Shown: positions 1 to 64,000 of the stretch, piece after piece | How positions within the stretch are numbered: position 1 is the stretch's first letter | Layout: each line of letters starts with the position of its first letter | Source of the DNA: Pelagibacterales bacterium SAG-MED11 | Lineage (GTDB): Bacteria; Pseudomonadota; Alphaproteobacteria; Pelagibacterales; Pelagibacteraceae | Direction of reading: 5' to 3' | Length of the DNA stretch: 64,000 bases | NCBI GenBank assembly: GCA_014654265.1 | Contig: JACWDI010000001.1 | Span: forward strand, 62,001 to 126,000 | The notes under the pieces: generated by a model | What the model was told of the DNA's origin: nothing | What the model saw: only the letters and a program-made list of their open reading frames with translations | Databases searched by the model: none | Made by a program: the position numbers and the translations under genes

Positions 1-2145
1 ATTAATCTTAAGTCCTTCAGAAGTTTTTTCTGTCGCTGAAATACCCTTCATCATTTCTCCTGCAACTTTATCCGTACATTTAGACCAGGCATCAACAACT
101 TTATTGTATTTTTCACCTCTTGTGATCAAACCTTCAGAATATTGTGTTTCATAATCAGCAATTAATTTTTTAGTGTCATCAATTAATTGAGTTTTATTTG
201 GTGGAATAACCAGATCATCTTTACCAAATGAAATTCCTGCTTTAAATGCATGTTTGAAACCTAAATCTTTTAATTTATCACAGAAAATAACAGTTGTTTT
301 TTGACCACAAAATCTAAAAACTATATCAATTATTTCTGAAACAGTTTTTTTAGGAAGTAATCTATCAATTAATGAAAATTTAATATCTTTATTTTTTGGA
401 AGTAAATTCGCTAACAAAAACCTTCCAGCAGTTGAAGTATATTTTTCAAATTTTTTATTCCCTTTATCGTCTACGGTTTCAAATCTAGATATAATTGTAC
501 TATGTACCTTTATTTGTCCCGACGATAATGCAAATTCTATTTGATCAGCATCTAAAAAATATCCTGAAGGTTTATCAGTCACTGGTTCTTGAGATAAATA
601 ATAAATTCCCAAGATCATATCCTGACTAGGTACAATAATTGGTTTTCCATTAGATGGAGATAAAATATTATTTGTAGAAAGCATCAATATTCTTGCTTCT
701 AATTGAGCTTCCAAACTTAAAGGAACATGAACGGCCATTTGATCACCGTCAAAGTCAGCATTAAACGCAGCACACGTTAGTGGGTGTAGTTCAATTGCAT
801 CCCCTTCAATTAGTTTTGGTTCAAAGGCTTGAACACCTAATCTGTGAAGAGTTGGCGCTCTGTTTAGAAGAACCGGATGTTCTCTTACTATTAACTCCAA
901 TGCATCCCATACAGCATTTGTCTCTTTTTCAACTAATTTTTTTGCTTGTTTAATAGTTGACGCCAAGCCTAATTTATTAAGTCTTGCATATAAGAATGGT
1001 TTAAATAATTCTAGTGCCATTTTTTTTGGCAATCCACATTCATGCAACTTTAAATCTGGACCAACTACAATTACAGAACGTCCAGAATAATCAACTCTTT
1101 TACCTAGTAGGTTCTGTCTAAATCTTCCTTGTTTACCTTTTAGCATTTCTGCTAAAGATTTAAGTGGTCTTTTACCTGTTCCTGTAATTACTCTGCCTCT
1201 TCTACCGTTATCAAACAATGCATCTACAGATTCCTGCAGCATACGTTTTTCATTTCTTACAATTATATCTGGAGCTTTAAGATCCATTAATCTTTTTAAA
1301 CGATTATTTCTATTAATAACTCTTCTATAAAGATCATTTAAATCAGACGTAGCAAATCTACCACCATCAAGAGGAACTAATGGTCGTAATTCAGGTGGAA
1401 TTACTGGAACAACAGTCATAATCATCCACTCTGGTTTTTGTCCAGTCTCAATAAAAGACTCGATTAATTTTAGTCTTTTTATTGCTCTTTCCTCATTAAC
1501 TTTTGATTTAGTCTCTTTAATATAACTTGCTAAATTTTTTCTTTCTAATTCTAAGTCAAGATTTTTGAGCATTTCAAGAACAGCTTCAGCTCCAATGCCG
1601 GCAGTAAAAGCTTCTTCACCATATTCATCCTGATATTTAGCTAATTCTTCCTCACTTAAAATCTGATTTTTTTGTAAGCCAGTTAAACCAGGTTCAATTA
1701 CAATAAAATTCTCAAAATATAATACTCTTTCAACTTCTTTTAATTTCATATCCACAGCAAGAGCTATTCTGCTAGGTAATGACTTTAAAAACCAAATATG
1801 TGCTACTGGTGTTGCTAAATTTATATGACCCATTCTTTCTCTTCGAACGTTTGATTTTGTTACTTCAACACCACATTTTTCACATATAATCCCCCTAAAT
1901 TTCATTCGTTTATATTTTCCACATAAACATTCGTAATCTTTTATTGGGCCAAAAATTCTAGCACAAAAAAGGCCATCTTTTTCAGGTCTAAAAGTTCTGT
2001 AATTTATTGTCTCTGGTTTTTTTATTTCACCATAAGTCCATGATTTAATCTTTTCTGGACTAGCTAAAGATATCTTAATGCTATTAAAATTTTGTGCTTC
2101 AGAAATTTCTGAATTTTTAAATAGATCTGTTAATTCTTTTTTCAT
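1..2145 (-). CDS. rpoC: DNA-directed RNA polymerase subunit beta' (partial, C-terminus beyond window)
   Basis: Catalytic beta' subunit of RNA polymerase. The first 715 residues are present and the reading frame is open to base 1, so the 3' part lies outside the window. The zinc-ribbon cysteines are at residues 73, 75, 88 and 91. The active-site motif NADFDGD, which binds the catalytic Mg ions, is at residues 462-468. The start ATG (2143-2145) follows the rpoB stop by only 2 bases, the usual rpoB-rpoC coupling. Identity is certain from motifs and order. Confidence 0.98.
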
Positions 2146-2147
2146 AA

Positions 2148-5100
2148 TTAGTTTAACTCCACATTTAGTGCTAAAGATTTAATTTCTTTTACTAATACAT
2201 TGAAGGATTCTGGTATACCAGACTCGAAGTTTTCTTCACCTTTTACAATAGTTTCATAAACTTTAACTCTTCCAGCAACATCGTCTGATTTAACGGTTAG
2301 GATTTCTTGAAGAGTATATGATGCACCGTATGCCTCTAAAGCCCAAACTTCCATCTCACCAAATCTTTGACCGCCTAGTTGTGCTTTTCCTCCTAAAGGT
2401 TGTTGAGTAACTAAGCTGTATGGACCTGTAGATCTTGCGTGAATTTTATCTTCCACTAAGTGATGTAGTTTAAGCATATAAATTATTCCTACAGTGACTG
2501 GTCTATCAAATTTTTCTCCAGTTCTTCCATCCCATAAATATGTCTGGCCAGATTTAGGAAGATTAGCGAGTTCAAGCATTTCTGTAACATTTTTCTCTTT
2601 TGCACCATCAAAGACTGGTGTTGAGATAGCTATTCCATTTTGTAAATTTTCACATAAGTCTCTAAATTCAGTTTTACTTAGTTTGTCAACTTTTTGATTA
2701 AATATTTCCTCTCCATAAACAGATTTTAAAAAACTTTCTATTTTTTCATTTCTTTCAATTTTTTTATTATTTTCGTTAACTAATTTTTTAATTTGTTCCC
2801 CAAATTCTTTACATGCCCAGCCAAGGTGTGTTTCTAATATTTGACCAACGTTCATTCTACTTGGAACTCCTAGTGGGTTTAATACTATGTCAACAGGTCT
2901 TCCATCCTCTCTATATGGCATATCTTCTACAGGAACAATTTTACTAACAACACCTTTGTTACCATGTCTCCCTGACATTTTATCACCTGGTCTTAATCTT
3001 CTTTTTATAGCGACAAAAACTTTTACCATTTTCATAACGCTAGGCAGAAGATCATCGCCACTTCTGATTTTTAAAACCTTATCTTCAAATCTTTCTGTGA
3101 TATCTTGTTTTGCTTGATTATATTGTTCTTTTAATTGAGCTAAAGTTGCTTCATCTTTTGTATTACTTGGTGTTATCTTAAAAAGATCATTAATATTAAT
3201 TTGATTGATAGTTTCAAAATCTAATTTTGTTCCAGCTTCAATATCTTTTATTTTTTTGTTTAAAGATGAACCAGTTAAGATTTGAGATGCTCTTTGTTTA
3301 ATACTTCTTTCTAAAATTTCTTCTTCTACTATCTTATCTTGTTGAACTTCTTCAATCTCAGCTCTTTCAATAGTTATTGATCTTTCATCTTTTTCAATTC
3401 CATGTCTATTAAAAACCCTTACATCTACGACTGTACCACTGCTACCTCTAGACATTCTTAAAGAAGTGTCAGTAACATCAATTGCTTTTTCACCAAAAAT
3501 AGACCTTAATAATTTTTCCTCTGGTCCTGACGCTGAGTCCCCTTTTGGTGTTACTTTTCCAACTAAAATATCACCTGCATTAACTTCAGCTCCTATGTAA
3601 ACTACACCTGATTCATCTAAATTTTTTAAAGCCTCTTCATTTACATTTGGAATATCTCTTGTGATCTCTTCCTCACCTAATTTAGTGTCTCTCGCCATAA
3701 TTTCATATTCAACAATATGTACTGATGTAAACACATCATCAGTAACACATCTTTCAGAAATTAAGATTGAATCTTCAAAATTATAACCTTGCCATGGCAT
3801 GAATGCTACTGTAACATTTTTTCCAAGAGCCAATTCACCTAGCTTAGTTGAAGGTCCATCTGCTATTATGTCACCAGTTTTAACTTTATCTCCAACTCTA
3901 ACTAATGGTCTTTGATTGATACATGTATTTTGATTAGATCTTTTAAATTTTTGAAGATTATATATATCTACACCTGATTTTGAAAAATCAGTTTCTTCAG
4001 TAACTTTAATTACTATTCTTTTACCATCAATTTTATCAACTACTCCATCTCTTTTTGCTACAATTGTAACTCCTGAGTCTAAAGCTACGTCACTTTCAAT
4101 ACCAGTACCGACTAAAGGTGCTTCTGGTTTTAAAAGAGGAACAGCTTGCCTCATCATATTTGATCCCATAAGAGCTCTATTTGCATCATCATTTTCTAAA
4201 AAAGGAATTAATGAAGCGGCAACTGAAACTAATTGTTTAGGAGATACGTCTATATAATCAATTGTTTCTGGTTTAGACAAAAGAAAATTTAAATTTTGTC
4301 TACAAGAAACTAATTCTTCAATAATTTTTCCATTTTTATCAATTTTTGTATTTGCCTGTGCAATAGTATACTTGGTTTCTTCCATTGCAGATAAGTATTC
4401 AACTTTGTCTTGTACTACCGCATCCTTAACTCTTTTGTATGGACTTTCTATAAAACCATATTTGTTAATTTTTGCATAAGTAGAAAGACTATTAATTAAA
4501 CCAATGTTTGGACCTTCTGGAGTTTCAATTGGACAAATTCTTCCGTAATGAGTTGGATGCACATCTCTTACTTCAAAACCAGCTCGTTCTCTAGTTAATC
4601 CACCAGGTCCTAATGCAGAAACTCTTCTTTTATGAGTAATTTCTGAAAGTGGATTTGTTTGATCCATAAATTGAGAAAGTTGTGAACTTGCAAAAAAATC
4701 CTTTAAGGAAACAGTAAGTGGTTTTGCGTTTATTAAATCTTGTGGCATTGCTGACTCAATATCTAGAGTAGTCATTTTTTCCTTGATGGCTCTTTCCATT
4801 CTATAAACACCAATACGTGCTTGATTTTCAACTAATTCTCCAACTGATCTAACTCTTCTATTTCCTAGATGGTCAATATCATCAACTTCATCCTTACCAT
4901 CTCTGAGGTCTAACATTTTATGAATAATGGCAACAATATCATCATTTCTTAGAATAGTAATTTTATCAGAACACTCTAAATTAAGTCTAGAATTCATTTT
5001 TACTCTACCTACATCAGATAAATCGTATCTATCAGAAGTAAAAAATAAGTTATTGAAAATTTGTGCAGCTATTTCAATAGTAGGTGGTTCCCCAGGTCTG

Positions 5101-6236
5101 AGCATTTTATATATTTCTGTTATAGCTTCATCTTTAGTATTATTTTTATCATTGAGTATTGTTGTTAATAAATAAGGTCCTTTATTGATTGAGTTTGTAA
5201 CTGAGATATTTAATGAATGAATGTTTGCATCTAATATTTGTTGTATAACAGTATCGTTTAACTCAGTTCCAATTTTGAAAATTCCTTCTTCTTCATCGCT
5301 TATCTTTATATCTTCATGCAAAAATTTTCCATACAATGACTCCCTTGAAACAAATATGTCTTTTAAACCGTCATTTGCTAACTTCTTTGCACTTAAGAAA
5401 TTAATTTTTTCACCTAAAGTAATGACTACTTTTCCAGTTTTTGCATCTACTACTTCCTCAGAAAAATTCTTTGCTTTATAGTTTTCTGGGTTAAATTTGG
5501 TTTTCCATTTCTCTGTTTTTGCATCATAAGTATATTTTTCATTCTCATAAAATTCATTAGCAATTTCTGATTTTGTAAAACCTAAAGCAAGTAATAATGT
5601 TGAGGCAAGAATTTTTTTCTTTCTATCAATTTTAAAATATAGATAATCCTTAACATCATATTCAAAATCTAACCACGATCCTCTATTAGGAATTACTCTA
5701 CAATTAAATAAAAGTTTTCCACTAGCATGTGTTTTTCCTTTATCATGATCAAAGAAAACACCTGGACTTCTATGCATTTGATTTACTACAACTCTTTGAA
5801 CACCATTTGTAATGAATGTTCCACTATTTGTCATCATTGGAACTTCACCCATGTAGACTTCTTGTTCTTTAGCTGACAATATATCTTTAGTATTATTTTC
5901 AGGATCAATTTCGTAAACTACCAATCGTAAAGTACATTTTAGAGCAGATGAATATGTTAGTCCTCTAGTTATACATTCCTCAACATCAAATTTTGGTTTT
6001 TCTAATCTATATGAAACGTATTCTAAAGTAGCCTTATCATTAAGATCTTCTATTGGAAAAATACTCTTAAAAACTCTATCAAAACCTTTAGTTAAATCTC
6101 CTGCATTAGTGTCGAAAAAAGTTAACTCATCATATGAGTTTTTTTGAACCTCTATAAGATTTGGAATAGATAAACTCTCTTTAAGTTTACCAAAACTTTT
6201 TCTAACGTTCTTTTTTTCCGTAAAAGATATTTGCAT
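2148..6236 (-). CDS. rpoB: DNA-directed RNA polymerase subunit beta
   Basis: The 1362-residue beta subunit of RNA polymerase, a normal length for alphaproteobacteria. The rifampicin-pocket region is near residues 514-545 ([20 protein letters not shown] followed by VSALGPGGL). It has the wild-type Asp, His and Ser at the classical resistance positions, so rifampicin sensitivity would be expected (inference). The C-terminal clamp region with [20 protein letters not shown] is intact. It sits between rplL (54-base gap) and rpoC in the universal order. Confidence 0.99.
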
Positions 6237-6290
6237 CTATGTTAAATACTGATTAAAAAATTAACCAGTAATTAAAAATTTCCTATTAAT

Positions 6291-6653
6291 TTACTTAAGT
6301 TCTACTTTCGCGCCCGCAGCTTCTAACTTAGCTTTTATTTCTTCAGCTTCTTTTTTTGGAACACCAGTTTTAACTTCTTTTGGTGCGCCCTCAACTAAAT
6401 CTTTTGCTTCTTTCAGACCTAGGGATGTAGCTGCTCTTACTTCTTTAATTACATTAATTTTCTTATCTCCTGCAGAGACTAGCATAATTGTAAAATCGTC
6501 TTTTTCTTCTGCTGCTGCTGCGCCTGCTGCTGCTGGTGCTGCTGCTGCCATCGGGGTTACTCCCCATTTTTCTTCTAGTTGTTTTGAAAGATCTGCAGCT
6601 TCTGCCACAGTCAAACTTGATAAATCTTCTATAATTTTATTTAGGTCAGGCAT
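6291..6653 (-). CDS. rplL: 50S ribosomal protein L7/L12
   Basis: Stalk protein L7/L12, 120 residues, a normal size. It has the N-terminal L10-binding helix region (about residues 1-32), an Ala-rich flexible hinge (about residues 35-50) and a C-terminal factor-binding domain ending in [12 protein letters not shown]. Multiple dimers on L10 recruit EF-Tu and EF-G. It lies 5 bases downstream of rplJ, consistent with L10/L12 co-expression. Confidence 0.98.
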
Positions 6654-6658
6654 GTTAT

Positions 6659-7180
6659 CTACTCTTTGGGTTGTGTTTCAGAATTTTCTGGTGGTAAATT
6701 ACTCATTTTTTCCGATCGTGCAAGTAAAATACTCACTAATTTTGAAGCAGAGGCATTCAAAATTCCCACAATATTAGCTCTGGCTTCATCTAATGTAGGT
6801 AAATTTGCGACATTTAATACTCCAGCTTGATCTAGAATCTCATTATCCATTAGTCCACCAATTAATTTAAGATTCTCATTATCTTTAGCAAATTTTGATA
6901 AAATTCTAGCAGACATAATTGCATCCTCTCCAAAAGCAACGGCTGTTGGTCCAGTAAATAAATTGGATAAATCTTTACACTTGGTTTTTTCTAAAGCTAT
7001 TTTTGTAATTCTGTTTTTTGTAATTTTAAAAATAATCCCATGCTTTCTCATTTTAGATCTCAATTCATCTAATTGGATCATTGTTAAACCTTGATAATGA
7101 GTGACCATAACTGCTTTACTATTTTCAAATTGAGACGTCATCTCAGTTATATAATTTTTCTTTTGTTCTTTATTCATCAT
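6659..7180 (-). CDS. rplJ: 50S ribosomal protein L10
   Basis: L10, 173 residues, the stalk base that anchors L7/L12 on the 23S rRNA. The N-terminal rRNA-binding domain is followed by the C-terminal helix that carries the L12 dimers. The start is read as MMNKEQKK; the first or second Met could initiate. The gap to rplA upstream is only 5 bases, so there is no room for the long L10 leader that regulates this gene in enterobacteria. Confidence 0.97.
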
Positions 7181-7185
7181 AACAG

Positions 7186-7875
7186 TTAAATATTTTTGCC
7201 TAATTTCAATTTATAAGAAACACCCATAGTTGAGGTTATAAATGCTGACTTTATTAAATCTCCTTTAACTGTATTGTTAGATTTTTCTTTTTCTAGTGTA
7301 TCTAAGACAGCGTTAAAGTTTTTAACTAATTTGTCATCATTAAAAGATTTTTTTCCAATACTAACACCAATATTTCCATCTTTATCATTTCTAATTTCTG
7401 CTTGACCTGATTTAGCATTTGAAATTGCAGTTTTCAAATCTTCTGTGACTGAACCTAATTTTGGATTAGGCATTAAACCTTTGGGTCCAAGAACTTTACC
7501 TAATTTAGATAATTTAATCATCATTGAAGGCGTACAGATTAGTTTTTCAAAATTCATTTCACCATTTTTTATTTTCTCAATAAAATCATCTCCACCAACA
7601 ATATCTGCACCAGCAGTTTTTGCTTCAGAAGATTTTGCATCTTCACAAACAACTGCTACTTTAACTTTTTTACCAGTACCTCCTGGAAGATTTACAACAG
7701 TTCTTATGTTAATTTCACTTTTCTTTTGCTTGTTATTGATTTGAAAACTTAAATCAAGTGACTCATCAAATTTTGTAGTACAATTTTTTTTAACAACAGG
7801 TAAAAGTTTTTCAATCATTTCTGATGGTAGATCAGATGTTTTTTCTGGAAGTTTTTTAAATCTTTTAGATTTCAT
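7186..7875 (-). CDS. rplA: 50S ribosomal protein L1
   Basis: L1, 229 residues, the mobile L1 stalk protein and in many bacteria an autogenous translational repressor of its own operon. The family signature around residues 120-145 (KLGKVLGPKGLMPNPKLGS) is intact. Its ATG overlaps the rplK stop by one base (TAATG), so translation is coupled to L11. Confidence 0.98.
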   Translation of the reverse strand: MKSKRFKKLPEKTSDLPSEMIEKLLPVVKKNCTTKFDESLDLSFQINNKQKKSEINIRTVVNLPGGTGKKVKVAVVCEDAKSSEAKTAGADIVGGDDFIEKIKNGEMNFEKLICTPSMMIKLSKLGKVLGPKGLMPNPKLGSVTEDLKTAISNAKSGQAEIRNDKDGNIGVSIGKKSFNDDKLVKNFNAVLDTLEKEKSNNTVKGDLIKSAFITSTMGVSYKLKLGKNI

Positions 7876-8306
7876 TATTCTTTAACCTCTATGCCCATTG
7901 ATCTAGCTGAACCTGAAATAATCTTTACCGCTTGCTCTAAATCTATAGCGTTTAAATCTGCCATCTTTTGTTTAGCTATATCTTCAGCTTGTTTTTTTGT
8001 AATTGATGCAACTATATTTCTTCCTGGTTCTTTAGAGCCACTTTTTAATTTTGCTGCTTCTCTAATAAAAAAAGATGCTGGTGGAGATTTTATTTTAAAA
8101 TCAAATTTTTTATCTTTATAGACTGTGATTTCTACTGGAACAGGTTTACCAGCTAATGATTTCGTTTTATCATTAAATGCTTTACAGAATTCCATAATAT
8201 TTACACCACGCTGTCCTAATGCAGGACCAACTGGGGGTGCGGGATTAGCTTGGCCACCTTTAATTTGTAATTTTATAAATCCACTTATTTCTTTTTTTGC
8301 TGCCAT
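7875..8306 (-). CDS. rplK: 50S ribosomal protein L11
   Basis: L11, 143 residues, which binds the GTPase-associated region of 23S rRNA. The proline-rich N-terminal segment ([20 protein letters not shown]) and the C-terminal rRNA-binding domain are both present. It follows nusG by 3 bases and overlaps rplA by one base. Confidence 0.98.
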
Positions 8307-8309
8307 TTT

Positions 8310-8840
8310 TTAACTTGCTTTCTCCACTTGATTGTATTCTAAATCAACTGGTGTTGGTCGACCAAATATAGAAACTGAAACTTTTAATCTAGATTTTTCT
8401 TCATCTATCTCTTCAACCATTCCACTAAACGAAGCAAATGGCCCATCTATAACTTGAACTTTTTCTCCAACTGCGTACTCTATAGCAGATTTTGGCTGAG
8501 CTACACCATCTTTTATTTGGCCTAAAATCTTATCAATTTCTTTATCAGATACTGGAACGGGCATACCTTTTGTTCCTAAGAAACCACTTACTCTCTTTAT
8601 ATTTTTTATCATATGATAAATGTTGTTATCCATTTCACTTTTAATAAGAACATATCCAGGAAAATATTTCTTTTTCCTTTGAATTCTTTTACCTCTCTTA
8701 ACTTCTGTAACATCGTGAGTAGGCACAATAATTTCTTCAAACTTATCTGAAATCTTAGCCTTATCAGCTTCTTCTCTAATTAGACCGGCCACTTTGTTTT
8801 CAAAGCTTGAATGTGATTGAACTATGTACCAATTTTTCAT
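8310..8840 (-). CDS. nusG: Transcription termination/antitermination protein NusG
   Basis: NusG, 176 residues: an N-terminal NGN domain that contacts RNA polymerase (starts KNWYIVQSHSSFE) and a C-terminal KOW domain (about residues 122-170, VGEKVQVIDGPFASFSG). It supports processive elongation and links RNA polymerase to Rho or to S10. Its ATG overlaps the secE stop by one base. Confidence 0.98.
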   Translation of the reverse strand: MKNWYIVQSHSSFENKVAGLIREEADKAKISDKFEEIIVPTHDVTEVKRGKRIQRKKKYFPGYVLIKSEMDNNIYHMIKNIKRVSGFLGTKGMPVPVSDKEIDKILGQIKDGVAQPKSAIEYAVGEKVQVIDGPFASFSGMVEEIDEEKSRLKVSVSIFGRPTPVDLEYNQVEKAS

Positions 8841-9031
8841 TAAATACTCACCTTAAGTAAAATCTCAAGAAAGAATTTTAAAACTTGATCTAAAAGTAAA
8901 AAAAATAATGACATTACAACAGCCATTGCGAAAACCATTAACGCACCTTGAAGAGTTTCTTTTCCTGTTGGCCAAGATACCTTAAAAGCCTCTTGTTTTA
9001 CTTCTTGAATAAATTTTAACGGGTTTTTCAT
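8840..9031 (-). CDS. secE: Preprotein translocase subunit SecE
   Basis: Short single-membrane-span SecE, 63 residues, the clamp subunit of the SecYEG channel. An amphipathic N-terminal segment (about residues 4-28, FIQEVKQEAFKVSWPT is diagnostic) is followed by one membrane helix at about residues 31-60. It sits between tRNA-Trp and nusG, the standard position in proteobacteria. Confidence 0.97.
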   Translation of the reverse strand: MKNPLKFIQEVKQEAFKVSWPTGKETLQGALMVFAMAVVMSLFFLLLDQVLKFFLEILLKVSI

Positions 9032-9049
9032 AAAAATTTAACTCTTAAT

Positions 9050-9125
9050 TGGCAGGAGCGGAGGGACTCGAACCCTCAGCCTCCGGTTTTGGAGACCGGC
9101 GCTCTACCAATTGAGCTACACTCCT
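9050..9125 (-). tRNA. trnW: tRNA-Trp (anticodon CCA)
   Basis: Minus-strand 76-nt cloverleaf with the 3' CCA encoded. The acceptor stem AGGAGTG pairs with CGCTCCT, the anticodon stem CCGGT/ACCGG encloses loop CTCCAAA, and the T-loop TTCGAGT is intact. It lies between tuf and secE, as in many proteobacteria. Confidence 0.97.
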
Positions 9126-9134
9126 ATATAGAGC

Positions 9135-10325
9135 TTACTCTATAATTTTAGTTACTACTCCAGCTCCAACAGTTCTACCACCTTCACGAATTGCAAAATT
9201 TAATTTTTCTGACATCGCTATTGGTGTAATTAATTTAACTGTAAATTTAGCATCATCACCTGGCATAACCATCTCTGTACCAGCTGGTAATTCTACTTCT
9301 CCAGTTACATCTGTTGTTCTAAAATAAAACTGTGGTCTATACTTTGTAAAAAATGGAGTGTGTCTTCCACCCTCTTCTTTTTTAAGAACATAAGCCTGAG
9401 CTTCAAATTTAGTATGTGGCGTAACTGAACCAGGCTTACAAAGAACTTGACCTCTTTCGATATCAGTTCTTTCAATACCTCTTAGAAGTACTCCAACGTT
9501 ATCACCAGCTTCACCAGAATCTAAAAGTTTTCTAAACATTTCTACTCCAGTACAAACTGATTTTTTAGTTTCTCTAATACCAATTATTTCAATTTCATCA
9601 CCAGTTTTAAGTACACCTGACTCAACTCTTCCTGTTGCAACTGTCCCCCTACCAGAAATAGAGAAAACATCCTCTACAGGCATTAAGAAAGGTTTATCTT
9701 TTGGTCTGTCAGGTTGTGGAATAAATGCATCAACATTTTTCATCAATTCTAAAATTGAATTTTTTCCAATTTCATCATCTCTTCCCTCTACTGCTGCAAG
9801 TGCAGAACCTTTAGCAATTGGAGTTTTGTCACCTGGAAATTTATAAGAAGTTAATAATTCTTTTATTTCTTCTTCTACTAGGTCAATCATTTCTTTATCA
9901 TCAACTTGATCAACTTTATTTAAGTAAACACATATAGCAGGGACACCAACTTGTCTTGCTAAAAGAATATGTTCTCTAGTTTGTGGCATAGGACCATCCG
10001 CAGCATTAACAACTAATATAGCACCATCCATTTGAGCAGCCCCTGTGATCATGTTTTTAACGTAATCGGCGTGTCCTGGACAATCTACGTGTGCGTAGTG
10101 TCTTTTTTCAGTTTCATATTCAACGTGTGCAGTAGAAATTGTAATACCTCTCTCTTTTTCTTCTGGAGCTTTATCAATTTGATCATACGCTACTGCTTGA
10201 GCACCACCTGTTTCAGACAAAACTTTAGTGATAGCTGCAGTTAAAGTTGTTTTACCGTGGTCGACATGACCAATTGTACCTATATTACAATGCGGTTTAT
10301 TTCTTACAAATTTTTCTTTTGACAT
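9135..10325 (-). CDS. tuf: Elongation factor Tu
   Basis: EF-Tu, 396 residues, delivers aminoacyl-tRNA to the ribosome. The P-loop is GHVDHGKT (residues 19-26); the switch [10 protein letters not shown] and the guanine-specificity motif NKVD are intact. Domains 2 and 3 follow. It is flanked by tRNA-Gly upstream and tRNA-Trp downstream on the same strand, so it is probably co-transcribed with tRNAs. This is the only tuf copy in the window. Confidence 0.99.
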
Positions 10326-10370
10326 TACTTTTATTCCTCACATTTCTTTTTTTAATAATTTCCTAATTCT

Positions 10371-10444
10371 TGGAGCGGGTAAAGGGAATCGAACCCTTAC
10401 ATCCAGCTTGGAAGGCTAGCGTTCTACCATTGAACTACACCCGC
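10371..10444 (-). tRNA. trnG: tRNA-Gly (anticodon TCC)
   Basis: 74-nt cloverleaf including encoded CCA. The acceptor stem GCGGGTG pairs near the 3' end with TACCCGC (one wobble), the anticodon loop is CTTCCAA, and the T-loop is TTCGATT. It lies between tRNA-Tyr and tuf on the minus strand. Confidence 0.96.
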
Positions 10445-10491
10445 ACAACCCCAAGAGTAACACTCCAGTATTATTTAAAAATTTTATCGAA

Positions 10492-10577
10492 TGGTGGAGG
10501 GGGAAAGATTCGAACTTTCGAAGACCGAAGTCAACGGGTTTACAGCCCGCCCCATTTGACCGCTCTGGAACCCCTCC
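10492..10577 (-). tRNA. trnY: tRNA-Tyr (anticodon GTA)
   Basis: 86-nt class II tRNA with a long variable arm and encoded CCA. The acceptor stem GGAGGGG pairs with CCCCTCC, the anticodon loop is CTGTAAA, and the T-loop is TTCGAAT. It is the first gene of the tRNA-tuf-secE run. Confidence 0.96.
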
Positions 10578-10623
10578 TTTGGGGAAGTGTCCCCTGTTCA
10601 ATAAAGCTTCAAACAATATGCGT

Positions 10624-10651
10624 TTTATATATTCTATTTTTGTAAATGCAA
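10624..10651 (-). promoter_or_regulatory. Candidate sigma70 promoter for the tRNA-Tyr/tRNA-Gly/tuf operon
   Basis: On the minus strand a TTGCAT -35 box (10646-10651) and a TATAAA -10 box (10624-10629) are separated by 16 bases. The predicted start lies about 40 bases upstream of tRNA-Tyr. It is seen by eye only. The divergent rlmB begins at 10706. Confidence 0.5.
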
Positions 10652-10705
10652 CACGTGATTTAATAGGAAAATATTCAAAAAAACGTGTAAAACTAGGATA
10701 AATTT

Positions 10706-11449
10706 ATGAACAAATCATCATTTTTTATCATTGGCCAGCATACTGTAGTAGAAGCATTAAGAAATCCAAAAAGGAAGGTTTTAAGAGTTTTTTTAACTGA
10801 GGAAAGTAAAAAAAATATTCATCGAAAAAGTCCAAAAAAAAATCTACTAGAAAATGTTAAAGTATATTTTAAGACTAAAAAAGAATTAGATAAATACAGC
10901 ACTAAAGAAAATTTGTTACACCAAGGTTATGTGGCAGAAGTTGAGCATCTTGAAAAACCAATTCTCAAAGATTTTATAAAAGAAAAAAAAGAAACAACTC
11001 TTGTTTGTCTGGATGGAGTAACTGACCCTAGAAACATCGGATCGTTAATTAGAAGTGCAGCTTCATTTAAAATTGATGGAATTATAATCAAAGAAAGACA
11101 TTTTCCAAATGAAAGTAAACTCATGTATAAAGCGGCAAGTGGTTCTATAGAATATATAAATATTTTTGAAGTATCAAATATTAATTCGACGTTAAAAAAT
11201 TTAAAAAACAAAAATTTTTGGGTTTATGGTTTTGATGGTCGTGGTGATAAAGATTTTACAGATATTAAATGGCAAGGAAACAATGTTTTGCTATTTGGAT
11301 CAGAAGGCTCTGGTATGCATGAACATACCTCAAAATACGCTGATTTTTTGGTTAAAATAGATATAGATAGAAAAATAGAAAGTTTGAATATATCAAATAG
11401 TGCAGCTATTGTATTCCACCATTTAAATTATTTAAAAAAAAATAGTTGA
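10706..11449 (+). CDS. rlmB: 23S rRNA (guanosine-2'-O)-methyltransferase RlmB-like (SpoU/TrmH family)
   Basis: A 247-residue SPOUT methyltransferase. An N-terminal substrate-binding L30e-like domain (about residues 1-80, IIGQHTVVEALRNP) precedes the trefoil-knot domain with motif 1 DPRNIGSLIRSA, motif 2 LLFGSEGSGM and motif 3 LNISNSAA, which bind AdoMet. The domain order fits RlmB, which 2'-O-methylates G2251 in the 23S P-loop. TrmH-type tRNA specificity cannot be fully excluded. It is followed by tRNA-Thr on the same strand. Confidence 0.9.
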   Translation: MNKSSFFIIGQHTVVEALRNPKRKVLRVFLTEESKKNIHRKSPKKNLLENVKVYFKTKKELDKYSTKENLLHQGYVAEVEHLEKPILKDFIKEKKETTLVCLDGVTDPRNIGSLIRSAASFKIDGIIIKERHFPNESKLMYKAASGSIEYINIFEVSNINSTLKNLKNKNFWVYGFDGRGDKDFTDIKWQGNNVLLFGSEGSGMHEHTSKYADFLVKIDIDRKIESLNISNSAAIVFHHLNYLKKNS

Positions 11450-11474
11450 TTATTTAATAAATACAAAATAATTA
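11446..11474 (+). promoter_or_regulatory. Candidate promoter of tRNA-Thr
   Basis: TTGATT (11446-11451), 17 bases, then TAATTA (11469-11474), ending 8 bases before the tRNA 5' end. The spacing is ideal for a sigma70 promoter that starts close to the mature tRNA end. Confidence 0.5.
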
Positions 11475-11482
11475 ATGCGCAT

Positions 11483-11558
11483 GCCCTTGTAGCTCAGCTG
11501 GTAGAGCAATTGATTTGTAATCAATAGGTCCGCGGTTCGAATCCGTGCGGGGGCACCA
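11483..11558 (+). tRNA. trnT: tRNA-Thr (anticodon TGT), host gene of the island
   Basis: 76-nt cloverleaf with encoded CCA. The acceptor stem GCCCTTG pairs with CGGGGGC through two G-T wobbles. Anticodon stem ATTGA/TCAAT encloses loop TTTGTAA, giving anticodon TGT. Its last 49 bases plus 2 downstream bases recur exactly at 21385-21435, so the gene was reconstituted at the left edge of an inserted element. Confidence 0.97.
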
Positions 11559-11560
11559 TC
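11510..11560 (+). repeat. Left 51-bp attachment-type repeat (attL) within tRNA-Thr
   Basis: Bases from the anticodon stem to two bases past the tRNA 3' end are identical over 51 positions to 21385-21435, in the same orientation. A 3'-tRNA repeat at both ends of a foreign-looking block is the hallmark of tyrosine-integrase insertion (established knowledge). Calling this copy attL is inference. Confidence 0.9.
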
Positions 11561-11660
11561 AAATACTTGTTTATTTACAATAAACTTAAAGATTACTTCA
11601 ATTTTTTTGAAAATAAAAATCGTTGAATAAGACTATAGAATGGAAGGAAGAAGAACTGAC

Positions 11661-11683
11661 TGTAGTGAATTTGTAGTGAATTT
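11661..11683 (+). repeat. Left inner tandem repeat (candidate integrase arm site)
   Basis: Two adjacent copies of the 11-mer GTAGTGAATTT preceded by T, identical over 23 bases to 21289-21311 and in the same orientation. It starts 100 bases inside the left 51-bp repeat. The surrounding 11559-11808 interval has no convincing ORF. It also holds a small palindrome at 11569-11585 (GTTTATT, 3 bases, AATAAAC) that could help end the tRNA-Thr transcript. Confidence 0.7.
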
Positions 11684-11808
11684 CAATTATCTAATAAAAG
11701 CTTATAGATTAAAAAACCTAGTTCGATAATAATTAAAGCTTCTAACATTATACGATACTAAAAAAACAAACTAATAAGGTTTATAATATCTATAATTAAT
11801 TCCATAAA

Positions 11809-12300
11809 TTAAATCTTTTTTTCTCTTACTTTTTTTCTCCAGGTCCAAGGATAATCAAATTTCATTTTCCAGAGACCTAAATTATTATTTTTAGCATACT
11901 CTTGGTCTTCAGCAAATTTCTTTTTTGAATAATATGAATAATCAAATGCGTAACCACTTCTTACTAGATATCTTGATAAGCTTTTGTTATTAACAAAACA
12001 TTCAGCTAATATTCTTTTATATTTGTCTGGTTTCTTTTCTTTTATGCATGAAACTTTATTATTTCCTATTCTTTCAACTAAAATTTTTTTTGATAAATCA
12101 CCACAAAAAACTTCTGTATTGTCATCATAGCAAATTTGTTTTTTTCCTCGATAATAACTTTCTGGAGTATCTATTCCTGAAAATCTAATTTTTTCACCAT
12201 TAAGAATAATGGTATCCCCATCAATTACTTTCAAATCATAAGCTAATGAGTAATTAAATGAAATTAAAATAAATATTAATGATAGTAAGATTTTATTCAT
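11809..12300 (-). CDS. Exported thermonuclease-like protein (SNase family)
   Basis: 163 residues with a cleavable signal peptide (about residues 1-20, MNKILLSLIFILISFNYSLA) followed by a staphylococcal-nuclease OB-fold. Visible motifs are VIDGDTI (Ca-binding Asp), IRFSGIDTPES (catalytic Arg and Glu, and the DT pair) and YKRILAECF for the second catalytic Arg. It is likely a periplasmic or secreted Ca-dependent nuclease. It is the last gene of the minus-strand island run, 12 bases after its neighbour. Whether it serves nutrient scavenging, defence or a transfer function is unknown. Confidence 0.85.
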   Translation of the reverse strand: MNKILLSLIFILISFNYSLAYDLKVIDGDTIILNGEKIRFSGIDTPESYYRGKKQICYDDNTEVFCGDLSKKILVERIGNNKVSCIKEKKPDKYKRILAECFVNNKSLSRYLVRSGYAFDYSYYSKKKFAEDQEYAKNNNLGLWKMKFDYPWTWRKKVREKKI

Positions 12301-12312
12301 TATTGGGTAAAA

Positions 12313-13035
12313 TTAGAAATTCATTCCACTTAAGATATAATCTGTATTAACCTGGTTGTAATTGTAAGCTTCATCAATTTTTTTATTTTTATCCCTTCCT
12401 ACTAAACTTAAGATTAATGTATCTGTAAAAAATTTATTAATTTTAGAATTATCACTTCGTTCTGCTTTAATAGCTTTTAAGGGGCCTAAAAATAATTTAT
12501 GTTTAACTAATAATTCTGTTCCTTTTTTTTTACCAATTAAAGATTTTTTATTTTCAGTAGAAAATGCTGCTGCTGTAATAAATCTTTGAATATCACCAAC
12601 ATCCTTATTATTACTGCCATCCATTTTTGGTAACACACCATCAATTTCTAGTCTTGCATAAAATAGGGTATTAAAAATAACTCTAAACATGTACAGGCCT
12701 TCGTTTGAAATTTTTACCTTAAGTTTATTCGAATAAACATTTTCATTTATTTGACTCACGCTAAGATTATACATTTTGGTAATACTAGCTTGCTTTGAAG
12801 ATAATTCTCCTGCCAAGGCTGCATATTTATGAATACTAGTATCATAATCAGGAATTTTTGAAGTATCATAACCACTCTTTTTATTTTTTGGAACTTCTGT
12901 TGAAATACCAAAACTACCCAATGCTAATAATGCAGAAATCCCTATTGACCAATAATTAAAATTATTCATAAAGAAATAAATAGAAAGACCACTGAAAGCA
13001 ATTCCTTGGAAAATATAGTAAGGCTGATGTATCAC
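12313..13035 (-). CDS. Hypothetical membrane protein
   Basis: Not recognised. 240 residues with two hydrophobic segments near the N-terminus (about residues 7-23 and 27-45), then a mostly polar domain containing YARLEIDGVLPKMDGS and a Lys-rich patch (KGTELLVKHKLFLGPLKAIK). It is likely membrane-anchored with a cytoplasmic or periplasmic C-terminal domain. It lies 18 bases downstream of the next membrane protein in the same run, so it is probably co-expressed. Confidence 0.7.
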   Translation of the reverse strand: MIHQPYYIFQGIAFSGLSIYFFMNNFNYWSIGISALLALGSFGISTEVPKNKKSGYDTSKIPDYDTSIHKYAALAGELSSKQASITKMYNLSVSQINENVYSNKLKVKISNEGLYMFRVIFNTLFYARLEIDGVLPKMDGSNNKDVGDIQRFITAAAFSTENKKSLIGKKKGTELLVKHKLFLGPLKAIKAERSDNSKINKFFTDTLILSLVGRDKNKKIDEAYNYNQVNTDYILSGMNF

Positions 13036-13053
13036 TATTTTAAAATCTCTTTT

Positions 13054-13587
13054 TTATTTTGTATATTTACAATATTTCTCTAAGTCTACTGCAGAACTTT
13101 TACTTAAACCCATAAGATTAAGATTATTTGTTTGAGTGTCTAAACCATATTGATATTCAATTTGAATATTATCTTTTGATACATAACAGCTCTCCTCATA
13201 GTTATTGGTTTTTTCAAGCAAATCTTTAGTTGTTGAATATGCTCTTCTTGTTGTTACAGCAAACCCATCATCAGTATCATGAGTATCAAATTGATGAGTG
13301 GTAGAATTATATTTAATTATCTCACCATCAACTTCTCTTTCAGAAGTATTTTCAGATATATCTTTATTATCATTGTTTAAAATTTCCTCTATTGGATGTG
13401 GCTTTTTAAAAATATGATAAGCATAAGCTGCTAGAATAAGAAATATACCTAAGGCAACAAGAAATAAAGCTAACGCTCTAGTGTAGCCCCAAACACTTTT
13501 TGTTCTTCTTAGTCTTGCTTTTTCATCAATATATTTATTTACCGGTTCATAATCATGAACATTGTATTGAATTTGATCGTTAGACAT
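13054..13587 (-). CDS. Hypothetical single-span membrane protein
   Basis: Not recognised. 177 residues: a polar N-terminus of about 32 residues, one membrane helix at about residues 35-57 (ALALFLVALGIFLILAAYAY), and an acidic Asn/Thr-rich remainder with two cysteines (CYVSKD and KYCKYTK), which suggests an oxidised extracytoplasmic domain. Its start overlaps the stop of the 598-residue coiled-coil gene by one base, which points to a joint function. Confidence 0.7.
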   Translation of the reverse strand: MSNDQIQYNVHDYEPVNKYIDEKARLRRTKSVWGYTRALALFLVALGIFLILAAYAYHIFKKPHPIEEILNNDNKDISENTSEREVDGEIIKYNSTTHQFDTHDTDDGFAVTTRRAYSTTKDLLEKTNNYEESCYVSKDNIQIEYQYGLDTQTNNLNLMGLSKSSAVDLEKYCKYTK

Positions 13588-15383
13588 TATTTCTTCTTAT
13601 CATAGTCAGGAGCAGTAAATGGTCCTTTCTTTAATAATTCATTATCATCTGTTGGAAGTGGAACATAAACGATTTCTTTTCTTATAACTTCTTTTGGAAC
13701 TTCAACTTTCTCGTAAACTATTTTTTCACCAACAAATTTTTCAACCTCAACCTTTTTTTCAACTATTTTTTCTACTTCTTTTTCAACTATTTTAATATTT
13801 GGGTCTCTAAACCTTTTAATTTTTCCCCAAATATATTTATTGATTAAAACAAAAAATTTAGAAATTCTGGTTCCTAATCCTTTCCAGTTAGCTGTTCTTT
13901 TATTCCTTATTATATGTAGTCTTGGATCAAGTAATACCAAACTTGCAAAAGCTAACATTGTTCCAGTTACTGATATAATAAAGCTTAAAACACCAAACCA
14001 TAACCAAAATGCAGCAGCCAGAGCTCCACTTGGTATATCTGCATAGACAGAATCTGATACTTTTGTTTCTGCTTTTATTGCTTTTTTTTCAAATTCAATT
14101 ATTTTTGTATTCAGATTAGAGATCTGTCTGTCTATTGCCTCATTATCAAGTCTACTATTTTTATTGAACACTGAAAATAATTTATCAAACCAACCTCTTT
14201 CTGTAATTGATTTGACTTTTTGTTTTTCTAATTGAAATATTTGTTCATTGATTTCATTAATTTCATTATTGTAATCAATTATAAACCAGTCCTTCAACCA
14301 TGTAGCAACCCTATAAACTTGACTGTCTGGTGCTAAATCATCGATACCAGTCCCCTCTCCATTTGATATTAATTCAAGTCTTTCAGCTTCTAATTTTTTT
14401 ATTCTTTTAATCTTTTCTTCATCATCCAAATTATATTGCGTCTTGTTTCCCTCTAATGCAGCAATATTTTTTGCTATAATTTCTAATTCATCTTTTAATG
14501 GTTTTGTCTTAGATTGTATTTCAGAATTTTCAATTTCAATTGCACCTGAAGAACTTTTTCCTTGAGCGTTAATTAAAGAAGAAAGTTTAGACTCTTTATC
14601 TCTTTTTTCTATTTCATAGTTGTTAATTGTTAATTTATTTGACTCAATAGAATTAGTTATAGTTTTTTTATTAGAATTAAAAAACTTACCATCAATTTGT
14701 CCTGTTAATTCAACATTTTGATTTCTTAAGTCGGTAATATCGGAATTTAAAGTATCAATTTGTTTTCGTAATTCATCAATAGCTGATGTGTTAGTTCCAC
14801 TATCTTTGATATCTTGAATTCTTTTTTGACCTGATACATTTATTTCACTTATTTGCTTATTAATTTCTGATCTTTGTTTTCTTAGTTCATTAATCTCACC
14901 ATCAAATTGTTTAATATTAGTATTGTCTTCTAATTGTTCGAGTTGAGTATTAATACTGTGATACTTGACAATTTTCTTATCAACTATTTTTGTTCTCTCA
15001 CGGTTAATTCTCTCAAAACCAGTTACTATTGTTTCAAAAGTTGAAACATTAACTAACAATAAACCAACCAAGAAAATAATTTTCCAATAAAGTCTTACAG
15101 AGTAATAAACTGCTGTTGCTAATGGAATTTTTGTAAGTTCAACGATAGCTACAATAAAAAAGATACCACCAAAAGTTATGTCATTTAATCTGAGTGATCG
15201 ACCTGATAACTCATCTACATTTTCAATTCCTTGTGCATTTATAATAACTATAATTGCTATACAAATACCAATGATCGCTACTAAAATTTCTACAGTCCAT
15301 GCCATATTCAATAGAAACTTTCCCTTAGATCCTGTTTGAGATTGAGGGTAAAATTTATTAAATATTTTATCTAAATTAGGCAT
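13587..15383 (-). CDS. Large membrane protein with central coiled coil
   Basis: Not recognised to a family. 598 residues: hydrophobic helices at about residues 27-50, 72-96 and 99-116, then a long heptad-like coiled-coil region (about 125-430) rich in Glu, Lys, Ile and Asn. A further hydrophobic stretch lies at about 450-486 (FWLWFGVLSFIISVTGTMLA). The tail carries alternating VEK-type repeats (VEKEVEKIVEKKVEVEKFVG) ending in a Pro-rich end. The architecture recalls membrane-tethered scaffold or mechanosensor proteins, but no function can be assigned. It overlaps the TerB-like gene upstream by 8 bases. Confidence 0.75.
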   Translation of the reverse strand: MPNLDKIFNKFYPQSQTGSKGKFLLNMAWTVEILVAIIGICIAIIVIINAQGIENVDELSGRSLRLNDITFGGIFFIVAIVELTKIPLATAVYYSVRLYWKIIFLVGLLLVNVSTFETIVTGFERINRERTKIVDKKIVKYHSINTQLEQLEDNTNIKQFDGEINELRKQRSEINKQISEINVSGQKRIQDIKDSGTNTSAIDELRKQIDTLNSDITDLRNQNVELTGQIDGKFFNSNKKTITNSIESNKLTINNYEIEKRDKESKLSSLINAQGKSSSGAIEIENSEIQSKTKPLKDELEIIAKNIAALEGNKTQYNLDDEEKIKRIKKLEAERLELISNGEGTGIDDLAPDSQVYRVATWLKDWFIIDYNNEINEINEQIFQLEKQKVKSITERGWFDKLFSVFNKNSRLDNEAIDRQISNLNTKIIEFEKKAIKAETKVSDSVYADIPSGALAAAFWLWFGVLSFIISVTGTMLAFASLVLLDPRLHIIRNKRTANWKGLGTRISKFFVLINKYIWGKIKRFRDPNIKIVEKEVEKIVEKKVEVEKFVGEKIVYEKVEVPKEVIRKEIVYVPLPTDDNELLKKGPFTAPDYDKKK

Positions 15384-15867
15384 TAATCTTTTCTGTTTTC
15401 TTCTTTATTAAGTTTGTAAATTTTAAAAATAAATTCGAAGCTATATCTTTAAAATTATCTGATAAATCCCTCTTTACTCCAAATATTTTACTTACTTCTC
15501 TAATATCATCATCTTCATCTTGTGAATAAAGATTATCAGTATGACCCAACCTATATAATACTGCTATTATAAATTCTAAAAAATCAGGCTGATCATCTTT
15601 AAGTAATTTTTTGAGATTTAATGCATGATGTGTAATTGGATTTGTATCATTGCTTGCTTCTAATATAATTTTTTTTAATGTATTTCGTTGAGCAGGTTCA
15701 TGGGGAACAATTGATAAAATTTCAGATTCTTCTCTTTCAGAAAAATGACCATCTGCTTGACATATTTTAGTTGCAAGAATTAAGACACCAATAACACAAA
15801 TAGTTTGTTTACTTTCATAATGATATTTTTCCCAAAGATCAATTTGTGACATAATTGATCTAATCAT
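15376..15867 (-). CDS. TerB-like (tellurite resistance / DjlA-type) domain protein
   Basis: 163 residues, all-helical. The segment VLILATKICQADGHFSEREE followed by ESEILSIV matches the metal-binding first repeat of the TerB/DjlA fold (Asp and Glu in the xADGxxxxxE pattern), and a second acidic half includes DEDDDIREVSKIFGV. TerB domains act in membrane-linked stress and phage-response complexes (family knowledge). Start may be the first Met (MIRSI) or Met6 (MSQID). It overlaps the coiled-coil membrane gene by 8 bases, so the two are translationally coupled. Confidence 0.75.
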   Translation of the reverse strand: MIRSIMSQIDLWEKYHYESKQTICVIGVLILATKICQADGHFSEREESEILSIVPHEPAQRNTLKKIILEASNDTNPITHHALNLKKLLKDDQPDFLEFIIAVLYRLGHTDNLYSQDEDDDIREVSKIFGVKRDLSDNFKDIASNLFLKFTNLIKKKTEKINA

Positions 15868-15903
15868 AGAGTGACATATGAGTAAATCACTAATTACTAT
15901 TAG

Positions 15904-16170
15904 CTAATTTAGATTATAGCCTTTGCCATGCATGCAATTTCTAAAAGCTGCACTATTTTCTGCTAAGCTGGAGATAACTATACTTGTTTCTTCCGGAGCA
16001 CACATCAAAGGATTTTTGCATAGATATACTGGATATCGAGAGTCCGCGAAACTATCACAAAAACTTTTATCTAAATTTAATTGTGAATTATCACCTGATT
16101 GATTTGACCAAGTACCGGTTGAACACCCTGAAATAAATATTAACAATAGTAAGTATCTTAAATTTTTCAT
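15904..16170 (-). CDS. Small lipoprotein, hypothetical
   Basis: 88 residues with a type II signal peptide and a lipobox ending at Cys16 (LLLIFISGC). The mature part has four more cysteines (FCDSF, LCKNPLMCAPEE, FRNCMHG), likely forming disulfides in the periplasm. It overlaps the end of the PrsW-like gene by 4 bases (ATGA), so it belongs to the same operon. Function unknown. Confidence 0.7.
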   Translation of the reverse strand: MKNLRYLLLLIFISGCSTGTWSNQSGDNSQLNLDKSFCDSFADSRYPVYLCKNPLMCAPEETSIVISSLAENSAAFRNCMHGKGYNLN

Positions 16171-16979
16171 CTATATATTACATAATTAAAAAAATAATTA
16201 ATTGAAAATAATATAACAAATGTAACAATTACTACAAAAACAATATCACTTGTTTTTGGTATTACTTTAATGTTCTTTTCTCCAACTGCTTGTAAATTTC
16301 TTTGTTCTCTAAATACAAAAAAGGCTCTTATTAAAAAAACAAGTAATAAAATAAAAATATAATAGTCAGAGATACTTCCAGAAAATAAAATTAAATCATA
16401 CAACCCGTGTAAACATACCGGAAAAAATAAAGCCATAAATAAGAAAAATTTTCTATTATGTTTTTTGAAAATAGCATCCATTAAGAAGAAGCCCATAAAT
16501 ACACCCGCTAATGCATGAAGTGGTACAGCTGAAAATCCTCTTAATAACGCAACATATTTAGCTGCCTCTAAATTTTCTGCTCCAAGAACATATTCCCAAT
16601 TTTCTATAACAGCAAAACCTAGTGATGCAGCAACACCGTAAATAAGTGCATCCATTGGTTCGTCAAAAACATCTAGATGTAAACAATAAAATACTAATAC
16701 AAAAAACTTCATTGTTTCTTCAAGGAAAGCTGCTCTTAAAAAAGCCATATAAAAGTGACTGGACTCAAGACCAAAATTTAAAGTTTCTAAAAAACCTTCT
16801 AAAGCGATTATCAAAATCCCTAATGGAAAAGTTATTCCAATACCTAATAAAAAGGTAATCAAAACGACACGTGGAGGTTCAGGAAGTTTATCTCTTTTAT
16901 ATACGTACCAGAATATTAAAACTGCAGGTAAAATAGAATAAAATGCTAAATTTAAATAAACCTGTTCGCTTCCAAACAT
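16167..16979 (-). CDS. PrsW-family intramembrane metalloprotease
   Basis: 270 residues, about 7-8 membrane helices. Family motifs are visible: EETMK (Glu87, Glu88, Lys91), FDEPMD at residues 105-110, the GFAVIENWEY block with Glu126 and Asn127, and PLHA with His155. These are the conserved glutamates and histidine of the PrsW/CPBP-like active site. In Bacillus PrsW cleaves an anti-sigma factor, but many homologues have no known substrate. In this island the adjacent membrane proteins and lipoprotein are candidate substrates (inference). Confidence 0.88.
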   Translation of the reverse strand: MFGSEQVYLNLAFYSILPAVLIFWYVYKRDKLPEPPRVVLITFLLGIGITFPLGILIIALEGFLETLNFGLESSHFYMAFLRAAFLEETMKFFVLVFYCLHLDVFDEPMDALIYGVAASLGFAVIENWEYVLGAENLEAAKYVALLRGFSAVPLHALAGVFMGFFLMDAIFKKHNRKFFLFMALFFPVCLHGLYDLILFSGSISDYYIFILLLVFLIRAFFVFREQRNLQAVGEKNIKVIPKTSDIVFVVIVTFVILFSINYFFNYVIYR

Positions 16980-16984
16980 AAAAT

Positions 16985-17875
16985 CTATCTTTTATTTTTT
17001 TTTGAAGAACCTGTGAAAAATTTACCTAACCAAATAAATGGTAAAAATATAATAAACCAAAATTTCTTTAAAAGTAATAAAGCAGCTGCAATAATTCCTG
17101 GTTTCATCGCTTTAATACCAAGGGTTGATGCAAGTAGGGCTCCTATACCAGCGGCTGCAATTTTATCTCCAGATTTCCAATCTTTATACTCTTTTGTCGC
17201 ATTAAATTTATGTATTTTAGATAGGTTTAAAAGCAATTGTTCTTGATAACCATTATTCCCAGCCACATAGCTAGCAGTTGTATACCCTTCTCTACCTAAA
17301 ATTATTGCTGTTCCTTCAGTTGTTGAAGTGTTGTCTGACCATTGAATATTTAAAGCGTAATAAACTGAATTATACACACCATCTAGATACGGCTTTTTTT
17401 TCCAGGAGACATTTAAGACTGTAGGTTGTCCATTTTTTTTTCTTGTTTCATTGCTTGCTTTATAATTTTTTTTTATATCATTTATAAATTTATTTGGATC
17501 AACATCAGTCCAGTCATCAGTTTTTACATAACCAGAGTCAGTATAATAAAACGTATATTGTGAGCTGTAATCATCAATGGCATAAACACTAACATAGTCA
17601 AAAGTAACTCCGTTAAGCCAATATAGTAGTTGCTGTGCATCCTTTCCTTCTAATATTGAAAAATCTGAAGATATATTAATTTTTGAATTCGCTTCATTAA
17701 AATTAACTAAAGAAGGTCCTTCTTTCCAATTAAGGCTAGTATAGGCTTTATTCCATTCTTCTTCACTAACAGGAATTTTTGTATCTAATGCAACAGCTTT
17801 AAAACATAATAGAAAACCTAGTAAAACTATTTTAATAAAAAAATTAGCTTTTGATAAATAACATCTAAAAAACAT
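16985..17875 (-). CDS. Exported/membrane protein, hypothetical
   Basis: Not recognised. 296 residues: signal peptide or N-terminal anchor (about residues 9-29, FFIKIVLLGFLLCFKAVA), a largely beta-type extracytoplasmic domain of about 200 residues rich in Trp and Tyr, and a C-terminal hydrophobic hairpin (about residues 243-285, KIAAAGIGALLASTLGIKAM then FWFIIFLPFIWLG) with a basic tail. The C-terminal pattern resembles DUF2167-type membrane proteins, which is a tentative comparison. It lies 5 bases upstream of the PrsW-like gene, so it could be its partner or substrate. Confidence 0.7.
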   Translation of the reverse strand: MFFRCYLSKANFFIKIVLLGFLLCFKAVALDTKIPVSEEEWNKAYTSLNWKEGPSLVNFNEANSKINISSDFSILEGKDAQQLLYWLNGVTFDYVSVYAIDDYSSQYTFYYTDSGYVKTDDWTDVDPNKFINDIKKNYKASNETRKKNGQPTVLNVSWKKKPYLDGVYNSVYYALNIQWSDNTSTTEGTAIILGREGYTTASYVAGNNGYQEQLLLNLSKIHKFNATKEYKDWKSGDKIAAAGIGALLASTLGIKAMKPGIIAAALLLLKKFWFIIFLPFIWLGKFFTGSSKKNKR

Positions 17876-17881
17876 AAAATG

Positions 17882-18055
17882 TTATTTTACTCTAGTTAGC
17901 AATGCACCAATTGCACCAATTATTATAGGTGAAAATGATGATATTGCCGGAGGTAGAAATGGTGTCAAATTAATATTTGCAAAATTACCTAAAAGAAAAT
18001 CTGCAGCTGCAAAAACTAATAAGAGATAACCTACTATTGATATTATGTTTTTCAT
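17882..18055 (-). CDS. Small hydrophobic membrane protein (57 aa)
   Basis: An uninterrupted 58-codon frame starting ATG at 18055: MKNIISIVGYLLLVFAAADF, then a Gly/Pro-rich link and a second hydrophobic segment (SPIIIGAIGALLTRVK). Two predicted membrane helices with a positive C-terminus. It is the first gene of the nine-gene minus-strand run, 6 bases before the next start. The strong hydrophobic pattern and tight spacing support it despite its size. Confidence 0.6.
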   Translation of the reverse strand: MKNIISIVGYLLLVFAAADFLLGNFANINLTPFLPPAISSFSPIIIGAIGALLTRVK

Positions 18056-18070
18056 AAATTAGACTAGCTT

Positions 18071-18098
18071 TTTACAAGAGGTTTTTAAACAAGATAAT
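18071..18098 (+). promoter_or_regulatory. Candidate promoter in the divergent island spacer
   Basis: In the 64-base gap between the two divergent island runs, TTTACA (18071-18076) and GATAAT (18093-18098) are 16 bases apart on the plus strand, giving a start about 15 bases before 18120. The minus-strand run must start in the same gap, so the two promoters would overlap. Confidence 0.35.
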
Positions 18099-18119
18099 TT
18101 CAACTAATTATGTGATAAA

Positions 18120-19025
18120 ATGAGGATTTTAAAGATACCCACTTTCACACCATTTATCATTTCTCAAAGAAATATTAAAAAAAGTTTATTAATAATTAAT
18201 TTAGGAATTTTTCTCTCAATTTTTGCAGCAACCTCAGCAATAATTTCATTGTTTATAGAAAATAAAATTAGCCATTATGAAACAGAAATAATTGAAAATA
18301 AACAGATGAATTTATTTTTTAATAGATTTGAAAGAATGGTAAATGTTTATGAAGACTCAGAAAATAGATTATATAATTTTAATCAAAATTTTGCATCGTT
18401 TAACGAAATACTAGACTCGCTAAAAGGTGGAGAAAAATTAATAGATGATCGTGAATATTATTACTATCGTTTTTATTCTTATATTGCTTTTTTAGATGAA
18501 AATTTTGGTGAAGAGGATGATACAGAATGGATGACTTATTTTACAGAAAAAGAATTTTTAGAATATATTTATGATCCAATAGTTCATAAAAAATTTTATG
18601 ATGAACTTGAGGCTCAATCAATAAAGTTTAAAAATTACGTAAAAGAGTACAAAACTTTTGCCTCAGATTTAAAAAAAATTGATCCTTTTATTATTTTAAG
18701 CGATGAACAATTAATTAGTAATACTTATGAAGATTCTGTTGAGATTAATCAGCTGATTAATAAATATTTTACAAAAGTTTTTTACATGAATGATTTTTTA
18801 AGAGAATTTTTAATGAATATTAAAAAAATAGTATCTGACTGGTCATTATCATATAAATCCTTAGACTTAAGTAATTATCAAGAAATTGAAAAACTTTCTA
18901 ATTTAGAAAAAAAATTAATTATATTTGCTTTTGTTCTTCAAATAATAATTTTTTTTGTTACCCAATTTTTTGAAATTACATTTGCCTCAAAAGTTAAAAG
19001 AAAATTAAGTAGAAGGTCAATATGA
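18120..19025 (+). CDS. Membrane protein with extracytoplasmic helical domain, hypothetical
   Basis: Not recognised. 301 residues: cytoplasmic N-terminus of about 22 residues, membrane helix at about 23-47, a roughly 220-residue charged helical domain (EDSENRLYNFNQNF, Tyr-rich DDREYYYYRFYSY), and a second membrane helix at about 268-288 with a short basic tail. This two-helix topology with a periplasmic helical bundle matches sensor-type domains, but no kinase or cyclase output follows. It overlaps the next gene by 4 bases (ATGA), and the two proteins share the same layout. Confidence 0.7.
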   Translation: MRILKIPTFTPFIISQRNIKKSLLIINLGIFLSIFAATSAIISLFIENKISHYETEIIENKQMNLFFNRFERMVNVYEDSENRLYNFNQNFASFNEILDSLKGGEKLIDDREYYYYRFYSYIAFLDENFGEEDDTEWMTYFTEKEFLEYIYDPIVHKKFYDELEAQSIKFKNYVKEYKTFASDLKKIDPFIILSDEQLISNTYEDSVEINQLINKYFTKVFYMNDFLREFLMNIKKIVSDWSLSYKSLDLSNYQEIEKLSNLEKKLIIFAFVLQIIIFFVTQFFEITFASKVKRKLSRRSI

Positions 19026-19846
19026 GAAGAGGCAAACTTACCCCACAGTCAATTTTTTTTATTGTTTTAGCTGGTTTTTTTACTTTAAGTTCTTATTTTT
19101 TAGATCAACGTGTAATTATAAAAGAAGATGAAATAAGAGATGTTAATTTTTTATTGGAAAAAAAATATCAAAAACTTGAGGAAGAGACTTCTAATGCAGA
19201 AAGTTTAACTTATTTATCAAATAGAGTTGCTATAGAAACACATCAAAATAACTCTATAAGTACTATAAATTATAAATTTCATCTGTTTATTAAAAATAAT
19301 CGAGAAGTTGTAGAAAATTTTGATAAAGAAAAGTTAATAAGAGTAATAAGAGCTAATCTATTTACTGGATATCTAAATACAAGATCTAATATTTTTAATC
19401 TAAAATTAACAATCGACGATATGGCTTTTTCAAAAACAGATTATGACAACCTGGATTTAAGAAATAAAGTTAACAATTTATTCACTTGGGATGACACATT
19501 TTTTAAAAAGAATGACAAAGTATATTTTACTAACAATTACATCAAATCTGTTTATGCAGGAGATATCACCGTTGATGAAGGTTTGTTACGTGAGTTATAT
19601 GTCGAGGCTGTGAAACTTAATAAACAACTGTATTCAAATTATAAAATTTTAGATGAACTATCAGATTATTTTTTTGAAAAGGAAGAAAAATTACAAGATG
19701 AATATGATATTTTAGTTGTGAAACAATCTAAAATCAAAATACAAAAAAATTACTTTATATTATTAAGTATTTTGTTTCAGATTTTAGCTTTGCTTTCATT
19801 TCTTTTACTTTTTAGAAATTTTATTATTAGAACATTCAATAAATAA
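19022..19846 (+). CDS. Membrane protein with extracytoplasmic helical domain, hypothetical
   Basis: Not recognised. 274 residues with the same topology as the preceding gene: N-terminal membrane helix (about 11-28), a helical charged domain (about 35-235) including a coiled-coil part (VNFLLEKKYQKLEEETSNAE), and a C-terminal membrane helix (about 243-265) with a short basic tail. It may be a diverged paralogue or partner of that protein. Its stop overlaps the next start by one base. Confidence 0.7.
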   Translation: MRRGKLTPQSIFFIVLAGFFTLSSYFLDQRVIIKEDEIRDVNFLLEKKYQKLEEETSNAESLTYLSNRVAIETHQNNSISTINYKFHLFIKNNREVVENFDKEKLIRVIRANLFTGYLNTRSNIFNLKLTIDDMAFSKTDYDNLDLRNKVNNLFTWDDTFFKKNDKVYFTNNYIKSVYAGDITVDEGLLRELYVEAVKLNKQLYSNYKILDELSDYFFEKEEKLQDEYDILVVKQSKIKIQKNYFILLSILFQILALLSFLLLFRNFIIRTFNK

Positions 19847-20463
19847 TGAAAATGCTAAGAATAACTCTTTTTTTTCTAATCTTTTTTATACATTCTTATG
19901 TTCAAGCAAAAGAGTACAAAAGTGTACATGGTTTTATTATTAACTTAGATGAAGAATATCTTTACACATCACCTTTAGTAATGAATGACATCATTAACAA
20001 TACACAAAGTGAGTTTGCAGATATGTTTCCAGATTTTGATCATTTTAAAAATAGTATGAAAGTTTTAAAGGGTCAGGAATATAATGTAGAATATATTGTT
20101 GAAGTGAAAGATCCATATTCATCTAATAATATAACAATAACATCTGATAATTTAAAAGACTTTCCTCAATGGCAAGATGCGAATTTAAACGAAGAGAGTA
20201 TCGATACTATTTGTGCTTCATCTGAAATTGAATATTCAGCATTATGGAGTAAACCTGTGCGTTTTAAAAAATGTATTATTCACCCTAAAATTAAAAATAG
20301 TATTTTTTTAGAAATGGATGGGATTGTTGCTAACACTCAAGTTTCTCAACTACTTTTGTTTGAAAATGGTAAAATGTACATATTTAGCTTAACTTGTTCT
20401 AATAAGTGTAAACAATGGAAAAAAGTATTTTCCAACACAATCAACTCAATAAAATTTAACTAA
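19846..20463 (+). CDS. Exported protein, hypothetical
   Basis: Not recognised. 205 residues with a clear signal peptide (MKMLRITLFFLIFFIHSYVQA). The mature domain is about 184 residues, with four cysteines in two clusters (TICASSE/KKCIIHP and LTCSNKCKQW). It ends in KKVFSNTINSIKFN, similar in style to periplasmic proteins that end in a helix followed by a beta strand. It is coupled to the upstream membrane gene by a TAATG overlap. Confidence 0.7.
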   Translation: MKMLRITLFFLIFFIHSYVQAKEYKSVHGFIINLDEEYLYTSPLVMNDIINNTQSEFADMFPDFDHFKNSMKVLKGQEYNVEYIVEVKDPYSSNNITITSDNLKDFPQWQDANLNEESIDTICASSEIEYSALWSKPVRFKKCIIHPKIKNSIFLEMDGIVANTQVSQLLLFENGKMYIFSLTCSNKCKQWKKVFSNTINSIKFN

Positions 20464-20565
20464 CTAAAAAAAAGTATTAAAAAATATAAATAATCTTTTT
20501 TAAAACATTATTGAGTCCAAAAAAAAACATCTAATAATGATCTTAATAGAATCATGCATTGGATA

Positions 20566-20642
20566 TCACTCCTTTTCACACGTTTACGTTTTTTTTCATT
20601 ATTGCCCTTCCTTCGTAAACCTCTCGATAAGAAGAGGAGTGA
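20566..20642 (+). ncRNA. Candidate structured leader RNA upstream of the 192-aa exported protein gene
   Basis: Nested inverted repeats in the 227-base leader: TCACTCCT (20566-20573) pairs with AGGAGTGA (20635-20642), and inside it GTTTACG (20582-20588) pairs with CGTAAAC (20614-20620). An alternative local hairpin, CCTCT (20620-20624) with AGAGG (20633-20637), competes for the same 3' strand, which suggests two exclusive folds. This could be a regulatory leader. It matches no riboswitch class I can name. Confidence 0.4.
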
Positions 20643-20675
20643 AACCATTACCAATTACAAACTACTAACCTCTAA

Positions 20676-20682
20676 AAAGGAG
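20676..20682 (+). promoter_or_regulatory. Strong Shine-Dalgarno site for the 20691 gene
   Basis: AAAGGAG lies 8 bases before ATG 20691. Most genes here have weak or no such sites, so this strong one is notable. A CCTCT at 20668-20672 just upstream could pair with it. Confidence 0.6.
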
Positions 20683-20690
20683 CCTAAATT

Positions 20691-21269
20691 ATGAAGCGTT
20701 TTCTTTTCTTTATCTCATTACATCTATTCTTATTTCTATTAGTTATTGCTTATCAAGCTCAAGCAGATGAGCATAAATGGAATGTTCAGGAATTCGATAC
20801 CTATATTACAACTACTAAAGCTGGTGAAATAACACACGGAGATAAACTTAGATTTTTTATTAATAAGGGTGATTGCTCAAGAATGGGTATCTTATTTACT
20901 TTTTCAACTATGAGAGATAACAAAAATCTTAATAATTTACAAAATCAAACACTTCCAATTAAAATAAATGGTCATACAATTTATGACGGGGCTAAGGTCA
21001 TCTTAGTTCAACCTCTCTTTGGAGGAAGTATGAATATAGTAATGATGCAAGCACCAGGACTTAAAAGTATAGAAAATATGATTAGCTCAATAATGAGTTG
21101 GTATAATCAAGATAATTTTTTTGGAATTCAGTTAATTAGTAAACAAGGTTTTAATCCAGAAGATTATTTTGATATAACCGATAATAATTGGAAAATGGAT
21201 GGACTACCTGAAAAAATCTCAGAAGCACAATCAATTTGCTATGGTCCTAAGGTTATTGAAACAAGTTAA
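20691..21269 (+). CDS. Exported protein, hypothetical
   Basis: Not recognised. 192 residues with a signal peptide (about residues 1-25, ending AYQAQA) and a mature domain of about 167 residues, probably beta-rich, with two cysteines (GDCSRMG and SICYGP) that could form a disulfide. It has its own long leader and a strong ribosome binding site, so it is probably expressed separately from the three-gene run before it. It is the last gene before the right island junction; its stop lies 19 bases before the inner tandem repeat. Confidence 0.7.
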   Translation: MKRFLFFISLHLFLFLLVIAYQAQADEHKWNVQEFDTYITTTKAGEITHGDKLRFFINKGDCSRMGILFTFSTMRDNKNLNNLQNQTLPIKINGHTIYDGAKVILVQPLFGGSMNIVMMQAPGLKSIENMISSIMSWYNQDNFFGIQLISKQGFNPEDYFDITDNNWKMDGLPEKISEAQSICYGPKVIETS

Positions 21270-21288
21270 AGTTTTTTATTTTTCAACG

Positions 21289-21311
21289 TGTAGTGAATTT
21301 GTAGTGAATTT
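21289..21311 (+). repeat. Right inner tandem repeat (candidate integrase arm site)
   Basis: Same 23 bases as 11661-11683: two adjacent GTAGTGAATTT copies. It ends 73 bases before the right 51-bp repeat. If the element is circularised in thought, the two tandem repeats flank the core on both sides in direct orientation, the layout of arm-type sites around an attP. Confidence 0.7.
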
Positions 21312-21384
21312 ATTTAAGTTGCTTGACGAGGATTCCAGAAGTTAATAGTATCAGCGATAATGAAAGGAAATTTTAAGAAGCTTT

Positions 21385-21435
21385 TTGATTTGTAATCAAT
21401 AGGTCCGCGGTTCGAATCCGTGCGGGGGCACCATC
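21385..21435 (+). repeat. Right 51-bp attachment-type repeat (attR), tRNA-Thr 3' fragment
   Basis: An exact copy of 11510-11560, covering the anticodon arm, variable loop, T arm, acceptor 3' strand and CCA of tRNA-Thr plus 2 bases. No D arm or 5' acceptor strand precedes it, so it is not a functional tRNA. It abuts the nadK stop codon. Confidence 0.9.
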
Positions 21436-22206
21436 TTATGATGTTTCTCTTCTAAGCTGTTCAATCTTAATTTTTTTTTGAAGACTTTTATTTTTATCAT
21501 ATAAAAGATTGAAACTAACTTTTTTGTTAGTTTTAACGGTTATATTTTTTGCATTTCTTATTTCAATATTATCAGCTACAGCACTTATGGGTCTTTTTTT
21601 TGGATTTAAGTTTTTAATAACAATTTTGGATTTATCACTTACTATTTTTCCTTTCCATCTACGTGGTCTAAAAGGACTGATGGGAGATATAGATAATTTT
21701 TTTGAATTTAGACTCAATATTGGTCCATGAACTGAGAGATTATATGCAGTACTTCCAGCTGGTGTTGAGACGAGCACACCATCAGACACCAATTTTTTCA
21801 TAATTTGTTTAGACCCATAATTTATAGATAAAGAAGCAGCTTGCCTACTTTGTCTTAAAATTGAGACTTCATTAATTGCTAAATACTTTCTAGTTTGATT
21901 TTTATTATTCTTAACAATCATCTGTAATGGAGAAATGCTAATCATATTTGCTTTTGATAAATTTTTTATAATTGTTTTAGAAGAAAACTTATTCATCAAA
22001 AAACCATAATTACCTGAATTTATTCCATAAAAAATCTTTTTTGATTTCTGATTCTTCTTTAATGTTTGAAGCATAAATCCATCACCACCAATTACAATTA
22101 CAGTATTTGGTTTACTAATCTTATTTTTATTCAATTTTTTTAATAATTGCGATTTTATTTTTTTTGATTTTTTATTTGTGTCAGAAATAATTTGTATATT
22201 TTTCAT
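21436..22206 (-). CDS. nadK: NAD kinase
   Basis: 256 residues. It phosphorylates NAD to NADP with ATP or polyphosphate. Family motifs are VIVIGGDGFMLQTL (GGDG nucleotide-binding site, about residues 39-46), NSGNYGFL (about 64-71) and the SVHGPILSLNSK/SPISPFRPR block of the C-terminal beta domain. The stop codon directly touches the right island repeat, so before insertion it was convergent with tRNA-Thr. tRNA-Leu follows upstream on the same strand. Confidence 0.95.
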   Translation of the reverse strand: MKNIQIISDTNKKSKKIKSQLLKKLNKNKISKPNTVIVIGGDGFMLQTLKKNQKSKKIFYGINSGNYGFLMNKFSSKTIIKNLSKANMISISPLQMIVKNNKNQTRKYLAINEVSILRQSRQAASLSINYGSKQIMKKLVSDGVLVSTPAGSTAYNLSVHGPILSLNSKKLSISPISPFRPRRWKGKIVSDKSKIVIKNLNPKKRPISAVADNIEIRNAKNITVKTNKKVSFNLLYDKNKSLQKKIKIEQLRRETS

Positions 22207-22212
22207 TTATTG

Positions 22213-22298
22213 TGGTGCCCTCGGCCAGACTCGAACTGGCACTCCGCAAGCGGCAAGGATTTTAAGTCCTTTGTGTCTACCAATTTCACCACGAGGGC
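22213..22298 (-). tRNA. trnL: tRNA-Leu (anticodon TAA)
   Basis: 86-nt class II tRNA with encoded CCA. The acceptor stem GCCCTCG pairs with CGAGGGC, the anticodon stem AAGGA/TCCTT encloses CTTAAAA, and a long variable arm (TGCCGCTTGCGGAG) is present. Its first 36 bases and 61 bases of upstream sequence recur in diverged form at 24142-24238. Confidence 0.96.
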
Positions 22299-22359
22299 AT
22301 TAATGAATTTCATGAGTGTTTATGCTAATATTTATAATTGAACAAGATGAATAAGTAAA
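22263..22359 (-). repeat. 97-bp repeat: 5' half of tRNA-Leu plus its upstream region (copy A)
   Basis: It aligns without gaps to 24142-24238 with 8 mismatches (about 92 percent). The homology stops inside the anticodon, the point where many tRNA-targeting integrases cross over. It includes the promoter block. Confidence 0.85.
22317..22345 (-). promoter_or_regulatory. Candidate promoter of tRNA-Leu
   Basis: Minus strand: TTGTTC (22340-22345), 17 bases, TAAACA (22317-22322), about 18 bases upstream of the tRNA 5' end. The block is largely kept in the diverged repeat copy, as expected if it was functional when duplicated. Confidence 0.4.
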
Positions 22360-22466
22360 ATTGTTATTTATTTGAATATTTAATAAACATTAATGAATAA
22401 TTGGAATGTCTAAGTAGGACAAAATTAATGATGAATAAATATCTTTAATAATTATGATAATGCCTA

Positions 22467-22670
22467 ATGAAAAAAAATATTGTTAAATCTCACTTAAAAA
22501 AAAAAGCACAATCAAAACTTGCTTTATCAATTAGCCTATTTATTGTTCTTTTAACCTCAACTGGATACATCTTTAATTCTAAAGGAATAATTTTTCTATT
22601 CTATATTTCTTGTTTTGTATTTTTCTACAATTTAGTAATTCACTTCATATTAGAAAAGTTTGAAATTTAA
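22467..22670 (+). CDS. Small membrane protein, hypothetical
   Basis: 67 residues: a basic N-terminus (MKKNIVKSHLKKKAQSK) and two hydrophobic helices (about 20-36 and 41-60, IIFLFYISCFVFFYNLVIHF). Not recognised. It lies inside the segment between the two tRNA-Leu repeats, 2 bases before a further tiny ORF. The 168 bases between tRNA-Leu and this start hold the promoter block and no other gene. Confidence 0.5.
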   Translation: MKKNIVKSHLKKKAQSKLALSISLFIVLLTSTGYIFNSKGIIFLFYISCFVFFYNLVIHFILEKFEI

Positions 22671-22672
22671 TC

Positions 22673-22819
22673 ATGATTAAAACACTTATTAAATTAAAGA
22701 TATTAAAATTTGTATTAATTGGTGGCATATCTGTAACTTATGCTTTGAAGAGATATTGTGATAAAAAAAATGAAATAAAAATTAAAAAAGATAAAAAAAC
22801 TTTGCTTCTTACTCGATAA
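22673..22819 (+). CDS. Very small basic protein, hypothetical (48 aa)
   Basis: A 49-codon frame starting ATG 22673: one hydrophobic segment (LKFVLIGGISVTYAL, about residues 10-25) and a Lys-rich tail. Spacing of 2 bases to the preceding small membrane gene suggests a pair, but coding status rests only on this and the hydrophobic pattern. Confidence 0.4.
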   Translation: MIKTLIKLKILKFVLIGGISVTYALKRYCDKKNEIKIKKDKKTLLLTR

Positions 22820-22865
22820 AAATTTTTGTGTACGTTCTTACTCACATTAATTGATTGAAAAACAA

Positions 22866-24116
22866 CTATTTATATATGTAGAAATATCCTAGTAAGGTTG
22901 AAGTAATTAATATTATTAATAAGATGATCCATGATATTCTTCTAAATTTTAAAAGCCCAGTTTTTTCATCCCTTGGTATTTTTAAAATATCTCTTTGACC
23001 GTACCCCATGAAGTGACCAATATAAATAGACTCTACAAAAGTTATAATTAGAACTGAAATTGCATTTATATAAGCTGTGAAAATAAACCAATCAAATACA
23101 TTCAGATAGGGCATATTTGGAATTTTTGATGCAGCAGCAACAAGATTGAATGCAACAAGGGACAAAACTAGAGTAATACAAACTGAAATTCTGTAAAATT
23201 CGAAAGGTACAAATACTGTAAAATAAGTAACTATTATTATCATAACTATTGGCATAATAAATTTAAAAACAAAACTAATTGAATTTCTCTGTATTAGAAA
23301 TTCAGTGGTAATAGAATGTTTTGCATAATCTGAATATGCATCAACTAAAGTTTCCATATATGGATATGCAATATATTGATTAATAGTCCAACCTGGGGAT
23401 GAGATGTTTGAAAAATTTACTTCCCTCATTTCATCATTTAAAATTTTAAATTTATTTGATGCTCTAAAAGAAACTTTCTCAAAGATTTTCGAATAAATTA
23501 CAAATTTAAAAGATTGTTCATCAAAAGGATACCTCTTGTAATCAAAGTCTGATATATTATATAAAGCAACTTCATCATAATAAACATATTCAATTGTCCC
23601 ATCATAAAAAATTAATATTTTAGGTTTCACATTAGACTCTACCTTTGTGGAGTCTTGAAAAGTCATTTGAAAATCAAAAAATTTTCCTTCAGATATTGAT
23701 TTATTCAAGTCGTACTCACATACTACAATTTTTTGTGTTTTAGCTTCAATTACTTTTTTATTAATTGCAGACATTTCATTTGAAAAATCATCCGATAAAC
23801 TATTAAAAATTATTAGATTTAGTTTGGGCTCAGTATAAAAGAAAGATCTTTGATCTAAAAAAAGAGATAAAGTAGACTTTTGCTCATCTAAATTTATTCT
23901 TTTTAAATTAAAATAATTTTTTAAAGTTACGTCTTCTTTAAGTTTTTTTTCTACACCAAAGTTACTTTGGTCATATATATTGTCACAAATTCTTTTTGGA
24001 AATAATTCACTAAACTCTAATCTTTTTTCTGCCTCAAGAGAAGTTACTTCAATTGAAATAGCCCTAGAAATAAAAATAGTAAGAAATATCAATACAAATC
24101 CTAAAAATCTAGTCAT
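22866..24116 (-). CDS. Pentameric ligand-gated ion channel homologue (Cys-loop receptor superfamily)
   Basis: 416 residues: signal peptide (about 1-20), a beta-rich extracellular domain (about 25-270) with the hallmark YPFDEQ at about residues 196-201, then four membrane helices. M1 carries the conserved Pro (FKFIMPIVMII, about 285), M2 starts near RISVCITLVLSLVAFNLVAA, M3 follows PYLNVFDWF, and M4 is at the C-terminus. This is the full prokaryotic pLGIC architecture (compare GLIC and ELIC), and the superfamily lacks the Cys bridge in most bacteria. Ligand and ion selectivity cannot be read. The gene lies between two tRNA-Leu repeats, so it was probably acquired. Confidence 0.88.
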   Translation of the reverse strand: MTRFLGFVLIFLTIFISRAISIEVTSLEAEKRLEFSELFPKRICDNIYDQSNFGVEKKLKEDVTLKNYFNLKRINLDEQKSTLSLFLDQRSFFYTEPKLNLIIFNSLSDDFSNEMSAINKKVIEAKTQKIVVCEYDLNKSISEGKFFDFQMTFQDSTKVESNVKPKILIFYDGTIEYVYYDEVALYNISDFDYKRYPFDEQSFKFVIYSKIFEKVSFRASNKFKILNDEMREVNFSNISSPGWTINQYIAYPYMETLVDAYSDYAKHSITTEFLIQRNSISFVFKFIMPIVMIIIVTYFTVFVPFEFYRISVCITLVLSLVAFNLVAAASKIPNMPYLNVFDWFIFTAYINAISVLIITFVESIYIGHFMGYGQRDILKIPRDEKTGLLKFRRISWIILLIILITSTLLGYFYIYK

Positions 24117-24141
24117 ATTAATCTTTTATAATAAAGTCTTC

Positions 24142-24177
24142 TAAGTCCTTTGTGTCTACCAATTACACCGCGAGGGC
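24142..24177 (-). pseudogene. tRNA-Leu fragment (5' half only)
   Basis: 36 bases matching tRNA-Leu positions 1-35 or so, with acceptor 5' strand, D arm and 5' anticodon stem. The 3' half is absent. It is a marker of an insertion boundary. Confidence 0.8.
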
Positions 24178-24238
24178 ATTAATGAATTTCGTGAGTATTT
24201 ATGTTAATAATTATAATTGAACAAGGTTAATAAGTAAA
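24142..24238 (-). repeat. 97-bp repeat: tRNA-Leu 5' half remnant plus upstream region (copy B)
   Basis: Diverged copy of 22263-22359. The minus strand begins GCCCTCG at 24177 and keeps the D arm and half of the anticodon arm, then runs into unrelated sequence. It cannot fold as a tRNA. Two of the 8 differences lie in the tRNA part. Confidence 0.85.
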
Positions 24239-24268
24239 TTTTTTAATATATCTATTATAATTTAAATA

Positions 24269-25075
24269 ATGAAACAAAAACTTACGATTGTAATCTTTAC
24301 AGATTTAGATGGCTCTCTTTTGCATAGGGATACCTTTAAATTCGACTCAATCAAAGATTATCTTAAAGGCCTTTTAGATAAAGGGATAATTGTCATTCCA
24401 AATTCTAGCAAAACCGAAAAAGAGATTGAAAAATTTAATGAAGAACTTGGTGTTGAAATTCCCTATATTTCAGAAAATGGTTCAGCTATTCATGGACTAA
24501 ATTTAATTAACCAAAATTTTCCAAACGAAATAATTCTTAGTAGAAAAAAAGAGGAATTACTAAAAATTCTTAACGAAAAGACTCCTGAAAAATTATTAAA
24601 TAAATTTGTTCAAATTTCTAAACTAAGTAAAAAAGAACAAGAAAAAATATTTGGACAAAAAGATGATAAACTTAAAGACGCATTACAAAGAAAGTATACT
24701 TTGCCTTTTTTATTTAATGGGAATAATTCTGAAAAGAACAAATTGTTAAAAGTCTTAAGTTCTAATTCTCTAACATTACAGGAGGGTGGTCGTGTTTTAA
24801 ACTTATGTGATAATATTAATAAAATAAAATCAATGAATAGAGTAATTAAAATTTTGAAAAAGACTGAGGACAAAATTAAGACTATTGCTGTTGGGGATAA
24901 TTATAATGATCTAGAAATGTTAAAAAATAGTGACTTACCATGTTTAGTTTTCAATGATCAATTTAAGCTGGACAAAATTAATATAGATAATCTTATATTT
25001 TCAAACAAACCATCTCCTGAGGGCTGGGCTGATGTGATAAAAAAAGCGCTAGTTAAATTGGGATATAATGATTAA
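24269..25075 (+). CDS. HAD-type phosphatase, glucosyl-/mannosyl-3-phosphoglycerate phosphatase family
   Basis: 268 residues, Cof-like HAD hydrolase. Motif I FTDLDGSLL carries nucleophile Asp12 and acid/base Asp14, motif II is PNSSKT, and motif IV GDNYNDLEML is near residues 210-219. The IIB cap (about 85-180) fits the mannosyl-3-phosphoglycerate phosphatase family. Because the next gene is a GT81 synthase, the likely reaction is dephosphorylation of glucosyl-3-phosphoglycerate to the compatible solute glucosylglycerate. The substrate is inferred from context. It lies 8 bases upstream of that gene. Confidence 0.85.
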   Translation: MKQKLTIVIFTDLDGSLLHRDTFKFDSIKDYLKGLLDKGIIVIPNSSKTEKEIEKFNEELGVEIPYISENGSAIHGLNLINQNFPNEIILSRKKEELLKILNEKTPEKLLNKFVQISKLSKKEQEKIFGQKDDKLKDALQRKYTLPFLFNGNNSEKNKLLKVLSSNSLTLQEGGRVLNLCDNINKIKSMNRVIKILKKTEDKIKTIAVGDNYNDLEMLKNSDLPCLVFNDQFKLDKINIDNLIFSNKPSPEGWADVIKKALVKLGYND

Positions 25076-25083
25076 GATTTCCT

Positions 25084-26304
25084 ATGAGTGAATTTTCTCA
25101 GAATGGAATAATTTCAACCCTTCACGACTTTGGAACTAGGTCGACAAATGAAATTGAAAAAGATCTACTTAAATTTTCAAAAGAAAGAAAGATGGAATTA
25201 ATTTTACCATGTCTTTATTCGGAATTAGAAGGTACCGCACTTCCTAATATAGTTGAAGAAATTAGTAAGACCAAATATTTAGACCATATTATTGTAGGTC
25301 TTGATAGGGCTAATGAAAATCAAGCAAAAAAAGCTTGGAAATTCTTTAAAAAATTAAAAACTCCTTTCTCAGTTCTTTGGAATGATGGGCCAGGTTTAAA
25401 AAAACTTGATAAAGAATTAAAAAAAAATGATCTTTCACCTAATGAATTGGGTAAAGGTCGAAATGTTTGGTATTGTATTGGTATGTCAATAGCAAGAGAT
25501 ACAGCTCGATCAGTTGCACTTCATGACTGTGATATAAAAACTTATGATAGAAGAATGTTAGCTAAACTCTTTTATCCAGTTGTAAATCCTCTTTTTAACT
25601 TTGAATTTTGTAAAGGATATTACCCAAGAGTTGCTAATAATAAAATGAATGGAAGAGTTGCTAGATTACTTGTTTTTCCTTTACTAACTGCTTTAGAAAA
25701 AACCATTGGTAAAAGTGATTACTTAGAGTTTATGAAATCATTTAAATATCCTTTAGCTGGTGAGTTTTCTTTTAGACGAAATGTTTTACCTGAACTAAGA
25801 ATATCCTCAGACTGGGGCATTGAAGTAGGTATTCTGTCCGAAATGCAAAGAAGTTTTTCCCCGCAAAATATTTGTCAGGTTGATTTGGCTGATACTTATG
25901 ATCATAAACATCAAGTTTTATCTATAGATGATGAAACTCAAGGTTTATCAAGGATGTCTATAGATATAATAAAAACTTTTATCAAAAAACTTGCTACTCA
26001 AGGTAATTCTTTTAGTAGAGAAAAATTCAGATCTCTAAAAGCAACCTATTATAGATCTGCGTTAGATTTGATTGATATTTACAGAAGTGATGCTGACATG
26101 AATGGACTAAAATTTGACTCTCACACAGAAGAAAAGGCAGTTGAGTTATTTGCAGAAAATATAATGAAAGCTGGAGAGTCTTTCATATTAAACCCCATGG
26201 ACACACCCTTTATTCCAACTTGGAGTAGAGTAAAAAGTGCTATTCCAAATTTTTTAAAGAGATTAGAAGAAACAGTTAATGAAGATAACAAAAAATATAG
26301 TTAA
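25084..26304 (+). CDS. gpgS: Glucosyl-3-phosphoglycerate synthase (GT81 family)
   Basis: 406 residues, GT-A fold glycosyltransferase. The metal/nucleotide site HDCD is at residues 147-150, and the region PCLYSELEGTALPNI and the GKGRNVWY segment are typical of the glucosyl-3-phosphoglycerate synthase family. It transfers glucose from NDP-glucose to 3-phosphoglycerate. The downstream SSDWGIEVGIL block belongs to the family C-terminal half. It overlaps the GH13 gene by one base, making a coupled three-gene unit for glucosylglycerate, an osmolyte that needs no nitrogen. Confidence 0.85.
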   Translation: MSEFSQNGIISTLHDFGTRSTNEIEKDLLKFSKERKMELILPCLYSELEGTALPNIVEEISKTKYLDHIIVGLDRANENQAKKAWKFFKKLKTPFSVLWNDGPGLKKLDKELKKNDLSPNELGKGRNVWYCIGMSIARDTARSVALHDCDIKTYDRRMLAKLFYPVVNPLFNFEFCKGYYPRVANNKMNGRVARLLVFPLLTALEKTIGKSDYLEFMKSFKYPLAGEFSFRRNVLPELRISSDWGIEVGILSEMQRSFSPQNICQVDLADTYDHKHQVLSIDDETQGLSRMSIDIIKTFIKKLATQGNSFSREKFRSLKATYYRSALDLIDIYRSDADMNGLKFDSHTEEKAVELFAENIMKAGESFILNPMDTPFIPTWSRVKSAIPNFLKRLEETVNEDNKKYS

Positions 26305-28028
26305 TGTTGTCTCCATCCGGTCAGAATAAAATAGAAAAAAAATTAAGAAATATTTATCATTCACTACATTCTAAAATAGAAATTGACCAATACTCAAAAG
26401 AAATAACTCAAATAATAAAAAAATTTAATAAAAAAAATAAAAAAAAGAATAAGTTAATTTCTGAAAAGACTTCAATTATAATTTGCTACGGTGACAGTGT
26501 TTTTGATAGTAAACAGAAATATTTAATAAAAGGTTTTCAAAATTTTTATCAAAAAAGATTAAAAAATTATTTTAATACTGTTCATTTTTTACCATTTTAT
26601 CCATCAAGTAGTGACAGTGGTTTTGCGGTAAAAGATCATTATAAAATTGATAGTAGAATTGGTACATGGTCAGACATTTCAAATTTTGCAAAAAAAAATG
26701 ATGTAATGGCTGATATAGTAATTAATCATTCATCTGCTAGAGGTTTGTGGTTTAGAAATTTTTTGAAAGACAAAAAACCTGGTAAGAACTATTTTTTAAC
26801 AGTCAATACTAAATTTAATACTTCTAAAGTTGTAAGACCTAGAGATCATGAATTACTAAAAAAAATTAATATCTTTAAAAAAACTGAATACCTTTGGAGA
26901 ACTTTTAGTCCAGATCAGCTAGATTTAAATTTTAAAAATCCTGTAGTTTTATTAAGATTTATTAAGATAATGATAAACCTTGTAAATCACGGTGTTACAA
27001 TTTTTAGGTTAGATGCCATTGCCTATCTTTGGAAAGAAAGTGGAACTAAATGTATAAATCTAAAACAAACCCATGAAATTATAAAACTCTTCAGACTGAT
27101 TTGTAGTTTGTTGAATGTAAAAACAATCTTGGTCACTGAAACAAATTTGCCAGAAAAAGAAAATTTAAGTTATTTTGGAAAAAAAGATGAAGCTAATTGG
27201 ATTTATAATTTTTCCTTATCTCCTTTACTAATTCATGCATTTTTGTTTGAAAATAGTACTTATCTTTGTAGATGGAGTAAGCAATTACCTTCGACAAAAC
27301 TAGGTAATAATTATCTTAACTTTATTGCTTCTCATGATGGTATAGGAATGAGACCAGCTGAAGGAATTCTTAATAAAAAATCAACAAGAGATTTATTAAT
27401 TAGATTAAAAAAGAATGGTTCAAAATTTTCTTATAGAAAAATTAAAGGTAAATCTAAAAAGGTTTATGAGGCAAATATAACTGTTTTTAATGCTTTAAAA
27501 AAATCTAATATTGATAAAGAGGGTAAGTTTTATTTTGAGCGATACATTTCAGCTCATGCAATAATGATTTCTTTTGAAGGTGTACCAGCAGTATATTTTA
27601 ATTCACTATTTGGTACATCAAACGATGAGGCCAAATATATAATAACTGGAAACAACCGAGACATAAACCGATACAGATGGAACCAGAAACACATTCTAAA
27701 TCAACTTAAAAACTCAAAATCTAAACAGAGTATCTTTTATAAAAGTTTAACAAATCTCTTAAGTATTAGAACGAAACAAAAAGCATTTCACCCAAATGCT
27801 TCAAGAACAACCCTCAATATGGGTTCAAAAATATTTTGTTTTCAAAGAAAAAGTATTGATAAAAAACAATCAATAATATGTCTAACCAATTTATCCTCTA
27901 AAGCTCAATATCTAACACTTAATAAAAAACTTAGAAGTTGGAAAAATTTAATTAATCAAAAACTTTATATTTTACCTAATAAAAGATTAAAGCTTGAACC
28001 GTTTCAAACTGTTTGGCTATCTAATTAA
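26304..28028 (+). CDS. GH13_18-type glucoside phosphorylase (probable glucosylglycerate phosphorylase)
   Basis: 574 residues, alpha-amylase fold. Catalytic residues are nucleophile Asp237 (FRLDAIAYLW), acid/base Glu279 (LVTETNLPE) and Asp345 (SHDGIG). LPFYPSSSDSGFAVKD is characteristic of the sucrose phosphorylase subfamily. Next to gpgS and the phosphatase, the best guess is reversible phosphorolysis of glucosylglycerate to glucose-1-phosphate and glycerate, allowing reuse of the osmolyte. Sucrose phosphorylase is the alternative. Its 3' end overlaps the convergent GGCT-like gene by 8 bases. Confidence 0.82.
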   Translation: MLSPSGQNKIEKKLRNIYHSLHSKIEIDQYSKEITQIIKKFNKKNKKKNKLISEKTSIIICYGDSVFDSKQKYLIKGFQNFYQKRLKNYFNTVHFLPFYPSSSDSGFAVKDHYKIDSRIGTWSDISNFAKKNDVMADIVINHSSARGLWFRNFLKDKKPGKNYFLTVNTKFNTSKVVRPRDHELLKKINIFKKTEYLWRTFSPDQLDLNFKNPVVLLRFIKIMINLVNHGVTIFRLDAIAYLWKESGTKCINLKQTHEIIKLFRLICSLLNVKTILVTETNLPEKENLSYFGKKDEANWIYNFSLSPLLIHAFLFENSTYLCRWSKQLPSTKLGNNYLNFIASHDGIGMRPAEGILNKKSTRDLLIRLKKNGSKFSYRKIKGKSKKVYEANITVFNALKKSNIDKEGKFYFERYISAHAIMISFEGVPAVYFNSLFGTSNDEAKYIITGNNRDINRYRWNQKHILNQLKNSKSKQSIFYKSLTNLLSIRTKQKAFHPNASRTTLNMGSKIFCFQRKSIDKKQSIICLTNLSSKAQYLTLNKKLRSWKNLINQKLYILPNKRLKLEPFQTVWLSN

Positions 28029-28422
28029 ATAATGCTTTTTTTAAAAATTTTTGATCAAGTTCGCAGTCTAAATAACCTCTTTTTACAACATTGAGATATC
28101 TTTCTGTGGGAAATCTGAAGGGTGTTTTTTTTACCATTGTATATGTCATTACTTTTTTTCCGTAATGATAAAAATAAAACTTTTTGTATAATATTGGAAA
28201 GTCTTCATAAACATCTAACTTTTTTTCATCACTTTTGGATATTTTAAATAATCCACCTGGTACAAATGAATTTTTACTTGGCTCAATATCAGCAGCTCGG
28301 TATTTGCTTCTAAACGTTAACCGAAAATCTTTTAAATTAATTTTTTTAAGAAAAATACTATCTTTGCATCTTCTTTTCATTTGAAAGTGATGAAGGTTAC
28401 TACCATAAGCAAAGTAAAGCAT
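28021..28422 (-). CDS. Gamma-glutamylcyclotransferase-like (AIG2/GGCT fold) protein
   Basis: 133 residues. The N-terminal YGSNL motif (residues 6-10) forms the substrate loop of the GGCT fold, and the acidic residue expected for catalysis is in KLDVYEDFP (about residues 70-78). It could act on gamma-glutamyl peptides, or be a general AIG2-like protein. The gap to the CinA-like gene is zero bases. Confidence 0.78.
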   Translation of the reverse strand: MLYFAYGSNLHHFQMKRRCKDSIFLKKINLKDFRLTFRSKYRAADIEPSKNSFVPGGLFKISKSDEKKLDVYEDFPILYKKFYFYHYGKKVMTYTMVKKTPFRFPTERYLNVVKRGYLDCELDQKFLKKALFN

Positions 28423-29172
28423 TTATCGATCCACAATTTCAATATTTTTTTCTCTTACAAATTCTAAAACTTGAGAAATGCAATTATCAATTCTAGATTG
28501 ATTTTCTGATCGTAAAACTATCGATACACCTAATTTACCTGCATGAAAAAAAGGATAGCTTCCTATCTCTACATCACTATTTTGATCTTGAACTTTTGTT
28601 AATGAATTTGCAATTTCACTTTCTACTGTTTTTAAACTTATTGTGTGACTTAAAACGGGTTCACCACCTACTATCTTATTTTTCAAACTTCCTAACATTG
28701 ATTTTAAAATCGAAGGAACTCCTGGAAGACAGTAAACATTTTCAACGCTAAAACCTGGGGCTCCACTGGTAGGATTTAAAATGAGCTCAGCATTCTCAGG
28801 CATCTTTACCATTTTTTGTCTGCCGTCATTAAATTCACCAGGTTTATAATATGCCTCTAAAATTTTAAACGCCTCTTTATGGATTTCATATTTTAAGCCA
28901 AAAGCTTTTGAAACAGACTGAGCCGTAATATCATCATGAGTTGGACCTATACCACCAGTTGTAAAAACATAATTATTATCTTTTCTCAAAATATTAAGTG
29001 CATCAATTATAGTTTTTTCTATATCAGGAATAACTCTCACCTCACTAACTATGACCCCAATAGAATTAAGCCAAGTTGCTAAAGTACTTGTGTTAGTATC
29101 CTGAGTTCTTCCAGAAAGAATTTCATTTCCAATAATTAATATGGCGGCATTTACTTTTGTGTTTTTCTTCAT
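28423..29172 (-). CDS. CinA-like molybdopterin-binding-domain protein (COG1058)
   Basis: 249 residues, the MoCF-type domain alone: IIGNEILSGRTQDTN at residues 13-27 and TTGGIGPTHDDITAQ at about 70-84. The C-terminal NMN deamidase domain of full-length CinA is absent, and homologues of this short type are often annotated as competence/damage-inducible protein A. Specific reaction unclear; ADP-ribose or NMN-related pyrophosphatase activity is known for some family members. It is divergent from sfsA. Confidence 0.82.
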   Translation of the reverse strand: MKKNTKVNAAILIIGNEILSGRTQDTNTSTLATWLNSIGVIVSEVRVIPDIEKTIIDALNILRKDNNYVFTTGGIGPTHDDITAQSVSKAFGLKYEIHKEAFKILEAYYKPGEFNDGRQKMVKMPENAELILNPTSGAPGFSVENVYCLPGVPSILKSMLGSLKNKIVGGEPVLSHTISLKTVESEIANSLTKVQDQNSDVEIGSYPFFHAGKLGVSIVLRSENQSRIDNCISQVLEFVREKNIEIVDR

Positions 29173-29192
29173 TTTATATGTATAGTTTGAAA

Positions 29193-29891
29193 ATGGAATT
29201 TACCAAGTCTTTAATAAAAGGCAAACTAATCAAAAGATATAAACGATTTTTTGTTGATGTCCAATTGGATACGGAAATTGTAACTGCGCATTGTCCAAAT
29301 ACAGGCTCTATGAAGGGTCTTCTAAATGAGGGTAACGAAGTTTATTTACTTAAACATGATGATCCCAAAAGAAAGCTTAAATATGGTTTAGAAATAATAA
29401 AAGCAAAAAAAAAATTAGTTGGAGTTAATACCCACATGGCAAATAAGATTGTTAACCATGGATTATCAAATAATTTAATTAAAGAATTAAAAAATAATGA
29501 CTTAATCAAACCAGAAGTTTTTTTTAATAAAGAAACTAGATTTGATTTTTTAGTTGAGAAAAATCAACAAAAGAGCTTTATTGAAGTCAAAAATGTTACT
29601 CTTTTTAGGGATAAAAAAACCGCTGAATTTCCTGACGCTATAACAACAAGAGGCTCAAAACACTTGCTCACCCTTATTGATGCCATAAAAAAAGGTTATA
29701 AAACATATTTAATATTTTTAGTTCAGGTTCAAAATATTGAATCTTTTAAAATAGCTAAAGATATTGATAATGAATATTATAAGAATTATTTAATAGCAAA
29801 AAAAGCAGGTGTTAACTTTTTAGCTTATAGATGTAAAATAAGCTCTAAAGAAATTTTAATAGAAAAAAAAATTAAAATAATTAATGAGTAA
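29193..29891 (+). CDS. sfsA: SfsA family nuclease-like DNA-binding protein
   Basis: 232 residues from the ATG at 29193. The motifs AHCPNTGSMKGLL and the C-terminal FIEVKNVTLFRDKKTAEFPDA block (restriction-endonuclease-like fold) define SfsA, named for sugar fermentation stimulation. An upstream ATG at 29157 would add 12 unfamily-like residues and overlap the divergent CinA-like gene, so the internal start is preferred. It overlaps map by 8 bases. Confidence 0.9.
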   Translation: MEFTKSLIKGKLIKRYKRFFVDVQLDTEIVTAHCPNTGSMKGLLNEGNEVYLLKHDDPKRKLKYGLEIIKAKKKLVGVNTHMANKIVNHGLSNNLIKELKNNDLIKPEVFFNKETRFDFLVEKNQQKSFIEVKNVTLFRDKKTAEFPDAITTRGSKHLLTLIDAIKKGYKTYLIFLVQVQNIESFKIAKDIDNEYYKNYLIAKKAGVNFLAYRCKISSKEILIEKKIKIINE

Positions 29892-30654
29892 TTATTTAGA
29901 AAAATTTGAAAAAATGAGGATAGCAGGAAAACTAGCTGCTCAAACTTTAGATATGCTTACCGATAATATCAAAGAAGGTATTTCAACAGCTTATATAGAT
30001 AAACTTGGATACGAATTTATTCGTGATAATGGTGGCTACTCTGCTCCGTTATATTATCGAGGTTTTAATAAATCTTTATGTACTTCTCTAAATCATGTTG
30101 TTTGTCATGGAATTCCTTCTAAAGAAAGAATTTTGGTAGACGGAGATGCGGTAAATGTTGATGTTACAGCAATTATAAATGATCATTATGGAGACACATC
30201 TAGAATGTTTTGCGTCGGTAAAACATCTGTCAAACTTAAAAATTTAATCGATGCTACGTATGAGTCTATGATGCGAGCTATTAAAATTTTAAAACCTGGA
30301 ATTAAACTTGGAGATATAGGGTATGAAATTCAATCTTACATTGAAGATAAAGGATTTTCTGTAGTAAGAGATTTTTGTGGCCATGGAATTAGTACAACAT
30401 TTCATGAGCCACCTAACATTTTACACTACGGGAATAAAAATACTGGAATAGAACTTAAGCCTGGAATGACATTTACAGTTGAACCAATGATTAATGCTGG
30501 CAAATATGACACCAAAATGCTGAATGATGGATGGACTGCAGTAACTAAAGATAAATCTTTATCAGCACAATTTGAACATACAATAGGTATTACAGAAAAT
30601 AGTTATGAAATCTTTACAGAATCTGTTAAAGGTTACTCTAAGCCTCCATACTAA
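29884..30654 (+). CDS. map: Methionine aminopeptidase type I
   Basis: 256 residues; removes N-terminal Met from nascent proteins. Metal ligands are visible in VNVDVTAIINDHYGDTSRMF (two Asp), GHGI (His), EPMI (Glu) and QFEHTI (Glu). LNHVVCHGIP supplies the substrate His. Its start overlaps the sfsA stop by 8 bases, and purB follows 6 bases later, so it may be co-transcribed with the purine operon. Confidence 0.96.
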   Translation: MSNYLEKFEKMRIAGKLAAQTLDMLTDNIKEGISTAYIDKLGYEFIRDNGGYSAPLYYRGFNKSLCTSLNHVVCHGIPSKERILVDGDAVNVDVTAIINDHYGDTSRMFCVGKTSVKLKNLIDATYESMMRAIKILKPGIKLGDIGYEIQSYIEDKGFSVVRDFCGHGISTTFHEPPNILHYGNKNTGIELKPGMTFTVEPMINAGKYDTKMLNDGWTAVTKDKSLSAQFEHTIGITENSYEIFTESVKGYSKPPY

Positions 30655-30660
30655 TAATTA

Positions 30661-31952
30661 ATGATAAAAAGATATTCGCGAAAAGAACTTACTGATATTT
30701 GGTCAGAAGAAAATAAATATAAAATTTGGCTAAATGTTGAAGTGGCTGCAGCACAAGCTATGGAGAAATTAGGTCAAATACCTAAAGGTGTTTCCACTGT
30801 GGTAAGAAAAAAAGCTAGAATAAATGTTAAAAGAATTCACCAAATTGAAAGCCAAGTTAAGCATGATGTCATTGCTTTCTTAACTTCTATTACTGAAAAA
30901 GCTGGAATTAAAGCTAGATACCTTCATCAAGGAATGACTTCTTCAGATGTAGTGGATACAAGTTTTAATATTCAATTAGTTCAATCAGGAAAAATAATTC
31001 TTAAAGACCTAGATCAAATGTTAAAAGTTCTTAAAAAACAATCAAGAAAATATAAATTTACTCCTTGTATGGGTAGAAGTCATGGCATTCATGCTGAGCC
31101 AATAACATTTGGTTTAAAACTTGCTTCTTTTTATGAAGAATTCAAAAGAAATAGAAAACGATTAGTTGATGCTATAAATGAAGTTTCAACGTGCGCTATT
31201 TCGGGTGCGGTTGGAACTTTTGCAAATATTAATCCGAGTGTCGAAAAACATGTAGCAAAAAAACTTGGTTTAAAAATTGAGCCTATTTCAACACAAGTAA
31301 TTCCAAGAGATCGTCATGCTTTCTATTTTTCGGTTTTAGGAATTATTGCTGGTTCAATTGAAAGAGTTGCTATTGAAATAAGACATTTACAAAGAACAGA
31401 GGTTTACGAATTGCAAGAATACTTTTCAAAAAATCAAAAAGGTTCTTCTGCTATGCCTCATAAAAAAAATCCAATATTAAGTGAAAATTTAACAGGTCTT
31501 GCAAGAATGGTTAGAAGTGCCGTGACCCCTGCTCTTGAGAATATAGCTTTGTGGCATGAGAGAGATATTTCACATTCAAGTGTTGAAAGAAATATAGGCC
31601 CTGATGCAAATATTACTCTAGATTTTGCATTAGTAAGGTTAACCAATATTTTAGATAACATGATAGTTTATCCAAAAAAAATGTTAGAAAATCTTAATAT
31701 TACAAAAGGCTTAATTTTCTCTCAGGAACTAATGCTTGAACTTACAAAAACTGGTTTAAGTAGAGAAAAATCTTACAAAATGGTTCAGAGTTATGCAAAA
31801 AATGTTTTGCTGAAAACCTAGATTTGTTTACTGTAATTCAATCTGATAAATATATAATGAACAATATTTCACCAAAAAATTTAAAATCTATTTTTAGTTA
31901 TTCTAAACACTTTAAGAATGTGAATTTAATTTTTAGGAGAGTTTTTAGATAA
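30661..31952 (+). CDS. purB: Adenylosuccinate lyase, with a one-base frameshift near the 3' end
   Basis: It cleaves SAICAR and adenylosuccinate in purine synthesis. The uninterrupted frame gives only 386 residues and stops at 31821. The signature [16 protein letters not shown] (about residues 260-275), [10 protein letters not shown] and the catalytic histidine regions are present. One base short in the run of six A at 31797-31802 shifts the frame: with one more A, or a -1 slip, the protein continues [20 protein letters not shown] and ends RRVFR at TAA 31950-31952, about 430 residues, the usual PurB length. That TAA overlaps the purC ATG by one base, typical of this operon. Confidence 0.9.
31797..31803 (+). 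other. Frameshift site in purB (A AAA AAT)
   Basis: In the purB frame this reads GCA AAA AAT, the X XXY YYZ pattern of -1 slippery sites. A -1 slip restores the family C-terminus. A true one-base deletion or an assembly error in the homopolymer fits equally well. Confidence 0.6.
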
Positions 31953-32737
31953 TGAAAAAGGGTAAAAAATTATACGAAGGAAAAGCTAAAATAATATATG
32001 CTACTCAAGATAAAGATTTAGTAATTCAGTACTTCAAAGATGATGCAACGGCATTTAACAATCAAAAGAAAACTACTATTGATGGTAAAGGGGTTTTAAA
32101 TAATAGAATTTCTGAACATATACTCTCAAATTTGTCTCAAATTGGTATTAAAAATCATTTAGTTAAAAGATTAAATATGAGGGAACAGATCGTAAAGTTG
32201 GTTGAAATAATCCCTATTGAATTCATAGTTAGAAATGTTGCAACTGGCTCTCTTACTAAAAGATTAGGCATCGAAGATGGTACTGTTCTTAAAGAACCCT
32301 TAATTGAATACTGTTTAAAAGATGACAAACTTGGTGATCCTTTAATAGCAGAAGAGCATATTTATGCTTTTGAATGGGCTAATAAAAAAGAAATTGAAAA
32401 AGTAAAAAAAATGATCCTTAGAATTAATGACTTTATGATTGGGATGTTTAGGGGAATTGGAATTAAACTGATTGATTTTAAGTTAGAATTTGGAAGATTA
32501 AAGGTTAATGGTAAAAATGAAATTATTCTAGCAGATGAAATTAGTCCTGATACTTGTAGATTGTGGGACTCAATCACTGATAAAAAACTTGATAAAGATA
32601 GATTTAGAAAAGACCTTGGAGATTTAATACCAGCCTATACAGAGGTTGCAAAAAGATTGGGTATTCTACATGAACAATCAAATGTTTCAGCCGTTAATGT
32701 TACTCAACTATCCTCAGTAAAGAAAAAAAGTAGATGA
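31952..32737 (+). CDS. purC: Phosphoribosylaminoimidazole-succinocarboxamide synthase (SAICAR synthetase)
   Basis: 261 residues; joins CAIR and Asp with ATP. The N-terminal [20 protein letters not shown] and [14 protein letters not shown] motifs are intact. A tail of about 20 residues beyond the core ([19 protein letters not shown]) is common in alphaproteobacterial versions. It overlaps purS by 4 bases and is coupled to the full-length purB frame by TAATG. Confidence 0.97.
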
Positions 32738-32976
32738 TAGTTTCAGCAATAATAACTCTAAAAAAAGATGTATTAGACCCCCAGGGTAAAGTGATTCATC
32801 AAACATTAGAAGGTATGGGTTTCAAGGATGTAAATGAAGTAAGACAAGGTAAGTATTTTGAAATTGACGTAAATGAAAATGACCCAACCAAAGCCAAAGG
32901 TATAGTTGAGGATATGTGTAAAAAACTTTTAGCAAATCTAGTTATTGAAAATTATAAAATTATTGAGACACAATAA
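32734..32976 (+). CDS. purS: Phosphoribosylformylglycinamidine synthase subunit PurS
   Basis: 80 residues; the small structural subunit that bridges PurL and PurQ in the three-part FGAM synthase. [20 protein letters not shown] is the family signature. It sits between purC and purQ with a 4-base overlap and a 3-base gap. Confidence 0.95.
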
Positions 32977-32979
32977 TTA

Positions 32980-33663
32980 ATGAAATCATCTGTTATTACC
33001 TTTCCTGGTTCAAATTGTGATCGAGATATGGATGTAGCTTTAAATAAATTTGGATTTAAGAATAAAATGGTCTGGCATAACGATCATGAACTTCCAAAAA
33101 GTGATCTTGTTGTTTTGCCAGGAGGTTTTTCTTATGGTGATTATCTCAGATGTGGAAGCATGGCATCAAAATCTAAAATAATGCATTCAGTAATTAATTT
33201 TGTGAAATCAGGTGGGTTAGTAATGGGTATTTGTAATGGCTTTCAAATTTTAGTTGAGTCAGGATTACTTCCAGGTGTTTTATTGCGAAATAGATATTTA
33301 GAATTTATTTGTAAAAATGTTTACGTAAAGATTGATAATAAACAAAATCCTTATTTTAAAAACTTAGATAAAGAAGTATTTGAATTTCATATAGCACATA
33401 ATGAAGGAAATTATTTTTGTACTAAGGACCAACTAAAAGAAATTGAAGATAACAACCAAGTAGCTGTTTATTACTGTAATGATGAAGGAAAAACTGAAGA
33501 CCTATTTAATCCAAATGGATCAATAAAAAATATTGCAGGCATATTCAATAAAGAAAAAAATGTTTTAGGAATGATGCCACATCCTGAAAGAATGATTGAT
33601 CAAAGTTTATCTGGTGAAGATGGTTCTTTATTTTTTAAAAATCTAATCAATAATTTAAAATAA
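32980..33663 (+). CDS. purQ: Phosphoribosylformylglycinamidine synthase subunit PurQ (glutaminase)
   Basis: 227 residues, class I glutamine amidotransferase. The nucleophile Cys lies in [10 protein letters not shown] (about residues 83-92), and the His-Glu pair is in MMPHPERM (about residues 205-212). It supplies ammonia to PurL. It is coupled to purL by TAATG. Confidence 0.96.
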
Positions 33664-35855
33664 TGACAGTTAATGAGAAAATTGCGATAGAACATGGTCT
33701 TAAATCTGATGAATATAAAAAAATTTGTGATCTGTTAAAAAGAATTCCAAATATAACTGAACTTGGAATTTTTTCTGCAATGTGGAATGAACATTGCTCT
33801 TATAAATCTTCTAGACTTCATCTAAAAAAATTACCAACAAAAGGTAAGAAGGTTATTCAAGGACCTGGTGAAAATGCTGGTATCATAGATATTGAGGATG
33901 GAGATGCTATAGTATTTAAAATTGAAAGTCACAATCACCCCTCTTTCATAGAACCATATCAAGGAGCGGCAACTGGAGTAGGCGGAATTATGAGAGATGT
34001 GTTTACAATGGGAGCTAGACCAATAGCTAATTTAAATTCAATTCACTTTGGTTCTCCTCAACATAAAAAAACTAAAAATCTTTTAAGAGGTGTTGTGCAT
34101 GGAATTGGGGGCTATGGAAACTGTATGGGTGTTCCTACTATAGCTGGTCAAACATCTTTTGATAGCTCTTACAATGGGAATATTTTGGTTAATGCAATGA
34201 CTTTAGGGTTGGTTAAAAAGAATAAAATATTTTATTCAAAAGCAGCAGGATTAAATAAACCGGTGATTTATGTCGGTTCTAAAACTGGAAGAGATGGTAT
34301 TCATGGTGCGAGCATGGCTTCTGCAAGTTTTGATGAAAAGATTGAAGAAAAAAAACCAACTGTTCAAGTTGGAGACCCTTTTACTGAAAAACTTCTTTTA
34401 GAAGCATGTTTAGAATTAATGGCTGGCGACTCTATCATTGCTATTCAAGATATGGGTGCAGCAGGTCTGACATCTTCAAGCATTGAGATGGCATCAAAAG
34501 GAAATTTAGGAGTTGAAATAAATCTAAATAAAGTTCCTTGTAGAGAAGCTAAGATGACACCTTACGAAATTATGCTTTCTGAGAGTCAAGAAAGAATGTT
34601 GATTGTATTAGAAAATGGTAAAGAAGAATTAGCAAAAAAAATATTCGATAAATGGAATTTAGATTTTGCAATAATTGGTAAAACTACTGATACAAAAAAC
34701 ATTGAGTTATTTTTTGATGATAAACAAGTTGCGAATATTCCAGTTAATACATTAGTTGAAAACTCACCTATGTATGATCGAAAATGGAAAAAATCTAAAT
34801 TGCCGAAAAAAGTTAAAATAAAAAAGGACTCTTTAAATGGTCTCAAAATTAAAGATATATTAAAAAAAGTTTTATCAAACCCAAATATATGTAGCAAAGA
34901 ATGGATTTGGCAACAATATGATCACACAGTAATGGGTGATACAATTCAAAAACCTGGCGGGGACTCTGGTGTAGTAAGAGTTCATGGTACAAATAAAGCA
35001 ATAGCTGCTTCGGTGGACTCATCAGCAGTATATTGTTGGGCTCACCCTTTAACTGGTGGAAAACAGGTAGTTGCAGAAAGTTGGCGAAATTTAATTTCTG
35101 TTGGTGCTACGCCAATTGCAATAACTAATTGTTTAAATTTTGGAAGTCCAGAGAATGAAGAAAACATGGGTGAATTTGTTGAATGTGTTCAAGGTATTGG
35201 AGAGGCGTGTAAATACTTAAACTATCCTGTGGTTTCAGGAAATGTTTCTTTTTATAATCAAACAAAAGAAATAGGAATAAAACCAACACCTTCTATAGGA
35301 GGAGTTGGTTTAATAAAAGATTTTGCAAAAATGGTTACTATGAATTTTAAAGAAATTAATAATATAGTTATGGTTATTGGAAAGACTGAAGGGCATATTG
35401 ATCAAAGCCTTTTTGCTAGATCAATCTTAAATGAAAAAAATGGCCCCCCACCAGAAGTAAACCTTTTTAATGAAAAAAATAACGGAGAGTCATTATTAAA
35501 CTTAATGCAAAAAGGTCATATTAAAAGTGCTCACGACGTATCTTTAGGAGGTATAATTACTGCTGTTAGTAAAATGTCTATAAAGGGAAATAAAAGTATA
35601 AAATTTAATAAATCTAAAAATTTAATTAACGAAATTAATTACCTGTTTGCAGAGGATCAAGGAAGATATATTATAGAGATAAATCCAAAAAATTTAAAAG
35701 AAGTCGCTAAAATTTTGGATCAAAATTCAGTTTATCATGAAGAATTAGGCGTCATTATTGAAAAAGATATGATAATTAATCAAAAGACAAAAGTTACAAT
35801 TGACGAATTAAAATCTTATAATAGTAATTGGTTAACTAATTTTATGAGTGCATAA
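33663..35855 (+). CDS. purL: Phosphoribosylformylglycinamidine synthase subunit PurL
   Basis: 730 residues, the small-type PurL that needs PurS and Pur[36 protein letters not shown] and [10 protein letters not shown] are ATP/FGAR-binding signatures. It converts FGAR to FGAM. It overlaps bolA by one base. Confidence 0.97.
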
Positions 35856-36085
35856 TGGCAATGGATTTAAAAGAAATAGAGAGACACATCAAAGAAGCTT
35901 TACCTGATGCTTCGATAGAAATTCAAGATTTAGCTGGAGACAATAATCACTACTCAGCAACTATAACATCTGCTAAATTTGCTGGTAAAAGCAAAATTCA
36001 ACAACATAAAATGGTATACGACTCATTGAAAGGTAAAATGGGTAATGAACTGCATGCTTTAGCAATTAAAACAAAGGAACAATAA
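35855..36085 (+). CDS. bolA: BolA/IbaG family protein
   Basis: 76 residues, the class II KH-like BolA fold, with the conserved C-terminal region QQHKMVYDSLKGKMGNELHALAIKT. BolA proteins form [2Fe-2S]-bridged complexes with CGFS glutaredoxins, and the next gene, one base overlapping, is exactly such a glutaredoxin. A role in iron-sulfur handling is therefore likely. MAMD gives two possible starts. Confidence 0.92.
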   Translation: MAMDLKEIERHIKEALPDASIEIQDLAGDNNHYSATITSAKFAGKSKIQQHKMVYDSLKGKMGNELHALAIKTKEQ

Positions 36086-36417
36086 TGGATGATAAAGTTA
36101 AGAATTTAATTCAAAATCATATTGATAATAATGAAATTTGCTTATTTATGAAAGGTACACCAGATGCTCCTCAATGTGGTTTTTCGATGGCAGTTACAAA
36201 TATACTAAAAATTTTAGAAGTTAACTTTAAAGCTGTTAATGTTTTAGAAGATCAAACATTAAGAGAAGGAATAAAAGTATTTAGTGATTGGCCAACTATA
36301 CCTCAACTTTATATAAAGAAAGAATTTGTTGGAGGATGTGATATTATCAAAGAAATGTATGAGAGTGGTGAAATTAAAAAAATTTTCGATGATAAAGGTA
36401 TAAATTATAAAAAATAA
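36085..36417 (+). CDS. grxD: Monothiol glutaredoxin (Grx4 type)
   Basis: 110 residues with active-site CGFS (Cys31), the TPDAPQ and WPTIPQLYI segments and GGCDIIKEMYESGE for glutathione binding. It binds a [2Fe-2S] cluster with glutathione and BolA. It ends 2 bases before the convergent rpsD stop. Confidence 0.95.
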   Translation: MDDKVKNLIQNHIDNNEICLFMKGTPDAPQCGFSMAVTNILKILEVNFKAVNVLEDQTLREGIKVFSDWPTIPQLYIKKEFVGGCDIIKEMYESGEIKKIFDDKGINYKK

Positions 36418-36419
36418 TT

Positions 36420-37037
36420 TTATCTTGAATAATATTCAATTACCAAGTTAGGTTCCATAACTATTGGATAAGGCACTTCTTCAAGTTTTGGTGTTCTAAC
36501 AAACTTAAACTTTTTATTTTTTTCGTCCATTTGAATATACTCAGGAGTTTCTCTTTCTTTGCTAGCTAGAGCTATATCGACAATAGCTAATTGTTTAGAT
36601 TTATCTCTTATTTCAATTGAGTCCTCCTCCTTAACGGAATAACTAGCAATATTAACTTTTTTGCCATTAACTTTTACATGACCATGATTAATCAATTGTC
36701 TTGCCGAAAAAATTGTTGTGGAGAATTTTGCTCTATAGATTACTGCATCTAGCCTTTTTTCTAACAAACCAATTAAATTTTCACTAGTATCACCTTTAAG
36801 CATACTTGCTTTCTTATAAATATTCCTGAATTGTTTTTCATTAATATTACCGTAATAAGCTTTTAATTTTTGCTTAGCTTGCAATTGAATTCCATAATCT
36901 GATGGCTTACCTTGTCTTGATTGACCATGCTGACCAGGTCCGTAAGCTCTTGTATTAAATGGACTTTTGGGTCTTCCCCATAGATTGACTTTTAGTCTTC
37001 TATCTACCTTATGTTTAGAGTTTAATCTTTTTGTCAT
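36420..37037 (-). CDS. rpsD: 30S ribosomal protein S4
   Basis: 205 residues; primary 16S-binding protein. The S4 domain [20 protein letters not shown] (about residues 93-112) and the N-terminal segment are intact, and the end [16 protein letters not shown] is typical. The two zinc-binding cysteines of some S4 forms are absent, as in most proteobacteria. Confidence 0.97.
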
Positions 37038-37077
37038 TTAATAGAGGGGTTTATAAACTTACTCCTTATTTTGTCAA

Positions 37078-37791
37078 TCAACGTTTTTTACTCAAACTAG
37101 CAAATACACTCGATAAAATACGTGTTTCTTTGTCAGACAAGTCCATTTTATAAAAAATATTTCTTAGGTTCTCAAGCATTTTTGGTTTCTTTTCTTTAGG
37201 CTTAAAAAAATCAATTTCATCTAAATTTTTTATACAAAGATGTAACATTGATTGAATTTCTTTTTTACTTGCAGATTTTACCTTTTTTGACTTCTTAAAA
37301 GGAACATTTTTTAATTTAATAATATTAGCCACATATTGAGCGATAATTATTAAACTGTGTGACAAGTTGAGAGATCTAAAATCAGGGTTAGTTGGTATCT
37401 GTAAAGTATAATTGGCATAACTGATCTCTTCATTTGATAAACCTGATGCTTCTGAGCCAAATAAAAAACCAATTTTCTTTTTAAAATTTACCTTTTTTAA
37501 ATCCTCTAAATTAATGTGTTGAATATTTTTATTCCTAAATCTTGCTGATGTTGCAATAATAATGTCAATTTTACCAAGGGCTTGCTCTAAAGTGTCATAC
37601 CTTTTGCTATGAGCAATAATATCTTTAGCTCCAACAGATGTAGCTAAAATTTTATCGTTAGGAAAAATTGGTTTTGGATTAATTAATATTAGTTTCTTAA
37701 AGTTAAAGTTTTTTATTGCTCTAGCACATGCACCAATATTTTCTGATAATTGAGGTTTGTGAAGAATAAAAGAGATATGATTTTTACTCAT
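37078..37791 (-). CDS. RNA 2'-O-methyltransferase, TrmJ-like (SpoU family)
   Basis: 237 residues. The SPOUT trefoil-knot motifs are PQLSENIGACARAIKNF (residues 13-29), GFLFGSEASGLS (about 111-122) and LNLSHS (about 145-150). The N-terminal placement of the knot with a helical C-terminal tail fits TrmJ, which methylates position 32 of tRNAs. It abuts cimA with zero gap. Confidence 0.85.
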   Translation of the reverse strand: MSKNHISFILHKPQLSENIGACARAIKNFNFKKLILINPKPIFPNDKILATSVGAKDIIAHSKRYDTLEQALGKIDIIIATSARFRNKNIQHINLEDLKKVNFKKKIGFLFGSEASGLSNEEISYANYTLQIPTNPDFRSLNLSHSLIIIAQYVANIIKLKNVPFKKSKKVKSASKKEIQSMLHLCIKNLDEIDFFKPKEKKPKMLENLRNIFYKMDLSDKETRILSSVFASLSKKR

Positions 37792-39393
37792 TTATTTACT
37801 AGCAGGGGCGTTATCTTTAAATAGTTTATAATCTAAACTATCAATTAATGCTTTGAATGAGGCATCAATTATGTTTGTAGATACACCAATAGTAAACCAA
37901 TTTTTTCCTTTAGAATCTGTGCTTTCAATTGATACTCTAGTAACAGCTTCAGTACCCGTATTTAAAATTCTGACTTTATAGTCAACTAATTTTAAATCTT
38001 TTAAATATTTTGAATATTTCGCTAGTCGATCAACATTTTGTCTTATAGCGTTATCAAGGGCATTAACTGGTCCATTGCCCTCTCCTTCACAAACAATTTT
38101 TTCTCCATCAACCTCTAATTGAGCTTTTGCAGAAGAAACTATTTCTCCAGATTTACTTTTTTTTACAGAAACATCATATTCATTAATCGATATATATCTT
38201 GGAATTTCTCCAATAATTCTTCTAGCTAATAATTCAAATGAAGCATCGGCTCCATCATAACTATAGCCAATAAATTCTCTATCCTTAACTTCATTTAAAA
38301 GTTTTTTAATTTTTGGATCGTTTTCATTTATTTCTATGTTTATTGTTTTTAATCTAGAGATAATATTAGATTTACCTGACTGATCTGAAACAACTATATT
38401 TCTCATATTTCCGACTTCATTAGGATTTATATGTTCATAAGTTTTGGGATTTTTTTGTACTGCAGATACATGTAGGCCTCCTTTATGTGAAAAAGCTGCT
38501 GCTCCAACATATGGTAAATGCATATTTGGTTTTCGATTTAAAACTTCATCTAAAAGTCTAGAGCAGTTGGTTAAATCTTTAATATTTTCAGATTTAATTC
38601 CAATTTCAAATTTTGATGAAAAATCATTTTTCAAAAAAAATGTTGGTATTAAAGACATTAGATTTGCATTTCCACATCTCTCACCCAAACCATTGATAGT
38701 TCCTTGCACTTGACGAGCACCAGATAATACTGCGGCTAAGGAATTAGCTACTGCATTGCCAGTATCATTATGAGCATGAATGCCCAAATTCTTGCCAGGA
38801 ATAATCTTTGAAACCTCAGTTACTATCTTGGTAACTTCATGCGGTAATGTTCCTCCATTTGTATCACACAAAACTATCCACCTTGCACCATTGTCATAAG
38901 CGGATTTAATACACTCTATCGCATATTTAGAATTTGCTTTGTAACCGTCAAAAAAATGTTCAGCATCAAACATAAATTCTTTTTTGGCTTTAACAAAATG
39001 TTTGGCACTTTCACTTATATTTTCTAAATTTTCTTTATTTGATATACCAAGTGCTACATCGACATGAAAATCCCAAGATTTTCCTACTAAACAAACTGCT
39101 GGAGTATTAGAGTTTAATATTGCTGACAAGCCAGTGTCATTGTCTGCACTATGTCCAGTTTTTTTTGTCATTCCAAAAGAAGTGAGTTTAGCATTTTTGA
39201 AGCTATGTTTTTTTTGAAAAAACTCTGTGTCTGTTAAATTTGCTCCTGGCCAACCAGCTTCAATATAATCTACACCGAGAGAGTCTAAGGCAAATGCAAT
39301 TTTTTCTTTATCCTCAAGTGAAAAATCTACTCCTTGAGTTTGAGCACCATCTCTTAATGTAGTATCAAATATATATAATCGTTCTTTACTCAT
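37792..39393 (-). CDS. cimA: (R)-citramalate synthase
   Basis: 533 residues of the isopropylmalate synthase superfamily. DTTLRDGAQTQGVDFS (residues 10-25) holds the metal Asp and catalytic Arg, HAHNDTGNAVANSL holds the His ligands, and the C-terminal LeuA dimerisation/regulatory domain is present (about 390-525). The QTQGVDFS form and length point to CimA, condensing pyruvate and acetyl-CoA for isoleucine synthesis. A LeuA-type role is less likely. It overlaps cysS by 4 bases. Confidence 0.9.
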   Translation of the reverse strand: MSKERLYIFDTTLRDGAQTQGVDFSLEDKEKIAFALDSLGVDYIEAGWPGANLTDTEFFQKKHSFKNAKLTSFGMTKKTGHSADNDTGLSAILNSNTPAVCLVGKSWDFHVDVALGISNKENLENISESAKHFVKAKKEFMFDAEHFFDGYKANSKYAIECIKSAYDNGARWIVLCDTNGGTLPHEVTKIVTEVSKIIPGKNLGIHAHNDTGNAVANSLAAVLSGARQVQGTINGLGERCGNANLMSLIPTFFLKNDFSSKFEIGIKSENIKDLTNCSRLLDEVLNRKPNMHLPYVGAAAFSHKGGLHVSAVQKNPKTYEHINPNEVGNMRNIVVSDQSGKSNIISRLKTINIEINENDPKIKKLLNEVKDREFIGYSYDGADASFELLARRIIGEIPRYISINEYDVSVKKSKSGEIVSSAKAQLEVDGEKIVCEGEGNGPVNALDNAIRQNVDRLAKYSKYLKDLKLVDYKVRILNTGTEAVTRVSIESTDSKGKNWFTIGVSTNIIDASFKALIDSLDYKLFKDNAPASK

Positions 39394-40733
39394 TTAAATT
39401 TCCAAATTGTTTTACCATCTTTATCCTCTATTAAAACACCTTTGTCTAAAAGCTCATTTCTTATTCTGTCAGCTTCCTCATAATCTTTATTTTTCCTAGC
39501 TTTATTTCTTAACTCAATTTTATTTAATATGTCGTTTTCATTAATTGAAGCTTTATCCTTTTTATATTGTTGCCAATTTTCATAATCTTCATTTAATAAT
39601 CCAACAAATTGACATGCAGAGACAAATAGTTGTGGATCATGACCTTTTGATGCCTTTTCATAAAGTTGGTGTAAATTGGCGATGTATCCTGGAGTATTCA
39701 GATCATCAAACAAAGGTTTTAAAATTTCGTCAGAGATTTTGGTAATTTTAAAATTATTTGAGTATACACGATACCATTTATCGAGAGTATTTTCACATTC
39801 ACTTAAAAGTTTATCATTCCAATCTAATGGTTGCTTATAATGAGCACTCATTAAAGCCAATCTAAGAACCTGACCACTTATTTTTTCTCGAAAACTTTTT
39901 ATTTTTAAAATATTCCCCTGAGACTTAGCCATTTTTTCATTTGACATTGTTATAAAAGCATTATGAACCCAGTAATTTGCAAAAGTACTAGTTTCATTTG
40001 CACATCTTGATTGAGCGATTTCATTTTCATGATGAGGGAATAATAAATCTATACCTCCACCATGAATATCAAACTCATTACCTAAAAACTTTTTTGACAT
40101 AGCTGAACATTCTAAATGCCAACCAGGCCTACCTTTTCCCCATGGTGAGTTCCATGAGGGTTCATCACTTTTTGAAGGTTTCCATAAGACAAAATCTTCA
40201 GAATTTTGTTTATTATCACTTATTTCAACTCTTGAACCAGCTATCAAATCCTCTAATTTTTTATTTGATAACTTTCCATAATCAGAGAATTTTTTAACCT
40301 CAAAATAAACATGTTTGTTATTTTCATAAGCGAAACCCTTTTTTAATAATTCATCAATCATTTCGATCATTAAATCTATATGTTCAGTTGCTTTAGGTTG
40401 ATACGATGGGTTTTCACAATTTAGATAGGAACAATCTTCTAAAAAACTTTTTGTTATTTTTTCTGTTAATTCTTTTGTAGATATATTCTGATCTTGAGAC
40501 GATTTAATAATTTTATCATCTATGTCCGTAATATTTCTTACATATTTAACCTTCTTAAATTTATTTTTAAGAAGTCTATATAAAATATCAAATATAACTA
40601 ATGGTCTAGCATTTCCAATATGAGGATCATCATAAACAGTCGGACCACAAACATACATTCCTACTTCTTTATTATCTCGAGGAACAAACTGTTCTTTTTT
40701 ATTAGTTAAATTATTTGTTAAATAAATATCCAT
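39390..40733 (-). CDS. cysS: Cysteinyl-tRNA synthetase
   Basis: 447 residues, class I synthetase. HIGN lies in PHIGNARPL, the zinc site is formed by CGPTVYD, WHLECSAM and the HHENE His/Glu, and the KMSKS loop is KMAKS. The C-terminal anticodon-binding helices end in DKDGKTIWKFK. Normal length for the family. Confidence 0.97.
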   Translation of the reverse strand: MDIYLTNNLTNKKEQFVPRDNKEVGMYVCGPTVYDDPHIGNARPLVIFDILYRLLKNKFKKVKYVRNITDIDDKIIKSSQDQNISTKELTEKITKSFLEDCSYLNCENPSYQPKATEHIDLMIEMIDELLKKGFAYENNKHVYFEVKKFSDYGKLSNKKLEDLIAGSRVEISDNKQNSEDFVLWKPSKSDEPSWNSPWGKGRPGWHLECSAMSKKFLGNEFDIHGGGIDLLFPHHENEIAQSRCANETSTFANYWVHNAFITMSNEKMAKSQGNILKIKSFREKISGQVLRLALMSAHYKQPLDWNDKLLSECENTLDKWYRVYSNNFKITKISDEILKPLFDDLNTPGYIANLHQLYEKASKGHDPQLFVSACQFVGLLNEDYENWQQYKKDKASINENDILNKIELRNKARKNKDYEEADRIRNELLDKGVLIEDKDGKTIWKFK

Positions 40734-40784
40734 TATAGTTGATAAAGAAATATACCTTATTTTGGGATTTGTTAATCTAATTGA

Positions 40785-41522
40785 TTAACTTGGAATTTTG
40801 CATACAGGAATGGGGTCCATTTTATGCAAATTTTGTTTTCTTATCTTTTCGTATTCTACTCTATGAGGTGAGTCGGGATTGATCATTGCCTCTTCTAATT
40901 CATTATAATTAAATCCTAGCTGTCCTTCGTCAGTTCTTCCATCATCCCAAAGACCATCAGTTGGAGGAGCATCAATAATTTCTTTTAATATTCCTAATTC
41001 TTTACCTAGTTCCCAAACTTCAGTTTTATTACAATCAGCAATGGGTGAAATATCTACTCCCCCATCACCATATTTCGTGTAAAAACCAACACCAAAATCT
41101 TCAACTTTGTTACCTGTGCCTACAACGATACCTTTATTGGCAGCGGCTACTTGATAAAGAGTAGTCATTCTTAATCTTGCTCTTGAATTTGCATAACCAT
41201 GTTCATTATCAAATTTGTTAAGTGTTGTTGAAAATGTTTCAAACAAGTCGTCTAAGCTTATTGTGTGAGCTTCTACATTTTTAAAATTTTGTGTTAACCA
41301 TTTTTGATGTTTCAAACTTAAATCATGCTGATTTTCTTTTTGTTTTATTGGCATAGTTAAAACTATAGTTTTTAGACCTGTCATAGCACTCAATGTACTC
41401 GATACAGATGAATCTATACCACCAGAAATACCTATAACTAAAGACTCTGCCTTATTTGGCATTTTATCAACATAGGTTTTTATCCAATTTGATATGTATT
41501 TTACTTTTTCAGACGAATTCAT
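40785..41522 (-). CDS. nadE: NAD synthetase (ammonia-dependent type)
   Basis: 245 residues, N-type ATP pyrophosphatase. P-loop GISGGIDSSVSS is at about residues 29-40. The glutaminase domain of long NadE enzymes is missing, so it uses free ammonia or an external supplier. VVGTGNKVEDFGVGFYTKYGDGG is the family signature. It amidates deamido-NAD, the step before the NAD kinase also encoded in this window. Confidence 0.95.
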   Translation of the reverse strand: MNSSEKVKYISNWIKTYVDKMPNKAESLVIGISGGIDSSVSSTLSAMTGLKTIVLTMPIKQKENQHDLSLKHQKWLTQNFKNVEAHTISLDDLFETFSTTLNKFDNEHGYANSRARLRMTTLYQVAAANKGIVVGTGNKVEDFGVGFYTKYGDGGVDISPIADCNKTEVWELGKELGILKEIIDAPPTDGLWDDGRTDEGQLGFNYNELEEAMINPDSPHRVEYEKIRKQNLHKMDPIPVCKIPS

Positions 41523-41561
41523 AGCAATATATTTAATAATTATTTTTCCTAAAACAATGGC

Positions 41562-42947
41562 TTAAGATGCCGCTTGAATGGCATTTTTAGAATAGCTGGT
41601 ATTCTTTTTGATCTCATCTGAAATTAAAAAAGCTAGCTCAATAGCCTGCTCTGAGTTTAATCTTGGATCACAATGTGTATGGTATCTGCTTGATAAGTCT
41701 GCATCAGATATTTTTCTAGCTCCACCAGTGCATTCTGTAACGTCTTGCCCAGTCATTTCAATATGTAAACCACCTGCATATGAACCTTCTGATTGGTGAA
41801 CCCCAAAAACATTTTTTACTTCGTTAACAACATCATTAAAAGGTCTTGTTTTAAAACCAGTAGTAGATTTAATCGTATTTCCATGCATTGGATCACATGA
41901 CCAAACAACGTTTAATCCCTCTTTCTTAATTCCCCTAATTAGTTTTGGTAAAAACTTTTCAACATTTTGATGACCAAATCTTGAAATTAAAGTTATTTTA
42001 CCTTTTTCATTTTTTGGATTTAAAACCTCACAAATTTTTGCAATTTCATCAGGTTTTGAAGTTGGTCCACACTTTATTCCTATTGGATTCTCAATTCCTT
42101 TACAAAATTCTACATGTCCACCATCTAATTGTCTAGTTCTGTCACCAATCCATACAAAATGAGCAGATGTATCGTGATATTCCCCAGTAGTAGAGTCAAC
42201 TCTGGTCATAGCTTCTTCAAATGGTAAGTGTAAAGCCTCATGTGATGTCCAAAAATTAACTGTATACATTCTGTTATTAAAATCTGATGTTATTCCACAC
42301 GCTTCCATAAAACCTAAGGCATCAGCAATTTTATCTTCTAGTTCTTTAAATTTTTTAGCTTGAGGACTTTTTTTAATATAATCTAAATTCCACAAATGAA
42401 CTTTGTTTAAATCAGCAAAACCTCCTTTTGAAAATGCTCTTAGTAAATTAAGAGTAGAAGCTGACTGCGAATAAGCTTTAAATAATCTTTTTGGATCAGG
42501 TCTTCTTGCTTTTTCAGTAAAATCTATTGCATTGATATTGTCACCTAAATAACTTGGTAATTCTTTATCCCCTTGTTTTTCAGTTGGTGCACTTCTTGGT
42601 TTTGAAAACTGCCCAGCAATTCTTCCAAGTTTAACAACAGGTAAAGAAGCTGAATAAGTTAACACTAAAGACATTTGAAGTATTACTTTGAAAGTGTCTC
42701 TTATATTATCTGGATGAAATTCTGCAAAACTTTCAGCACAGTCTCCTCCTTGAAGAAGAAAAGCTTTACCATCAACCACCTTTGCTAATTGTTCTTTTAA
42801 GTGTCTAGTTTCGCCTGCAAATACCATCGGAGGAAAAGTTTTTAACTTATTCAACACATCGTTAAGTTCCTTTTCATCATCATACGTAGGTATGTGCTTA
42901 ACAGGATGTTTTCTCCAACTATTTACTTTCCAATTTTTCATGTTCAA
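41562..42947 (-). CDS. aroG: 3-deoxy-7-phosphoheptulonate synthase, class II
   Basis: 461 residues of the plant-type (class II) DAHP synthase family: LLQGGDCAESFAEF, IAGQFSKPRS, FVWIGDRTRQLDGGHVEF and WSCDPMHGNT are clear signatures. It condenses PEP and erythrose-4-phosphate, the first shikimate step. The start Met could be MNMKNW or MKNW. It lies downstream of glmS on the same strand. Confidence 0.95.
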   Translation of the reverse strand: MNMKNWKVNSWRKHPVKHIPTYDDEKELNDVLNKLKTFPPMVFAGETRHLKEQLAKVVDGKAFLLQGGDCAESFAEFHPDNIRDTFKVILQMSLVLTYSASLPVVKLGRIAGQFSKPRSAPTEKQGDKELPSYLGDNINAIDFTEKARRPDPKRLFKAYSQSASTLNLLRAFSKGGFADLNKVHLWNLDYIKKSPQAKKFKELEDKIADALGFMEACGITSDFNNRMYTVNFWTSHEALHLPFEEAMTRVDSTTGEYHDTSAHFVWIGDRTRQLDGGHVEFCKGIENPIGIKCGPTSKPDEIAKICEVLNPKNEKGKITLISRFGHQNVEKFLPKLIRGIKKEGLNVVWSCDPMHGNTIKSTTGFKTRPFNDVVNEVKNVFGVHQSEGSYAGGLHIEMTGQDVTECTGGARKISDADLSSRYHTHCDPRLNSEQAIELAFLISDEIKKNTSYSKNAIQAAS

Positions 42948-42976
42948 CCTAAGATTGTTGTATCAGAGTTTTTTAA

Positions 42977-44797
42977 TTATTCAACGGTGACAGATTTAGC
43001 CAAATTACGAGGTTTATCAATATCAAAACCTTTTTTAAGTGCAGAATAATAAGCTAATTTCTGCAAAGGTATTGTCAAAAGGAAAGGTAAAAGATCCTCA
43101 TTGGCACTTTCTACCTCTATAGTTTCCCAAATATTTTCAGAGAAAACTTCATCTTTACTTTTATTAGTTATTAATAAAACTTTAGCTCCTCTAGCAATTA
43201 CTTCCTGCATGTTTGAGATTGTTTTTTTATAATAATTATCTCTTGGAGCCAAAACTACAACTGGCATTCCCTCTTCAATTAAAGCTAACGGACCATGTTT
43301 CATTTCTCCTGCTGGATAGCCTTCAGCATGTACATAAGATAATTCTTTTAATTTGAGCGCTCCTTCAAGTGCAATTGGAAAAGAAAAACCCCTTCCTAAA
43401 AACATTGATCCTTTTGCATCGTTAAATGTACCACATACTGTTTGAATTTTATTATCAATAGATAATGTCTTCTCAACTAATTTTGGTAAATCTTGAAGAT
43501 CTCTAATTTTTTTTGTAAATACTTTTTTTTCTATATCTTGATTTAATAGCCCTAGTTTTAAGGCTAAAATATAAAGAATTAATATTTGACCTAAAAAAGC
43601 TTTTGTTGATGCAACCCCAATTTCAGTTCCACAATGTATTGGAAGAACAAATTCACTATCTCTAGCTATTGAACTTTCAATGACGTTTACTACTGCACAA
43701 GTCTTCATTCTATTTTTAATACATATATCTAGTGCTGCATAAGTGTCTGCTGTCTCACCAGACTGGGATACAAATACATATAAAGTATCTTTTTTGAATC
43801 TGTTTTTTCTGTATCTAAATTCTGATGCTATATCTATATTAACATCTAAAGAGGTAAGTTCTTCGAACCAGTATTTTGCCATTAAGCAAGAATGGTATGC
43901 TGTTCCACAACCGATTAAAGTAACAGACGATATCTCATTAATTTTCCAAGGAAAATTATGAATATTGATGTCATTATTTGATGTATCAATATATTCTTTA
44001 ATTCCATTTTTAAGTGTAATTGGTTGTTCCTCTATTTCTTTTGCCATGAAATGTTTAAAATCACCTTTGTCATATTTCTCTTCTTCTGAAGATAATTCTA
44101 AAACTTTTTTATTAATTTTTGTTCCATCTTCACTAAAAAATTCTACATGATCCTTTTTAATAATGCAGAATTCTCCATCATTTAAATAAGTGATCTTATT
44201 TGTCATTGATTTAAGTGCATATGAGTCTGAACCTAAATAATTTTCATTAGGACCGTATCCAACAGCAAGAGGAGAACCTCTTCTTGCTCCAACAATTAAG
44301 TCTGGTTCATCTTTAAATATAATTCCTAATGCGAAACTTCCATGAAGAGAATTTAATGTTTTTTTAATTGACTCAACAATATTTTCTGTTTTTAAATTTT
44401 CTGTTATTAAATGAACTATCACTTCAGTATCAGTCTGAGATTTAAATTTATGACCTTTTCCTACTAAAAACTTTTTTAATAATGTTGAGTTTTCAATAAT
44501 TCCATTATGAACAACTGAAACATTTTGTGATGAATGAGGGTGAGCATTTATACTATTTGGCAATCCATGGGTTGCCCATCTTACATGGCCAATACCTACA
44601 GTGCCTTCCATATTTTTTACTAAAGAACTTTTTTCAAGGTTGTCTACTCTTCCCTCAGATTTAATTTCATTAATTGAACCATCATAAAGAGTAGCAATAC
44701 CAGCCGAGTCATAACCTCTGTATTCTAATTTTTTAAGAGAGTTAATGATTGTTGCTGAAACTGGTTTACTACTATTTATGCCAATAATTCCACACAT
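42977..44797 (-). CDS. glmS: Glutamine-fructose-6-phosphate aminotransferase (isomerizing)
   Basis: 606 residues. Cys2 after the start Met (MCGIIGI) is the N-terminal nucleophile of the glutaminase domain (about 1-240). Two SIS domains follow (SQSGETADT, and GRGFSFPIALEGALKLKE), ending in the conserved PRNLAKSVTVE. It makes glucosamine-6-phosphate for peptidoglycan and lipid A. It lies 2 bases from the upstream GlmU-like gene. Confidence 0.98.
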   Translation of the reverse strand: MCGIIGINSSKPVSATIINSLKKLEYRGYDSAGIATLYDGSINEIKSEGRVDNLEKSSLVKNMEGTVGIGHVRWATHGLPNSINAHPHSSQNVSVVHNGIIENSTLLKKFLVGKGHKFKSQTDTEVIVHLITENLKTENIVESIKKTLNSLHGSFALGIIFKDEPDLIVGARRGSPLAVGYGPNENYLGSDSYALKSMTNKITYLNDGEFCIIKKDHVEFFSEDGTKINKKVLELSSEEEKYDKGDFKHFMAKEIEEQPITLKNGIKEYIDTSNNDINIHNFPWKINEISSVTLIGCGTAYHSCLMAKYWFEELTSLDVNIDIASEFRYRKNRFKKDTLYVFVSQSGETADTYAALDICIKNRMKTCAVVNVIESSIARDSEFVLPIHCGTEIGVASTKAFLGQILILYILALKLGLLNQDIEKKVFTKKIRDLQDLPKLVEKTLSIDNKIQTVCGTFNDAKGSMFLGRGFSFPIALEGALKLKELSYVHAEGYPAGEMKHGPLALIEEGMPVVVLAPRDNYYKKTISNMQEVIARGAKVLLITNKSKDEVFSENIWETIEVESANEDLLPFLLTIPLQKLAYYSALKKGFDIDKPRNLAKSVTVE

Positions 44798-44799
44798 AT

Positions 44800-45423
44800 T
44801 TATTTTCTTTTTCTTTTATAATTTTTTACCTCAGTTTGTAAACTCCTAGTGAGAGCTAAAGATTTTCTTTTTACTTTTTTAGTTATAACCGAACCAGCGC
44901 CAATAGTACTGCCTTCCTCTAAGGTTAAAGGCGCCACTAATGATGAATTTGATCCAATAAATACATTGTCTTTTATAAATGTTTTGCTTTTTTTAATACC
45001 ATCATAATTGCAAGTAATAGTGCCTGCCCCAACATTAACATATTTACCAATATTTGAATCACCAATATATGTTAAATGATTAACTTTAGAATTTTTTCCA
45101 ATCTTGCTTTTTTTAATTTCAACAAAGTTTCCAACTTTTGAACCTTTTTCTAAAATAGTATTTGGTCTAATTCTTGCATAAGGCCCTATTTCAACTTTAT
45201 CTTTAACAATGCAATTCTCTAAATGGCTAAATGATCTAATTAACACATTACTTCCAATTTTTACTTTTGGGCCAAAAACTACGTATGGTTCAATAGTTAC
45301 ATTTTTTCCAATTTTAATATCTTTAGAGAAATAAATTGTTTCTGGTCCAGTCATTTTTACACCTGACTTTAAAAATTTATCTCTTAATCTATCTTGGTCT
45401 TTTTTTAAATTTATCTGTTTCAT
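44800..45423 (-). CDS. Stand-alone GlmU C-terminal (left-handed beta-helix) acetyltransferase
   Basis: 207 residues that align in style with the second half of GlmU only: GVKMTGPETIYFSKD, VVFGPKVKIGSNVLIRSFSH, then hexapeptide repeats with NHLTYIGDSNIGKYVNVGAG, which contains the catalytic His region, and NCTNYDG-like TCNYDG. The N-terminal uridyltransferase domain (about 225 residues, with a GxGTRM motif) is absent. The 65 bases upstream cannot encode it, so this is not a local frameshift. Likely a glucosamine-1-phosphate N-acetyltransferase working after GlmS. Confidence 0.85.
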   Translation of the reverse strand: MKQINLKKDQDRLRDKFLKSGVKMTGPETIYFSKDIKIGKNVTIEPYVVFGPKVKIGSNVLIRSFSHLENCIVKDKVEIGPYARIRPNTILEKGSKVGNFVEIKKSKIGKNSKVNHLTYIGDSNIGKYVNVGAGTITCNYDGIKKSKTFIKDNVFIGSNSSLVAPLTLEEGSTIGAGSVITKKVKRKSLALTRSLQTEVKNYKRKRK

Positions 45424-45494
45424 CTAGGAAAATCTTTATATTAAGTATATATAATTCTTAATTCACAAAATATTTCTTAAAAATACTTTTGATT

Positions 45495-46178
45495 ATGAAA
45501 CCAAATTTTACAATTCTTTTTGATTTAGATGGTACTTTAGTTGATACAGCACCAGATTTAATGCGAGCCCATAATCATGTGATGAAAAAATTTGGTTACC
45601 CAACGAAATCAACAGAGGAAATCAGAAATTTAGTTGGTCAAGGTGCTGGGGCAATGCTTGGAAGATCCATATGGGGACAAGCGAAAAAAGAATTTGGAAA
45701 AGTACAAGATGAAAAAATTAAGAAAGAAATGGTCAAAGATTTTGTAGATTTTTACGGAAAAAATATTGTTAATGAAAGTACTCTTATTAATGGTGTTAAA
45801 GATTTCCTGATATGGTCTAGAGATAAAAATATATCAATGGGTGTTTGTACTAATAAGCAGGAACATCTGGCTGTTGATCTTTTAAAAAAAATTGGCATTT
45901 ATGATTTTTTTGAATATGTAGCTGGTCATAATACTTTCAATTACTGCAAACCTGATCCTCGACATCTAACGTCAGTAATAGAAATTTTAGATGGGGATAT
46001 AAAAAGATCCTTAATGATTGGTGATAGTGAAACTGATGCAAATGCAGCAAAAGAAGCTGGAATGCCAGTAATTCTATTAGAAGATGGTTATACTGAAAAA
46101 AATACTAGTGAAATATATCATAATCACCTGATAAGAGACTTTGTAGGAATTGAAAAAATTGTATTAAAATATCTTTAA
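45495..46178 (+). CDS. gph: Phosphoglycolate phosphatase-like HAD hydrolase
   Basis: 227 residues from ATG 45495; an in-frame TTG two codons earlier is possible but has no ribosome site. Motif I FDLDGTLVDTAPDL, motif II CTNK, and motif IV MIGDSETDANAAKEAG. The C1 cap is helical, as in Gph. It hydrolyses 2-phosphoglycolate or similar small phosphates. Confidence 0.88.
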   Translation: MKPNFTILFDLDGTLVDTAPDLMRAHNHVMKKFGYPTKSTEEIRNLVGQGAGAMLGRSIWGQAKKEFGKVQDEKIKKEMVKDFVDFYGKNIVNESTLINGVKDFLIWSRDKNISMGVCTNKQEHLAVDLLKKIGIYDFFEYVAGHNTFNYCKPDPRHLTSVIEILDGDIKRSLMIGDSETDANAAKEAGMPVILLEDGYTEKNTSEIYHNHLIRDFVGIEKIVLKYL

Positions 46179-46222
46179 GATTGATTATTTTTTTTTAACT
46201 ATTAAAAACAATTCCGTAAATT

Positions 46223-46235
46223 AGGAGTTATTTTG
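46223..46235 (+). promoter_or_regulatory. Ribosome binding site and TTG start of prpD
   Basis: AGGAG at 46223-46227 precedes TTG 46233-46235 by 5 bases. No in-frame ATG lies nearby that keeps the family N-terminus, so TTG is taken as the start. Confidence 0.65.
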
Positions 46236-47675
46236 ATAGTACACAAAGTTAAAGTTTATCCATCTAAGATTCACCTCCCCAAAAAAAACCAGCTTGCCTG
46301 GAAAATAGCAGAGATTGCAAGCGATAACGCTAAATTAGATAAAAATGCAATTGAAATGGCAATTAATAGAATTATTGATAACGCTTCAGTTGCTATAGCA
46401 TCTTTAAACAGACGACCTGTTATTTCTTCAAGAGAAATGGCTTTAAAACATTTAAGAAAAAATGGAGCTTTATTATTTGGTGTAAGCAAAAAATTGAAAT
46501 TTGATTGTGAGTGGGTAGCTTGGTCTAATGGAACTGCAGTAAGAGAACTAGATTTTCATGATACTTTTTTAGCTGCAGATTACAGTCATCCTGGAGATAA
46601 TATTCCTCCATTGTTAAGTGTTGCTCAACAAAATAAAAAAAGTGGTTTAGATCTTCTAAAAGGAATTATAACAGCATATGAAGTCCAAGTAAATTTGGTT
46701 AAAGGTATTTGTTTACATAAACATAAAGTTGACCACATAGCTCATTTAGGGCCAAGCGTTGCTGCAGGTCTTGGTACAATGTTAAGACTAAATACTGAAA
46801 CAATTTATCAAGCAGTACAACAAGCATTACATACAACAGTTTCTACAAGACAATCAAGAAAAGGTGAAATCTCAAGTTGGAAAGCTTACGCACCTGCTCA
46901 TGCAGGAAAACTTGCTATTGAAGCTGTTGATAGAGTGATGAGAGGTGAAGGTGCACCAAGTCCAATCTATGAAGGTGAAGATAGTGTGATTGCTAGAATT
47001 CTAGATGGAAAAAAAGCTTTATACAAAGTTCCTTTACCAAAAAAAGGTCAAACAAAAAAAGCAATTCTTGAAACTTATACTAAAGAATATTCTGCTGAAT
47101 ATCAGTCTCAAGCTTTGATTGACTTGGCTAAAAAACTTAAAAAGAAAGTTCAAAATTTAAATCAAATTAAAAAAATTGATATCTATACTAGTCATCACAC
47201 CCATTATGTAATTGGAACTGGTGCAAATGATCCTCAAAAAATGGATCCTAATGCTAGTAGAGAAACCCTAGACCACTCTATAATGTACATATTTGCAGTA
47301 GCTTTAGAGGATGGTAGCTGGCACCATGTCAAATCTTATACAAAAGCTAGGGCTAAAAGAAAAAGTACTATTAAAATTTGGAGATCAATTAAAACTCATG
47401 AAGATAAAAAATGGACAAAAAAATATCATGATCCAAATCCAAGAAAAAAAGCATTTGGTGCTAAAGTGGTTATTACTTTAAAAAATGGGAAAAAAATAAT
47501 TGAAGAGCAAGACAGAGCTGATGCTCATCCTTATGGTTCTCGACCGTTTAAAAGACAAAATTACATCAATAAGTTTCTAACGTTAACTGAAAATATTTTA
47601 GATAAAAAAGAAAGCGATAGATTTTTAAAGACTGTACAAAATTTAAAAAAAACTAAAACCTGGACAATTAGATAG
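46233..47675 (+). CDS. prpD: 2-methylcitrate dehydratase (MmgE/PrpD family)
   Basis: 480 residues; dehydrates 2-methylcitrate in propionate breakdown. The MmgE/PrpD features include RNGA and [16 protein letters not shown] near residues 110-126, [14 protein letters not shown], and [13 protein letters not shown]. It starts with TTG (see the binding-site entry). It is followed after 61 bases by prpB and prpC on the same strand. Confidence 0.93.
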
Positions 47676-47736
47676 ATTAAATATTGAAGTCAAAAAAAAG
47701 TAAACTTAAAAGAAATTTAAGGAAAGGTATTTTTTA

Positions 47737-48633
47737 ATGCACTTTGTTGAGAAAGAACCTAAGCAAAAAAGATCTAATTTTGTTGAGAAATTAAAATCGA
47801 ATAAAATTTTAAGAGTTCCAGGAGCTTACAATCCTTTAACAGCAAAGTTAATTGAGGAAATAGGTTATGATGCTGTTTATGTTTCAGGAGGAGTAATGGC
47901 TAATGATCTTGGATTTCCAGATATTGGTCTAACTACTTTACAGGATGTTAGTACAAGATCTTATTTAATATCAAGAGTTACAAATCTTCCTACAATCGTT
48001 GATATAGATACAGGATTTAAATCTTGTAAAGAAACTGTTGAAACATTTGAAGAGTTTGGAATTACTGCTGTACATTTAGAAGATCAAATTGAAAGGAAAA
48101 GATGTGGGCACTTGGATAATAAAGAATTAATAACAACTGAAACTATGGTTAAAAAAATTAAAGAATGTGTTGCTTCAAGAAAAGATGAGAATTTTAAGAT
48201 TATTGCTAGATCAGATGCAAAGAGTGTTGAGGGTATCGATAAAATGATTGAAAGATGCAAAGCCTATGTAGACGCTGGAGCTGAAATAGTTTTTCCTGAG
48301 GCTTTACATGATGAAAAAGATTTTGAAAAAGTGAGAAAAGAGTTGTCATGCTACTTACTCGCGAACATGACCGAATTTGGAAAAACCAAATTATTCAACT
48401 ATAAAGAATTAGAAACATTTGGTTATAATATTGTTATTTATCCAGTTACAACGCAACGTTTAGCAATGAAAAATGTTGAGGACGGATTACGAGACATTTA
48501 TGCAAATGGACACCAAAACAATATTATAGATAGAATGCAAACTAGAAAAAGACTTTACGAGCTTGTTGATTATGAAAAATATAACAGTTTAGATGAAAAA
48601 ATTTATAATTTTAGTACTGAAGGACATGAGTGA
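47737..48633 (+). CDS. prpB: Methylisocitrate lyase
   Basis: 298 residues, PEP mutase/isocitrate lyase superfamily. VPGAYNPLTAKLIEEIGYDA, VDIDTGF (metal Asp), LEDQIERKRCGH (the KRCGH active-site loop with the catalytic Cys) and IARSDA are clear. It splits methylisocitrate to pyruvate and succinate. It overlaps prpC by one base with the preferred prpC start. Confidence 0.96.
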   Translation: MHFVEKEPKQKRSNFVEKLKSNKILRVPGAYNPLTAKLIEEIGYDAVYVSGGVMANDLGFPDIGLTTLQDVSTRSYLISRVTNLPTIVDIDTGFKSCKETVETFEEFGITAVHLEDQIERKRCGHLDNKELITTETMVKKIKECVASRKDENFKIIARSDAKSVEGIDKMIERCKAYVDAGAEIVFPEALHDEKDFEKVRKELSCYLLANMTEFGKTKLFNYKELETFGYNIVIYPVTTQRLAMKNVEDGLRDIYANGHQNNIIDRMQTRKRLYELVDYEKYNSLDEKIYNFSTEGHE

Positions 48634-49757
48634 TGAGTGATGAAATTAAAAAAGGTTTGCTTGGAATAGTGGTAGATGAAACTGAAGTTTCAAAAGTTAT
48701 GCCTGAAATTAACTCTTTAACTTATAGAGGATATGCTGCGCAAGATTTATGTGAATATTGTAGGTTTGAAGAAGTTGCCTATTTAATTTTAAATAAAGAT
48801 TTACCAAATACAATAGAATTAAGAAAATTTGAAAAGGAAGAAAAAAACAATAGAGATTTATCTAAAGATCTTTACTCAATCATCAAAAAAATGCCAAAAA
48901 AATCTCATCCAATGGATGTTGCTAGAACAGCTGTCAGCATAATGGGACTTGAGGATAAAGAAACCACTGACTCTTCTCAAGAAGCAAATACAAGAAAAGC
49001 AATACGAATTTTGGCAAAAACCCCAACTGCACTAGCTGCTTTTTACAGAGTAAGAAAAGGAAAAAATATTATTAAGCCTAAGAAAAATTTAACTATGGCT
49101 GAAAATTTTTTTTATATGTGTTTTGGTAAAGTTCCACAAAAAGAAATAGTAAAAGCTTTTGATGTTTCTTTAATTCTTTATGCTGAGCATAGTTTTAATG
49201 TGTCAACTTTTACAGCAAGAACTATTACAAGTAGCTTATCTGATATTCATGGGGCTATTACTGGTGCAATAGCAAGTTTAAAAGGTCCTCTTCATGGTGG
49301 AGCTAATGAGGAAGTAATGCATATGATGAATAAGATTAAGAAACCTGAAAATGCACTTAAATGGATAAATAAAGCCTTAGATAATAAAGATGTTGTAATG
49401 GGATTTGGTCATAGAGTTTATAAGTCTGGAGACTCTAGAGTCCCAACTATGAGAAAATATTTCGCAAAAGTAGCAAAAATCAAAAAGGATAAAAAATTTG
49501 AAAAAATTTACGATATTGTTGAAAAAGTAATGATTGAAAGAAAAAATATTCATCCTAATGTTGATTACCCTACTGGACCTACCTACCATTTAATGGGTTT
49601 TGATACAGATTTTTTCACACCAATATTTGTTATTTCTAGAATTACAGGTTGGTCAGCACATATTATGGAACAACATGCGGCTAATAAATTAATAAGACCT
49701 TTAGCAAGTTACAAAGGAAATCAGCACAGAAAAGTTGTTCAGTTAAACCAAAGATAA
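48633..49757 (+). CDS. prpC: 2-methylcitrate synthase
   Basis: 374 residues of the citrate synthase family. Catalytic histidines lie in GPLHGGANEEVM and GFGHRVYK, and the Asp is near FDTDFFTPIF. DYPTGPTYHLMGF is typical of short methylcitrate synthases. The ATG at 48633 overlaps the prpB stop (TGATG); a GTG one codon earlier is the alternative start. With prpD and prpB it forms the methylcitrate cycle for propionyl-CoA. Confidence 0.93.
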   Translation: MSDEIKKGLLGIVVDETEVSKVMPEINSLTYRGYAAQDLCEYCRFEEVAYLILNKDLPNTIELRKFEKEEKNNRDLSKDLYSIIKKMPKKSHPMDVARTAVSIMGLEDKETTDSSQEANTRKAIRILAKTPTALAAFYRVRKGKNIIKPKKNLTMAENFFYMCFGKVPQKEIVKAFDVSLILYAEHSFNVSTFTARTITSSLSDIHGAITGAIASLKGPLHGGANEEVMHMMNKIKKPENALKWINKALDNKDVVMGFGHRVYKSGDSRVPTMRKYFAKVAKIKKDKKFEKIYDIVEKVMIERKNIHPNVDYPTGPTYHLMGFDTDFFTPIFVISRITGWSAHIMEQHAANKLIRPLASYKGNQHRKVVQLNQR

Positions 49758-50387
49758 TTATTTTTCAATTTTTGCAAAGCGTGTATTCCATAATATTTCA
49801 CATTTAAAATTGTATCTTTTTACAAACTCATCTATTGCTACTTTTACCTCTGGCGCTTGTGCACCCAGGTTATAATCATCGCATAATATTGTTCCATTAG
49901 ACTTCACAACTTCTATACAGCTTTCAAGATCATTTTTAACTGTTTCGTAAGCATGTCCACCGTCTAAGAATACATAATCGATTTTGGACATGTCAATTTT
50001 TTTTAGAACTGAATTAGAATTTCCTTTAATTAAATCAATATTATTTTTAAATTTACTTAATAAGTCTTGTACTGCTTCTTTGCTATATGGATTTTGTCTT
50101 TTTATAAATTTAAAATATAAATTTTTCAAGGGATTAGAAAAACTTGTATTAGGTATTACTTCAGATTTATTTTCTTCATTTTCTTCAAACAAATCAAGAC
50201 CTATGTATTTAAAGTCATCTTTATGTATCTTGTGAAGTAACTCACAAATGTTCCGTGCTGTTACACCATGAAAAACACCAACTTCTAAAAATACTTTTGG
50301 TCTTTTGCTATTTATCTCTTGTAGAAAAAAATCACCAACACCTTTTTGTTTAAAACTTGTCTTTCTAAAATATTTCTTATATTTCAA
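49758..50387 (-). CDS. Class I SAM-dependent methyltransferase (Methyltransf_24 type)
   Basis: 209 residues. The AdoMet-binding loop is LEVGVFHGVTARNI (about residues 37-50). Motif post-I IGLDLFEEN and the YVFLDGGHAYETVKNDL segment near residue 135, followed by GTILCDDYN, match the class of O-methyltransferases often found with sugar or surface-modifying genes. Substrate unknown. It is convergent with prpC, zero gap. Confidence 0.82.
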   Translation of the reverse strand: MKYKKYFRKTSFKQKGVGDFFLQEINSKRPKVFLEVGVFHGVTARNICELLHKIHKDDFKYIGLDLFEENEENKSEVIPNTSFSNPLKNLYFKFIKRQNPYSKEAVQDLLSKFKNNIDLIKGNSNSVLKKIDMSKIDYVFLDGGHAYETVKNDLESCIEVVKSNGTILCDDYNLGAQAPEVKVAIDEFVKRYNFKCEILWNTRFAKIEK

Positions 50388-50391
50388 TTTT

Positions 50392-50565
50392 TTAATCTAA
50401 GTCTAAATCACCACATTGTACTTTTGTAAAAATACAAGTTGTGTAATGATGTGTAGTTTTAACATCTTTGTATATTCCACGAGCGGTCCCTTCTACAGTT
50501 CCTGTGACCGTATTACAATTTGAAAGAAACAATAAAATAAAATAGATTAAATATTGTTTTTGCAC
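50392..50565 (-). CDS. Small lipoprotein, entericidin-like (57 aa)
   Basis: A 58-codon frame with GTG start at 50565, 5 bases after the nrdB stop. The N-terminus has a hydrophobic stretch and a lipobox ending LSNC (Cys17), then NTVTGTVEGTARGIYKDV, which resembles the short helical part of entericidin-type lipoproteins, and an extra C-terminal part with two cysteines. Coding status is supported by the lipobox and lack of stops only. Confidence 0.5.
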   Translation of the reverse strand: MQKQYLIYFILLFLSNCNTVTGTVEGTARGIYKDVKTTHHYTTCIFTKVQCGDLDLD

Positions 50566-50570
50566 AGAAT

Positions 50571-51587
50571 TTAACTAAATGCTTCTACCCAGGTTCCTTG
50601 AGTTGATGCTTTAGAATACTCAGTAGCTCTACCTTCAAAGAAGTTCATGTGTTCGACAGCATTTAACATAGTATCTAACCATCCTAATGGATTTTTTTGA
50701 ACATCATAAATTGGTTCTAAGCCTAGCTGGACCAATCTTCGGTTTCCAATAAATCTAATATAGTCTTTAACTTCTTTTGCAGTAAGACCTTCCATCGGGC
50801 CCATTTCAAAAGCAAGATCTATGAAAGCATCTTCATGTTCAATAATGGTTCTACATGCTTCATAAAGTTCTTTCTTAAGTTTTGCATTCCAAATCTCAGG
50901 ATTTTCCTTAATGAATTCTTTGAAAATTCTTATCATTGAATTACAGTGTAGTGTTTCATCTCTAACGGACCAAGTAACTATTTGGCCCATGCCTTTCATC
51001 TTGTTATGTCTTGGAAAGTTTAAAAGAATAGCAAAACTTGCGAACAACTGTAAACCTTCTGTGAATGCACTAAAAACTGCAACTGTTTTCGCTATGTCTT
51101 CTTTCGAACTCATATCAAAATTTTGCATGTAATCGTACTTATCTTTCATTTCTTTATACTTCATGAAAGCTGAGTACTCAGACTCTGGCATACCAATTGT
51201 ATCTAAAAGATGCGAGTAGGCAGCAATATGAACTGTTTCCATTGATGCAAAAGCAGTCATCATCATTAAAACTTCAGTGGGTTTAAATACAGTTGTATAA
51301 TGTCTTAAATAACAATTACTGACTTCAACATCCGCTTGAGTAAAAAATCTAAATATTTGAGTTAATAAATTTTTTTCTGATTGAGACAGATTTTTTTGCC
51401 AATCTCTAACATCGTCACCTAGAGGTACTTCTTCAGGTAACCAATGAATTCTTTGTTGTGTTAGCCATGCATCATAACACCATGGATATCTAAATGGTTT
51501 ATAAACAGGATTTTCAACTAATAGTCCCATTTTCTTTGGTTGGATTATTTCTTTTTTTTCTGTTTTTATTTTTTCTGCTACTGACAT
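50571..51587 (-). CDS. nrdB: Ribonucleoside-diphosphate reductase beta subunit (class I)
   Basis: 338 residues from ATG 51587; a GTG three codons upstream (51596) is less likely because GAGGAG lies 8 bases before the ATG and touches the GTG. Carboxylate-bridged di-metal ligands are visible in FASMETVHIAAYSHLL and RDETLHCNSM and in IEHEDAFIDLAF. It generates the radical for NrdA. It overlaps nrdA by 10 bases. Confidence 0.95.
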   Translation of the reverse strand: MSVAEKIKTEKKEIIQPKKMGLLVENPVYKPFRYPWCYDAWLTQQRIHWLPEEVPLGDDVRDWQKNLSQSEKNLLTQIFRFFTQADVEVSNCYLRHYTTVFKPTEVLMMMTAFASMETVHIAAYSHLLDTIGMPESEYSAFMKYKEMKDKYDYMQNFDMSSKEDIAKTVAVFSAFTEGLQLFASFAILLNFPRHNKMKGMGQIVTWSVRDETLHCNSMIRIFKEFIKENPEIWNAKLKKELYEACRTIIEHEDAFIDLAFEMGPMEGLTAKEVKDYIRFIGNRRLVQLGLEPIYDVQKNPLGWLDTMLNAVEHMNFFEGRATEYSKASTQGTWVEAFS

Positions 51588-53518
51588 GATAGACACTCCT
51601 CGTATTCTGGTTCTTCGTTAGTTTGTTGATTTTTAGACTTATATACATTGGCTGTCACATCAGTTGATTTTGAATCATTGATATTTTCAGCTCTTTGAAT
51701 TGATTTTGATCTACAGTAATAAAGGCTTTTTAATCCTTTTTTCCATGCATCAAAATGAATTCTATGTAATTCTTTTTTGTGAACATCTGCTGGTAAAAAT
51801 AAGTTAACTGATTGAGCTTGAGAAATAAATGGTGTTCGATCTCCACTTAATTCAATAATCCATTTTTGATTCAACTCAAATGCAGTTTTAAAAACATCTT
51901 TCTCTAAGTCAGTTAAAAAATCTAGATGTGAAACTGATCCTTGATTAGTTGTGATTGTAGACCAAGTTTCATCATCATTTTTTCCATGACTATCTAAGAT
52001 TTCTTCAAGATATCTGTTTCTGACATTAAAAGACCCTGATAAAGTTTTATGAGTATAACTGTTAGCAGCAATAGGCTCTACACCTGGTGAGGCTCCACCA
52101 CAAATAATTGAAATAGAAGCTGTAGGTGCAATTGCAGTTTTATTTGAAAATCTTTCTTGAAAACCATATTCTGCTGCATCAGGACACGCACCTCTCTCTT
52201 CAGCTAAATTTTTTGATGCTTTATTAACCTGTTCATCAATTTGTTTAAATATTTTTTTATTCCAGGATTTTGCCATTACAGACTCAAGTGGAATTCTATT
52301 TTTTTGTAAAAAAGAATGAAAACCCATTACACCTAAACCAACACTTCTTTCTCTCTCAGCTGAATATTTAGCATCTCTAAACTGGTCTGGAGCTTTATTA
52401 ATAAAATCAGATAAAACATTATCCAAAAATCTCATTACATCTCCAATCATATCTGGATCATCTTTCCACTCATCATATTTTTCTAAGTTTAAAGAAGATA
52501 AACAACAAACAGCTGTTCTATCATTGCCATCTTTATCTATTCCTGTAGGTAAAGTTATTTCACTACATAAGTTCGATGTTTTAACTGTTAAGTTTGCAAG
52601 CTTATGATGTTGAGGAATTAATCTGTTAACTGTATCAATATAAATAATATAAGGTTCCCCAGTTTCAATTCTAGCTGTTAATAGTCTAATCCATAAGTTT
52701 CTAGCTGAAACTGTTTGTTGTACTGTGCCATCTGCAGGACTTTTTAATGCCCATTGCTCATCTGTTTCAACTGCACGCATAAATGCATCTGAAAGTAAAA
52801 CACCATGGTGTAAGTTTAATGCTTTTCTATTTGGATCACCACCTGTAGGTCTTCTCATCTCTATAAACTCTTCTATTTCAGGATGATCAACTGGAAGATA
52901 ACAAGCAGCAGAACCTCTTCTTAATGAACCTTGGCTGATTGCCATTGTTAAAGAGTCCATTACTTTTATAAATGGAATTATTCCAGAAGTTTTTCCAACT
53001 TTACCAATTTTCTCTCCTATAGATCTTAAGTTACCCCAATAGCTTCCAATACCTCCACCCTTCGCAGCTAACCAAACATTTTCACTCCAAAGATCTAAAA
53101 TACCACCAAGACTATCTGATGCTTCATTTAAAAAACATGAAATCGGTAATCCCCTTTTAGTTCCACCATTGGATAATACTGGTGTTGCCGGCATAAACCA
53201 TAAATTGCTTATGTAATTGTAAATTCTTTGAGCATGTAAATTATCGTCTGCATAAGAGCTTGCGACACGAGCAAATAAATCTTGGAAAGACTCATTGTGA
53301 CCAAGATATCTATCTTTCAAAGTCGCCTTGCCAAAATCAGTTAAGTTAGAGTCTCTGGAACGATCAATCTTAATAATTATGCCTTTCTCATTTTGAAAAA
53401 GTTCTGTTTCACTATTTAGTGAAAAAAGGTCAGGTCTGTTATTTCTTTCTACTTCTTTGACTTCTGGGCTATATTCGGAGACAGCTTTCTTCAGGGCCTG
53501 CGATAGAATTTTATTCAT
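51578..53518 (-). CDS. nrdA: Ribonucleoside-diphosphate reductase alpha subunit (class I)
   Basis: 646 residues. The active-site cysteine region SNLCSEITLP, the CCLSSLNLEKY block, the radical-transfer Tyr pair in LYYCRSKS and the C-terminal redox pair CLSC are present. It is shorter than the roughly 750-residue enterobacterial form, and no ATP-cone pattern is seen at the N-terminus, so the usual dATP activity switch may be missing (inference). It makes deoxyribonucleotides with NrdB. Confidence 0.95.
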   Translation of the reverse strand: MNKILSQALKKAVSEYSPEVKEVERNNRPDLFSLNSETELFQNEKGIIIKIDRSRDSNLTDFGKATLKDRYLGHNESFQDLFARVASSYADDNLHAQRIYNYISNLWFMPATPVLSNGGTKRGLPISCFLNEASDSLGGILDLWSENVWLAAKGGGIGSYWGNLRSIGEKIGKVGKTSGIIPFIKVMDSLTMAISQGSLRRGSAACYLPVDHPEIEEFIEMRRPTGGDPNRKALNLHHGVLLSDAFMRAVETDEQWALKSPADGTVQQTVSARNLWIRLLTARIETGEPYIIYIDTVNRLIPQHHKLANLTVKTSNLCSEITLPTGIDKDGNDRTAVCCLSSLNLEKYDEWKDDPDMIGDVMRFLDNVLSDFINKAPDQFRDAKYSAERERSVGLGVMGFHSFLQKNRIPLESVMAKSWNKKIFKQIDEQVNKASKNLAEERGACPDAAEYGFQERFSNKTAIAPTASISIICGGASPGVEPIAANSYTHKTLSGSFNVRNRYLEEILDSHGKNDDETWSTITTNQGSVSHLDFLTDLEKDVFKTAFELNQKWIIELSGDRTPFISQAQSVNLFLPADVHKKELHRIHFDAWKKGLKSLYYCRSKSIQRAENINDSKSTDVTANVYKSKNQQTNEEPEYEECLSCQ

Positions 53519-53527
53519 ATTTAAAGT

Positions 53528-53567
53528 ATTATAATTTGTTATTTATACGAAAACAACTATATGTTGT
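53528..53567 (-). promoter_or_regulatory. nrdAB promoter with overlapping palindromic operator
   Basis: Minus strand: TTGTTT (53551-53556), 17 bases, TATAAT (53528-53533), an almost ideal promoter 10 bases before the nrdA ATG. A perfect 15-base palindrome ACAACTATATGTTGT (53553-53567) covers the -35 box. It resembles NrdR boxes, but the spacing differs from the usual 16-base consensus and no clear second box is seen. Confidence 0.5.
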
Positions 53568-53679
53568 ATGCGCTTTAAGTTAATATACTATATAAACAGT
53601 AAATCAATAGAACATTTATAGAACATAATGAAAAAAATATCAATAAAAAAAGAGAAAAAAAGGTAAGTAATTAACAATA

Positions 53680-55134
53680 ATGTCAGAAAAATTAAAAATT
53701 GATCCCTACGGATTTAGAGAATACGACGCCCGATGGTTGTATAAAAAAGATATTAATCTTTCAGGAATTACGAATCTGGGTAAAGGGCTAGGTTCACAGA
53801 TTATAAAACATACAAATAAAAATAATCCAAGAATAATTGTAGGACATGATTATAGATCATATAGTGAAGAAATTAAAAGTGCACTAATAAGTGGATTAAT
53901 TTCAACTGGATGTTTTGTTGAAGATATAGGTTTATCTTTGTCACCAATGGTTTACTTCGCACAATTCAATTTAGATGCTGATGGGGTTGCAATGGTAACA
54001 GCCAGTCACAACGAAAATGGTTGGACAGGGGTAAAAATGGGAATCAAAAAGGGATTAACCCACGCACCGGAAGAAATGAAGGAATTAAAAGAAATTACAT
54101 TACAAGAAAAATTTGTTCAAGGAAAAGGAAACAAAAAAGAAATCAAAAATTTTGATAGAATATATAAAGAAGATCTAATCAAAAAGAATAAAATTAAAAA
54201 AAAGATCAAAGCAGTAGTTGCTTGTGGTAATGGAACTGCAGGAATTTTTGCACCAGATATTTTAAGACAAACTGGTTGTGAAGTAATTGAATTAGATTGT
54301 AATCTTGATTGGACTTTTCCAAAATATAATCCAAATCCTGAAGATTTAGAAATGTTACATGAAATTGCAAAAGCTGTTAAAGAAAATAATGCTGATATTG
54401 GCTTTGGCTTCGATGGAGATGGTGACAGAGTTGGAGTAATAGATGATGAAGGAAATGAAATTTTCTCTGATAAAATAGGTTTACTAATTGCAAGAAATTT
54501 ATCCAATAAACATAATAATTCTAAATTTGTTGTAGATGTTAAATCTACCGGTTTGTATTCAAATGACAAAGTACTGATTAAGAATAAGTGTGAAACAATT
54601 TATTGGAAAACTGGTCACTCACACATTAAAAGGAAAGTTAATAATGAAAAAGCTTTAGCAGGATTTGAAAAAAGTGGACACTTTTTTTTCAATCAACCTT
54701 TAGGATATGGATATGATGATGGTATTAACTCAGCAATCCAAGTTTGTCATTTAATAGATGATCAAGGCAAAAAAGTCAGTGAAATAGTAAATCAGCTACC
54801 AAAAACTTTTCAATCACCAACAATGGCACCTTTTTGTGAAGATAAAGAAAAATATGAAGTTGTTGAAGATATAAAAAAAGAGATTGAAAAAAGTAAAAAA
54901 GAAAAAATTAAGATTGATAACCAAGAAATAAGTGAAATATTAACTGTTAACGGTATAAGATTTTCATTTAAAGATGGATCTTGGGGATTAATTAGAGCTT
55001 CATCTAATAAACCGTCATTAGTTGTAGTAACTGAAAGTCCAACTTCTGATGAAAGAAAACTTAAAATATTTTATTTTATTGATGAATTGCTAAAAAAAAC
55101 AGGAAAAATTGGAGAGTACGATCAAAAGATATAA
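53680..55134 (+). CDS. Phosphomannomutase / phosphoglucomutase
   Basis: 484 residues, alpha-D-phosphohexomutase family. The phosphoserine loop is VTASHNENGW (about residues 105-114), the Mg loop is GFDGDGDRVGVI (about 244-255), and the sugar loop is GFEKSGHFFF. It interconverts hexose 1- and 6-phosphates for NDP-sugar synthesis. Sugar preference cannot be read. It could feed the glucosylglycerate pathway. Confidence 0.9.
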   Translation: MSEKLKIDPYGFREYDARWLYKKDINLSGITNLGKGLGSQIIKHTNKNNPRIIVGHDYRSYSEEIKSALISGLISTGCFVEDIGLSLSPMVYFAQFNLDADGVAMVTASHNENGWTGVKMGIKKGLTHAPEEMKELKEITLQEKFVQGKGNKKEIKNFDRIYKEDLIKKNKIKKKIKAVVACGNGTAGIFAPDILRQTGCEVIELDCNLDWTFPKYNPNPEDLEMLHEIAKAVKENNADIGFGFDGDGDRVGVIDDEGNEIFSDKIGLLIARNLSNKHNNSKFVVDVKSTGLYSNDKVLIKNKCETIYWKTGHSHIKRKVNNEKALAGFEKSGHFFFNQPLGYGYDDGINSAIQVCHLIDDQGKKVSEIVNQLPKTFQSPTMAPFCEDKEKYEVVEDIKKEIEKSKKEKIKIDNQEISEILTVNGIRFSFKDGSWGLIRASSNKPSLVVVTESPTSDERKLKIFYFIDELLKKTGKIGEYDQKI

Positions 55135-55138
55135 GTAA

Positions 55139-56269
55139 TTAATTCTTATTATCCATATCACTTTCAGAAGTATTATCTATTTGAGACTCATCTTGGCTTT
55201 GATTAGTAGATTGATCACTATAAAATTTTTTTATTAATTCTTCCTCTTTCTTTTTTTGCTCTAAATCAAATTTTTGTTCCCATTCTTTAATTCTTTGATT
55301 TTCTTGTTTAATTCTTTCTTCTTCTTCAGCTTTTTGTTTTAAGGCTATTTCTTTTTCCTGTTCAGCTATTTTTTCCTCTTCTTGCTCTCTTTTAAGTGCT
55401 ATAGCCCGTTCTCTTTCTTCTTTTTCTCTTAAAAATTTCTCTTTTTCTTCAGCTTTAAACTTTTCCTCTTTTAAACTTAACTCCTCCTCTATTACTCTTT
55501 GCTCTGCTTCCTCTTTTAATAATTGTCTTTCTATTTCTTGTACCCTTTCAGACTCTAATTGACGTAATCTATCTTCAGTTTCCCTTAATTTTTCTTCCTC
55601 ATATTTTAACTTTCTAGCAGCTTCTCTTATTCTCTGTTCTTCATCTAATCTTTGTTGTCTTTCAAACTCTTTAACTTCAAGTTGCCGCTGTCTTTCAGCT
55701 TCTTTTAGTTCTCTTAATTTTTCTGCCTCAATATCTTTAGCCTTAATAGCATCCTGTTTAGCTTTAATTTTTTCTTCTCTTATTCTTTGTCTTTCTAACA
55801 TTTTAATTCTAAGCTCTTCCTCTTTAAGTTTTCGAGCATCTTCTCTAATTTTTTTAGCTTGTTCATCTTTTATTCTTTGATTCTCAATTTTTAGCCTTTT
55901 GGCCTCAATTTTTTTTCTTTTTTCTTCGTTTTTTTGAACCTGTTTTTCATTTTCAAGAATTAATTTTTTTTGAGCTAGTATTTGTTTTTTTTCTTCTCTA
56001 ATTAAATCTAATCTTTCTTTTTGGGCTTGTTTTTTTTGATTTTCTAAATCTCTTTTTTCATCTAATTCTCTCTGTCTCTCTTGTCTTTTCTTCTGTTTCT
56101 CTCTTTCTTTTTTAAGATTATGATAAATATTACCTAATTTATTTTTAGTTTCCTCTATTACTTCAAAAGGATTAACTTTAATCTTATCTAGTTTGATATT
56201 TTTATTTATTAGGGACTGAATATTTTTAAAATTTTTGTCTTTTTTCTTATTGTTTTTTTTTAAACCCAT
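55139..56269 (-). CDS. Long charged coiled-coil / single-alpha-helix protein, hypothetical
   Basis: 376 residues. After a basic N-terminal 60 residues, almost all of residues 60-350 is Glu, Lys, Arg and Gln with regular Leu/Ile (for example KKRQERQRELDEKR and LREKEERERAIALKR), ending in a Ser/Asp/Gln-rich acidic tail. Such sequence forms a long helix or coiled coil. No membrane span is predicted. Composition prevents reliable family naming. The upstream 192-base gap holds no gene. Confidence 0.7.
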   Translation of the reverse strand: MGLKKNNKKKDKNFKNIQSLINKNIKLDKIKVNPFEVIEETKNKLGNIYHNLKKEREKQKKRQERQRELDEKRDLENQKKQAQKERLDLIREEKKQILAQKKLILENEKQVQKNEEKRKKIEAKRLKIENQRIKDEQAKKIREDARKLKEEELRIKMLERQRIREEKIKAKQDAIKAKDIEAEKLRELKEAERQRQLEVKEFERQQRLDEEQRIREAARKLKYEEEKLRETEDRLRQLESERVQEIERQLLKEEAEQRVIEEELSLKEEKFKAEEKEKFLREKEERERAIALKREQEEEKIAEQEKEIALKQKAEEEERIKQENQRIKEWEQKFDLEQKKKEEELIKKFYSDQSTNQSQDESQIDNTSESDMDNKN

Positions 56270-56461
56270 ACAAAAAATTTAACAATTTTAAAATATTTTA
56301 AATAGATCACATGTGGTTAAATTGAGTTTAAAATTTTAATTAAAAGTCCGTATTATTAAAAAAATTAATAAAATACAATTTTTACGTGTAATTTAAAGTC
56401 TAATTTTTTTAAATAAATTAATTTTTTTGAAACAAGAATCATGTACTAGCAATTTAGATTT

Positions 56462-56767
56462 ATGTTTAAGAATTTATTTATATTAGCTTGTATTTTATTA
56501 TTATCAAATTGCACTACTCCTACATCTGCGTTTTTAGGGCCAATTTTTACTGGAGCTAAAACTGGTAGTGTTTATCAAGCATCTTTATCTTATGGTAGTA
56601 ATAGAATTATTGATAAAATGAGAAAAGTTAGCCAAAATAATTTTCAGGAAATGAACTTATTAACATCTGATTTATCAACTGATGATAGAAATCCCCTAGT
56701 ATTGATTGCATACAAAGTTTCAAAAATCGAAATATCTGAAGTAAAAGAGCCAGAACCCTTACCTTAA
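56462..56767 (+). CDS. Small lipoprotein, hypothetical
   Basis: 101 residues with a lipobox ending LSNC (Cys17) after a short hydrophobic signal. The mature part includes a Gly/Tyr-rich segment (GAKTGSVYQASLSYGSNRII) and a helix, ending EPEPLP. Not recognised. The start ATG is the first in frame and gives a normal signal peptide. Confidence 0.7.
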   Translation: MFKNLFILACILLLSNCTTPTSAFLGPIFTGAKTGSVYQASLSYGSNRIIDKMRKVSQNNFQEMNLLTSDLSTDDRNPLVLIAYKVSKIEISEVKEPEPLP

Positions 56768-56854
56768 AATTTTTTATTAACAAATTAGTAAAACCCTAAT
56801 TTTCAATTATTAAGAGTTTTGAATGTTGACGAGAATCGCTTAAAATTTAATTAA

Positions 56855-56912
56855 GGGTGGTAGAGGGAGACTGAAGCCACCCCACCCCCCTATCTAAAAG
56901 AGATAGCTTTTT
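56855..56912 (+). ncRNA. GC-rich hairpin element with terminator-like end, upstream of a DUF2061 gene
   Basis: In an AT-rich surrounding this 58-base block is unusually GC-rich. GGGTGG (56855-56860) pairs with CCACCC (56877-56882), a C-run follows, then CTATCT (56890-56895) pairs with AGATAG (56901-56906), followed by TTTTT (56908-56912) directly against the ATG at 56914. It may be a small RNA with its own terminator or an attenuator leader. A possible -35 box TTGACG lies at 56826-56831. Confidence 0.5.
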
Positions 56913-56913
56913 A

Positions 56914-57120
56914 ATGGCAGATAAAAAAATCAGATCAGTTGCTAAAACATTTTCTTGGAGATTTTTAATATTTTTATATTGGATGTTATTTGGGTATATC
57001 TTTACAGGATCTATTAAAATAGCAGGTATATTAGGTATTGGTTCTATAATTCCTCTTTTCTTTTACTACTTTCATGAAAGAGCTTGGAACAAAGTAAAAT
57101 GGGGAACAGATAAAGAATAA
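56914..57120 (+). CDS. DUF2061 family membrane protein
   Basis: 68 residues. RSVAKTFSWRFLIFLYWMLFGYIF at the N-terminus, two membrane helices (about 14-30 and 34-52), and the ending HERAWNKVKWG are the family pattern. Function unknown. Its start sits immediately after a terminator-like hairpin, so expression may be controlled there. Confidence 0.85.
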   Translation: MADKKIRSVAKTFSWRFLIFLYWMLFGYIFTGSIKIAGILGIGSIIPLFFYYFHERAWNKVKWGTDKE

Positions 57121-57123
57121 TCT

Positions 57124-58428
57124 TTATAATTTTTTTTTTAGCTTATCTGAAATAATTATTTTTTTGTTATTTATATAATCTTCATGATTCTTCTCAATAT
57201 TTTTAAGTTCATAAAGATAATTTACCATTACACCAAAAGATCTATTTAATCCAACCTCTGAAACATTGGCATTAATATTTATATCATCGATAATTGCTCC
57301 ATTGCCTAGATGAAACCTGCAAACATCGTTAATTGGAAGACCCTTTTTATTTTTTTCATTCATTAAATAATGAGCAACTAATTTGATTATTGCTTGTTTA
57401 TTTGAAACAATTCGTCCATCTCCAACTTTAAGATCTGAAGATTTTAAAAATGAAACATTATTGTAGGGTATTTTTCCTAAAATATTTTGAATAATTTTTT
57501 CATCTAAAGTAGTAAACCAATCTCTAAAACCAGGAATTGGAGAAAGAGTACCAAAATTTTTTATATTAGGTAATTCTTCCTGAATTTCGTAGACAACTCT
57601 TTTAATCAAAAAATTTCCAAGTGTAACTCTTGAAAGTCCTTCTTGGCAATTACTTATAGAATAAAAAGTTGCTGTATCATATTTTTTTGCACCTTCTGCA
57701 CTTGGTTTCATTATTTCTTGGATTGATTTTCCTAAGCCATTAGTAAGTGCTACTTGCACAAATATTATTGGCTCGTCATCAAGCGCTGGATGAAAATAAG
57801 AAAAAAATCTTCTATCTTCTCCAAGTCTTCTTTTAAGTTCATTCATATCTTTTATTTTATGAACTCTTTCATACTGGATTATTTTTTCTAATACTGCTGC
57901 TTTAGTATCCCAAGTAATCTTAGCAAGTTTTAAAAATCCAGGGTTAAACCAAGATTTAAATAATTCTCTTAGATCATTGTCTAATGGTTTTAATTCTTTA
58001 TTCTCATTTAATATTTTGAGAAGATCTTCTCTAAGGGATACTATTGTTGAAATCCCGTTAGGCGACATATTCATTCTTCTAAATAATTCTCTTCTTTGAC
58101 CCTCGGATGTAATAAATAATTTAAATAGATTCTTATCATTTTGTTCTGCTTTATAAAGATCTATAGCCTCAGTTACTTTAGTGTGGTTTGGTCTAAATTT
58201 TTCATTTATTTTTTTGAAAAATAAAAGTTTTTTTTCAGGGCTTAATGTTTGATATAAGTCAGTTATGTCTCTTGCAACAGTAATACCAAATGCAGCTCCT
58301 TTATTTGAAATTAGATCGTCACATAATGAAATAATTGATTCTAAATCATTTTTTTTAACTACACTTTTTTTGAATAGTTTTTGGCCTACGTCAGCAATGG
58401 ATGAAATAATTTCTTTTAAATTAAACAT
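57124..58428 (-). CDS. Malonyl-CoA decarboxylase
   Basis: 434 residues, the MLYCD/MatA family: helical N-terminal domain (about 1-150) and a GNAT-like catalytic domain. FYSISNCQEGLS carries the catalytic Ser region and the RFHLGNGA segment the catalytic His. It converts malonyl-CoA to acetyl-CoA. It is separated by 20 bases from a TauE/SafE permease and lies near a TRAP transporter and a CoA-transferase, which suggests malonate use. Confidence 0.92.
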   Translation of the reverse strand: MFNLKEIISSIADVGQKLFKKSVVKKNDLESIISLCDDLISNKGAAFGITVARDITDLYQTLSPEKKLLFFKKINEKFRPNHTKVTEAIDLYKAEQNDKNLFKLFITSEGQRRELFRRMNMSPNGISTIVSLREDLLKILNENKELKPLDNDLRELFKSWFNPGFLKLAKITWDTKAAVLEKIIQYERVHKIKDMNELKRRLGEDRRFFSYFHPALDDEPIIFVQVALTNGLGKSIQEIMKPSAEGAKKYDTATFYSISNCQEGLSRVTLGNFLIKRVVYEIQEELPNIKNFGTLSPIPGFRDWFTTLDEKIIQNILGKIPYNNVSFLKSSDLKVGDGRIVSNKQAIIKLVAHYLMNEKNKKGLPINDVCRFHLGNGAIIDDININANVSEVGLNRSFGVMVNYLYELKNIEKNHEDYINNKKIIISDKLKKKL

Positions 58429-58448
58429 AAAAAACTTTATCCAAATTA

Positions 58449-59285
58449 TTAATTAATTGATAAGTACTCAAAAAAAGATCGTATTGAAACTATAATTAGA
58501 AAAGTTCCAAATATCTTACTTAATAATTTTTTGTTAATTTTATACACTGCTTTTGCACCAATTCTAGCCATAATCATCGTCACAGGAACAAATACCAAAA
58601 AACCTAGTAAATTTATATATCCAACACTAAAAGGAGTATTAATATTATCAATTATTTTTCCTCCAGTGATCATTGTAATAGTTCCACTTACAGCTATCAA
58701 AAAACCCACAGCAGCAGCAGTACCTATTGATTTTCTAATGTCATATCCAAAAGTTCTCATAAAAGGAACCATTAAAGAACCACCACCAATTCCAAGTGGC
58801 ACTGAAATAAAACCAATTATTATTCCAGATATATTTTTTATTAAATCAGATATTTTTTTTGGATTTTCCATTAATTTTTCTCTCACAAAAATGAAAAATA
58901 GCCCTACAATAAATGCAAATATTGAAAAAAATAAAACTAAAGCTGGAGTTTTTAAATTTACTGCTAAAAAAGTTCCAGCAATTACACCTAGAAGAATAAA
59001 AATACCAAATGATTTTACCATTTTAAAATCAACTGCATCATATTCCATATGTGTTTTTGTTGAGATAATAGATGTGGGTATAATAATTGCTAGAGATGTT
59101 CCAACTGACAGATGCATACGTGTTACAATATCAAAATCTAAAACTGTAAAAGCATAATATAATGCCGGTACCATTATAATTCCTCCCCCTACACCAAGTA
59201 AACCTGCCATAAAACCTGCTACTGCTGCGGCAGATGCTAAAACAATTAGTAAGTTAATTAATTCAGATGAGTTTAATATTTCCAT
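58449..59285 (-). CDS. TauE/SafE family sulfite/anion exporter-like permease
   Basis: 278 residues, about 8 membrane helices in two repeats, each starting with a glycine loop (LGVGGGIIMVPAL near residue 30, and PLGIGGGSLMVPF near 160). The family exports sulfite, sulfoacetate or other organic anions, but many members are uncharacterised. It abuts dusA with zero gap. Confidence 0.88.
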   Translation of the reverse strand: MEILNSSELINLLIVLASAAAVAGFMAGLLGVGGGIIMVPALYYAFTVLDFDIVTRMHLSVGTSLAIIIPTSIISTKTHMEYDAVDFKMVKSFGIFILLGVIAGTFLAVNLKTPALVLFFSIFAFIVGLFFIFVREKLMENPKKISDLIKNISGIIIGFISVPLGIGGGSLMVPFMRTFGYDIRKSIGTAAAVGFLIAVSGTITMITGGKIIDNINTPFSVGYINLLGFLVFVPVTMIMARIGAKAVYKINKKLLSKIFGTFLIIVSIRSFFEYLSIN

Positions 59286-60290
59286 TTAAGAGCTAACTTG
59301 ATTAGCTTTTTCGTTATTTTGAACAATTGTCATAATATGTTTTGCTTTCTGGAAATCTGAGTCTCTTGCCATCATATTATCACTTAAATATCTTTTCCAT
59401 TCCTTTGATCCCACTTGACCATGATATAGTCCGACAGTATGCCTCATTATGTGATTTACCTTAGTCCCCAATTTAACTTCTTTATCTAAATATTCTAAAA
59501 GTTTTTCTGCTACATGTTCCCGAGATGGATTGTTTGTTGTTTGAAATATTTCTTTTTCAATTTCAATTAAGGAATAAGGATTTTGATAAATCGATCTACC
59601 AATCATTACCCCATCACAAAAATTTAAATGATTATTTATTTCATCAACTTTTGTGATACCCCCATTAATAATTATTTCTAAATCTGCGTTCTCTTTCTTA
59701 ATATTGTAAACCATGTCATAATTTAATTTAGGTACATTTAAATTTTGTTTTGGAGATAAACCAGAAAGCATAGCTTTTCTTGCGTGTAAAATGAATGTTT
59801 TTGATCCAGCATTTCGCATTTTATGAATAAAATTATTTAGATAGTCAAATTCTTCTGTGTCATCAAAACCAATTCTAGTTTTTGCTGTTACAGGAATTTT
59901 ACATGCATTTACCATTGAATTTATACATTCAGCTACTAAGTCTGGCTCTTTCATTAAACATGCACCAAACATATTCTTTTGAACTTTTTTACTAGGGCAG
60001 CCTAAGTTAATATTAATTTCATCATATCCCATATCCTCAGCAATTTTAGCCACTTCCGCTAATTCATTTTTATCTGATCCTCCTACTTGTAAGGCTAATG
60101 GTTTTTCTTCTGGACTGTAAGATAAGATTTTTTTTCTATCACCATGAATTGCAGATTTAGTAGCTACCATTTCAGAATAGAGCATCACATTTTTGCTCAT
60201 TAATCTTAAAAAGAAACGATCATGTCTATCAGTACAATCCATCATCGGAGCTACTGAAACTTTTCTGTTAATTCTTTTTTTAGTATCCAA
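59286..60290 (-). CDS. dusA: tRNA-dihydrouridine synthase A
   Basis: 334 residues, FMN-binding TIM barrel. APMMDCTDRHDRFF at the N-terminus, NLGCPSKKVQKNMFGACLM with the catalytic Cys (about residues 95-113), and NGGITKV for flavin phosphate binding. It reduces U20/U20a in the D-loop. It overlaps dctM by 11 bases. Confidence 0.94.
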   Translation of the reverse strand: MDTKKRINRKVSVAPMMDCTDRHDRFFLRLMSKNVMLYSEMVATKSAIHGDRKKILSYSPEEKPLALQVGGSDKNELAEVAKIAEDMGYDEININLGCPSKKVQKNMFGACLMKEPDLVAECINSMVNACKIPVTAKTRIGFDDTEEFDYLNNFIHKMRNAGSKTFILHARKAMLSGLSPKQNLNVPKLNYDMVYNIKKENADLEIIINGGITKVDEINNHLNFCDGVMIGRSIYQNPYSLIEIEKEIFQTTNNPSREHVAEKLLEYLDKEVKLGTKVNHIMRHTVGLYHGQVGSKEWKRYLSDNMMARDSDFQKAKHIMTIVQNNEKANQVSS

Positions 60291-61611
60291 GAGGTTTACC
60301 CATTATTTTATCTGGAAGCCATGTCACTATTTCTGGAAAAATACACAAGATTAATATAGCTAAAGCCATGATAATCATGAACGGTATAGATCCTTTTAGA
60401 ATTTCTGACAAACTAACATCTGGGGTAATTCCTTTAATTATATAAAGATTTAATCCCACAGGTGGTGTGATCAATCCTATCTCCATATTAATAGTAAATA
60501 CAATTGCAAACCAATAAGGGTCAAACCCTAAGGTTGTTATAACTGGTAATAATATTGCTGAGGTCATTACAATCACAGCAACTGGAGGTAAAAAGAAACC
60601 AGCTATTAAAAGAAATATATTGATTAAAATAAATACAACCCATTTATTTGAGCTTAATTCTACCATGCTCTGAGCCAAAGACTGTGTTACGTAAAGTTGT
60701 GAAAGAGTAAATGCAAAAAGATAAGAGGCAGCAATAATGAACATTATCATTACGCTTTCTTTCATTGAAACTTTAACAATATTCCATATTTTTTTTGGCT
60801 GATAAATTTTGTAAACAATAGCGATCAAAACAAAAACTAAAAATGCTCCGACACCTGAAGCTTCAGATGGTGTTGCAACACCTCCATACAAAACATATAA
60901 GACACCAGCTATAATTGCTAAAAAAGGTAAAATTCTTGGTAACACCTCAAGTTTTTCTTTTAAAGTTGGAGGTGTCCTGTTCCTTAAAGCTTTTGCAGAG
61001 TCCTTATCAATAAAATAACTGTGTATAAGAGCCCATATTGCAAACATACCAGCCAACATAAAACCAGGTACTAAGCCACATAAAAATAATCTACCAATTG
61101 ATGTTCCAGTTGCAATTCCATAAACAATTAAGACAATACTCGGAGGAATTAAAACTCCTAAAGTTCCTCCAGCAGCGATAGTACCAGTTGCAATTTGATC
61201 TGAATAACCTCTTTTTCTCATTTCAGGTATTCCCATCGTGCCAATTGCAGCACAAGTTGCAGGACTTGATCCGCTTAAAGCTGCAAAAATTGAACAAGCA
61301 CCTATATTCGAAATAACCAATCCTCCTGGAACCCTCCAAAGCCATTTATCTAATCCAGTATATAAATCTTTTCCTGCTGGAGAATTAGCTACAGCCATTC
61401 CCATTAAGATAAACATTGGTATTGAGAGTAAGACAAATGAATTAAGTCCAGCATAAAATGTTTCAGCAAAAACATCTAACATTTGAAAACCTTCAAATGA
61501 TACTAAAAGAACTATTGATACAAAACTTAGACCAAATGCAATTGGAATTCCCGAAAAAAGGACTATCAATGTAAAAACTGCAACGATTAAAGCTATTATT
61601 AAAGGATCCAT
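60280..61611 (-). CDS. dctM: TRAP transporter large permease subunit (DctM)
   Basis: 443 residues, about 12 membrane helices. GGTLGVLIPPSIVLIVYG and the SGSSPATCAAIGTMGIPEM segment are hallmark DctM motifs. It carries solute with sodium, using the DctP protein. It overlaps dctQ by one base. Confidence 0.95.
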   Translation of the reverse strand: MDPLIIALIVAVFTLIVLFSGIPIAFGLSFVSIVLLVSFEGFQMLDVFAETFYAGLNSFVLLSIPMFILMGMAVANSPAGKDLYTGLDKWLWRVPGGLVISNIGACSIFAALSGSSPATCAAIGTMGIPEMRKRGYSDQIATGTIAAGGTLGVLIPPSIVLIVYGIATGTSIGRLFLCGLVPGFMLAGMFAIWALIHSYFIDKDSAKALRNRTPPTLKEKLEVLPRILPFLAIIAGVLYVLYGGVATPSEASGVGAFLVFVLIAIVYKIYQPKKIWNIVKVSMKESVMIMFIIAASYLFAFTLSQLYVTQSLAQSMVELSSNKWVVFILINIFLLIAGFFLPPVAVIVMTSAILLPVITTLGFDPYWFAIVFTINMEIGLITPPVGLNLYIIKGITPDVSLSEILKGSIPFMIIMALAILILCIFPEIVTWLPDKIMGKPLGY

Positions 61612-62105
61612 TATCTGAAGTCCTTTTCATCAGTTAATTTCATTATTTCTGCAAAATACTGAAGTATCATTAAAGCAGCCCCTATCATCATAGAAGAATA
61701 AGGCACCCACAAAGGTGGGTCCCATACAGTTCCTGTTGTGTAATTTTTTGTAAAAGCTTCCTCGACCATTAAAAAACCAAAATAAAATAAAATTAAAAAA
61801 AATAATAAGCTTAAGAAAGATGTAAAAATTTTTAATCTAATTATGTTTTTTTTTGATAAAAAATCATAGATCCATTCCATGCTGACATGGGCTTTTTCAC
61901 TTAAGACATAAGCACTACCAATAAATGTTGAAGCGACGAGTAACATGGTCACTAATTCTGTTTGCCAAGTAATAGCTCTTTGAAAAAAATATCTTTCAAA
62001 AACTAACTCTACAATTATTAAAATTGATAAAAGTAATGCAGTTACAGCAAAAGCCCCACATGCTTGAGCTATTAGATCACAAAATTTATAATAACTTTTT
62101 TTCAT
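61611..62105 (-). CDS. dctQ: TRAP transporter small permease subunit (DctQ)
   Basis: 164 residues with four membrane helices. FQRAITWQTELVTMLLVAS and VLSEKAHVSMEW fit the DctQ signature. Its ATG comes right after the U-tract of the hairpin between it and dctP, so its expression depends on read-through. Confidence 0.92.
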   Translation of the reverse strand: MKKSYYKFCDLIAQACGAFAVTALLLSILIIVELVFERYFFQRAITWQTELVTMLLVASTFIGSAYVLSEKAHVSMEWIYDFLSKKNIIRLKIFTSFLSLLFFLILFYFGFLMVEEAFTKNYTTGTVWDPPLWVPYSSMMIGAALMILQYFAEIMKLTDEKDFR

Positions 62106-62111
62106 AAAAAA

Positions 62112-62140
62112 AACCCCTGTTTACAAAATAAACAGGGGTT
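62112..62140 (-). terminator. Hairpin with U-tract between dctP and dctQM
   Basis: A 12-bp perfect stem (AACCCCTGTTTA with TAAACAGGGGTT) with a 5-base loop, followed on the minus strand by eight T directly before the dctQ ATG. It is a partial terminator or 3' stabiliser that lets more of the binding protein be made than the permease. Confidence 0.8.
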
Positions 62141-62154
62141 CTTTATATATTAAT

Positions 62155-63165
62155 TTATTTAACTGCTAAAGCCATTTCCATAAGCTTAGCACCACCCGGA
62201 ACTTGTTCGGCGAATGCTTTATGGGATGATTTTTTAGCAATTTCTATCCATGCTGCGTGATCTTCAGCTGACATATATACTAACTCAACACCTGCAGCTT
62301 TATAAGCATCTTCAAATTTCTTATCAAGATTAGCTACTTGTTCAGTCATATATTTTTCAGCTACTTTTCCAGCTTTCATAAGAGCTTTTTGTTGTTTAGA
62401 ACTTAAAGCATCAAATGATTTTTTAGACATAAGAATAGGTTCGTACATAAACCATAATCCAAATTTTCCTGGAGGCGTAGCGCATTTTACTTGTTCATAA
62501 ATTTTGTAACTTACAAAACTTCCTGAACTAGTATTTGCACCAGTTAAAACACCTGTTTGAAGACCAGTATAAATTTCAGATGAAGGCATACTTTGAATAC
62601 CTGCACCAGCTGCTTCTAGCATTTGGTTAAATGCTTTTCCAGCCGCTCTCATTACTTGACCTTTAACATCATTTGGATTTCTAATACATTTGGTCTTCGA
62701 GGCAAAACCACCACCTAACCAAGCATCAGATAAAACAACTACTCCAGCATCATTAATTATTTTTTTAATCTCTGTCATCATTGGAGATTTATTAAATCTC
62801 AAAGCATGATCGTGATTTTTAACAGTTCCTGGCATCAATGTTGCACTGAACTCAGGATGAAACTTAGATGCATATCCTAACGGAAAAGCAGAAATATCCA
62901 ATTGACCAGTTGTCATTGGCTTCCACTGTTCTTTTGGTTTGTACAAAGATTTTGCAGGATAAATTCTAATATCTATATCGACATTAGCTTTTTTAACCTC
63001 GTCAGCAATGATTTGAACCATTTCATGACGTGGGTCATATGATCCATCAGCTCTTGGAGTTCCAGGCCATTGGTGACTAGCTTTTAACGTAACCGCAAAA
63101 GCAGAACCAACAGTAGTGAAAACAAAAACTAATGAAGTTAAATATAAAGATATTTTTTTTAACAT
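62155..63165 (-). CDS. dctP: TRAP transporter substrate-binding protein (DctP)
   Basis: 336 residues with a signal peptide (about 1-24, ending GSAFA). ASHQWPGTPR near the N-terminus, the RAAGKAFNQMLEAAGAG segment and MSAEDHAAWIEIAKKS near the C-terminus are typical. It binds the substrate in the periplasm. The ligand cannot be read; the neighbours suggest a carboxylate. GAGGG lies about 9 bases before the start. Confidence 0.93.
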   Translation of the reverse strand: MLKKISLYLTSLVFVFTTVGSAFAVTLKASHQWPGTPRADGSYDPRHEMVQIIADEVKKANVDIDIRIYPAKSLYKPKEQWKPMTTGQLDISAFPLGYASKFHPEFSATLMPGTVKNHDHALRFNKSPMMTEIKKIINDAGVVVLSDAWLGGGFASKTKCIRNPNDVKGQVMRAAGKAFNQMLEAAGAGIQSMPSSEIYTGLQTGVLTGANTSSGSFVSYKIYEQVKCATPPGKFGLWFMYEPILMSKKSFDALSSKQQKALMKAGKVAEKYMTEQVANLDKKFEDAYKAAGVELVYMSAEDHAAWIEIAKKSSHKAFAEQVPGGAKLMEMALAVK

Positions 63166-63200
63166 TATTTTTTCCCTCTATTGTTATTTTTAATAATTGA

Positions 63201-63229
63201 ATTAAAATGAACTTATTAATAAGAGTCAA
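63201..63229 (-). promoter_or_regulatory. Candidate promoter of dctP
   Basis: Minus strand TTGACT (63224-63229), 17 bases, TTTAAT (63201-63206), about 36 bases before the dctP ATG. The 97-base gap also carries the divergent CoA-transferase start. Confidence 0.5.
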
Positions 63230-63262
63230 GCCGGTAAAAGAACTTTTAATAAACAGAAACCT

Positions 63263-64000
63263 ATGGATGGACCTTTAAAAAACCTATTAGTTGTTGATTT
63301 AACAAGAGTATTGGTAGGTCCTTACTGTACTATGATATTATCAGACCTTGGTGCAAGAGTAATAAAAGTTGAAGCTCCAGAAATTGGAGATGACTCTAGA
63401 AAATTTGGTCCATTTATTAAAGATTATTCTGCTTACTTCATGTCACTAAATAGAGGTAAAGAAAGTATTGCACTTAATTTAAAAAATGAAGATGATAAAA
63501 AAATATTTGATAAAATTTTATCTAAAGCAGATATTTTAGTTGAAAACTTTAAGCCTGGTACTCTTGAAAAATGGGGATATGGTTGGAAAGATGTAAATAA
63601 AAAATATCCAAAATTAATTTATGCTTCTGCCTCTGGTTTCGGACAAACAGGTCCTTTAAAAGAATTACCTGCTTATGATATGGTTGTACAAGGTATGGGT
63701 GGTTTAATGAGTGTAACGGGTCAACCTAACTCTGAGCCCACAAGAGTTGGAACATCTATTGGAGATATTACAGCAGGTTTATTTACAACTATTGGAATTA
63801 ATGCTGCGCTTTATGATAGACAAAAAACAGGCAAAGGTATGTACATAGATGTTTCTATGCTTGATTGTCAGATAGCTATTTTAGAAAATGCTATAGCTCG
63901 TTATCTCGCAAAAAATGAAATTCCAAAGCCAATGGGTTCTCGACATCCATCAATTGCACCATTTGAGGCTTTCAAAACTCAAGATAGCTATATAATTATT
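63263..64000 (+). CDS. CaiB/BaiF family CoA-transferase (partial, C-terminus beyond window)
   Basis: The first 246 residues of a class III CoA-transferase; the frame is open at the window edge. VVDLTRVLVGPYCTMILSDL, VIKVEAPEIGDDSR and YDMVVQGMGG are family signatures. Asp201 in SMLDCQ corresponds to the catalytic Asp that forms the CoA-acyl anhydride (inference from family). It is divergent from the TRAP genes and could activate their substrate to a CoA ester. Confidence 0.92.
   Translation, partial: MDGPLKNLLVVDLTRVLVGPYCTMILSDLGARVIKVEAPEIGDDSRKFGPFIKDYSAYFMSLNRGKESIALNLKNEDDKKIFDKILSKADILVENFKPGTLEKWGYGWKDVNKKYPKLIYASASGFGQTGPLKELPAYDMVVQGMGGLMSVTGQPNSEPTRVGTSIGDITAGLFTTIGINAALYDRQKTGKGMYIDVSMLDCQIAILENAIARYLAKNEIPKPMGSRHPSIAPFEAFKTQDSYIII

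Follow-up and report, generated by a model that had tools for sequence, protein, structure and literature searches.

The window analysed here is a 64,000-nt stretch of the genome of Pelagibacterales bacterium SAG-MED11, a member of SAR11. Between rlmB and nadK it holds a 9.9-kb block of 13 ORFs of at least 55 aa, enclosed by repeats of a tRNA-Thr core. The features of the locus, in window coordinates, are:

10706..11449, plus strand: rlmB (SpoU methylase), left chromosomal flank (Pfam)
11483..11558, plus strand: tRNA-Thr (anticodon tgt), intact target gene (ARAGORN; Rfam)
11510..11560, plus strand: left core (att) repeat, the 3' part of tRNA-Thr
11661..11683, plus strand: left arm, a direct pair of 11-nt repeats at period 11, resembling integrase arm sites (repeat comparison)
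11809..12300, minus strand: SNase-like nuclease, secreted, 163 aa (Pfam PF00565, 8.6e-17)
12313..13035, minus strand: 240-aa protein, no Pfam match (ORF; weak phrog_25594, 0.0044)
13054..13587, minus strand: membrane protein, 177 aa, accompanies the 598-aa gene (ORF)
13587..15383, minus strand: membrane coiled-coil protein, 598 aa (ORF)
15376..15867, minus strand: TerB-like, 163 aa (Pfam PF05099, 4.8e-7)
15904..16170, minus strand: small lipoprotein-like, 88 aa (ORF)
16167..16979, minus strand: PrsW-like intramembrane protease, 270 aa (Pfam PF13367, 2.8e-34)
16985..17875, minus strand: DUF2167 protein, 296 aa (Pfam PF09935, 1.9e-40)
17882..18055, minus strand: small membrane protein, 57 aa (ORF)
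18120..19025, plus strand: membrane protein, 301 aa (ORF, no Pfam match above cut-off)
19022..19846, plus strand: membrane protein, 274 aa (ORF, no Pfam match above cut-off)
19846..20463, plus strand: secreted protein, 205 aa (ORF)
20691..21269, plus strand: secreted protein, 192 aa, adjoins the right arm
21289..21311, plus strand: right arm, 11-nt repeat pair 100% identical to the left arm
21312..21384, plus strand: right-arm flank conserved in type A elements (alignment with L085 and L017)
21385..21435, plus strand: right core (att) repeat, tRNA-Thr fragment
21436..22206, minus strand: nadK, right chromosomal flank (Pfam)

Repeat comparison within the window confirmed an earlier sequence-only reading that exact tRNA-Thr repeats bound this 13-gene block (11510-11560 and 21385-21435, identical at 51 of 51 nt) and that the second lies right against nadK, the right core ending at 21435 and the minus-strand nadK frame following from 21436. 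A second exact direct repeat, absent from that reading, lies further in: 23 nt at 11661-11683 recur at 21289-21311, some 100 nt in from the left end and 74 nt in from the right one. This repeat (family D7, 100% identity left versus right) consists of two 11-bp units in tandem, and the type A arm unit of the island is a TGTAGTGAATT pair. Judged by sequence, the island ends have the layout of a phage-type attP, with the 11-nt pairs as putative integrase arm sites.

The expectation that removing the block restores a compact locus was borne out: the window flanks, joined without the block, aligned with a relative (G021, locus L012) as a single 1616-nt block at 81% identity. Since a locus without the block exists in relatives, the 51-nt repeat is not due to chance. 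Among 19 genus loci with tRNA-Thr and nadK both in view, from genomes that are mostly incomplete assemblies, five are empty, eight are occupied with tRNA-Thr fragments and six are occupied with no detectable fragment. The earlier reading had named the presence of the same 13 genes here in most strains as evidence for a stable core region instead, but the 598-aa protein, the largest of the cargo, has matches in 4 of 250 genus genomes (its own included, one match being partial). The tRNA-Thr/nadK locus is an integration hotspot and not a quiet core locus, so the earlier picture of a discrete tRNA-borne island in a core locus holds for the island and its empty site but not for the locus itself. 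Elements piled up at tRNA-Thr in relatives are mostly of one or two genes. As controls, other tRNAs were searched for partial copies. In 37 genomes, none of high identity turned up for the window's tRNA-Gly or tRNA-Tyr, whose matches covered part of the query at 75-77% and are mostly as expected from another tRNA; for tRNA-Leu, partial copies were present but came from its 5' half. A count of genomes with at least two matches in the 51-nt search was dropped as a measure of hotspot frequency, since scoring was limited to three candidates in each genome and a match may come from another tRNA.

The exact identity of the repeats had been taken as a sign of recent insertion or of selection on both copies. 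It says little about age, because many genomes of the genus have the 51-nt core stretch without change, and most tRNA-Thr fragments in the loci read show 88-100% identity. Homologous recombination between strains via rlmB/tRNA-Thr and nadK, with the repeats marking old insertions, would fit the six loci occupied without a fragment, as well as a tRNA-Thr/nadK locus in genome G008 that carries a related 88-aa/TerB/598-aa/177-aa module and no tRNA fragment. Such exchange creates neither tRNA fragments nor matched arm pairs at both ends, and we regard it as a quite improbable account of the island. Because of these fragment-less loci and the G008 module, we consider that homologous exchange or decay also takes part, with homologous exchange probably acting in addition to integration.

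Arm sites were surveyed in 64 segments from 47 loci, of which 10 are type A; the other 54, termed type B or non-type-A, are all segments that are not type A, some armless ones included. When an arm pair was counted as a repeated 8-mer at spacings of 8 to 30, a pair of period 11 was present in 57/64 left arms and 39/64 right arms (37 with both). Other spacings gave 0-5 arms with a pair, except 22 (twice 11), found in 27 left arms. Left and right arms of the same element matched better than arms of different elements: 17.7/19 vs 13.3 in type A (n=10), 14.6 vs 11.9 in non-type-A (n=47) and 14.5 vs 11.8 in non-type-A after removal of duplicates (n=32), with 0 of 20,000 permutations reaching the observed own-arm mean in each of the three tests. 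For single elements, the own right arm was unbeaten in 9/10 of type A and 15/47 of non-type-A, a strictly better right arm from another element existing for 32/47 of the latter. The type A right-arm flank (21312-21384) has a whole or partial match in at least 13 of 250 genus genomes, and the type A flank pattern gave five matches in 399 genomes, each at a known tRNA-Thr element.

In one genome (G130, locus L095), a run of tRNA-Thr fragments carries differing arm sequences, and therefore one host enzyme could hardly serve them all. This bears on the idea of an integron-like system in which the elements are moved by the Xer-like recombinase conserved in the genus. In keeping with it, a PF00589 match is present in 58 of the 77 genus genomes searched, mostly one each; however, the gene of the window genome has SAM-like and catalytic domains only, and a single reader is unlikely where arms differ among the elements of one genome. 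We find this explanation very improbable.

Pfam search of the 13 island proteins found no recombinase domain or recognised integrase, and a search of 61 + 40 genomes placed no PF00589 match in the tRNA-Thr/nadK interval of the loci read. An integrase with the island's own type A arm sequence was not found in the genomes or viral contigs searched; the exact 20-nt arm pattern and the degenerate type A flank pattern each gave 0 matches in the viral contigs. Integrases with paired arms were found in related, often small, elements. In viral contig L054, a 56-nt exact core adjoins an integrase and arm pairs lie on both sides; its right arm matches element L106_0 at 19/22 and its left arm L095_0 at 18/22, the maxima of 200 shuffles being 15 and 16, respectively. 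Locus L289 (G396) carries cargo and only the 78-aa N-terminus of an integrase, whose start lies 96 nt before the fragment; its left arm matches L014_0, L109_0 and L116_1 at 20/22 (shuffled maximum 16), and its right arm is not above shuffles (best 16, shuffled maximum 16). Locus L144 (G272, contig cut) has in order an integrase, a TGTTGCA pair, a tRNA-Thr fragment and nadK, with an arm likewise not above shuffles (best 16, shuffled maximum 17). A relaxed core pattern matched at least 120 stretches in viral contigs. Among the 120 listed, read with L054 as positive control, one has arm pairs on both sides: L247, a phage contig with the same plan around a tRNA-Thr-like core beside its integrase. 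The arm pairs of L247 are not type A; this unrelated phage contig is not SAR11-like, given its 47.8% GC. L143, L152, L153, L154 and L054 contain both integrase and primase-like genes, and L054 and L153 a terminase small subunit as well. Protein P0001 matched only its own contig among the viral contigs and 324 records of named phages, all below 60% identity, with no Pelagibacter phage among the 60 listed.

Integrases of 415-509 aa in G028, G036, G054, G088, G202 and G213 were rejected as type A helpers, as no type A arms were seen by eye in the stretches viewed. Three of these integrases adjoin tRNA-Leu(tag).

In the smaller cassettes, the cargo start codon lies at a median of 92 nt from the core (44/51 within 75-115), a rule from which 10/54 elements depart. 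In relatives, this position is taken by the integrase start. From their sequences, the smaller elements at tRNA-Thr resemble att-int modules whose integrase gene has given way to cargo. The island could also be a decayed prophage or integrative element that once had its own integrase and lost it, leaving the block stuck and the repeats as fossils. The integrase remnant of L289 is what such decay would leave, and integrase-bearing elements do exist at other tRNAs, where a second core stands out clearly in 9/20 loci, at 2.5-8.3 kb. After such a loss the arms are expected to drift, yet the two arms of an element on average match each other, with no recognised integrase in the class, and the narrow cargo start position is unlike random decay. 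We consider this origin unlikely.

The cargo recurs in part in relatives. Homologues of the 177-aa protein adjoin whole or partial 598-aa homologues in L029, L299 and L300, and those of the 88-aa protein adjoin TerB/598-aa/177-aa homologues in L029 and L299. Type A element L088 has a homologue of the SNase-like 163-aa protein, and type A elements L085 and L090 have homologues of the 192-aa protein near the same end. A fold model of the 598-aa protein was discarded (mean pLDDT 55.5, pTM 0.26; 4 rows, 3 distinct sequences). PADLOC, applied to 10 of the 13 island proteins, reported SNc (1.6e-13) and, weakly, LmuB (0.0088), and nothing else. Restriction, Mokosh-like or Zorya-like genes, or else a surface lectin, are found in most other elements that share the island's arm type. 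By analogy, the island cargo (SNase, TerB, PrsW, DUF2167 and membrane coiled-coil proteins) is most probably a module against stress or phage.

Taken together, the data partly support the sequence-only reading and suggest, with good likelihood, that the island is an integrase-less integrative element moved in trans by a tyrosine integrase made elsewhere. On circularization, its ends would give an attP composed of the right arm pair, the tRNA-Thr core and the left arm pair. The tyrosine integrase, with the same core and arm-site specificity, would come from a temperate phage or small integrative element that co-infects or resides in the same cell, and would bind the paired arm sites. The circle would then insert within the anticodon-arm part of tRNA-Thr (we infer the crossover point, as we do excision); the element's own copy would rebuild the tRNA 3' end, and a fragment would be left at the far side. 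Repeated insertions could produce tandem arrays of elements with differing arm specificities. The enzymes that move tRNA-Thr passengers are probably borrowed from small phage-like elements. More generally, it is an evenly balanced proposition that SAR11, among marine bacteria the most abundant, carries enzyme-less, tRNA-anchored cassettes of 0.4-10 kb, the smaller mostly with cargo in place of integrase, each with an arm pair that would serve as an "address" for a single helper phage or satellite lineage, and whose arrays within one genome would answer to several helpers.

SAR11 genomes are small, with few recognised mobile elements, and their accessory genes nonetheless turn over. Elements that lack an integrase and sit at a single tRNA with readable address sites would offer a concrete and testable route for this turnover, defence-type cargo included, and the integrase expected to move a given element could be predicted from its arms. 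Tycheposons are tRNA-linked cargo elements of marine streamlined hosts, described with a tyrosine recombinase. The island resembles them in host and in cargo linked to a tRNA, and differs in that a domain search of its 13 proteins found no tyrosine recombinase. PICI are small phage satellites. PICMI are small phage satellites too (PMC10803314). Some integrase-bearing SAR11 relatives resemble such satellites in pairing an integrase with a primase-like gene; domain and PHROG searches found no integrase, primase, terminase small subunit or AlpA regulator genes in the island. With tRNA-targeted islands it shares the displaced tRNA fragment at the far end and the empty site in relatives but, by protein-domain searches, not an integrase of its own.

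Additive flexible genomic islands with tRNA direct repeats have been described in Actinomarinales (PMC7771536), Alteromonas (PMC4119200) and Methylopumilus, at tRNA-Lys (PMC10872708). As in the descriptions cited, cassettes are added at a tRNA, leave partial tRNA repeats and differ in presence between strains; the arm sites, integrase-position cargo and integrase-arm matches measured here set the SAR11 elements apart from those accounts. Dehalococcoides has 15 ssrA islands without an integration module, an example of CIMEs, for which a serine recombinase and accretion with a neighbour were proposed (PMC3146451). Like CIMEs as presented there, the island retains attL and attR without genes for recombination, integration or transfer, and tandem arrays form at one RNA gene; unlike in that account, the phage-type arm pairs of SAR11 differ between neighbours in one array. 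CALIN are cassette arrays lacking an integrase (PMC11389934). The SAR11 arrays are, in the terms of that source, similarly integrase-less, with the enzyme supplied from elsewhere (as proposed here for the island), and are distinguished by a core that is a tRNA fragment with arm pairs.

The sequence-only reading had claimed a 9.9-kb block between exact 51-bp tRNA-Thr repeats, and this was borne out: from tRNA-Thr to nadK, the island (window 11510-21435) spans 9.9 kb, holds 13 ORFs and is bounded by a 51-nt repeat of exact identity. A second exact repeat, of 23 nt and made of two tandem 11-nt units, lies in the same orientation at both ends: the left copy starts 101 nt past the left core (the repeated 3' part of tRNA-Thr), and the right copy ends 74 nt short of the right core. 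When the island ends are joined, the order becomes arm pair, core, arm pair, which is the attP layout of a tyrosine integrase; the role of arm pairs in such sites is known from phages lambda and L5.

The empty site anticipated by the same reading, tRNA-Thr and then nadK, is present in relatives. Among 25 genus loci with tRNA-Thr matches, 19 show both tRNA-Thr and nadK; five of the 19 are empty, eight are filled with at least one tRNA-Thr fragment and six are filled without a fragment. The joined flanks of the window align with the empty locus of genome G021 as a single 1616-nt block at 81% identity. This is a real island, mobile in evolutionary terms, and the tRNA-Thr/nadK locus is an integration hotspot; in genome G130 (locus L095), tRNA-Thr is followed by five fragments, one of them short. 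Forty additional loci were picked mostly for fragments or for arms of the island's type (type A) and are therefore unfit for frequency estimates.

Several side observations concern displaced tRNA pieces. In locus L094, a tRNA-Thr 5' fragment (nt 1-42; 8676-8717, oriented) adjoins rlmB and the full tRNA lies 1.4 kb beyond, as if an element had displaced the 5' half. Locus L032 carries a tRNA-Thr fragment and an element-type right arm beyond nadK (5830-5876, oriented), the tRNA-Thr/nadK site itself being empty. In the sister family (L043, L044, L047, L049, L050), tRNA-Thr fragments occur at 0.35-0.9 kb, four of them in L050, and period-11 pairs are almost absent from the arms examined. At 24139-24177 and 22213-22298, the window also holds a 39-nt copy (92%) of the tRNA-Leu(taa) 5' half, with similar upstream sequence, immediately in front of a 416-aa gene whose relatives are pentameric ligand-gated ion channels (1.6e-11 for the best PDB match); no period-11 pairs were seen at this copy. 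Of 23 genus genomes searched, nine have partial copies of the tRNA-Leu 5' half, the window's own genome among them.

The main result is wider than the island: a large class of integrase-less elements carries address-like arm sites. None of the 13 island proteins is a recombinase by Pfam, and the only PF00589 match in the window genome, which is 90.5% complete, is a gene with SAM-like and catalytic domains on another contig. The loci examined, from 61 genomes (of which 37 belong to the genus) and 40 further genus genomes, have no PF00589 match in the interval from tRNA-Thr to nadK, by searches that are blind to a recombinase of another fold. The arm survey took the 64 segments that separate consecutive core copies at 47 loci and looked for paired 8-mers differing at no more than one position. 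Pairs at spacing 11 occurred in 57 left arms, 39 right arms and both arms of 37 segments, while other spacings from 8 to 30 gave 0-5, save 22 (27 left arms), which is twice 11.

Arm sequence varies among elements, and the left and right arms of one element tend to agree. In type A (n = 10, window included), an element's own left and right arms matched at a mean of 17.7/19, against 13.3 between elements; for non-type-A elements (n = 47) the means were 14.6/19 and 11.9. None of 20,000 permutations attained the observed mean, a value that is not an exact probability because related elements are not independent. For single elements the agreement was clear in type A, the own right arm being unbeaten in 9/10, and looser in the others, at 15/47. 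Both arms of one element lie far apart, and keeping them in agreement needs upkeep. In genome G152 (L097), the left arm past the last fragment is nearly identical to the window's own repeat (left arm compared).

Integrase-bearing relatives were found. In an 8.9-kb viral contig (L054), a 328-aa integrase adjoins a tRNA-Thr core that is exact over 56 nt and is flanked on both sides by arm pairs; the contig also encodes a primase-like protein and the small subunit of a terminase and may therefore itself be a satellite. Relatives of its integrase occur in 23/399 genus genomes (17/300 in a smaller search). One, in genome G272 (L144), lies at a tRNA-Thr fragment directly against nadK, and others adjoin tRNA-Asn, tRNA-Gly, tRNA-Met and tmRNA. 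An integrase-side second core (at least 41 nt, same direction) was clear in 9/20 loci at 2.5-8.3 kb, and none was clear in the remainder within the stretch examined. Just before the integrase start, 17 of 21 loci with an integrase or its remnant (L054 counted) show an exact pair of 7-mers spaced by 11 or 12 nt, and four do not. A phage contig of 47.8% GC, not SAR11-like (L247), has integrase, arm pair, tRNA-Thr-like core and arm pair; this plan in a phage of quite different composition supports the pairs as integrase sites. Its core, at 8038 (oriented), has GGTCGCA pairs on both sides.

The contents of integrase-bearing elements include primase-like genes, with a terminase small subunit also in L153; two elements (L146, L291) hold just two to three small proteins, and L290 encodes type I restriction-modification (HsdM, HsdS and HsdR by Pfam). 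L290 and L294 are integrase-bearing elements at tRNA-Met, of 7.5 and 6.6 kb, and L294 resembles L290, HsdS being the part scanned. In G028, G088 and G213 (L284, L280, L281), integrases of 425-443 aa come immediately before a whole tRNA-Leu(tag) gene plus a second tRNA-like stretch.

Arm fits between integrase loci and elements were scored over 22 positions against the maximum of 200 shuffles. Arms of L054 beat all shuffles for elements L106_0 (19/22 vs 15) and L095_0 (18/22 vs 16), and the left arm of the remnant locus L289 (genome G396) fits three elements at 20/22 (shuffle maximum 16). The right arm of L289 and the arm of L144 each reached 16/22, not above their shuffle maxima of 16 and 17.

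Of 54 non-type-A segments, 51 have a right-most ORF that runs antisense to the tRNA, with a start codon at a median of 92 nt ahead of the core (quartiles 89-95; within 75-115 nt in 44/51), and integrases start 94 nt (L054), 96 nt (L144) and 96 nt (L289 remnant) before the matched tRNA stretch, the exact core start shifting by a few nt with alignment. These segments look like elements in which the integrase was swapped for cargo. L289 is an intermediate between integrase-bearing and cargo elements: besides arms and core it keeps 78 aa of an integrase N-terminus (phrog_1 match, 0.005; no Pfam match), after which come peroxiredoxin and methyltransferase genes. Type A follows a looser pattern: its right-most ORF is 99-209 nt away from the core, and three of the ten elements, the window's among them, have it on the opposite strand.

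Type A cargo was surveyed in 10 elements with both cores (median size 6.1 kb).

Cargo of type A elements
L017: type IIG restriction-modification and helicase; homologues in L090
L085: Mokosh-like helicase with Mrr and WYL proteins
L086: helicase and Mrr; homologue in L087
L088: SNase and MotA/ExbB protein with weak ZorA similarity
L030: autotransporter lectin; homologue in L094
L091: 1648-aa coiled-coil protein

The island's SNase has a homologue in L088, and its right-end secreted protein is common to L085 and L090. Two genomes have relatives of the island's 88-aa, TerB, 598-aa and 177-aa genes grouped together: G008 at this locus, and G115 on a different contig, some 4 kb away from a tRNA-Met. 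In G072 the 177-aa, PrsW and DUF2167 genes have relatives, and the 598-aa gene a partial one. This gene company suggests that the window's cargo may have a stress or defence role. Many cargo proteins of small elements (such as L014, L017, L025, L033, L093 and L099) have a leader in common: of 118 proteins, 13 bear GIVVLGLL or a near variant of it, joined to unrelated mature parts, and 17 a type IV pilin leader.

Mobilisation of the integrase-less elements in trans is the best explanation rather than a demonstrated fact; no helper integrase for the window's own type was found among the viral contigs and genus genomes searched. In a PDB comparison, residues 53-214 of integrase P0001 align with residues 69-228 of lambda integrase, whose arm-binding domain precedes this portion; the first 50 residues of P0001 therefore occupy the place of that domain. 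Among the titles and abstracts listed, which leave out most subscription papers, we recognised none describing arm sites, helpers or this tRNA-Thr array in SAR11, and absence from print is not established. According to PMC12416821, a transferred phosphonate operon in Pelagibacterales has tyrosine recombinases and tRNA genes beside it, and related systems appear in PMC3146451, PMC10872708, PMC7318151, PMC11389934, PMC7771536, PMC4119200 and PMC10803314.
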